Below are positions 1 through 32,115 of a DNA stretch of 32,115 nt, one piece after another. Position 1 is the first letter of the stretch; each line of letters begins with the position of its first letter. Source of the stretch: Odoribacter sp. OttesenSCG-928-L07. GTDB taxonomy: Bacteria; Bacteroidota; Bacteroidia; Bacteroidales; BM520. A model generated the notes under the pieces. The model was not told the origin of the DNA, searched no databases, and was given only the letters and a program-made list of their open reading frames with translations. The translations under genes and the position numbers were made by a program. The stretch is taken from NCBI GenBank assembly GCA_030265965.1, contig JAJDHA010000012.1:1-32115 (forward strand), in the 5' to 3' direction.

Positions 1-20
1 ATTCTCCTCTTCTCCATTCC

Positions 21-539
21 TCAGCTCTTTATTAAATAAACCTTTTCATAAAGCACATCGCGTATTGTTTCAAACTCGCTTTCTGTCAGTTTCTTGCTTG
101 ACATAATATGTTGTTGCATTACAAATTCTTTGGTTTGATATGATGGTTGCATATAATGGTATTCGTTGAAGTGCATGCCGTGACGTTCGTAGAATTTGAT
201 TCGACGAATAGAAATTTCGTTGTCTGGAACTTCCACTTCTAACACTATTAATTTGTTTGTGAGTGAAAAGAAAATGTTAAGAAACTCCCCTCCTATTCCA
301 CCGCTTCTCATATTTGGACTAACTGCAAAATGTTCTATATGAATAAAATCATCAAACTCCCAGTAACCAATTATTCCACAGTTCTCATCGTTTATAGTGA
401 TAATATTAAATTTATATTCCGGAGATTTTCTGGAAATTAATTCATCAAAATCGGGTCTTTCTTCTTCAGGAAAAGAACTTTCAATTAGGTTCTTTGCGAA
501 TGTGCGCTGATTGTTTGTGTAGTTTGTAAGTTTTATCAT
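21..539 (-). CDS. GNAT-family N-acetyltransferase
   Basis: A 172-residue single-domain protein of the usual length for the GCN5-related N-acetyltransferase fold, which moves an acetyl group from acetyl-CoA to an amine. The core is visible: a strand with a hydrophobic/acidic pattern (GIIGYWEFDDFIHIEHFAVS), then the acetyl-CoA pyrophosphate-binding loop RSGGIGGEFL around residues 78-87, then a strand and the IKFYERHGM segment typical of motif B. The substrate cannot be told from sequence. There is no signal peptide, so it should be cytoplasmic. The start is an ATG at 539. It lies downstream of the ygiQ-like gene on the same strand but is separated by about 150 bp holding a hairpin repeat, and no TAnnTTTG element is seen in front of it. 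Family assignment is good, function open. Confidence 0.85.
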   Translation of the reverse strand: MIKLTNYTNNQRTFAKNLIESSFPEEERPDFDELISRKSPEYKFNIITINDENCGIIGYWEFDDFIHIEHFAVSPNMRSGGIGGEFLNIFFSLTNKLIVLEVEVPDNEISIRRIKFYERHGMHFNEYHYMQPSYQTKEFVMQQHIMSSKKLTESEFETIRDVLYEKVYLIKS

Positions 540-553
540 TGGTTGAATTTGTT

Positions 554-570
554 TGATGGACAGAATGACA
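554..570 (+). repeat. dispersed intergenic 17-bp repeat, copy 1
   Basis: The 17 bases TGATGGACAGAATGACA recur exactly at 11304-11320. A near copy lies on the other strand at 10878-10892 and a degenerate one around 10797-10810. The flank GAATTTTCAGGATTAACAG also resembles the flank of the second copy. All copies are outside genes. Function unknown. Confidence 0.7.
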
Positions 571-610
571 GAATTTTCAGGATTAACAGATTTTTTCGAT
601 ATATTTTTAT

Positions 611-689
611 GGATTACTTCGTTGTTTGCTCCTCGTAATGATACGCTAAATAAGATAATTACATCATTGTGAGCGAGGCTAAGTAATCC
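611..689. repeat. REP/MITE-like imperfect inverted repeat
   Basis: The ends GGATTACTT (611-619) and AAGTAATCC (681-689) are perfect 9-bp complements. Inside, GCTC and AATGAT-type blocks also pair imperfectly, giving a long hairpin. The right arm (TCATTGTGAGCGAGGCTAAG) resembles the family of intergenic palindromes reading roughly TCATTGCGAGCGAAGCGAAG that is scattered through many bacterial genomes. It fills most of the gap between the ygiQ stop and the GNAT start and may also end ygiQ transcription. The resemblance is from memory, not from a search. Confidence 0.65.
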
Positions 690-693
690 AGAA

Positions 694-2535
694 TTATTTG
701 TTGTAAAGCTTCTGTATTAAATCTTTTCTATTGTTTCGGTTTAATATATTGATAATCTCACGTTTATTTTCTGCTTGATGCCAGAAAAGAAATAGATTTT
801 GTTGCTTTTTATCCTGAATGCTTCGTGCAGTATAAACTCTATTTTGTGTATAAGGATTGATTCCGGTATAATAAATAGTTGTAGATAAGGTCATTGGTGT
901 TGGTGTAAATGTTTGAACTTGCTCGGGATGATAATGTATTCTTTTGGTTTCTATTGCCAACTCTGCCATATCATTAATTGTACATCCAGGATGAGCGGAA
1001 ATAAAATATGGAATCAACTGATATTTAAGATTATTATCTCTGCATATTTTTTCAAATAAACTGTTAAATTGATTGTAAAGTTTAAATGATGGTTTGCGCA
1101 TTGTTTTTAAAACATCGTCGCTACAATGTTCAGGAGCAACTTTTAATCTTCCGCCTGTATGGTGCTGAATAACTTTTTTTGCATATTCATAAACCTTATA
1201 TTCCTTTGCTTTCTCATTGTCTTTCGGAAAAAACATATCATATCTGATACCACTGCCAATAAAAATATGTTTTACTTTTGAGAACTTCTTAACCTCAGAA
1301 TAAAGCTGTAACATTGGTTCATGGTCGAAATTTAAGTTCACACAAATTTCCGGATAAATGCAACTTGCTTTTCTACACTTTTTACATTTTTGGATATCAA
1401 TACCTTGCATTCTATACATATTTGCAGAAGGTCCGCCAAGATCACTGATTGTTCCGCCAAAGTCCGGCATATTAGAAATAATATCGACTTCATTTAGAAT
1501 AGATTCTTTCGAGCGTGAGCTAACAAACTTACCTTGATGTGCTGATATTGTGCAAAATGAACATCCGCCAAAACATCCTCGGTGAATGTTAATTGAATTT
1601 TTAATCATGTTAAATGCCGGAATATCACCACGCTTTAGATATTTGGGATGAGGACTGCGCAAAAACGGAAGTTCGTAAACCGCATCTAATTCCTGAGTGT
1701 TTAATGGTTCGTTTTGTCCGGTAATTACTACATAATTTTCATCATATTTTTCAATTAATGTTTTGCCAGAATACAAATTTGAGTTTTCCTCAATAATTTT
1801 AAAGTTTGCAGCAAATTTACTTTTGCTTTTTAATTGTTCTTCATGCGAATTTAATTCAATAAAATTTACTGATGACAAATTTTTATTATCATTCAAAATA
1901 AATCCTATCTGATTAATATTCAATAAAGCATTATGATTAATATTATCTGTCAGCAAAGCATCAGTGCCATTTTCCTGCATAAACTTTAAAACATCAACAA
2001 TTGGTTTTTCTCCCATTCCATAAACAAGAAGATCAGCTTTGCTATCGATTAAAATAGATTTTTTTAGAGAATCTGACCAATAATCGTAATGAGTAAATCT
2101 CCTCATAGAAGCTTCTATTCCTCCGAGAATTACAGGAACATCCGGATATAATTTTTTTAAAATATTAGAATAAACAACAGAAGCGTAATCGGGACGAAAG
2201 CCTGCTTTACCTCCGGGTGTGTATGCATCATCAGAGCGAAGTCTTTTATTTGCTGTATATCTGTTTAACATTGAATCCATATTTCCTGCAGTAACGCCAA
2301 AGAAATATTTCGGTTTCCCCAACTTTTTGAAATCACGCAAATCGTCTTGCCAATTGGGTTGCGGAAGAATTGCAACTTTATAGCCATGACTTTCAATAAC
2401 TCTTCCGATAACAGCTGCGCCAAAAGACGGATGATCGACGTATGCATCACCTGTAACAATAATAATATCAGCTTGTTTCCAAGCTAATTTATTCATTTCT
2501 TCTTTTGTTATCGGTAAAAAGTTAGTAGATTTCAT
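694..2535 (-). CDS. YgiQ-family radical SAM protein
   Basis: A 613-residue protein of the YgiQ family (UPF0313), radical S-adenosylmethionine enzymes of unsettled function. The N-terminal part (about 20-250) holds the cobalamin-binding-like fold with a conserved GGIEASMRRFTHYDYWSD segment. The radical SAM core follows, with the CxxxCxxC cluster motif CFGGCSFC at C321, C325 and C328. A second cysteine set at C384, C387, C392 and C398 (KASCIYPEIC) is, as far as I recall, a family feature and may bind another metal. The C-terminal region carries HPGCTINDM and QVQTFTPTPMT blocks also typical of YgiQ. The start ATG at 2535 lies just downstream of a TACTTTTG -7 element, so the leader is very short. 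It is divergent from glmS. Family is clear; the reaction is not known. Confidence 0.93.
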   Translation of the reverse strand: MKSTNFLPITKEEMNKLAWKQADIIIVTGDAYVDHPSFGAAVIGRVIESHGYKVAILPQPNWQDDLRDFKKLGKPKYFFGVTAGNMDSMLNRYTANKRLRSDDAYTPGGKAGFRPDYASVVYSNILKKLYPDVPVILGGIEASMRRFTHYDYWSDSLKKSILIDSKADLLVYGMGEKPIVDVLKFMQENGTDALLTDNINHNALLNINQIGFILNDNKNLSSVNFIELNSHEEQLKSKSKFAANFKIIEENSNLYSGKTLIEKYDENYVVITGQNEPLNTQELDAVYELPFLRSPHPKYLKRGDIPAFNMIKNSINIHRGCFGGCSFCTISAHQGKFVSSRSKESILNEVDIISNMPDFGGTISDLGGPSANMYRMQGIDIQKCKKCRKASCIYPEICVNLNFDHEPMLQLYSEVKKFSKVKHIFIGSGIRYDMFFPKDNEKAKEYKVYEYAKKVIQHHTGGRLKVAPEHCSDDVLKTMRKPSFKLYNQFNSLFEKICRDNNLKYQLIPYFISAHPGCTINDMAELAIETKRIHYHPEQVQTFTPTPMTLSTTIYYTGINPYTQNRVYTARSIQDKKQQNLFLFWHQAENKREIINILNRNNRKDLIQKLYNK

Positions 2536-2541
2536 GATTTT

Positions 2542-2575
2542 TTTGCAAAAGTACGAATTTTTTGAAGTATTTTTG
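2542..2575 (+). promoter_or_regulatory. glmS promoter (-33 and -7 elements)
   Basis: The -7 element TATTTTTG is at 2568-2575 and a TTTG that could serve as -33 is at 2542-2545, 22 bp away (the usual spacing is about 19-21). This predicts a start roughly 15-20 bases before the glmS ATG. The 63-bp gap is too short for a glmS ribozyme. Confidence 0.5.
2546..2553 (-). promoter_or_regulatory. -7 promoter element for the ygiQ-like gene
   Basis: Reads TACTTTTG on the minus strand, an exact match to the Bacteroidota TAnnTTTG element, ending 10 bases before the ATG at 2535. No well-spaced -33 TTG is seen. The transcript would be nearly leaderless. Confidence 0.5.
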
Positions 2576-2598
2576 TGCTTTCAAAAAATTAAGACAAG

Positions 2599-4443
2599 AT
2601 GTGTGGAATAGTAGGTTATGTAGGAAAACGTGATGCTTATGAAATTTTAATTAAAGGATTACATAGACTGGAATATAGAGGTTATGACAGCGCAGGGATA
2701 GCGTTGATAAGTGATAACAATGATTTAGTTGTATATAAAACAAAGGGCAAGGTAATTAATTTAGAAAATCATACTGCCGATTTGAATCGTAGTGGTAAAA
2801 TCGGAATAGCTCATACACGTTGGGCTACTCATGGTGAGCCTAACGATATAAATGCTCATCCTCACTTTTCGGGCTCAAAATCTTTGGCGCTAATTCATAA
2901 TGGAATTATCGAAAACTACAAACCTCTTAAAGAAGAATTAATTGCACAAGGCAAAACATTTGTTAGTGATACTGATACTGAAGTTTTAATTCAACTTATT
3001 GAGTACATTCAAGAGTCACATAATTGCGATTTATTCACTGCTGTTCAAATGGCATTAAACAGTGTTGTTGGCGCTTATGCAATTGCAATAATTAACAAAA
3101 ATGATCCTGAGACAATGATAGTTGCTCGAAAAGGCAGTCCGCTTATTATTGGAATCGGTGAAGATGATTTCTTTATCGGTTCGGATGCAACACCAATTGT
3201 TGAATATACAGATAAAGTAATTTATTTGGAGGAAGAACAAATTGCTAAAATTAATTTGAAAGAAGGTTTAAAGATTACTGATTTAAAGAATATTGAAACC
3301 ACTCCAATAATTAATAAATTAAACATAAACATTAGTCAATTAGAAAAAGCCGGTTACGAACATTTTATGCTTAAAGAAATATTTGAACAACCGGAATCGC
3401 TTATAAATACTTTAAAAGGAAGATTGAAAATTGACACTAAGGAAGTTAAACTTTCAGGAATTATTGATAATGTTGAAAAATTTCGGAAAGCAAGACGAAT
3501 TATCATCTGTGCATGTGGAACTTCGTGGCATGCTGCATTAATCGGGAAATATATCATTGAAGAACTCGCGAGAATTCCTGTTGAAGTTGAATATTCTTCT
3601 GAATTTAGATATCGTAATCCGATAATTTACGATGATGATATTGTAATTGCCATTTCTCAATCTGGTGAAACCGCCGATACTCTTGCTGCAATTGTACTTG
3701 CTAAGTCTAAAGGAGCTTTTTTGTTTGGGATTTGCAATGTTGTTGGTTCTTCAATTCCTCGAGCAACACATTCAGGTGCATACACACATGTTGGACCTGA
3801 GATTGGCGTTGCATCTACAAAAGCATTTACTGCTCAGTTATCTACTTTATTTCTTATTGCTCTTTCCATAGCACACGAAAGAAAAACAATTAGCAATGAA
3901 TATTTTGAAAGTTTAGTTGATGAATTACAAACAATTCCTGATAAGATTAGAGAAATTTTAAAGTTGAATGAACAAATTAAGAATTTTGCAAAAACTTTTA
4001 CTTATGCAAAGAATTTCATTTATTTAGGTAGAGGTTATAATTATCCTGTAGCATTAGAAGGTGCGTTAAAATTAAAAGAAATTTCGTATATACATGCTGA
4101 AGGTTATCCTGCAGCAGAAATGAAACATGGTCCAATTGCTTTGATTGATGAAGAATTGCCAGTTGTTGTTATAGCCACTAAAAATGGGAATTATGATAAG
4201 ATTGTAAGTAATATTGAAGAAATAAAAGCACGGAAAGGTTATGTAATATCTATTGTTACTAAGGGCGATACTCAAGTAAAAAATATTTCAAATTTTTCAT
4301 TCGAAATTCCTGATACAGCAGATTGTTTCGTTCCAATTTTATCTGTAATTCCTTTACAATTATTATCATACCATATTGCAACAGCAAAGAATAGAGATGT
4401 TGATCAACCGAGAAATTTAGCGAAATCTGTTACGGTTGAGTAA
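2599..4443 (+). CDS. glmS: glutamine--fructose-6-phosphate aminotransferase (isomerizing)
   Basis: Full-length GlmS (614 aa), which makes glucosamine-6-phosphate from fructose-6-phosphate and glutamine, the first step to UDP-GlcNAc for peptidoglycan and surface sugars. The N-terminal glutaminase domain starts MCGIVGYVG, with Cys2 as the nucleophile after Met removal. Further typical blocks are LEYRGYDSAG, HTRWATHG and the HNGIIENY loop. Two SIS sugar-isomerase domains follow, with ACGTS at 305-309 and SQSGET at 353-358. The C-terminal tail DQPRNLAKSVTVE carries the conserved Lys (K609) used for the sugar. It has its own promoter, divergent from the ygiQ-like gene. Its 3' end overlaps the convergent M20 gene by 14 bp. 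Confidence 0.98.
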   Translation: MCGIVGYVGKRDAYEILIKGLHRLEYRGYDSAGIALISDNNDLVVYKTKGKVINLENHTADLNRSGKIGIAHTRWATHGEPNDINAHPHFSGSKSLALIHNGIIENYKPLKEELIAQGKTFVSDTDTEVLIQLIEYIQESHNCDLFTAVQMALNSVVGAYAIAIINKNDPETMIVARKGSPLIIGIGEDDFFIGSDATPIVEYTDKVIYLEEEQIAKINLKEGLKITDLKNIETTPIINKLNINISQLEKAGYEHFMLKEIFEQPESLINTLKGRLKIDTKEVKLSGIIDNVEKFRKARRIIICACGTSWHAALIGKYIIEELARIPVEVEYSSEFRYRNPIIYDDDIVIAISQSGETADTLAAIVLAKSKGAFLFGICNVVGSSIPRATHSGAYTHVGPEIGVASTKAFTAQLSTLFLIALSIAHERKTISNEYFESLVDELQTIPDKIREILKLNEQIKNFAKTFTYAKNFIYLGRGYNYPVALEGALKLKEISYIHAEGYPAAEMKHGPIALIDEELPVVVIATKNGNYDKIVSNIEEIKARKGYVISIVTKGDTQVKNISNFSFEIPDTADCFVPILSVIPLQLLSYHIATAKNRDVDQPRNLAKSVTVE

Positions 4444-5647
4444 TGAATGTAAAAGGTTTAAAGTTTGAGGTAAACAATATTTCTGTTAGTATTTTTATTC
4501 CAATTAACATACAATTTTCATCAGGATTAAAAGTATCGCTATGTAATTTAGTATTTGAATTACAACCAAGACGGAAATAACACGATGGAATCTGTTCTGC
4601 AATAAAAGCAAAATCATCGGAAGTTAATCTATGAGGAATCTCTATAACATTTTCTTTTGATAAGATGTTTAATGCAACATTTTTTACAAAATTGCAAATT
4701 TTTTCATCGTTGAAAATTGCAGGATATCCGTATCTTATTTCAATATTGCACTCTCCCCCATTCTTTTGCGTAATATCAGTTGTAATATTACAAATTTTAT
4801 CATGCAAATATTTCCTATCATTTTCATTGAATGCTCGCACAGTTCCTTTGAGATTAACAATGTTAGGAACGACATTAGTTGCACCGTCAGCAATAAAACT
4901 TCCGAATGAAACAATTCCTAAATTCTCTAAAGGTGACTTTTGAGATTTTAATGATGCAATATTTATCGAATTATTAAGTTTATCAATTTCCAAAAATATT
5001 TCAGAAGCAATTTTAATAGGATTAATAATATTATCAGGAATTGCGGCATGTCCTCCTTTGCCAATAATTTCAATATAAATTTCATCACTTGAAGCCATAA
5101 AAGCTCCATTATGAATTCCAATCTTTCCGGTATTTATTTCCGGACTTACGTGTAAAGCAAAAGCTGCATTATATTTTTTATTTTGATAGAAGTTAGATTC
5201 TACAAATTGTTTTGCTCCTCCGGGAGAAAGCTCTTCACCCGATTGAAATAGAATTGTTAGATTACATTTTAATTCATCCTTAAATTTTGCAATAATCTTT
5301 GCTAATGCCAAAAGGATTGTCGTATGAATATCATGTCCGCAAGCGTGCATAATACCTTTATTCTCAGAAGAAAAACTCACTCCGCTTTTTTCTTCTATTG
5401 GTAAAGCATCAATATCAGCGCGCAATAGATAATAAGGATATTTATCATTAATATTTATATCACAAACAACAGAAAAGTAATCTTCAACACGAATTGGGTT
5501 AAAAGCTAAATCTTTCAAATAATTAATAATGAATGAAGATGTCTTTTCTTCCTGAAAAGATAATTCTGGAAACTTGTGAAAGTTACGACGAATTTGAATT
5601 ATTTCAGGAATTATTTCTTCAATATATTTTTCAATTTTTTCATTCAT
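4430..5647 (-). CDS. M20-family amidohydrolase (N-acyl-amino-acid/hippurate hydrolase type)
   Basis: A 405-residue metallohydrolase of peptidase family M20D, related to N-acyl-L-amino-acid and hippurate hydrolases, which cleave the acyl or amide bond of small N-acylated amino acids. Visible motifs are LLRADIDALPIEE (about 74-86), the metal-binding HACGHDIH (101-108, with the Cys typical of M20D), SGEELSPGGA with the catalytic Glu pair E138/E139, and H166 in ALHVSPE. The dimerisation lid sits around 180-300, and a late LHSD supplies the last His ligand. No signal peptide is seen, so it should be cytoplasmic. It is the last gene of the M1/patatin/lipoprotein operon: its ATG follows the lipoprotein stop by one base. 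This suggests it processes small acylated products from the surface enzymes (inference). The exact substrate is unknown. Confidence 0.92.
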   Translation of the reverse strand: MNEKIEKYIEEIIPEIIQIRRNFHKFPELSFQEEKTSSFIINYLKDLAFNPIRVEDYFSVVCDININDKYPYYLLRADIDALPIEEKSGVSFSSENKGIMHACGHDIHTTILLALAKIIAKFKDELKCNLTILFQSGEELSPGGAKQFVESNFYQNKKYNAAFALHVSPEINTGKIGIHNGAFMASSDEIYIEIIGKGGHAAIPDNIINPIKIASEIFLEIDKLNNSINIASLKSQKSPLENLGIVSFGSFIADGATNVVPNIVNLKGTVRAFNENDRKYLHDKICNITTDITQKNGGECNIEIRYGYPAIFNDEKICNFVKNVALNILSKENVIEIPHRLTSDDFAFIAEQIPSCYFRLGCNSNTKLHSDTFNPDENCMLIGIKILTEILFTSNFKPFTFITQP

Positions 5648-5648
5648 A

Positions 5649-6158
5649 TTATTTGAGGATAATTAATGGCGTTTCAACAATGTTGCTTGTATGTAACTCT
5701 CGATCAACTAATTGTATTGAGAACATTATGGTATCAAAAGTTGAAAATGGATTTAAGAATGATATTGTATCATAAATAGTTCCTTTAATATTCTTATTTG
5801 TTCCTGCAGGGGTAATATTAGGAATTCTTGAATTGAAATTAATAAATTGATTATCATCCGGACTAAGTACTTGTGTTAAAGTTCCGTTTTGCATTTCAAA
5901 ATAATCAACAAATAAGTTATTATTATAGGGATCTGTATATGGCGGCAAAGTATCACCTTCATCTAAACCTATATCACCGTCACCATCAGTAAAATCAATA
6001 ATGAGAATGCATTTTGTGATTACATCACCCTCTTTTACTAATTTACAATCGTTAAATGTAATTTTAGGTTCAATAGGATATTGTTCGCGTCCGTTACAAG
6101 ATTGCAAAATTATTAAACACAAGATGCCGATCCATAATATATTTTTCATTTTATTCAT
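5649..6158 (-). CDS. small lipoprotein with DGDGD motif
   Basis: A predicted lipoprotein of about 170 residues. An in-frame TTG further upstream would give a longer product overlapping the patatin gene, but the ATG at 6158 (or the one at 6149) places a proper lipobox signal at the N terminus: NILWIGILCLIILQSCNG, with the Cys as lipidation site. The mature part contains DFTDGDGDIGLDEGD, an Asp/Gly-rich loop that resembles calcium-binding loops. I recall this phrase from uncharacterised Bacteroidota lipoproteins. The rest is predicted mostly beta. It lies about 37 bp after the patatin gene and one base before the M20 gene, so it is co-transcribed with both. Its function is unknown; an accessory or anchoring role for the neighbouring outer-membrane enzyme is only a guess. 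Confidence 0.8.
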   Translation of the reverse strand: MNKMKNILWIGILCLIILQSCNGREQYPIEPKITFNDCKLVKEGDVITKCILIIDFTDGDGDIGLDEGDTLPPYTDPYNNNLFVDYFEMQNGTLTQVLSPDDNQFINFNSRIPNITPAGTNKNIKGTIYDTISFLNPFSTFDTIMFSIQLVDRELHTSNIVETPLIILK

Positions 6159-6195
6159 ATTTTCGAAATTTATGTAATTGTTAAGTATGTTATTA

Positions 6196-8418
6196 TTAAG
6201 GATTAATAAAGTTTCCAATACTTAAATAAAACTCCAATCCTCTTTTATTTAATGATTTATTTAATGATAATTTAATTGGGAAGTTCGATATTTTCAATCC
6301 ATATGACAAGCCAATATATGAATAAATATTTTCAAAATCAATAAATTCTGTTTTAATATCATTATGCACCGATGCTGCTCCAAAAGTTAAAATCAGATAA
6401 TGTCTTTTTAGAAAATTAAATTGCAAATCTTCTTTGAAATGAACTAAATTATTACCTGATAATTGCATATGTTTAAAACCTGCAAAAGGAATCATATTCA
6501 TAAAAGGTTGTGAATCGTAGCTGCCGAGATAATATTGATATGGGAAGAAATTTTCATTAAAAAGACTAATTCCAATATCGATATAAGTATTATAAGTTAG
6601 GTCGAAATGTTTATATTTATTTGTAAATGAGAAGCAAGAGTTAAATGTATTTATCATAAAAGGTTTAATGCTATTTCTTGAAAAATCAGCGAAAATACCT
6701 TTACCCTCATATTGTATTCTTGCGCCTTTCTTTGGAAAAGCATCATTATCCAAAGTATTCATTCTAAACTTGAAATACCCTGTTAAGCATAGATTTCCTA
6801 AATTAAAAATATCAGCAGCAGAAACTCTAACTACTCTTGAGAAAGTTTCGAATTGAGTGCCTATTTTAATAAATGAGTTTATTGATGTATTAAACTTTAG
6901 AAACAAATCGGTAGAAGTATTTAACAATACATATTTTCCGGCAGGAAATCCTTCTTTATAAGTGAAGTAAGGTAAGGTATAAACATTTAGTGAAACGCCA
7001 GGTTGAAATTTCTTTTTTGTTGCAAAAAGATAAGTTGAGTAAAGATATGGGTAAGAGCTTAAACCTAAATCTAAAGTGAAATAAGAACCTTTTACATATC
7101 CGCCAATATTTCTAAATGTAGTATTAAACATTAAGGTTGCAAATTTTTCTTTTGTGAAATTAAATCCCAAACTTACAGTGTTTAAAGACATTTCTTCAAA
7201 ACGCAAAACCATACTGGCACCTTCTTTTCCGGGTAAAAGTTGGTAAGTAACATATTTAAAGAAGAAAGTTCCTCGAAGATTTTCTAATGTTTCTTCAATC
7301 TTATCTAACTTAACATAACCCGGTACTTTAAAAGTAAAGCAATTATTAATAGCATTAGGATTAGTTTTTATTAATCCGGTCATCATCAATGATTCAACAT
7401 AAATAGAATCCAAAGGACGAGTATCTAAGTATTTAAAAGGTTCGCAACCAAGATTTCTTAATGAATCGGCAAGATATTGTAATTCATCATATTTTTCTTC
7501 AGCAGCAACTTTTCCTCTTCGGATTATCTCTTGATTTTGAGCAAAACTACCCGTGTTTAGACCTGTAACATCCGGTCGTATAAGCAAATCAACCGAGGAT
7601 CGACTTTCTAAGTTTGATTTATAACGATTCATATCCATAAACTGATTCATTACATCAAAAACAGTTTTAATAGAATCAGGATCACGCATATCACTTTGAA
7701 CATCTAAGCCTAAAATTGTTCTAACCCCTTTTGCTTTCAAGTTTGCAGCAGGGAAATTATTAATAAATCCGCCATCAATATATTTTTGGTTATCAATATC
7801 TTTTGGTATTAATGCAATTGGAATAGACATACTTGCTTTAATTGCGTCAGGAAAATAGCCTTTTGTTAATTCAACAGGTTCGCCGCTTTCCAAGTCAATT
7901 GCAATACAAAAAAATGGTGTAGGTAATTTGCTGAAATCATCAATCATAAAATACGGACTATACAATCGAGTGAAAAGGTCTTCAACACGTTGCCCGCTAA
8001 GAAGTCCGGAAGGAATTCTCACATTAAAACTCGAATCAAGAGGTAAAGTTAAAAAGTAATTTGTTCTAACATTTTTTTCATAAAATGATAAATTATCAGA
8101 GCTAACTCTATTCCCAAGTAAATGCATCCAATCCATATTGGTAGCAATTTCTTCAAGATATTCAGGAGTATAACCTATTGCTATCATTCCTCCGATAATA
8201 CTACCAATACTCGTTCCTGAGATATATTGAATTGGCATTCCGGTTTTATTAATAACTTCGAGCATACCAATGTAAGCCAATCCTTTAGCACCTCCGCCAC
8301 TAAAAGTAACCCCAACCGTTTTATCGTCGCATTGTTGTCCGAATGATTGCATACCCAAATTAAGTAAACCCAAGATTACAAGAACAAATATTATAATATT
8401 TTGTCGTTTGTGAGACAT
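6196..8418 (-). CDS. patatin-like phospholipase with C-terminal outer-membrane beta-barrel
   Basis: A 740-residue protein with a signal peptide (hydrophobic 8-25, ending SFGQ) and an N-terminal patatin domain. This domain has the oxyanion loop GGGAKG at 41-46, the nucleophile elbow GTSIG with Ser70, and the catalytic Asp in DGG at 215-217; all catalytic parts are present. After about residue 320 comes a short POTRA-like stretch (VPGYVKLDKIEETLENLRG). It is followed by a long series of alternating aromatic/hydrophobic strands with turns (about 400-740), which looks like a BamA/TamA-type 16-strand barrel, as in the PlpD/type Vd class. It is probably a lipid acyl hydrolase held or exported at the outer membrane. 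It starts 13 bp after the M1 peptidase stop, so it belongs to that operon. The patatin domain is certain; the barrel architecture is inferred from strand pattern and length. Confidence 0.9.
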   Translation of the reverse strand: MSHKRQNIIIFVLVILGLLNLGMQSFGQQCDDKTVGVTFSGGGAKGLAYIGMLEVINKTGMPIQYISGTSIGSIIGGMIAIGYTPEYLEEIATNMDWMHLLGNRVSSDNLSFYEKNVRTNYFLTLPLDSSFNVRIPSGLLSGQRVEDLFTRLYSPYFMIDDFSKLPTPFFCIAIDLESGEPVELTKGYFPDAIKASMSIPIALIPKDIDNQKYIDGGFINNFPAANLKAKGVRTILGLDVQSDMRDPDSIKTVFDVMNQFMDMNRYKSNLESRSSVDLLIRPDVTGLNTGSFAQNQEIIRRGKVAAEEKYDELQYLADSLRNLGCEPFKYLDTRPLDSIYVESLMMTGLIKTNPNAINNCFTFKVPGYVKLDKIEETLENLRGTFFFKYVTYQLLPGKEGASMVLRFEEMSLNTVSLGFNFTKEKFATLMFNTTFRNIGGYVKGSYFTLDLGLSSYPYLYSTYLFATKKKFQPGVSLNVYTLPYFTYKEGFPAGKYVLLNTSTDLFLKFNTSINSFIKIGTQFETFSRVVRVSAADIFNLGNLCLTGYFKFRMNTLDNDAFPKKGARIQYEGKGIFADFSRNSIKPFMINTFNSCFSFTNKYKHFDLTYNTYIDIGISLFNENFFPYQYYLGSYDSQPFMNMIPFAGFKHMQLSGNNLVHFKEDLQFNFLKRHYLILTFGAASVHNDIKTEFIDFENIYSYIGLSYGLKISNFPIKLSLNKSLNKRGLEFYLSIGNFINP

Positions 8419-8431
8419 AATCAGATTAAGA

Positions 8432-10741
8432 TTATTTAATTAACATAGCTTTCTGAGAGATGTTTCTTCCGTTTTTCTTTTGAAGGACAAATACAAAAGT
8501 TTGATTTTTTGTATTTGTTTTTGGTGTCCAGTTAATAATTGAAGATTCCTTATTTAAAATAAAATTCTTAATTTTTCTACCTAAGGAATCGTAAACAATT
8601 AAATGCTGATTGTTTATATCTTGTTCAAATACAATATTGAAAGATGATTTAGATGGATTAGGATAAACATTAAGTAAAATATTATCATTATAATTGCTTG
8701 ATATTGAATTAATAGTCGAATCAATTACAGCCAATGTATATTCACCGCTTTTTAAATCATTAAACCAGAGATTTCCTGAAGATATATTGCCATAACGAGT
8801 AGCATTAAGTACATTCCATGCTTCGGAATGATTTATTCTATACATCAAAAATACAGTATCATTATTATTGATTATCAGGTCACTATCTTGGTCTGATTTG
8901 GAATATTGAAAAAGTCCTGTAATATCAACATCACAGTATTTTATAAGGTTTATTTTCCAAAAATGTTTATTAGAAAGTCTATAATTTCCATTAACTTTTA
9001 ATGGCTCATTCGGAGCAACGAAGTAATGTGCAACATGTAAATAGGCTGAATCAGTTATTGGGTTTTCAATATATGAACCAAAATTTGTGTAATTGAATGT
9101 TTGGTTGCCAGCTGTTTTTAAGATTCGTTCAGCATTAAATTTTGCATCATAAATTTTATCATAATAATTTACAAACAACATTTCAGGTTCAATATTTATC
9201 GTGCTATTTGCATATCCGTATTGACCGTCAAATTCAACAAGAATGGTTTCACTATTTAGTAATGAATTCATAAAGGTAATCTCAACTTTATTTCCATTCG
9301 AAATTTCATTTCTATTACTTAATTTTTGTTGAATGTATATTTCAATATCCCAAGTATTATTTCCATTATTATTTGTAATACAAGAATCGATTATATAGCA
9401 TACAGCTCCGCCTTGATATACAAAGTTATGAAAGAAATCATTTAGATCGACTCCAGAGGTGTTGCTAAGAGCTTCACATAAATTTTCAGATGACATTGAT
9501 GAATATGCATTGTTTGCAAGCATATTTTTAACAGAAGAAAAGAATAATTCATCTCCAAGATAATTGCGTAATGAATGAACCACGATTGCTCCTCTTTGAT
9601 ATGCGCTAACGCCATAAGTATTAGTTTCCGGAATTTGATTTAATGGGTAGTAATCGCCGTCTTGGCTAGGTTTATGTGCGTTTCTGAAAACTTGGTTCTT
9701 TGCCGACAATATATTTGAAATATATCTATCTTTACCATATAATTCTTCTTCAAAATAGTATTCTCCGAAGGTTGCCCAACCTTCATTTATCCACATATCT
9801 TTAGCGCTTGCACAAGTAATTAAATTTCCAAACCAAGAATGAAATAATTCATGTGCATACAAACTTTCATAATTTAAATTTGCGGTGATACAAGAGTTTG
9901 GAAATGAGATATTGTTTTGATGTTCCATTGCTCCGATTGATGTTGCAGTATAACCGATTCTTTCAAACATATATGGACCGAATTTATCTTCAAAAATATT
10001 AATTATTTCATGAATATTTTGAAAGAGAACTTCTGCTGCATTAACTTGATCAGGTTTTAAAGTATAAGTAATGGGAATTTCGCCGTTAAGTGCTTGATGA
10101 GAATCTTCGACAACAACATAATCGCCAATTGCAAAAGAAGCGAGATAAGTTGGTAATTCTATCTCTGTTTTATAATGAAAAGTTTTGGTGTTATTGTTGT
10201 TGCTAACAATTTCTTGGAATAATCCACCGGCAGTTGCATGTTTGTCTTCCGGAACAGTTATGTAATAATCGAAAGTAGCTTTATCAATGAAATTATCAAC
10301 ACAGGGAAACCAAGCTTTTCCAAGGTTATGTGGAATTGTACTTATTCCAACGCCGAGATTATAAACGTATTCGCCGTTAAACACTACCCCGCCCCAGCTT
10401 TCGGAAAATGGATGGCCGTGATACCAAATATGAATTTCATTTGAACCTAAAGTTAAATTATTCGAAGTTATTGTAATAACAGAATTGTCATAAACATAAT
10501 CAGTTGTAATATTTCCATTAATAGCAATTTTGTCGATATTCATTTGTAACAAATCGAAAGAAATTGGATTATTTATTTCCGACAATATAGCAGAAATATT
10601 AGTATGTGCGTAAAGAATTTTATTTTGAGTATCGAGTGTATCAATATATATGGTATAATTTTTTACATCAAGTTGATTTTGTGCGTAACAGATGTTAAAA
10701 GAAGCGATTAAAATACTGATTAATAATAAGATTCTACGCAT
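8432..10741 (-). CDS. M1-family metallopeptidase with T9SS C-terminal sorting domain
   Basis: A 769-residue secreted zinc aminopeptidase-type enzyme. A signal peptide (1-20, cut near CYA/Q) is followed by the M1 N-terminal beta domain and the catalytic domain. The catalytic domain has GAMEH at 270-274, the zinc site HELFH at 297-301, and the third ligand Glu320 in NEGWATFGEYY, exactly 18 residues after the second His. The final 80 residues (from about 689) start VYPNPSKSSF and show the ordered blocks of a type A T9SS sorting domain (VYDSLGRKI, then a last beta segment ending KAMLIK). The protein should therefore be exported through the outer membrane and attached to the surface or released. 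It heads a four-gene operon with the patatin, lipoprotein and M20 genes, behind a TACATTTG -7 element. Substrate preference is not visible. Confidence 0.95.
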   Translation of the reverse strand: MRRILLLISILIASFNICYAQNQLDVKNYTIYIDTLDTQNKILYAHTNISAILSEINNPISFDLLQMNIDKIAINGNITTDYVYDNSVITITSNNLTLGSNEIHIWYHGHPFSESWGGVVFNGEYVYNLGVGISTIPHNLGKAWFPCVDNFIDKATFDYYITVPEDKHATAGGLFQEIVSNNNNTKTFHYKTEIELPTYLASFAIGDYVVVEDSHQALNGEIPITYTLKPDQVNAAEVLFQNIHEIINIFEDKFGPYMFERIGYTATSIGAMEHQNNISFPNSCITANLNYESLYAHELFHSWFGNLITCASAKDMWINEGWATFGEYYFEEELYGKDRYISNILSAKNQVFRNAHKPSQDGDYYPLNQIPETNTYGVSAYQRGAIVVHSLRNYLGDELFFSSVKNMLANNAYSSMSSENLCEALSNTSGVDLNDFFHNFVYQGGAVCYIIDSCITNNNGNNTWDIEIYIQQKLSNRNEISNGNKVEITFMNSLLNSETILVEFDGQYGYANSTINIEPEMLFVNYYDKIYDAKFNAERILKTAGNQTFNYTNFGSYIENPITDSAYLHVAHYFVAPNEPLKVNGNYRLSNKHFWKINLIKYCDVDITGLFQYSKSDQDSDLIINNNDTVFLMYRINHSEAWNVLNATRYGNISSGNLWFNDLKSGEYTLAVIDSTINSISSNYNDNILLNVYPNPSKSSFNIVFEQDINNQHLIVYDSLGRKIKNFILNKESSIINWTPKTNTKNQTFVFVLQKKNGRNISQKAMLIK

Positions 10742-10765
10742 GTCGTTATTTTTAAATATTAGTTA

Positions 10766-10773
10766 CAAATGTA
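10766..10773 (-). promoter_or_regulatory. -7 promoter element for the M1/patatin operon
   Basis: TACATTTG on the minus strand, 24 bases before the ATG at 10741; an exact TAnnTTTG match. No convincing -33 at the usual spacing. Confidence 0.45.
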
Positions 10774-10877
10774 GTAAAAATAATTTAGAAATAATTGGCA
10801 AAATGACAGAATAACAAAATTACATATTTAACAAAAATAACAGTTTATTCTAATCCTGCACATTACATATTTTTTTT

Positions 10878-10892
10878 TCATTTTGTCCATCA
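10878..10892 (-). repeat. dispersed intergenic repeat, inverted near copy
   Basis: Reads TGATGGACAAAATGA on the minus strand, one mismatch from the core of the exact 17-bp repeat found at 554-570 and 11304-11320. It lies in the otherwise featureless AT-rich gap between the M1 operon promoter and the tRNA-Pro terminator. Confidence 0.5.
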
Positions 10893-10902
10893 AAGATTTC
10901 CA

Positions 10903-10939
10903 AAACAAAAAACGGCTACAAAATTAATTGTAACCGTTT
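10903..10939 (-). terminator. rho-independent terminator of tRNA-Pro
   Basis: On the minus strand a 12-bp stem AAACGGUUACAA / UUGUAGCCGUUU closes a 6-base loop (UUAAUU) and is followed by a U-rich tract (UUUGUUUU). One pair is G-U on this strand but a C-A mismatch on the other, which supports action on the minus-strand RNA. It starts about 11 bases after the tRNA 3' end. Confidence 0.8.
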
Positions 10940-10950
10940 CATTTTCAGTG

Positions 10951-11025
10951 TCGGGGTAGCAGGATTTGAACCTGCGACCTCCTGCTCCCAAAGCAGGCGC
11001 GATAGCCGGACTACGCTATACCCCG
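10951..11025 (-). tRNA. tRNA-Pro (anticodon UGG)
   Basis: A 75-base cloverleaf on the minus strand. The acceptor arms CGGGGTA and TACCCCG pair fully, with discriminator A at 10951. The anticodon stem CCTGC/GCAGG encloses loop TTTGGGA, giving anticodon TGG, which reads proline codons. The T arm is GCAGG TTCAAAT CCTGC. The CCA end is not encoded: the bases after the discriminator read CAC. It has its own -7 element and terminator and lies about 145 bp downstream of tRNA-Ser. Confidence 0.97.
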
Positions 11026-11045
11026 ATGCCTATCTAAATCGAGTG

Positions 11046-11053
11046 CAAAAGTA
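11046..11053 (-). promoter_or_regulatory. -7 promoter element for tRNA-Pro
   Basis: TACTTTTG on the minus strand, within ATTACTTTTGCA, 20 bases before the tRNA 5' end. The same 12 bases stand before tRNA-Ser. Confidence 0.6.
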
Positions 11054-11121
11054 ATATATTTTTTTTAATTGAAAAGGTTTTTTAAAAAATATTTTTGAAA
11101 TAATGATAAGGTTTGATTCCA

Positions 11122-11157
11122 AAATTAAAAACGCCCACAAAAATTAATTTGCAGGCG
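11122..11157 (-). terminator. rho-independent terminator of tRNA-Ser
   Basis: On the minus strand the stem CGCCUGCAAA / UUUGUGGGCG (10 bp with one U-G and one G-U pair) closes an AT-rich loop. It is flanked by A5 upstream and a U5 tract downstream. It starts about 12 bases after the tRNA-Ser 3' end. Layout and loop closely resemble the tRNA-Pro terminator. Confidence 0.8.
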
Positions 11158-11168
11158 AGTTTTTTCTT

Positions 11169-11256
<88 letters not shown>

Positions 11257-11277
11257 AATAGGTTTGTTTTGAGGTTG

Positions 11278-11285
11278 CAAAAGTA
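11278..11285 (-). promoter_or_regulatory. -7 promoter element for tRNA-Ser
   Basis: TACTTTTG on the minus strand, 21 bases before the tRNA 5' end, in the same context (ATTACTTTTGCA) as the tRNA-Pro element. Confidence 0.6.
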
Positions 11286-11303
11286 ATAAATATTTTTGAA
11301 TAA

Positions 11304-11320
11304 TGATGGACAGAATGACA
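11304..11320 (+). repeat. dispersed intergenic 17-bp repeat, copy 2
   Basis: TGATGGACAGAATGACA, identical to 554-570. It ends 12 bases from the valS stop codon, so it sits in the valS 3' trailer. Confidence 0.7.
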
Positions 11321-11332
11321 AAAATTTCAAAA

Positions 11333-13957
11333 TTACATCAAACTTCTAATCTGCTCCTCAATTACCGCAATCTTCTTGTTTGCATCGTCGCGTTTCTTTT
11401 GCTCTAATTCTACGACATTTGCAGGTGCGCCGGAAACAAATCTTTCGTTGTTAAGCTTCTTGTTTACTGAATCTAAGAATCCTTTTGTATATTCTAATTC
11501 GGCACGTAATTTTTCAAGTTCGGCTTCAATATCTATGCTTGATGGCGCAGGAACATAAAATTCTGTTGTTGCAACTATAAATGATAATGCACCTTCAAGT
11601 TTTTCATCTATATACTCGATTTTGTCTAAGTTTGTTAACTTTGCTATTATTGAATCGAAGGTAATATCTGCTTGTTCGTTGTGGTTTTTCTTGATGAATA
11701 AGGATATTTGCTCTTTGAGCGGAATGTTTTTTTCTAAACGTAATGTTCTAATCGCTGTGATTACATCAGCAGCATAATCAAATTTTCTGAGTAATGCGTC
11801 ATTCGTTTCTTTAGTTTCCGGCATTAATGAAAGCATTATACTTTCTTTGTCGGTTCTCACCTTTAGATTATGCCAAATTTCCTCAGTTACAAAAGGCATA
11901 AACGGATGTAATAATTGCATTAATTTTTCGAAGAAATCAACTGCTTGATTGTAAGTCTTTGCATCAATTCCTTCTCCATAAGGCGGTTTAATAATTTCTA
12001 AATACCATGAACAGAAGTCATCCCAAATTAACTTGTAAGTAGTCATTAATGCCTCTGATATTCTGTAATCTTTGAATTGATTATCAAGTTGGGATATAGA
12101 TGCGTTTATTTTTTCATCAAAAAAATCGAATGCTTTAGCAGAATATTCCGGTTGATTTTTGTTTTCATCAACATTCCAACCTTTTATTAATCTTAATGCA
12201 TTCCAAATTTTATTTGCGAAGTTTCTGCCTTGCTCGCACAAAACTTCATCAAAAGGCAAATCGTTTCCTGCAGGAGAAGTAAGTAACATCCCTACTCTAA
12301 CTCCATCAGCGCCGTATTTTTCAATTAAATCAAGCGGATCTGGAGAGTTGCCGAGAGATTTCGACATCTTTCTGCCTTGTTTGTCTCTTACAACGCCTGT
12401 AATATAAACATTGTGAAACGGTATATCTTTTCTATATTCCAATCCAGCCATTATCATTCTTGCAATCCAAAAGAAAAGAATATCCGGAGCCGAAACTAAA
12501 TCGTTGGTTGGATAATAATACTTTATATCTTCATTATCAGGGAATCTTATTCCGTCGAAAACTGAAATTGGCCACAACCATGATGAGAACCATGTATCAA
12601 GAACATCTTCATCTTGATGTAAATCTTCAATTTTAAGATTACAATTTAATTCCAAAGCTTTTTGATAAGCTTCTTCTTTTGATTTTGCAACAATCATTGA
12701 ATTATCAGGCAAATAATAAACAGGTATTTGTTGTCCCCACCACAATTGGCGACTTATACACCAATCTTTAACATTTTCCATCCAATGTCTGTAAGTATTT
12801 TTAAACTTTGCAGGATGAAATTTAACGATATCATTTTCAACAACATCAAGAGCTGGTTTTGCCATCTCTTTCATTTTCAAAAACCATTGCAACGAAAGTT
12901 TGGGTTCAATTGGTGCATGTGATCTTTCCGACAAACCTATCTTATTAATGTAAGGTTCAATCTTAGCGACATGCCCGCTTTTTTCTAAATCAACAACAAT
13001 CTCTTCTCTTGCAACAAACCGATCTTTACCGATGTAAAGTTGAGCTTTTTCGTTTAATGTGCCGTTATCATTTAAAATGTCTATTGATTCGAGATTATGT
13101 TTTAATCCTATATTATAGTCGTTGATATCATGAGCAGGAGTTATCTTTAAGCATCCAGTTCCAAATTCCATATCAACGTATTCATCAACGATAACCGGAA
13201 TTTCTCTGTTGATTAATGGCACAAGAACTTTCTTGCCTTGAATATCTTTATATCTTTCATCATTCGGATTAACACAAACGGCAGTATCGCCCAAAATTGT
13301 TTCCGGACGAGTTGTTGCAATTGTTACGAAATTATCTTCTCCAACGATTTTATATTTAAGATAGTACAACTTTGATTGTTGTTCTTCGTAAATTACTTCT
13401 TCATCGGAAACAGCGGTAAGCGCCACCGGATCCCAATTAACCATTCTAACGCCGCGATAGATTAATCCTTTGTTGTAAAGATCGATAAAAACATCGATTA
13501 CGGATTCATACAAAGCTTCATCCATTGTAAATCTGGTACGGCTCCAATCGCAGGAAGCGCCAAGTTTACGAAGTTGTTGCAAGATTATTCCGCCGTGTTT
13601 TTCTTTCCATTCCCAAGCATATTCCAAGAATTTCTCACGAGTAAGATCAGTTTTTTTAATACCTTTTTCTTTTAGCATCGTAACAACTTTAGTTTCAGTA
13701 GCGATTGATGCATGATCTGTTCCCGGAACCCAAAGTGCATTAAAACCTTGCATTCTTTTTCTACGAATTAAAACATCTTGAATGGTATTATTGAGCATGT
13801 GTCCCATATGAAGCACACCTGTGACATTAGGTGGCGGAATAACAATAGTATATGGAGTACGTTCATCCGGATTAGAAGCAAACATCTGATTTGTTTCCCA
13901 GAATTTATACCATTTTTCCTCAAGAGTTGAAGGATCGTATTTTGGTGCTAATTGCAT
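11333..13957 (-). CDS. valS: valine--tRNA ligase
   Basis: Class I aminoacyl-tRNA synthetase that charges tRNA-Val. I place the start at the ATG at 13957 ([20 protein letters not shown], 874 aa). An in-frame TTG at 14020 would add 21 hydrophobic residues with no counterpart in the family and would lie upstream of the promoter element. The HIGH motif is HMGH at 50-53 ([13 protein letters not shown]), and KMSKS begins at K530. Between them lies the CP1 editing domain, containing [13 protein letters not shown] and [11 protein letters not shown]. The anticodon-binding domain has [11 protein letters not shown], and the protein ends in the helical coiled arm typical of ValRS. Length is normal. It appears to be a single-gene unit. 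Confidence 0.98.
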
Positions 13958-13983
13958 AAGGATTGGGTTTTTAAAAATTTTTG

Positions 13984-13991
13984 CAAAAATA
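13984..13991 (-). promoter_or_regulatory. -7 promoter element for valS
   Basis: TATTTTTG on the minus strand, 26 bases before the valS ATG at 13957. It supports that ATG over the upstream TTG. No clear -33. Confidence 0.5.
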
Positions 13992-14020
13992 ATGAAATAA
14001 AACGAAAATCTTGGAGACAA

Positions 14021-14293
14021 AATTGGATAAAGCCGATAAAATCGATTAAGTCGATAAAAGGGAAAAATATCTGATTAAATCTTTTGGGAGGTGTTATTTA
14101 TAAAGCATTCTGAATTTTTATTTGAACGACATAAACATAGATTCCTATTAATAAATGCAAATAAAGCCGATAAAATCGAAATTGTTCAGTGGAAGCCAAA
14201 ACAATTTTTATCGATTCTACCGGCTTTTTCTGCTTAAAATTTTATCTGTCTAATCGAATCAATCCATTTTATCGGCTTTATCGATTTTATCCA
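14021..14293. repeat. nested inverted-repeat region between valS and hppA
   Basis: The gap between the valS start and the hppA stop (about 336 bp) holds no gene. It carries four copies of a core AAAGCCGATAAAAT. Copies at 14027-14045 and 14161-14179 are identical over 19 bases in direct orientation. An inverted copy at about 14205-14227 differs slightly. A second inverted copy at 14266-14281 matches 16 bases exactly. The outer pair and the inner pair thus form nested palindromes. The inner one makes a 17-bp stem in which both non-Watson-Crick pairs are G-U in the minus-strand RNA but A-C in the plus strand. It could terminate hppA, or be a MITE/REP-like element. Confidence 0.75.
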
Positions 14294-16513
14294 TTAAAAT
14301 ATGCTGAATGCAACAGTCAGTCCGGCCATTACAATTGAGACCATACTCATAAGTTTGATAAGGATATTCAAACTTGGACCTGATGTATCTTTGAAAGGAT
14401 CACCAACAGTATCGCCAACAACAGTAGCTTTATGTGTTTCACTACCCTTTCCTCCGAAAGCGCCTTCTTCCACATATTTCTTAGCATTATCCCAGGCACC
14501 GCCGGAGTTAGCCATAAATACAGCCATTACGAAACCGCAGCTCAACCCACCGATTAGAAGGCCAAGCACACCTGGCACTCCAAATATTACTCCTATTAAT
14601 ATTGGAACAATAATAGCAAGTAATGATGGGAATAACATTGCTTTTTGTGCACCTTTAGTAGATATCTCAACACATTTTGCATAGTCGGGTGTTCCTTCGC
14701 CTGTCATAATTCCTTTTATTTCACGGAACTGACGACGCACTTCTTCAACCATTTTCTGAGCTGCTTTTCCAACAGCTTCCATTGTTAATCCGCAGAAAAC
14801 AAATACCATCATTGAGCCAATAAACATTCCTACAATAACTTTCGGGTTCATCAGATGTACTTCGTAATAGTGCATGAAATCAACGAAGTTTGCTTGAGCT
14901 AAAGGAATAGAACTTCCATCAGCAAAATTTAAGGCATGTTGTCCTAATCTTTCAAGGCCAATTTTTATTTCTTCAACATAAGAAGCTAAAAGCGCCAAAC
15001 CTGTTAAAGCAGCAGAACCAATAGCAAAACCCTTTCCGGTTGCTGCTGTTGTGTTTCCCAAAGAATCCAAAGCATCAGTACGTTTACGCACTTCTGGATC
15101 AAGTCCTGCCATTTGAGCATTTCCGCCGGCGTTATCAGCAATTGGACCGTAAGCATCTGTAGCAAGAGTAATTCCAAGAGTTGAAAGCATACCGACAGCA
15201 GCGATGCCAATGCCGTAAAGTCCGTTTGTTACATCAGTAATATCAAATGATGAAAATGATTTTCCTTCAATTACACCGGAAGCAAATAAGAATGAGAATA
15301 CTATACCTATAACAACTGCGAGAACGGGAATAGCAACAGAAAGCATCCCTGTTCCAACACCTGAAATAATTACGGTTGCCGGACCTGTTTTTCCACTTTC
15401 TGCGATTCTTTTTGTAGGTTTATAAGTTTGTGAAGTATAATATTCTGTTGCTTGACCAATAACTATTCCAACAAGTAACCCTACAACAACCGAACAAGAT
15501 AAACCGATCCAGTTGTAAATTCCAAGTGCATTTAAAATAATGAAAGTTGCTATTACTACTAATAATGAACTAATATTTGTTCCGAAAGACAATGATTTCA
15601 ACAATTTTTTCATTGTTGCATTTTCTTTTGTTCTCACTAAGAAAATACCTATTATAGAAAGGATTGTTCCGACAGCAGCAATAAGCATTGGTGCTAAAAT
15701 TGCTTTAGTTTGCATTTCTGCGCCGAAGACTTTATATGCTGCTGCACCGAGAGCTGCCGAAGCAAGAATTGAACCGCAGAAAGATTCATAAAGGTCGGCA
15801 CCCATACCTGCGACATCACCAACATTATCACCTACGTTATCAGCAATTGTAGCAGGATTTCTCGGATCATCTTCCGGAATATTTGATTCTACTTTACCAA
15901 CAAGGTCAGCGCCAACATCAGCAGCTTTTGTGTAGATGCCGCCACCAACACGAGCGAATAATGCTTGAGTTGAAGCACCCATACCGAAAGTTAGTAATGT
16001 TGTTGTAATGAAAATGTTTTTTGTAATTGGATCAACTATCGGAACAAAATAAGTTAATATAATGTACCAAAGAGAAATGTCTAAAAGAGCTAAGCCGACA
16101 ACAACGAGTCCCATTACGGCGCCGCTACGGAAAGCAACTTTTAATCCTCTATTTAATGATTCTTGTGCTGCGTTAGCTGTTCTTGCAGAAGCATAAGTTG
16201 CGGTTTTCATACCGAAGAAACCTGCTAAGCCGGAAAAGAAACCGCCTGTTAGGAATGCAACCGGCACCCAAGGATTCTGCAAATTAAAAAATGCCATTAA
16301 GGCAAAAATTAAAGCTAAAATAATAAATACAACAATAACAACTTTATATTGTTGTTTCAAATAAGACATTGCTCCAACTCTAACATGTTTAGCAATCTCT
16401 GCCATTTTGGGCGTTCCTTCGCTTTCTTTCATCATCTGACGATAGAAATAATAAGCAAATACTAATGCAACTATTGAAGCGATGGGAATAAGCCAAAAAA
16501 TAGGTGTAATCAT
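14294..16513 (-). CDS. hppA: K+-dependent membrane pyrophosphatase (ion-translocating)
   Basis: A 739-residue polytopic inner-membrane enzyme (about 16 helices) that couples PPi hydrolysis to cation export. The PPi site is clear: [11 protein letters not shown] (199-209), EDDPRNPA (214-221), [20 protein letters not shown] (225-244), and a late Asp-rich block with [14 protein letters not shown]. The segment [10 protein letters not shown] at 486-495 has Ala490 and Gly493, the signature of the K+-dependent subfamily (K+-independent enzymes have Lys at the first position). Glu243 in LYES is where Na+-pumping members carry their gate Glu, as I recall. Thr89, Phe93, Asp145 and Met178 look like the set described for Na+,H+-pumping Bacteroides-type enzymes. 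Na+ (or Na+/H+) transport is therefore likely, but this is unaligned inference. Confidence 0.96.
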
Positions 16514-16543
16514 AAATCTATTTTTTTGTTAATTTTCAGGCTG

Positions 16544-16551
16544 CAAATTTA
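16544..16551 (-). promoter_or_regulatory. -7 promoter element for hppA
   Basis: TAAATTTG on the minus strand, 30 bases before the hppA ATG at 16513; exact TAnnTTTG match, no clear -33. Confidence 0.45.
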
Positions 16552-16633
16552 ACAAAAATTTGATTTTTATCGTGTATTATGTGTTAAAAATAAAATATTT
16601 TTTTTAAAAAAGATCAATTCATTTGATTGTGAG

Positions 16634-16676
16634 AATCTTCAAATCTTCAAATCTTCAAATCTTCAAATCTTCAAAT
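16634..16676. repeat. 8-bp tandem repeat (5 copies) across the tsaD stop codon
   Basis: Five perfect copies of AATCTTCA plus a partial sixth (AAT). On the minus strand the unit TGAAGATT supplies the tsaD stop codon from its first copy, and the rest lies in the tsaD trailer. Copy-number change would leave the protein intact but alter the trailer. Confidence 0.95.
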
Positions 16677-17687
16677 ACCCCTACTATAAGGCTTTGCTTT
16701 TTGATCTGTAAAATCATTTGAAAGATATTTGAAATATCCTGCTGTTGCAATCATTGCGGCATTATCTGTAGTAAATTCAAACTCAGGAATAAACACTTTC
16801 CAGTTAAACTTATTATTTAATTCATTTATCGCGTTTCTTAGTGCAGAATTTGCAGAAACACCACCAGCTACTGCAATACTTGTTATTCCTGTATCTTGTG
16901 CTGCCTTTATTAATTTTTCCATTAAAATATCAATAATGGTTTTTTGTAATGAAGCTGAAAGGTCGTTTACATTCTTTTCAATAAATTGAGGATCTTCTTT
17001 TAGATGATCTCTTAGAAAATATAAAAATGATGTTTTTAATCCGCTAAAACTGTAATCATAAGCTTGGATTTTCGGTTTAGCAAATTTAAAAGCATTAGGA
17101 TTTCCCAATTTTGCTAATTTATCTATAAGCGGTCCACCGGGATAACCCAAGTCCATAATTTTAGCTGCTTTATCAAAAGTTTCACCTGCAGCATCGTCAA
17201 TTGTTTTTCCAATGATTTGCATATCATTATAATCCTTGACTAAAACTATTTGTGTGTGACCGCCTGAAACGACGAGACAGAGAAATGGAAATTCAGGAAC
17301 TTCTTTTTGATTATCTTTTTGTTGTGCAAAATGTGCCAAAATATGAGCTTTAATATGATCAACCTCGATGAGCGGTACATTTAATCCGATAGCTAAAGCT
17401 TTTGAAAAAGAAACACCGACTAATAATGAGCCAAGCAGTCCGGGACCTCGTGTAAAAGCTATTGCAGATATCATTTTTTTATCTAACTTTGCTTGCTGAA
17501 ATGCCTGGTCGATAACGGGTATGATATTTTGTTGATGCGCTCTTGAAGCTAATTCAGGCACAACTCCACCGTATTTGCGGTGAACATCTTGATTGGCAGT
17601 AACATTAGCCAAAACAGTTGTGTCTTTTAAAATTGCCGCAGAGGTATCATCACAAGATGATTCTATACCTAAAATATAAATGCTCAT
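16671..17687 (-). CDS. tsaD: tRNA N6-adenosine threonylcarbamoyltransferase
   Basis: A 338-residue protein of the universal Kae1/TsaD family. With TsaB and TsaE it moves the threonylcarbamoyl group onto A37 of ANN-decoding tRNAs. The start LGIESSCDDTSAAIL, the family signature block PELASRAHQQNIIPVI, and the metal-binding HxxxH pair H111/H115 in VDHIKAHILAH are all visible. So are the ATPase-fold loops SGGHTQIVLV, AGETFDKAAK and GGVSANSALR, and the late TTDNAAMIA with the last Asp ligand. Length is normal. It is divergent from tamB with only 15 bp between start codons, so its promoter must sit in tamB. Its stop codon lies in an 8-bp tandem repeat. Confidence 0.98.
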   Translation of the reverse strand: MSIYILGIESSCDDTSAAILKDTTVLANVTANQDVHRKYGGVVPELASRAHQQNIIPVIDQAFQQAKLDKKMISAIAFTRGPGLLGSLLVGVSFSKALAIGLNVPLIEVDHIKAHILAHFAQQKDNQKEVPEFPFLCLVVSGGHTQIVLVKDYNDMQIIGKTIDDAAGETFDKAAKIMDLGYPGGPLIDKLAKLGNPNAFKFAKPKIQAYDYSFSGLKTSFLYFLRDHLKEDPQFIEKNVNDLSASLQKTIIDILMEKLIKAAQDTGITSIAVAGGVSANSALRNAINELNNKFNWKVFIPEFEFTTDNAAMIATAGYFKYLSNDFTDQKAKPYSRGI

Positions 17688-17702
17688 AATATTTGTAACA
17701 AT

Positions 17703-20700
17703 TTGAAAATTAAAAGAATTTTTAAAATATTTTTCAAAACTATTGGTATAATAATATTAATACTGTTTCTTGCTTTATTAAGTACAGGATTATTATTACA
17801 AATACCTTTTGTGCAAAATTTCGTTGCAAAGATAAGCATCAATGCGCTTTCCAAACAAATTAATACTGAAATTTCTTTAGAAAAAATCAAGTATTCAAGA
17901 TTAAACACCATTGAGTTACATAATGTACGCTTAAACGACACACACAATAATTTAGTGATGTCAATTGGTTATGCTAAAGTGCAAGTAAGAAGGCTATCTC
18001 TCAAACAAAAAGTTTTTCATTTAAAAGAAGTTATTGTTAGAGATCTAATTTTTAACCACATTAAATACGAAAATAGCGAAAAATCCAATCTGTTAATGAT
18101 ATTTCCGGCACAAGGCGAAACAACAGGAAACACAAACAGTAAACCATTGACAGTTCTTGGAGATTATGTTAGAATTTATAATTGGGCGTACAAATATAAA
18201 GATTATAATCACAAAGAGGAAATGATGCATATTGATTTTCTCGATATATCTGTTGTTGATGCTTATGGCGAATTTATGGATTTAACGGTAATTAATGACA
18301 GTGTTTCCGTACAAATTCTGAATTTAAAGTTGAAAGAAGAAAAGGGTTTTGATATCAAATCTTTTAACACAGATTTTACAATTAGCTCCACTACTCTTCG
18401 CGCATTAAATACAGGTATTGTAACTAATAATTCGGACTTTAGTATTGATCTTATTTTTAATTATCCTGATTGGGGAGGTTATAGTTATTTTACAGACTCT
18501 GTTTACATAATTGGTAAAATACGGAAAAACAGTTTAATTGATTTGAATGATATCAGTTACTTTACTTCTGTTCTTGCCGGTGCGGAAAATTTAGTTGAAC
18601 TTTCAACTGAAGTTAACGGTCCGGTAAATAATATGCACATAAAAGATATTGACCTATCAATGTTTGATGTTACTTATTATGCCGGTGATGTATTTTTAAA
18701 AGATGTTGATAAAGGTAATATTTATTTAGGATTAGATATTAAAAACTTTATCACCAATTATTCTGATGCACAAACTTTTAAAGTACCGGCATTTGAAGAT
18801 AATGTTTATGATCCTAAAACTTTGATATTACCCAAGGAATTGGAAAAACTCGGGGTTATTTCTTTATCTGGAAATTTTGCCGGTGAGTTTGATAATTTCA
18901 AAACTGATATTTCTGCTGAAACGGATATGGGCTACGTTTTTGCAGATGTTAAATACAATAAGATATCAAAATCATTCAATGATTTTAGCGTCCAATTGAA
19001 TGGCAGCAAGGTTAATATTGGTGAAATATTAAATCTAAAACCAAAGATTTCAACAGTTGATTTAAAATTGGAAGTTGATGGCATTGCAGAAAAATTCATA
19101 CCACAGACTTTCAATTTATCAGGAAATATTGAAAAAGCACGATTAGAAAAAGTAACACTTTCCGACTTACAATTTCAAGCTTCAAAAGATGATGAGCAGT
19201 TTTTGGCTCACGCATCAATTTTCAATGAAGAATTATTTTTGGATGCATCTTTAAATGCAATTACAAATGCTAAGCCTGCAATTGTTAACACTTCTATTGC
19301 AATTAATCATGCAAATTTACCGAAATTAGGATTAATGAATTATGATGAAGGGCTAATTGTTGGGGGCTTTTTAAATGCTAATTTAACAGGAAATAATATC
19401 GATGATTTGAGAGCACAAATTAATGCAACTAATCTGACTATTACTGCCGGAAAACAACTTTACACTCTCGGAGATATATCTTTAAGTCATAATTCGACTA
19501 AAAATTGGGATAAAGTAATTAATTTCAATTCAAATTTCTTAGACTTTATTATTGAAGGAAATTTCATGTATAATGATTTAATTAGTTATTTTTCTAATAT
19601 TATAAATACACTTATTCCACATATTACACAAAAAATTGAAAATATTGATAGCGACATTCAACTACAAGCTTTTATAAATTTAAAACAACCAGAAATCATT
19701 ACTTTCAGCATTCCTGATCTTGATATTTCGCAAAATACGTCAATGTTTCTAAATATTGATAACACAACAAATTTAAGCATTGATTTATATTCCGAGAACA
19801 TTAGTTATTTAACTTATAATCTAAATGAAATAAACTTTTATTCAGATTATATTGATAGCACTTTGGTTTCGGAATTAACAGTAAACAATGTGTTTTTAGG
19901 AGATTTATTAAGCAATTCATCTATTATTGATGTAAGCGATTTTGTTTTAAAAAACAATCTGACTGACAATTTATTATCTTTTGATTTAATGTGGCATGAT
20001 ACTATTTATGATAAAAATACTCATTTAAAAGTTAATGCGGATATAAATAGATTACCGGTTTTTGTTTTTAATATTCCTGATGATTCATATATCAGTCTGC
20101 AAAATAAATCTTGGGATATTTCAACTGAAGGTAATATAGAAATTGGAGATTCTTTTTATTCTATTGAAAGCTTGCGTATTGATAATGATTCATCAAGTTT
20201 ATTTGTTGATGGTAAGTATTCTAAAGACACTCACGATTCATTAAATATTGGTTTTCGAAATATCAATATTTCTCCAATAAATTTATTCTTTGAGGAAAAT
20301 ATGGGGATATCGGGTATTTTGAACGGGGATGGCGCAATTTCATATTTAGGTGTAAATCCTTATTTTGCAGCTGATATTAAGCTCGAGAAAATTATTATTA
20401 AAGAAAATTATCTTGGAGATTTATTTTTCAATACTCGTTGGGAAGATGAAATTAAAGCTATCGACTTAGATATGAGTTTGGTTGATAGGCGTTCTAATTC
20501 TAACGACTCAATTATGATTGTTTCCGGTTATTATTATCCTCTAAGTAAAAATGGCGACATAAACGGAATGCTTACTTTTAATAATTTTGATTTTAGCTTT
20601 GTTGAGCCTTTCTTAAGTTCTGTAATTACTGATCCTCAGGGATATATTTCAGGGAAAGTTGATATAAGAAATTCATTAACTTCTCCGGCTTTAAACGGTA

Positions 20701-22136
20701 CTCTAAACTTTAAGAATGCTGCTTTGACAGTAAAGTTCACAAAAGCCAAATACACTTTTTCAAATTCCATTGATATAATTCCTGGTGCTGTAGTTTTTGA
20801 TAGTTTTAAACTATTTGATGCAGCAGGCAAATCGTTCGATCTATCAGGCAGAATATCACATAATAATTGGAAAAATTTCGGTTTATCATTACATACAAAC
20901 TTCGATAGGTTTACTTTCCTTGACAATGAATTAGATATGTTTAATCAAGCAATTTTCGGCAAGGCAATTTTATCCGGAACAGCTTCATTAGAAGGCGGTT
21001 TTGATGATCTGGAAATTTCAGCAGATGTAAATACTGAACCCGGCACAAAAATTAATATTAATTTAGCCTCAAATAAAACTGCTTCTCAACATTCATTCAT
21101 CCATTTTGTATCTTATGATGAAGATTCAATTGTTATTTCGCAAAATAAAGAAAAACAATCAAATGCTTTTAAGATTAATGCAATGGCAAATTTAAAGTCT
21201 AATGCACAACTTAATATTATATTGCCTTACTCTTTGGGTGAAATGAGCATTATCGGTACCGGTGATATCGCTTATAAACAGAATAACGACGGTAAATTTA
21301 ATGTTGTAGGTGATTATTATGTTAATTCAGGAAGTGTTAAGTTTAATTATCAAGATTTTCTTTCAATGGATTTTACTATAAAAGAAGGTGGTGGAATTAT
21401 TTTTAATGGTGATCCAATGAACGCAATCATGAATATTGAGGCTGTTTACCATTTACGTGCATCACTTTCTGGAATCCAAGGCATAAGCGAAGATGAAAAT
21501 CAGAGGGTTCCTGTAGATTGTATTATCAGTTTTACCGGTCAACTCTCCGACCCTATCATTAACTTTGATATTGAGTTGCCTAATGTTGATGAAACTACTA
21601 AATCTTTTATTTATGCTGCAATTGATATGAATGACCAAACTGCTGTTGCAGAGCAAGTTTTTTACCTTTTATTGCTAAAATCTTTTTATGTTACCAGTAC
21701 ATCTCTTGCAAATACAGTAAATCTTGAAGCAAATTCATTTAGAATAATATCAAATCAGATTTCAAATTGGCTATCGAATATTAGCAAAAATATTGATTTC
21801 GGAATGAATTATACTCCGGGTGATGATATTAATCCGAACGAAATAGAATTTATGTTTAAAGCTGATTTATTTGACAATAGAGTAATTATTGACGGAAACA
21901 TAGGTGTTCAGAATAATACAGGAACAGTACAGCAAGCAAGTAATTTTGTCGGCGACTTTATGGTGGAATATAAGATTACAAAAGATGGTCGATTACGTGC
22001 AAAAGCTTTTAATAGATCTAATGAATATAATTTGATTGAAGCAAATGGACCTTACACGCAAGGTATTGGTTTATCATATTATACTGAGTTTGATAAATTT
22101 TCTGATCTCTTTAGGAAAAAGAAAAAAAGAAAGTAA
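17703..22136 (+). CDS. tamB: TamB-family envelope assembly/transport protein (DUF490)
   Basis: A very large protein of 1477 residues. Its N-terminal membrane anchor (about 10-32, FFKTIGIIILILFLALLSTG) precedes an AsmA/TamB-like start (TEISLEKIKYSRLNTIELHNVRL). Then come more than 1000 residues of repetitive beta strands, and a C-terminal TamB domain (about 1100-1477) with the typical GDYYVNSGSVKFNY and FTGQLSDPIINFDIELP blocks. TamB-like proteins span the periplasm and assist outer-membrane protein assembly or carry phospholipids. The start is a TTG: no ATG exists in this frame before residue 86, and starting there would remove the anchor. The gap to the divergent tsaD is 15 bp; a near -7 match (AATATTTG, 17688-17695) would give an almost leaderless message. 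A tsaD-tamB pairing is, as I recall, common in Bacteroidota. Confidence 0.93.
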   Translation: MKIKRIFKIFFKTIGIIILILFLALLSTGLLLQIPFVQNFVAKISINALSKQINTEISLEKIKYSRLNTIELHNVRLNDTHNNLVMSIGYAKVQVRRLSLKQKVFHLKEVIVRDLIFNHIKYENSEKSNLLMIFPAQGETTGNTNSKPLTVLGDYVRIYNWAYKYKDYNHKEEMMHIDFLDISVVDAYGEFMDLTVINDSVSVQILNLKLKEEKGFDIKSFNTDFTISSTTLRALNTGIVTNNSDFSIDLIFNYPDWGGYSYFTDSVYIIGKIRKNSLIDLNDISYFTSVLAGAENLVELSTEVNGPVNNMHIKDIDLSMFDVTYYAGDVFLKDVDKGNIYLGLDIKNFITNYSDAQTFKVPAFEDNVYDPKTLILPKELEKLGVISLSGNFAGEFDNFKTDISAETDMGYVFADVKYNKISKSFNDFSVQLNGSKVNIGEILNLKPKISTVDLKLEVDGIAEKFIPQTFNLSGNIEKARLEKVTLSDLQFQASKDDEQFLAHASIFNEELFLDASLNAITNAKPAIVNTSIAINHANLPKLGLMNYDEGLIVGGFLNANLTGNNIDDLRAQINATNLTITAGKQLYTLGDISLSHNSTKNWDKVINFNSNFLDFIIEGNFMYNDLISYFSNIINTLIPHITQKIENIDSDIQLQAFINLKQPEIITFSIPDLDISQNTSMFLNIDNTTNLSIDLYSENISYLTYNLNEINFYSDYIDSTLVSELTVNNVFLGDLLSNSSIIDVSDFVLKNNLTDNLLSFDLMWHDTIYDKNTHLKVNADINRLPVFVFNIPDDSYISLQNKSWDISTEGNIEIGDSFYSIESLRIDNDSSSLFVDGKYSKDTHDSLNIGFRNINISPINLFFEENMGISGILNGDGAISYLGVNPYFAADIKLEKIIIKENYLGDLFFNTRWEDEIKAIDLDMSLVDRRSNSNDSIMIVSGYYYPLSKNGDINGMLTFNNFDFSFVEPFLSSVITDPQGYISGKVDIRNSLTSPALNGTLNFKNAALTVKFTKAKYTFSNSIDIIPGAVVFDSFKLFDAAGKSFDLSGRISHNNWKNFGLSLHTNFDRFTFLDNELDMFNQAIFGKAILSGTASLEGGFDDLEISADVNTEPGTKININLASNKTASQHSFIHFVSYDEDSIVISQNKEKQSNAFKINAMANLKSNAQLNIILPYSLGEMSIIGTGDIAYKQNNDGKFNVVGDYYVNSGSVKFNYQDFLSMDFTIKEGGGIIFNGDPMNAIMNIEAVYHLRASLSGIQGISEDENQRVPVDCIISFTGQLSDPIINFDIELPNVDETTKSFIYAAIDMNDQTAVAEQVFYLLLLKSFYVTSTSLANTVNLEANSFRIISNQISNWLSNISKNIDFGMNYTPGDDINPNEIEFMFKADLFDNRVIIDGNIGVQNNTGTVQQASNFVGDFMVEYKITKDGRLRAKAFNRSNEYNLIEANGPYTQGIGLSYYTEFDKFSDLFRKKKKRK
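17735..17742 (-). promoter_or_regulatory. possible -7 element for tsaD inside tamB
   Basis: TAGTTTTG on the minus strand, 47 bases before the tsaD ATG and within the first codons of tamB. It is the only exact TAnnTTTG I found close upstream of tsaD; the 15-bp gap has no room for a promoter. Confidence 0.35.
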
Positions 22137-22140
22137 TTAG

Positions 22141-23544
22141 CTATTTTAAAACCAACAAAACAACATTTTCGACATGTTGTGTATGAGGGAACATATCTAC
22201 CGGCTGAACTTTAACTACTTTGTATGTATCAAGCATCATATTAATATCTCTGGCTTGAGTTGCAGGATTACAACTTACATAAACAATCTTTGGAACTTTA
22301 TGACGTATAAGTGTATTTACTACATCTTGATGCATTCCGGCGCGTGGCGGATCAGTAATAACAACATCTGGTTTGCCATTTGCTGCAATAAAATCGTCAG
22401 TTAATATTTTAGCCATGTCTCCTTCAAAGAATACGGTATTTTTGATTTTATTGAACTCAGAATTTTGTCGAGCATCAATTATTGCTTGACCGATATATTC
22501 AATTCCTACTACTTTTTTAGCTCTATCAGCAATAAAATTTGCAATTGTTCCTGTACCGGTATAAAAATCATAAACGATTTCTTCTCCGTTTAAATCTGCA
22601 AATTCGCGTGCTATTTTGTATAAATTATATGCTTGATCATGATTTGTTTGATAAAATGATTTTGTTCCAACAATAAAATTCAGTTTTTCCATTTTTTCAA
22701 CCAAATGATCATCACCATAATAAACAAACACTTCCCTATCAAAAATATCATCATTAAATTTATCATTAATTACATACATTAAAGAAGTAATTTCGCTGAA
22801 TTTTTTTCTTAATTCTTCCAACAAAGGAAAGAATTTTGTTGTATCACTTTCAGTTACAACCAAAACCACCATCAGCCCACCTGTTGTAGATTGTCTAATT
22901 ATCAAATTTCTAAGTAAACCGATATGATTTTTTATGTTATAAAAACTCATATTGTAATTTAATGCATAATCTCTGACAAAGTTTCGGATATTATTAGAAG
23001 GATCAGGTTGGAGGTAGCATTTATCAATATCAACAATTCTATCAAATTTTCCCGGCAAATGAAATCCTAACCCATTAAGATTGCGTTCCTCGCTATTAGA
23101 ATATTCGCCGTCAGTCATCCATCTGAAATCTGAAAAAGTAAATTCCAATTTATTTCGATAGTATTGAGTTTTTGTAGATGGAATAATGGAATTAATGTTA
23201 GGCACATCTACTTTACCGATTCTGGTTAGTGCGTCATATACTTGTTTTTGTTTAAAGTCTAATTGTGCTTGATATTTTAGGTGTTGCCATTTACAACCGC
23301 CGCATAAACCAAAATATTTACAAAAAGGCTCAACTCTATCAGGTGAATACGAATGGAATTTGATTATTTTCCCGTATTTAAAAGATTTTCTTTTATGTGT
23401 AATTTGAATATCAACTATGTCACCAGGAGCTGCATAAGGGACAAAGATTACCAAGTTATCATCAGTTCGAGCAATGCAATAACCTTCACTAACAGCTTCA
23501 ACAATAGTTACATTATAATAAATTTGCGGTACTTTTTGTTTCAT
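22141..23544 (-). CDS. rlmD: 23S rRNA (uracil-C5)-methyltransferase, RlmD/RumA family
   Basis: A 467-residue SAM-dependent methyltransferase of the TrmA/RumA family. An N-terminal TRAM RNA-binding domain (about 10-70) is followed by the 4Fe-4S cysteines C75, C81, C84 (CKYFGLCGGC) and C176. The Rossmann domain has DFYTGTGTIANFIA (about 326-339) with the SAM loop, DPPRAG at 398-403, the nucleophile Cys425 in VSCNPAT and the general base Glu459 in HVEN. The Fe-S set separates it from TrmA and fits the rRNA enzymes. Whether it targets U1939, U747 or both cannot be read from sequence, so the RlmD name is by family. It is convergent with tamB with only 4 bp between stops and no terminator hairpin, so the transcripts probably overlap. 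Confidence 0.93.
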   Translation of the reverse strand: MKQKVPQIYYNVTIVEAVSEGYCIARTDDNLVIFVPYAAPGDIVDIQITHKRKSFKYGKIIKFHSYSPDRVEPFCKYFGLCGGCKWQHLKYQAQLDFKQKQVYDALTRIGKVDVPNINSIIPSTKTQYYRNKLEFTFSDFRWMTDGEYSNSEERNLNGLGFHLPGKFDRIVDIDKCYLQPDPSNNIRNFVRDYALNYNMSFYNIKNHIGLLRNLIIRQSTTGGLMVVLVVTESDTTKFFPLLEELRKKFSEITSLMYVINDKFNDDIFDREVFVYYGDDHLVEKMEKLNFIVGTKSFYQTNHDQAYNLYKIAREFADLNGEEIVYDFYTGTGTIANFIADRAKKVVGIEYIGQAIIDARQNSEFNKIKNTVFFEGDMAKILTDDFIAANGKPDVVITDPPRAGMHQDVVNTLIRHKVPKIVYVSCNPATQARDINMMLDTYKVVKVQPVDMFPHTQHVENVVLLVLK

Positions 23545-23557
23545 TTAAAAAATTTTG

Positions 23558-23565
23558 CAAAAATA
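23558..23565 (-). promoter_or_regulatory. -7 promoter element for rlmD
   Basis: TATTTTTG on the minus strand, 13 bases before the rlmD ATG at 23544; gives a very short leader. Confidence 0.5.
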
Positions 23566-23609
23566 GTTATTTAATTGACAGTAGTAGAAAAAAAGTAGAT
23601 TCACAATGA

Positions 23610-24269
23610 TTAAATATCTGCAAAGATTGCTGTTCCAATCCTAATTAATGTGGCACCTTCTTCAATAGCAATCTGATAATCATTAGACATTCCCATTGAT
23701 ATTTCTTTAAAAGAATCATTATTAAAAAAGAAATTTTCTTTAAGAATATCAAAATAAGATTTTAGAAGTTTAAATTCGTTTCTGATTTTATTTTCATCAT
23801 CAGAAAAAGTAGCCATTCCCATTACACCGACAATATTAATATTATTCAGTTCTTTATAATTAGTTGAGTTTAAATATTCCGTTATTTCATCAATAATAAA
23901 TCCTTGTTTAGACATTTCATCCGCTATATGAAATTCAAGAAGCACATCCACTACTCTATTAATTTTTTGAGCTTCTTTGTTTACTTCATTAAGGAGTTTA
24001 AAAGAATCTATACTGTGTATGAGTGAAACAAAAGCAATTATATTTTTTATTTTATTTGTTTGAAGATGTCCAATAAAATGCCACTGAATATCTTTAGGTA
24101 GGAAATTATATTTTTCTTGTAATTCTAAGGCTCTATTCTCACCGAATATTCTTTGTCCGGTTTCATAAACTTGTAAAATATTATCGGGAGATTGGTGTTT
24201 AGAAACAGTAACTAACCTAACATTCTTCGGCAGGTTGTTGATTATTCTCTGATAATTGTTTAGATTCAT
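23610..24269 (-). CDS. YggS/PROSC-family PLP homeostasis protein
   Basis: A 219-residue single-domain alanine-racemase-fold protein of the YggS family, which binds pyridoxal phosphate without a known catalytic reaction and buffers vitamin B6 and amino-acid pools. The PLP lysine is K24 in LVTVSKHQ. Other family blocks are FGENRALELQEKY, WHFIGHLQTNKIKNI, and the C-terminal SMGMSNDYQIAIEEGATLIRIGTAIF that binds the phosphate. The ATG at 24269 gives a normal N terminus (NYQRIINNLPKNVRLVTVSK), so the 53-bp overlap with the upstream ligase gene appears real. It is the last gene of the polysaccharide operon, but a link to polysaccharide synthesis is not expected from the family. Confidence 0.95.
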   Translation of the reverse strand: MNLNNYQRIINNLPKNVRLVTVSKHQSPDNILQVYETGQRIFGENRALELQEKYNFLPKDIQWHFIGHLQTNKIKNIIAFVSLIHSIDSFKLLNEVNKEAQKINRVVDVLLEFHIADEMSKQGFIIDEITEYLNSTNYKELNNINIVGVMGMATFSDDENKIRNEFKLLKSYFDILKENFFFNNDSFKEISMGMSNDYQIAIEEGATLIRIGTAIFADI

Positions 24270-25680
24270 TTCTATATTTTATATCTAATGAAACAATTAT
24301 GGCAGCATTTAGCCAAAATATTACAGCAGCTTTATCAATATCGAGATAATTATTCATTATCCCGTGAACCATATATGTTATCAAAGCTAACATACAGCAC
24401 AAAGCAGCATTTTTATCAAATTTATGTGGCGATTTCCAATATATCTTATTTGCTGTAACAATAATTGCGAGAAACATAAGAATAGTAGTAATAATACCGA
24501 GCAATCCTCTTTCAGAGAGAGGTCCTAAATATTCGCTGTGCGCATTACCTTTATCTCCAGCATTAGTACTTGAAATAGTTTTATCCTTCGAAAGTTGAAA
24601 CGGCGCGTAAACAAATTGATATGTTCCCGGTCCCCAACCAAAAACTGGTCTTTCTTTGTACATTCGCAGAGCCGATTGCCATCTATTAATTCTTTCGAGA
24701 TTTGAGGCATCAGAAGAAATATTCGTGGCAGACTTTAAATGTTCGACAAAATCTTGACTTGATGCTTGGGTATTTCTCGACATATACAATAAAATCTGGT
24801 CTTGAAATGCAAAGAATAATCCTAAGCAAATACTACCCGTAATAACAATATAGCGCATTTTAATTCTAAACTTAAAGAGGATAAAAATAGCTAAAGCAAC
24901 TAATCCGCTAACCCATGCAGCTCTTGTATAAGAAAAGATAATTCCTAATATTACAATTACAGTAGCAGCAAACGACCATAATCTCTTATTTTTTGAGTGT
25001 TCTTTATCGAAAGTATAAAACAGCAAAAAAGGAAGAATAAAAACAACAATAGCTCCATAGCTGGTATGTTCAGGGAAGAAAGGTTTCATTGCCCAAAAAC
25101 TTGCACGTTTAGAAAAACCATATTGCGAATGGTGAATAAGCGTGTAAATAACAACAATTATCATGGCAATAATATATGCCCATTGATATTTATTGATATT
25201 TTCCTGTGATTTAAATATTTTTGCTGCAACAAAATAGCACGGAATAATAAACCATAGTTGTGCTAATAGATGTTTAAATGAGACTAAAGGTAGTTCACTT
25301 GTAAAACAAGTAATCAAATACCATATTAAATTTATTATTACAAAAATGGAAACAGGATGATTTAGAATTTGTTTATCAAGTTTTCTATCATACAAAACTT
25401 TTAAAAGAATAATAAAAGAAAACGCCAACAGCATTGGTTCATCAGGAACATTTGCTGTTATTCCAAACTCTTCAATTTTTAAGGTAATTGATAAAGGTGT
25501 AAGAAAAGTAATAATTAATAAAACCTTATCGAGTGCAAAAAAATACAGACAAGCTACACCTATTAATACTGGTACTGCAATAGGTAACCAAGGTATTTGC
25601 TTAACAACACATACTGCGACAAAAATTATAAATGCTGCACAGAATGCATATATGCCGTATATTTTTTGCTTTTCGCTCAT
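24217..25680 (-). CDS. O-antigen ligase/polymerase-type membrane protein (Wzy_C/WaaL)
   Basis: A 487-residue polytopic membrane protein with about 11-12 helices and one large periplasmic loop. The loop (about 290-400) holds the hallmarks of the Wzy_C/WaaL superfamily: ERINRWQSALRMYKERPVFG WGPG with its conserved Arg, and GNAHSEYLGPLSERG with the catalytic-type His at 381. Members either join polymerised glycan to a lipid or protein carrier or polymerise undecaprenyl-linked repeats; sequence alone does not separate the two. It lies 21 bp after the second Wzz gene and downstream of the flippase, so it should act on the same glycan in the inner membrane. Its hydrophilic C-terminal tail (ESKQLSENNQQPAEEC) is encoded in the overlap with yggS. 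Confidence 0.9.
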   Translation of the reverse strand: MSEKQKIYGIYAFCAAFIIFVAVCVVKQIPWLPIAVPVLIGVACLYFFALDKVLLIITFLTPLSITLKIEEFGITANVPDEPMLLAFSFIILLKVLYDRKLDKQILNHPVSIFVIINLIWYLITCFTSELPLVSFKHLLAQLWFIIPCYFVAAKIFKSQENINKYQWAYIIAMIIVVIYTLIHHSQYGFSKRASFWAMKPFFPEHTSYGAIVVFILPFLLFYTFDKEHSKNKRLWSFAATVIVILGIIFSYTRAAWVSGLVALAIFILFKFRIKMRYIVITGSICLGLFFAFQDQILLYMSRNTQASSQDFVEHLKSATNISSDASNLERINRWQSALRMYKERPVFGWGPGTYQFVYAPFQLSKDKTISSTNAGDKGNAHSEYLGPLSERGLLGIITTILMFLAIIVTANKIYWKSPHKFDKNAALCCMLALITYMVHGIMNNYLDIDKAAVIFWLNAAIIVSLDIKYRNESKQLSENNQQPAEEC

Positions 25681-25701
25681 TTGAGTTTTCTAAAATTACT
25701 C

Positions 25702-26619
25702 TTATTCTTCTTCTTTCTTATTAGGAATATTTTCAACACAAATAAAAGCGACATAAGATAACATAAATGCTGCAATACCTGAAAAAAGAACAATTATCCA
25801 ACGAACTGGTGTTGACTTTTTATCTGCAACATAAGGATGTGATAACATATTTGTATATGAGAATTCTTTTTGCAAGTTTGCATAAGCAATATTATAATTC
25901 CCCAATAAAGTTTCTAATGAGCCATTAATAGCCATTAACTGCAAAATACTATTTAAATATTCAGGTCCAACACTATCGATATATCCGATAGATGAAGAAT
26001 TATTGGCTTTTTTGGATGTAATACCCAAAGCTTTACTTATATAAAAAAGCAAATCATTTGATGCGCCAATCTCAACAATTTCTTCCGTCAATTTTGCAGA
26101 TTGTGCTAAAGACCGTTCAATTGTTTTTTCATAAATAGGTACAACTTCACCAAATTTTTCTTTGTGGATTTTTCTAATATTAATATTAAGAAAATCAATA
26201 ATTGAATTAACCATATCACAAGCAATCTGAGGGTCCCTGTCAAATACTGTGATTGAAATAGCATCATAAGAGTTTTGTTCAATCTTAACATTATTATCAT
26301 ATTCATTAATAATGTAAGCTAAAGATTTTGGCGAACCTTTTTCAATTCCGTAATGTTCATAAAGGTTATATTTTTCAATGACTTGCCATTTAATATCCGA
26401 CGATAAAAACCATTGAAATAATTGTTCCGACTCGCTTTCATCAGAATATGGACTAATATTAGATGGGTAAACTACAGCTACAGACTTATATTTCGGTGTA
26501 ATAAATTTTGGTGATGAGAAAATCACCCCGATAATCATACCAATAATTGAAATGATTAAAATATGGATTTTCCTTTTCCATAATATATCCCAAAGTTTTT
26601 TAGCAGAAAAATTATTCAT
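25702..26619 (-). CDS. Wzz/PCP chain-length regulator, second of tandem pair
   Basis: A 305-residue polysaccharide co-polymerase. A cytoplasmic N terminus (MNNFSAKKLWDILWKRK) leads into TM1 (about 18-36), then the proline-rich FSSPKFITPKYKS, a periplasmic helical domain with VIEKYNLYEHYG and ISITVFDRDPQIACDMVN, then KKSTPVRW and TM2 (about 274-295), with a short acidic tail. It is clearly a paralogue of the gene just upstream: the segments before and after each helix align. Such proteins set polymer length together with Wzy or the ligase. There is no tyrosine-kinase domain. Its frame is open upstream across the 62-nt spacer back to the A12 tract at the end of the first gene, which permits a frameshift fusion. 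Good as family; exact glycan unknown. Confidence 0.9.
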   Translation of the reverse strand: MNNFSAKKLWDILWKRKIHILIISIIGMIIGVIFSSPKFITPKYKSVAVVYPSNISPYSDESESEQLFQWFLSSDIKWQVIEKYNLYEHYGIEKGSPKSLAYIINEYDNNVKIEQNSYDAISITVFDRDPQIACDMVNSIIDFLNINIRKIHKEKFGEVVPIYEKTIERSLAQSAKLTEEIVEIGASNDLLFYISKALGITSKKANNSSSIGYIDSVGPEYLNSILQLMAINGSLETLLGNYNIAYANLQKEFSYTNMLSHPYVADKKSTPVRWIIVLFSGIAAFMLSYVAFICVENIPNKKEEE

Positions 26620-26681
26620 ATTATTTAATGTTTTATTATCAATTACTTCTAATTTTTTATCAAAATTATTTGTTATTTTAC

Positions 26682-27785
26682 TCAGTTGTTTTTTTTTTTT
26701 ACTTTTGAAGTTGAAATTTCAGTTATTGTATTTACAACTTCTTCTTTCGAATTATTTTTAGGAAGATATTTTATTTTAGATAATTCTGTAGGAAAAATCT
26801 CTGCAATTACTATAATAATAATAGTCATAAGAAAAACAGATAAAGTTGATATTACTACAATTAACCATCTAATTGGATATGATTTTTTTTCGGCAGAAAA
26901 AGCTTCTGAAATAATGAATTTTTGTGTCAATTCTTGTTCAGCATCTAATTTTGCCTCTTCATATTTTACTTTAATCAAACTTAATTGACGTTTATCATAG
27001 TCTAACTGATCTCTAATAGATACATAAGGTGTTCCATATTTAGCAAGAATATCTAACTGTTTTTGTAAATCGTTGACAGCTCTTGTATTTCCATTAGCAA
27101 TTTGAATTGCAAGTTGATTATTTATTGCTTCAGCCTGAGTTTCGTAATCGTTAATGCCAAGTGATCTTAAAACTGCAAGAGAATCTTCCATTTTTTGAAT
27201 ATCACTGATAAGACTCATGTAGGTTTGTTCAACAATCAGATATGCTTGTTCAGCTCTCTCTTTCTGCATATTAATAGCCGTACTGTCGTACAATGCACCA
27301 ATCTCATTAGCAATATCGGATGCCATTTGCGGATCTTTATCCATAACTGTTACCGACACAGCCATAAACTCTGTCCTACGAAACTTAATATTTTCATTAA
27401 ATGTTTTATTGAGTTTAGTGTATTTGTATGAAGAATTAGAGTAACCATAATGCTCGAGTAAATTAAATTTTTCTATTACTCTGTCTCTTATTTTGTTTGA
27501 GTTTAAAATTTGCAACATTTGATCAATTTGCTCATCTTCACCATATTGAAGCACGTCTTGCTTAATGCTTACCTGATCTGTAAGTAATGCTTTAGAAATA
27601 GAATTACTTGATGCAGGAAACATTATCATTTGAGATTTATACTTTGGAGTAATAAATAACGGTGATGAAAAGAATGATGATAAAATAATCGTGATAAAAC
27701 AAACCCAAAACAGCAATTTATAATTCCTGATAAGAATATTTATAAAAAAACCGGTTTCTAATTTATTGTCAATGTTGGATTTCAT
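26682..27785 (-). CDS. Wzz/PCP chain-length regulator, first of tandem pair
   Basis: A 367-residue polysaccharide co-polymerase. TM1 (about 24-41) is followed by FSSPLFITPKYKS, then VIEKFNLLEHYGYS and VSVTVMDKDPQMASDIANEIGALYDS. A long coiled region (about 170-290) comes next, then KKSYPIRW and TM2 (about 308-332), and a cytoplasmic tail of some 35 residues ending KVKKKNN. The periplasmic coil is longer than in its paralogue. The last codons include 12 consecutive A (26700-26689) with the heptamer A AAA AAC in zero frame, two codons before TGA. The gap to the flippase is 75 bp and holds no exact TAnnTTTG (only TATCTTTA), so it is probably read from the flippase promoter. Confidence 0.92.
   Translation of the reverse strand: MKSNIDNKLETGFFINILIRNYKLLFWVCFITIILSSFFSSPLFITPKYKSQMIMFPASSNSISKALLTDQVSIKQDVLQYGEDEQIDQMLQILNSNKIRDRVIEKFNLLEHYGYSNSSYKYTKLNKTFNENIKFRRTEFMAVSVTVMDKDPQMASDIANEIGALYDSTAINMQKERAEQAYLIVEQTYMSLISDIQKMEDSLAVLRSLGINDYETQAEAINNQLAIQIANGNTRAVNDLQKQLDILAKYGTPYVSIRDQLDYDKRQLSLIKVKYEEAKLDAEQELTQKFIISEAFSAEKKSYPIRWLIVVISTLSVFLMTIIIIVIAEIFPTELSKIKYLPKNNSKEEVVNTITEISTSKVKKKNN
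26688..26700 (-). promoter_or_regulatory. A12 slippery tract with A AAA AAC heptamer
   Basis: Twelve A residues followed by C on the coding strand at the end of the first Wzz gene. Zero-frame codons are AAA AAA AAA AAC AAC TGA. A -1 ribosomal shift on A AAA AAC, or one extra A by polymerase slippage or mutation, continues at CAA (26688). It then runs 23 codons without a stop into the ATG of the second Wzz gene, in frame. The fused product would be 694 residues. The tract is directly visible; its use as a recoding site is inference. Confidence 0.5.
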
Positions 27786-27860
27786 TAGCAGTATTTAACA
27801 TTCAAAAAAGTTTGTAAAGATATATATTTTTTTTATTTATACGGACAACTATTATATTTT

Positions 27861-29318
27861 TTAATCATCAGATTTTATCATTTTAATCAATTCTTTAATA
27901 TTTAACATGTTAAGTGCAAAAGCGCTAATGATAATTAGAATAACTATTATTATTGATTTATAATACCATAGTAAATTTAATTTTGTTGAGAAATAACCAA
28001 ATATTATGACTATCAAAACTAAAGCAATAACACGTAGAATTGTTTTAATAAGATTTGATCCTATTTTAAAATTAAAGATTTTTTTAATAGTAATTATTTG
28101 TAAAATAACGACTGCAGATTGTGTAACTACACCTGTAATCGCTGCACCAACTACTTGAATCTTCGGGATTAAAATAAGATTTAAAATCAAATTCAATAAC
28201 ATACAAGCAGCAGCAATAATATTTAGTTGTTTTAAACTGCCATTTGCAGTAAGTAATGTGCCGAAAATATATCCATACGACATTCCGGGCAAACACAACA
28301 GAAGTATTTTACAAACTTTTGCCGACAAATCAATATAATCGTCATACATTAAATCCATTATCTCAAAAGAATAAAACCAAGAAATGGCTGTAAAACTTAA
28401 AACAAATATTGTCAAAAAGTTAAACGCAACACCTGTTATGCCTTTTACATCTTCTTTATTAGCAAGCATTCTTGAAAAAATCGGCAGAAGCAAAACAGCA
28501 AATAAATAAGAAAAATTTATCAATGCTTCTAACAATCGAAAGGAATGTGCATAAATACCAACTTGGATTTGTCCTTCTACACCTGGAATCATTTGTGCTA
28601 ACATCACTGAATCAACTCTGTTATAGAATGACATTAAGAATGTTAATGTTGCATACGGCAAACTTTGTTTTAAAATATTAAAAAAGAATTTTCTATCCCA
28701 TTTTAAACGCTTAAATTTAGCTTTCTTAATCACTATAATCAAAGCTACAAGAGCAGTGACAATATATGAAACTGTTTGAGCATATATAAACCATTCTATT
28801 TTGAATGTCCCCGGGAAAATTTTGGTATATAAAAGAATAGAACAGAATATTATGAGTAAAAATTTATCAAGAATCGACAAAAAGCTGTCGGTGACAAACA
28901 TTAATAAGCCCGATATATTAGACCTAAGATATAAGACAAATGATAATAGAAACTGATTAAAAGCAAGTATTCCTAAAAGATAAAACTGTCGTGAATCATA
29001 ACCCATAAAATAAGCAATGATAAACGCTATGACAATATATCCTAATCCTAAAATTAAGCGTAAACTTAATATTGAGGCAAAATTATTTTCGAGGAAAGTT
29101 GAGTTTTGTGCAATTTTTCGATTATTAAAATTCACAATTCCCATGTCTAATAAAATGTTTATTATAAATGTGAAATTAAAAATCGAAAGATATAATCCGT
29201 ATTCTTGCGCTCCAACTGTAAATTGTACTGTTCTATCTATAAAAAGAATGTAAAACGGCTTTATAAGCACATTTAACAATACAAGAAGAATAAGATTAAG
29301 AATAAATTTTCTCTTCAT
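27861..29318 (-). CDS. Wzx-type polysaccharide flippase (MOP superfamily)
   Basis: A 485-residue polytopic membrane protein with about 14 predicted helices. An early segment, GAQEYGLYLSIFNFTFIINI then LLDMGIVNFNNRKIAQN, is characteristic of polysaccharide-biosynthesis flippases of the MOP superfamily. These move undecaprenyl-PP-linked glycan repeats across the inner membrane. The start is the ATG at 29318 (MKRKFILN); a TTG six bases upstream is possible but less likely. It is the first gene of the five-gene operon with two Wzz proteins, a ligase/polymerase and YggS, under a TATTTTTG promoter divergent from purD. No glycosyltransferase lies in the window, so the glycan must be built by genes elsewhere. 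Confidence 0.92.
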   Translation of the reverse strand: MKRKFILNLILLVLLNVLIKPFYILFIDRTVQFTVGAQEYGLYLSIFNFTFIINILLDMGIVNFNNRKIAQNSTFLENNFASILSLRLILGLGYIVIAFIIAYFMGYDSRQFYLLGILAFNQFLLSFVLYLRSNISGLLMFVTDSFLSILDKFLLIIFCSILLYTKIFPGTFKIEWFIYAQTVSYIVTALVALIIVIKKAKFKRLKWDRKFFFNILKQSLPYATLTFLMSFYNRVDSVMLAQMIPGVEGQIQVGIYAHSFRLLEALINFSYLFAVLLLPIFSRMLANKEDVKGITGVAFNFLTIFVLSFTAISWFYSFEIMDLMYDDYIDLSAKVCKILLLCLPGMSYGYIFGTLLTANGSLKQLNIIAAACMLLNLILNLILIPKIQVVGAAITGVVTQSAVVILQIITIKKIFNFKIGSNLIKTILRVIALVLIVIIFGYFSTKLNLLWYYKSIIIVILIIISAFALNMLNIKELIKMIKSDD

Positions 29319-29335
29319 TAACAAAATTTAATCTG

Positions 29336-29364
29336 CAAAAATAGCATTATTATATTTAGACAAA
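29336..29364 (-). promoter_or_regulatory. promoter of the flippase/Wzz operon
   Basis: The -7 element TATTTTTG lies at 29343-29336 on the minus strand, and a TTTG that could be -33 lies at 29364-29361, 17 bp away (slightly short). The leader to the ATG at 29318 would be about 10-15 bases. Confidence 0.5.
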
Positions 29365-29384
29365 CGTTGCTTTTCTAAAAATGT

Positions 29385-29392
29385 TATCTTTG
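29385..29392 (+). promoter_or_regulatory. -7 promoter element for the purD operon
   Basis: TATCTTTG, an exact TAnnTTTG match, 11 bases before the purD ATG. The nearest upstream TTG is only 15 bp away, so the -33 is unclear. It shares an 85-bp divergent gap with the flippase promoter. Confidence 0.5.
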
Positions 29393-29403
29393 CAAGAAAA
29401 AAT

Positions 29404-30669
29404 ATGAATGTACTTTTATTAGGTTCCGGCGGCAGAGAACATGCCATTGCTTACAAAATAGCACAAAGCAAATTGCTTGATAATCTTTTTATTGCTCCTG
29501 GTAATGGCGGAACAAACTTCTTAGGCAAAAACACCAATCTTGATGTCGCTGACTTTGACGCAATTAGCAAATTTATTAACGACCAAAATATTAATATGCT
29601 GGTTGTTGGTCCTGAAATTCCACTTGCAGAAGGTATAACAGATTTTTTGGCGCCAATACATAAAGAATTAATGATTATCGGACCTTCACAACAAGGCGCA
29701 ATGCTCGAAAGCAGCAAGGAGTTTTCAAAACAATTCATGATAAAACATAAAATTCCAACTGCACAATACAAGTCTTTTTCAAAAGCAATTCTTAATGATG
29801 GGTACAACTTCCTTGAAACTTTAAAACCTCCTTACGTTCTTAAGGCAGACGGTTTAGCAGCAGGAAAAGGTGTGATAATTGCTGAAACTCTTGAAGAAGC
29901 AAAGTTAAGTTTGAAAGAAATGCTTGAGGATGAAAAGTTCGGCAAATCGAGCGAAAGAGTTGTTGTAGAGGAGTTCTTACACGGAATAGAATTGTCAGTT
30001 TTTGTTATTACTGATGGTGAAAATTATCTTATGCTACCTGAAGCTAAGGATTATAAGAGAATAGGCGAAGGTGATACAGGATTAAACACCGGAGGAATGG
30101 GCTCGGTATCACCGGTACCATTTGCAAATCACGAATTTATGCAGAAGGTCGAAGAAAAAGTTATTTTACCTACTATTAAAGGATTGCAAAAGGAGAATAT
30201 TGATTATACAGGTTTTATATTTTTCGGTTTAATGAATTGTAACGGAGAGCCTTATGTAATTGAATATAACTGTAGAATGGGTGATCCTGAAACTGAATCT
30301 GTTTTTCCACGCATTAAAAGTGATATTCTTGAAATTTTTACAGCTGCAGCTAAAAAACAATTAGATTATACAAGAATAGAAATAGATACTCGAACTGTTG
30401 CAACCGTTATGCTCGTATCAAATGGATATCCAAACAGTTACAATAAGGGTATGGAAATTAACATAGAAAATAACGCAGGATTAATATTTCATGCAGGTAC
30501 CAAAATAGATGAAAAAGGAAATTTAATTGCAAATGGAGGTAGAGTAATTACTGCCACAGCATTCGGCAATTCTGTTTCCGATGCTTTTGAAAATGCTTAC
30601 AATCTTGCTGATAAAATCAATTTTGACAACAAATATCTTCGTTACGACTTAGGTAAAGATTTAATATAA
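29404..30669 (+). CDS. purD: phosphoribosylamine--glycine ligase
   Basis: Full-length PurD (421 aa), the second step of purine synthesis: phosphoribosylamine + glycine + ATP gives GAR. The N-terminal Rossmann-like domain starts MNVLLLGSGGREHAIAYKI (motif GSGGREH at 7-13). The ATP-grasp part has LKADGLAAGKGVIIA (146-160), VVVEEFLHGIELSVF, NTGGMGSVSPVPF and the PurD signature YNCRMGDPETES near residue 290. The C-terminal domain is complete. It is the first gene of a plus-strand operon; its stop shares one base with the next start (TAATG), indicating translational coupling to the DUF6427 gene. Confidence 0.98.
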   Translation: MNVLLLGSGGREHAIAYKIAQSKLLDNLFIAPGNGGTNFLGKNTNLDVADFDAISKFINDQNINMLVVGPEIPLAEGITDFLAPIHKELMIIGPSQQGAMLESSKEFSKQFMIKHKIPTAQYKSFSKAILNDGYNFLETLKPPYVLKADGLAAGKGVIIAETLEEAKLSLKEMLEDEKFGKSSERVVVEEFLHGIELSVFVITDGENYLMLPEAKDYKRIGEGDTGLNTGGMGSVSPVPFANHEFMQKVEEKVILPTIKGLQKENIDYTGFIFFGLMNCNGEPYVIEYNCRMGDPETESVFPRIKSDILEIFTAAAKKQLDYTRIEIDTRTVATVMLVSNGYPNSYNKGMEINIENNAGLIFHAGTKIDEKGNLIANGGRVITATAFGNSVSDAFENAYNLADKINFDNKYLRYDLGKDLI

Positions 30670-31661
30670 TGATAGTTAAATTTTTCGGAAAAACATATCC
30701 AATTACAATTATTGTAATTACTATTATTGCGATACTCACGCAGTTACCATGTATTATTTTTCCGGAAAGATTTTTTGGAATGTCGGAATCAGACTCCCCG
30801 ATTATGAGTTTGATAAGATATGTTTACAACTTTTCTCCAATTATTACTTCTTTAATACTTTTAATCTGTTTTTTAGCTTGTCTTTTGCTTGTTAGCAGAA
30901 TAAATACAAATAACTTTCTTATTTCAAAAGCATCATTATTACCTCCTATTATTTTTGCTTTATTGTTTCAATTTCAATTATATAATCCGGCATTAATTGC
31001 AAACATGCTAATTTTAATTAGTATCAATCGATTACTTAATTTAACCTCAAAAGATAATGATAATCATTCAGAAGTAGATTTTTTTGCAGCAGGATTTATG
31101 GTTGGTATTGCTACCTTAACCGATTTATCTGCTGTAATATTTCTTTTATTTATTATTATTGCAGTGTTTGTCATTGACACATCTTATAGATTTAGAGATG
31201 TGCTTATAATTATTACCGGATTTACTTTGCCGATAATCATTTGGTTGTTTATCGAATTTGCGGCAGGAAATATCGAAAAACTAACTACTCAATTTGATCC
31301 TATATTCGTCAATTTCGAAATATTCAAAAATAATATATCAATTTTTGATTATGCAATTATTATATATTATGCAGTATTAATTATCTTTTCAATTGGTTTT
31401 GTAGTTAAACGACTCCATACTATGAGCTTAGCTATTCGAAATAAATACACTTTTATTATTATTATTTTATTTATTTCTCTTATTTTAGTTGTTTTATTAA
31501 ATAATCCTGTGATATATATTATGATGGCAATTCCTTTATTATCAATAATTTTATCCTACACATTAACTAATATCAAAACTATTTGGGCAGATATATTTTT
31601 CTGTTTAATAGCAGTTTTACCTTTGTTCCATTTATTAATCGAATTTAATGTTAACGCTTAA
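30669..31661 (+). CDS. DUF6427-type polytopic membrane protein
   Basis: A 330-residue integral membrane protein with about ten hydrophobic segments across its length and a short acidic loop ([10 protein letters not shown]) near residue 133. The N terminus [11 protein letters not shown] followed by the first helix, a [10 protein letters not shown]-like loop, and the central [19 protein letters not shown] match what I recall of DUF6427, a Bacteroidota family of unknown function. No catalytic motif can be named. It overlaps purD by one base (TAATG), and the rnhB start lies inside its last codons, so the three genes are translated from one message. Membership in DUF6427 is probable, function unknown. 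Confidence 0.75.
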
Positions 31662-32115
31662 TTATAAAGATATTAAACTTGTTGCCGGATGTGATGAAGC
31701 AGGAAGAGGTTGTTTGGCAGGACCTGTTTTCGCAGCAGCTGTAATCTTACCCTTAAATTGCAAAATAGATACTTTAAATGATTCGAAGAAATTAACTGAG
31801 AAACAAAGATATACACTCAGAAATATTATTGAATCAACGGCAGTAGATTTCTCAATAGGAATAGTTGATAATGATGAAATAGATAAAATTAATATTCTCA
31901 ATGCTTCATTTTTAGCTATGCATCGCGCTTTAGACGGACTAAAATCAAAATTTGAATTTATTTTGGTTGATGGAAATCGGTTTAATGATTATCATGATAT
32001 TAAGCATGAATGTATTGTTAAAGGAGATGGAAAATATTCATGTATTGCAGCTGCATCTGTACTTGCAAAAACATATCGCGACGATTATATGATGAAAATT
32101 CATAATGAATTTCCT
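31648..32115 (+). CDS. rnhB: ribonuclease HII (3' end beyond window)
   Basis: The first 156 codons of RNase HII, which cuts the RNA strand of RNA/DNA hybrids and removes single ribonucleotides from DNA; full-length proteins are about 200 residues. The frame is open from the ATG at 31648 to the window edge. The active site is visible: D16 and E17 in [13 protein letters not shown] (with the GRG motif 19-21), D108 in LVDGN, and D145 in [20 protein letters not shown] (44-54) is also a family block. The start overlaps the DUF6427 gene by 14 bp, so it is translationally coupled to it. Confidence 0.95.

Follow-up and report, generated by a model that had tools for sequence, protein, structure and literature searches.

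Slippage on poly-A runs is a known kind of recoding. In the magnesium chelatase genes of a GeneTack cluster, adjacent ORFs, the second in the -1 phase, are joined by runs of A7-A11; orthologues also occur as true fusions, and the product has been tested in E. coli, where poly-A cassettes from these genes gave 10% (A7), 40% (A9) and 63% (A11) of shifted product (PMC3711429). In Thermus thermophilus dnaX, an A-run lies within one ORF, and slippage on it yields a truncated product in a set ratio (PMC1088944, PMC5009743). Similarly, the split orfA-orfB frames of IS elements are joined by polymerase slippage on about nine A (A9; PMC1088944). Convincing cases of programmed slippage kept across a lineage in chromosomal genes are rare, and we found none for surface polysaccharides.

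The known rings of Wzz chain-length regulators of the PCP-1 type (WzzE, WzzB and FepE) are homo-oligomers of single-domain chains; the WzzE ring, for example, is reported as an octamer arranged as four dimers with C4 symmetry (PMC12004945). WzzP of Porphyromonas gingivalis, considered as a possible relative, is a Wzz of 63 kDa whose C-terminal region is long, and no frame issue was found in the passages of its description that were consulted (PMC3684754). We came across no double-PCP chain in the literature searched, and no Wzz with transcriptional slippage, frameshifting or read-through was found in the open-access literature searched, supplements being outside its scope. The use of poly-A slippage at a Wzz polysaccharide locus thus appears to be unreported within that literature; it may still have an entry in a recoding database, as the GeneTack cluster lists and other supplements fell outside the search.

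Here we describe a tandem pair of Wzz genes from Odoribacter sp. OttesenSCG-928-L07, in a 32,115-nucleotide stretch of contig JAJDHA010000012.1 (the window). The pair resembles the PCP-1 proteins in its match to the Wzz family, in having a helical periplasmic domain flanked by two membrane helices and in its predicted fold, and it adjoins Wzx and Wzy genes, as PCP-1 chain-length regulators do; unlike the known rings, a double chain is proposed. With the magnesium chelatase genes this pair and its relatives share the -1-phase split, the A-run and the fused orthologues; they differ in the type of protein, in that the Wzz tract is kept inside the fused orthologues and in that the second gene keeps its own start. 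The dnaX design is that of the fused Wzz loci with a tract, although dnaX encodes a single-gene tau/gamma pair, with no second paralogous domain and no split state in that species. The IS elements share the split frames and the A-run, but encode the transposases of mobile elements rather than belonging to a chromosomal polysaccharide operon.

Anatomy of the Wzz1-Wzz2 junction

The features of the locus, all on the minus strand, are listed in the order of transcription.

27861..29324, minus strand: Wzx-like flippase, directly upstream of Wzz1 (Pfam Polysacc_synt/MatE)
26682..27785, minus strand: Wzz1 polysaccharide co-polymerase, 367 aa (Pfam PF02706, E 2e-6)
26689..26700, minus strand: proposed A12 slippage tract, which begins 16 nt ahead of the Wzz1 stop codon
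26682..26684, minus strand: TGA stop of the unslipped Wzz1 frame (from the sequence)
26620..26688, minus strand: 23-codon stop-free linker in the -1 frame, QLSKITNNFDKKLEVIDNKTLNN (by reading the sequence)
25702..26619, minus strand: Wzz2 polysaccharide co-polymerase, 305 aa, starting at an ATG of its own (Pfam PF02706, E 2e-9)
24217..25680, minus strand: Wzy polymerase / O-antigen ligase-like protein, directly downstream of Wzz2 (Pfam Wzy_C)

The PF02706 scores exceed the gathering score for both proteins, and the position of the flippase upstream of Wzz1 is kept in relatives. Wzz1 is laid out as a membrane helix, periplasmic helices, a second membrane helix and a charged cytoplasmic tail that ends in VKKKNN-stop. 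Its 3' end reads GTA AAA AAA AAA AAC AAC TGA, with exactly twelve A in the assembly. From CAA at 26688, the -1 frame runs through 23 sense codons to the Wzz2 ATG at 26619, in frame, and the linker QLSKITNNFDKKLEVIDNKTLNN contains no ATG, GTG or TTG start codon; one A added to the run therefore gives a Wzz1-Wzz2 product of 694 residues. This anatomy is shown directly by the assembly, and on re-check it bore out what a sequence-only reading had claimed for the A12 run, its coordinates, the stop-free 23-codon spacer in the -1 frame and the 694-residue total. The assembly comprises 1.67 Mb in 117 contigs (74% complete), and A12 occurs in it just twice. The other A12 (L039, G000:C74:19320-19331) falls in no ORF of more than about 30 codons.

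AlphaFold models of the two window proteins, made singly (pLDDT 74.5 and 77.9), fit a fold in which two membrane helices flank a periplasmic alpha/beta base with a long helix. In fold searches of the PDB, the predicted Wzz1 fold matched WzzE, Wzc and KpsE, and that of Wzz2 matched WzzE (C4 symmetry), Wzc, KpsE and FepE. The domains were modelled apart because the fused-chain alignment laid rows of the second domain onto the first. A PDB sequence search with Wzz1 and an Rfam search of the junction region gave no match.

Tract, frame and linker in relatives

To place this junction among its relatives, profile models for the two proteins, made for this survey, were run against about 400 genomes, and 136 loci, nearly all from the order of the window bacterium, were classified by our own scripts. 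The sample held one assembly per species, mostly metagenome assemblies, and run lengths were not checked against reads. We counted as a tract any run of nine or more A lying between the last Wzz1 helix and the first Wzz2 helix. Such a tract was present in 37 of the 42 tandem pairs with Wzz2 in the -1 phase (A9-A12), in 4/16 pairs in the +1 phase and in 17 of the 20 single-ORF fusions, at the equivalent place and again as A9-A12. It was present in none of the 19 in-frame (frame-0) tandem pairs and in one of the 39 single-Wzz loci (L184), whose contig ends just after the gene, so that no complete single-Wzz locus among those surveyed carries a tract. Across 58 tract loci the length was nine A in 12, ten in 35, eleven in 8 and twelve in 3 (mode 10), and A7-A8 was never found in the -1-phase tract class. 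Runs of at least nine A numbered 60 per 15.3 kb in Wzz1-Wzz2 linkers versus 10 per 191 kb elsewhere in both genes, a density about 75 times higher, and no T run of nine or more was seen in the linkers.

Tracts were found in 25 of the 37 families with two Wzz genes, and the tract loci fell into 39 in the -1 frame, 17 fused and 4 in the +1 frame. On the Wzz1 tree, split loci are interspersed with fused ones, including within genera g111 and g127. Outside the order only 2/30 tandem pairs have an A-tract, both in the -1 phase. While this distribution is shown, it is on comparative evidence only that a run of 9-12 A is likely to have been evolutionarily kept in the window bacterium, which is of a gut type, and in dozens of its relatives. 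In genus g77, L080 has A9, the -1 phase and an open linker, and L090 has A8, frame 0 and linker stops; tract and open linker seem to have been lost together there.

The linkers point to translation. From the Wzz1 stop to the Wzz2 ATG, the tract class contains 0 stops in 997 gene-2-frame codons versus 262/1994 in the other frames (13%; P ~1e-61); with one locus per family, the counts are 0/512 versus 146/1024 (P ~6e-35). These P values assume independent codons and serve as a guide only. All 37 tract-bearing -1-phase tandem pairs have a stop-free linker, and tandem pairs without a tract contain linker stops (7/72, 4/111 and 6/49). An upstream start of Wzz2 cannot account for the open frame, since 27 of 39 linkers (12-63 codons) contain no ATG, GTG or TTG; a start-type codon lies within ten codons of the tract in just one of the 39. 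In 12 of the 39, the gene-2 frame opens at, or no more than 3 nt from, the start of the tract, and past the tract the median distance to a stop is 4 codons in the Wzz1 frame and 6 in the +1 frame. The linkers diverge quickly, and the frame is nonetheless kept. As they are too short and too fast-evolving for dN/dS (about 0.16 over 18 codons between the window and its closest relative, ~0.25-1.3 elsewhere, several saturated), stop counts were used as the main proof. We consider it likely that the linker is translated, an inference from sequence constraint without expression data.

Within the genus the picture is more varied. The closest relative, G004, has a Wzz1 77% identical to that of the window and an A9 tract in the same V-K-K-K context, but its Wzz2 lies in the +1 frame, which would need a +1 or -2 shift; the frame of gene 2 becomes open exactly where the tract lies, and both genomes have the word KLEVI[DN]NK in the linker. 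Two other members, G001 and G002, have no tract; their Wzz1 stop is TGA, with Wzz2 in the same frame and no further stop. In the sister genus, G005-G007 carry single ORFs of 738-761 aa with both Wzz domains and an A10 run at the junction. At genus level, therefore, the phase is not conserved and the open junction is. The sequence-only reading had asked whether tract, -1 phase and stop-free spacer are kept in relatives; this held at the order level (37/42, all with open linkers) and failed for the exact phase within the genus. The phase difference between sister species, the tract inside fused genes and the TGA that apparently replaces the tract elsewhere were absent from that reading. In most loci the tract starts 14-50 nt past the last Wzz1 helix, typically ~30 nt; in the window it starts 107 nt past it, and in the window and G004 alike the distance is about 100 nt, owing to a longer Wzz1 tail. 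The tract of the window may possibly be a re-evolved site, given this different position.

Ten families contain true single-ORF double Wzz proteins, which indicates that the fused topology is viable, as had been supposed for the window pair. In these ORFs, slippage by one base either way leads to a stop 4-36 codons later, so the products would again be Wzz1 alone and the double protein, as in Thermus dnaX (PMC5009743). The strongest argument for selection on slippage itself, rather than on one particular frame, is that the run is retained in split and fused genes alike. In addition, every one of the 20 fused ORFs has a Met at the Wzz2 start (L067-L069, L079, L081, L082, L084, L088, L091, L108, L137, L139, L146, L148, L149, L151, L152, L168, L169 and L179), with freely varying residues before it. 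Internal initiation that still yields free Wzz2 is the simplest reading of this invariant Met, and free Wzz2 is probably made from its own start, although this is inferred from sequence and without expression data.

Proposed mechanism and rival explanations

On this comparative evidence, and with no product observed, we propose that the A12 is likely to be a programmed slippage site giving free Wzz1 and a Wzz1-Wzz2 fusion. RNA polymerase would slip on the A12, possibly aided by -1 ribosome slippage on the AAA codons, and produce mixed transcripts. Unslipped mRNA would give free Wzz1, with its stop a few codons past the run, whereas mRNA that has gained one A or lost two would be read through the linker into Wzz2, giving the 694-residue double co-polymerase with four membrane helices; the Wzz2 ATG would probably supply free Wzz2. 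The output would be free and covalently linked Wzz subunits at a set ratio. Such a link would hold the two types side by side in the ring with which Wzz determines the length of the glycan chain, and both that length and the composition of the ring could depend on how many subunits are linked relative to free ones. The occurrence of slippage, its ratio, the ring model and the effect on glycan length are all inferred; the shift percentages reported for magnesium chelatase concern other genes and are no forecast for this locus.

The polymerase mechanism is likewise an inference, drawn from sequence alone, and we regard it as likely. It is favoured by the floor of nine A in the tracts, by the lack of stimulators, by the lack of a preferred AAN phase and by the +1 sister species. 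Coding runs are selected against at about nine nucleotides in many bacteria (PMC1088944), a length that this floor matches. Across the 58 tract loci there was no downstream structure (mean z -0.23), and an SD-like motif lay upstream in just 2/58. A AAA AAN is in frame in 14/39 of the -1 tract loci, which is no preference, and the phases at the tract end are mixed. As the strong -1 bias (39 versus 4) also fits ribosomal -1 shifting, a mixed mechanism is possible. Against our explanation stand the phase change within the genus (A9 and +1 in G004) and the two members with an in-frame TGA instead.

A first rival is a purely ribosomal shift, programmed -1 frameshifting on A AAA AAC/A that involves no change in the RNA. 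It has in its favour that the canonical heptamer A AAA AAC is in phase in the window (which is unavoidable in long A-runs), that -1 predominates (39 of 43 split tract loci) and that runs of A stimulate -1 shifting in E. coli (PMC3711429). However, the 58 loci lack a downstream structure and, but for two, an upstream SD-like stimulator; A AAA AAN is in frame in only 14/39; A7-A8 is missing from the class, though the heptamer needs just 6-7 A; and the tract is kept in fused in-frame genes, while the sister species G004 needs +1. We consider this explanation unlikely. Phase variation, in which changes in chromosomal run length would switch the cell between split and fused Wzz, is much less likely still. 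Homopolymeric runs do mutate fast, close relatives do differ (-1 in the window, +1 in G004), and genera do mix split and fused states; but the frames of tract loci are far from even (39 in -1, 17 fused, 4 in +1), and in the -1 state the linkers have remained open despite large divergence. For a contingency locus, a poly-A run of 9-12 is also short.

It is also highly improbable that the two genes are merely ordinary neighbours, or a fusion that broke recently, with the A-run and open linker a chance or relic feature or with an upstream gene-2 start. The AT-richness of the genome, the plain tandem genes of some relatives and the fast evolution of linkers speak for this view; against it, the linkers show 0/997 stops versus 13% in other frames, runs of at least nine A are enriched 75-fold, 27/39 linkers lack a start codon, and the tract is absent from single-Wzz loci. 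A homopolymer miscount, with a true run of A13 or A10 and a gene that is simply fused, could be suspected in a metagenome assembly where the run length rests on the assembly alone. Yet a -1-phase run of this kind recurs in 37 separate assemblies, and a true A13 would only move the window to the group of fused loci with a tract, in which free Wzz1 is what slippage would yield; we hold a miscount to be very doubtful as an explanation.

Programmed slippage thus remains the preferred reading, and the claims of the sequence-only reading can be set beside it. Chance, which it had kept as an alternative, is contradicted by the rarity of A12 (two in the genome) and the ~75-fold enrichment in linkers. 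Its view that the fused topology is allowed is supported by the natural single-ORF double Wzz proteins of ten families. Its suggestion that A12 favours polymerase slippage fits lengths of nine or more, the absence of structure and of a heptamer preference, and the tract in fused genes; its report of no strong downstream stem-loop also held, none being conserved in 58 loci. Separate and fused regulators in a set ratio are supported comparatively, with no product observed, and switching by tract length was the weaker part of its inference.

If programmed slippage is true, one locus would set the ratio of free to tethered chain-length regulators, whether and how two types of Wzz share one ring could be tested directly, and many such pairs would prove to be misannotated as two independent genes.

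The TGA class and a bolder reading

The stop codons of in-frame pairs were analyzed in the order sample combined with 40 loci from outside the order, a long spacer being a stop-free one of at least 60 nt from the stop to the first helix. In frame-0 tandem pairs with a long spacer, the Wzz1 stop was TGA in 13/13 (background 39/174 stops, p 2e-8), and the next base was A in 9 and C in 4 of them, without a single G or T (A or C in 16/39 of the background, p 2e-4). The TGA-class spacers of the order sample combined have 0 stops in 354 gene-2-frame codons, although their substitution patterns are weak; at short spacers the Wzz1 stop is mostly TAA or TAG. UGA read-through is therefore a candidate, though only a possible one, for a second route where the tract is absent, inferred from sequence and without experimental test. 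Genome-wide recoding of UGA to Trp in these loci is unlikely, as no other in-frame TGA was seen in full-length ORFs; tRNAs were not part of the basis for this judgement.

A bolder reading is that the whole Bacteroidota order needs covalent Wzz1-Wzz2 together with free subunits, and obtains them by interchangeable routes: poly-A slippage in split genes, or in fused genes where it releases Wzz1, and UGA read-through, with an internal start yielding free Wzz2. Taken as a whole, this could as readily prove wrong as right. If it is true, the recoding ratio would be a conserved control of glycan chain length. The tract, fusion and TGA states at one junction offer a natural experiment on the replacement of one recoding route by another.

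The 13 loci with a single in-frame TGA and a long open linker are L029, L030, L086, L114, L143, L145, L154, L156, L161, L205, L221, L222 and L229; the junctions of L222 and L229 both read GAATGACTACGGAAACC. Elsewhere in the window, 6196-8418 (minus strand) encodes a patatin-like phospholipase fused to an OMP85-type barrel, and 8432-10741 (minus strand) encodes a Peptidase M1 protein whose C-terminal stretch resembles a Por secretion (type IX) sorting domain, with a score slightly under the Pfam cut-off.
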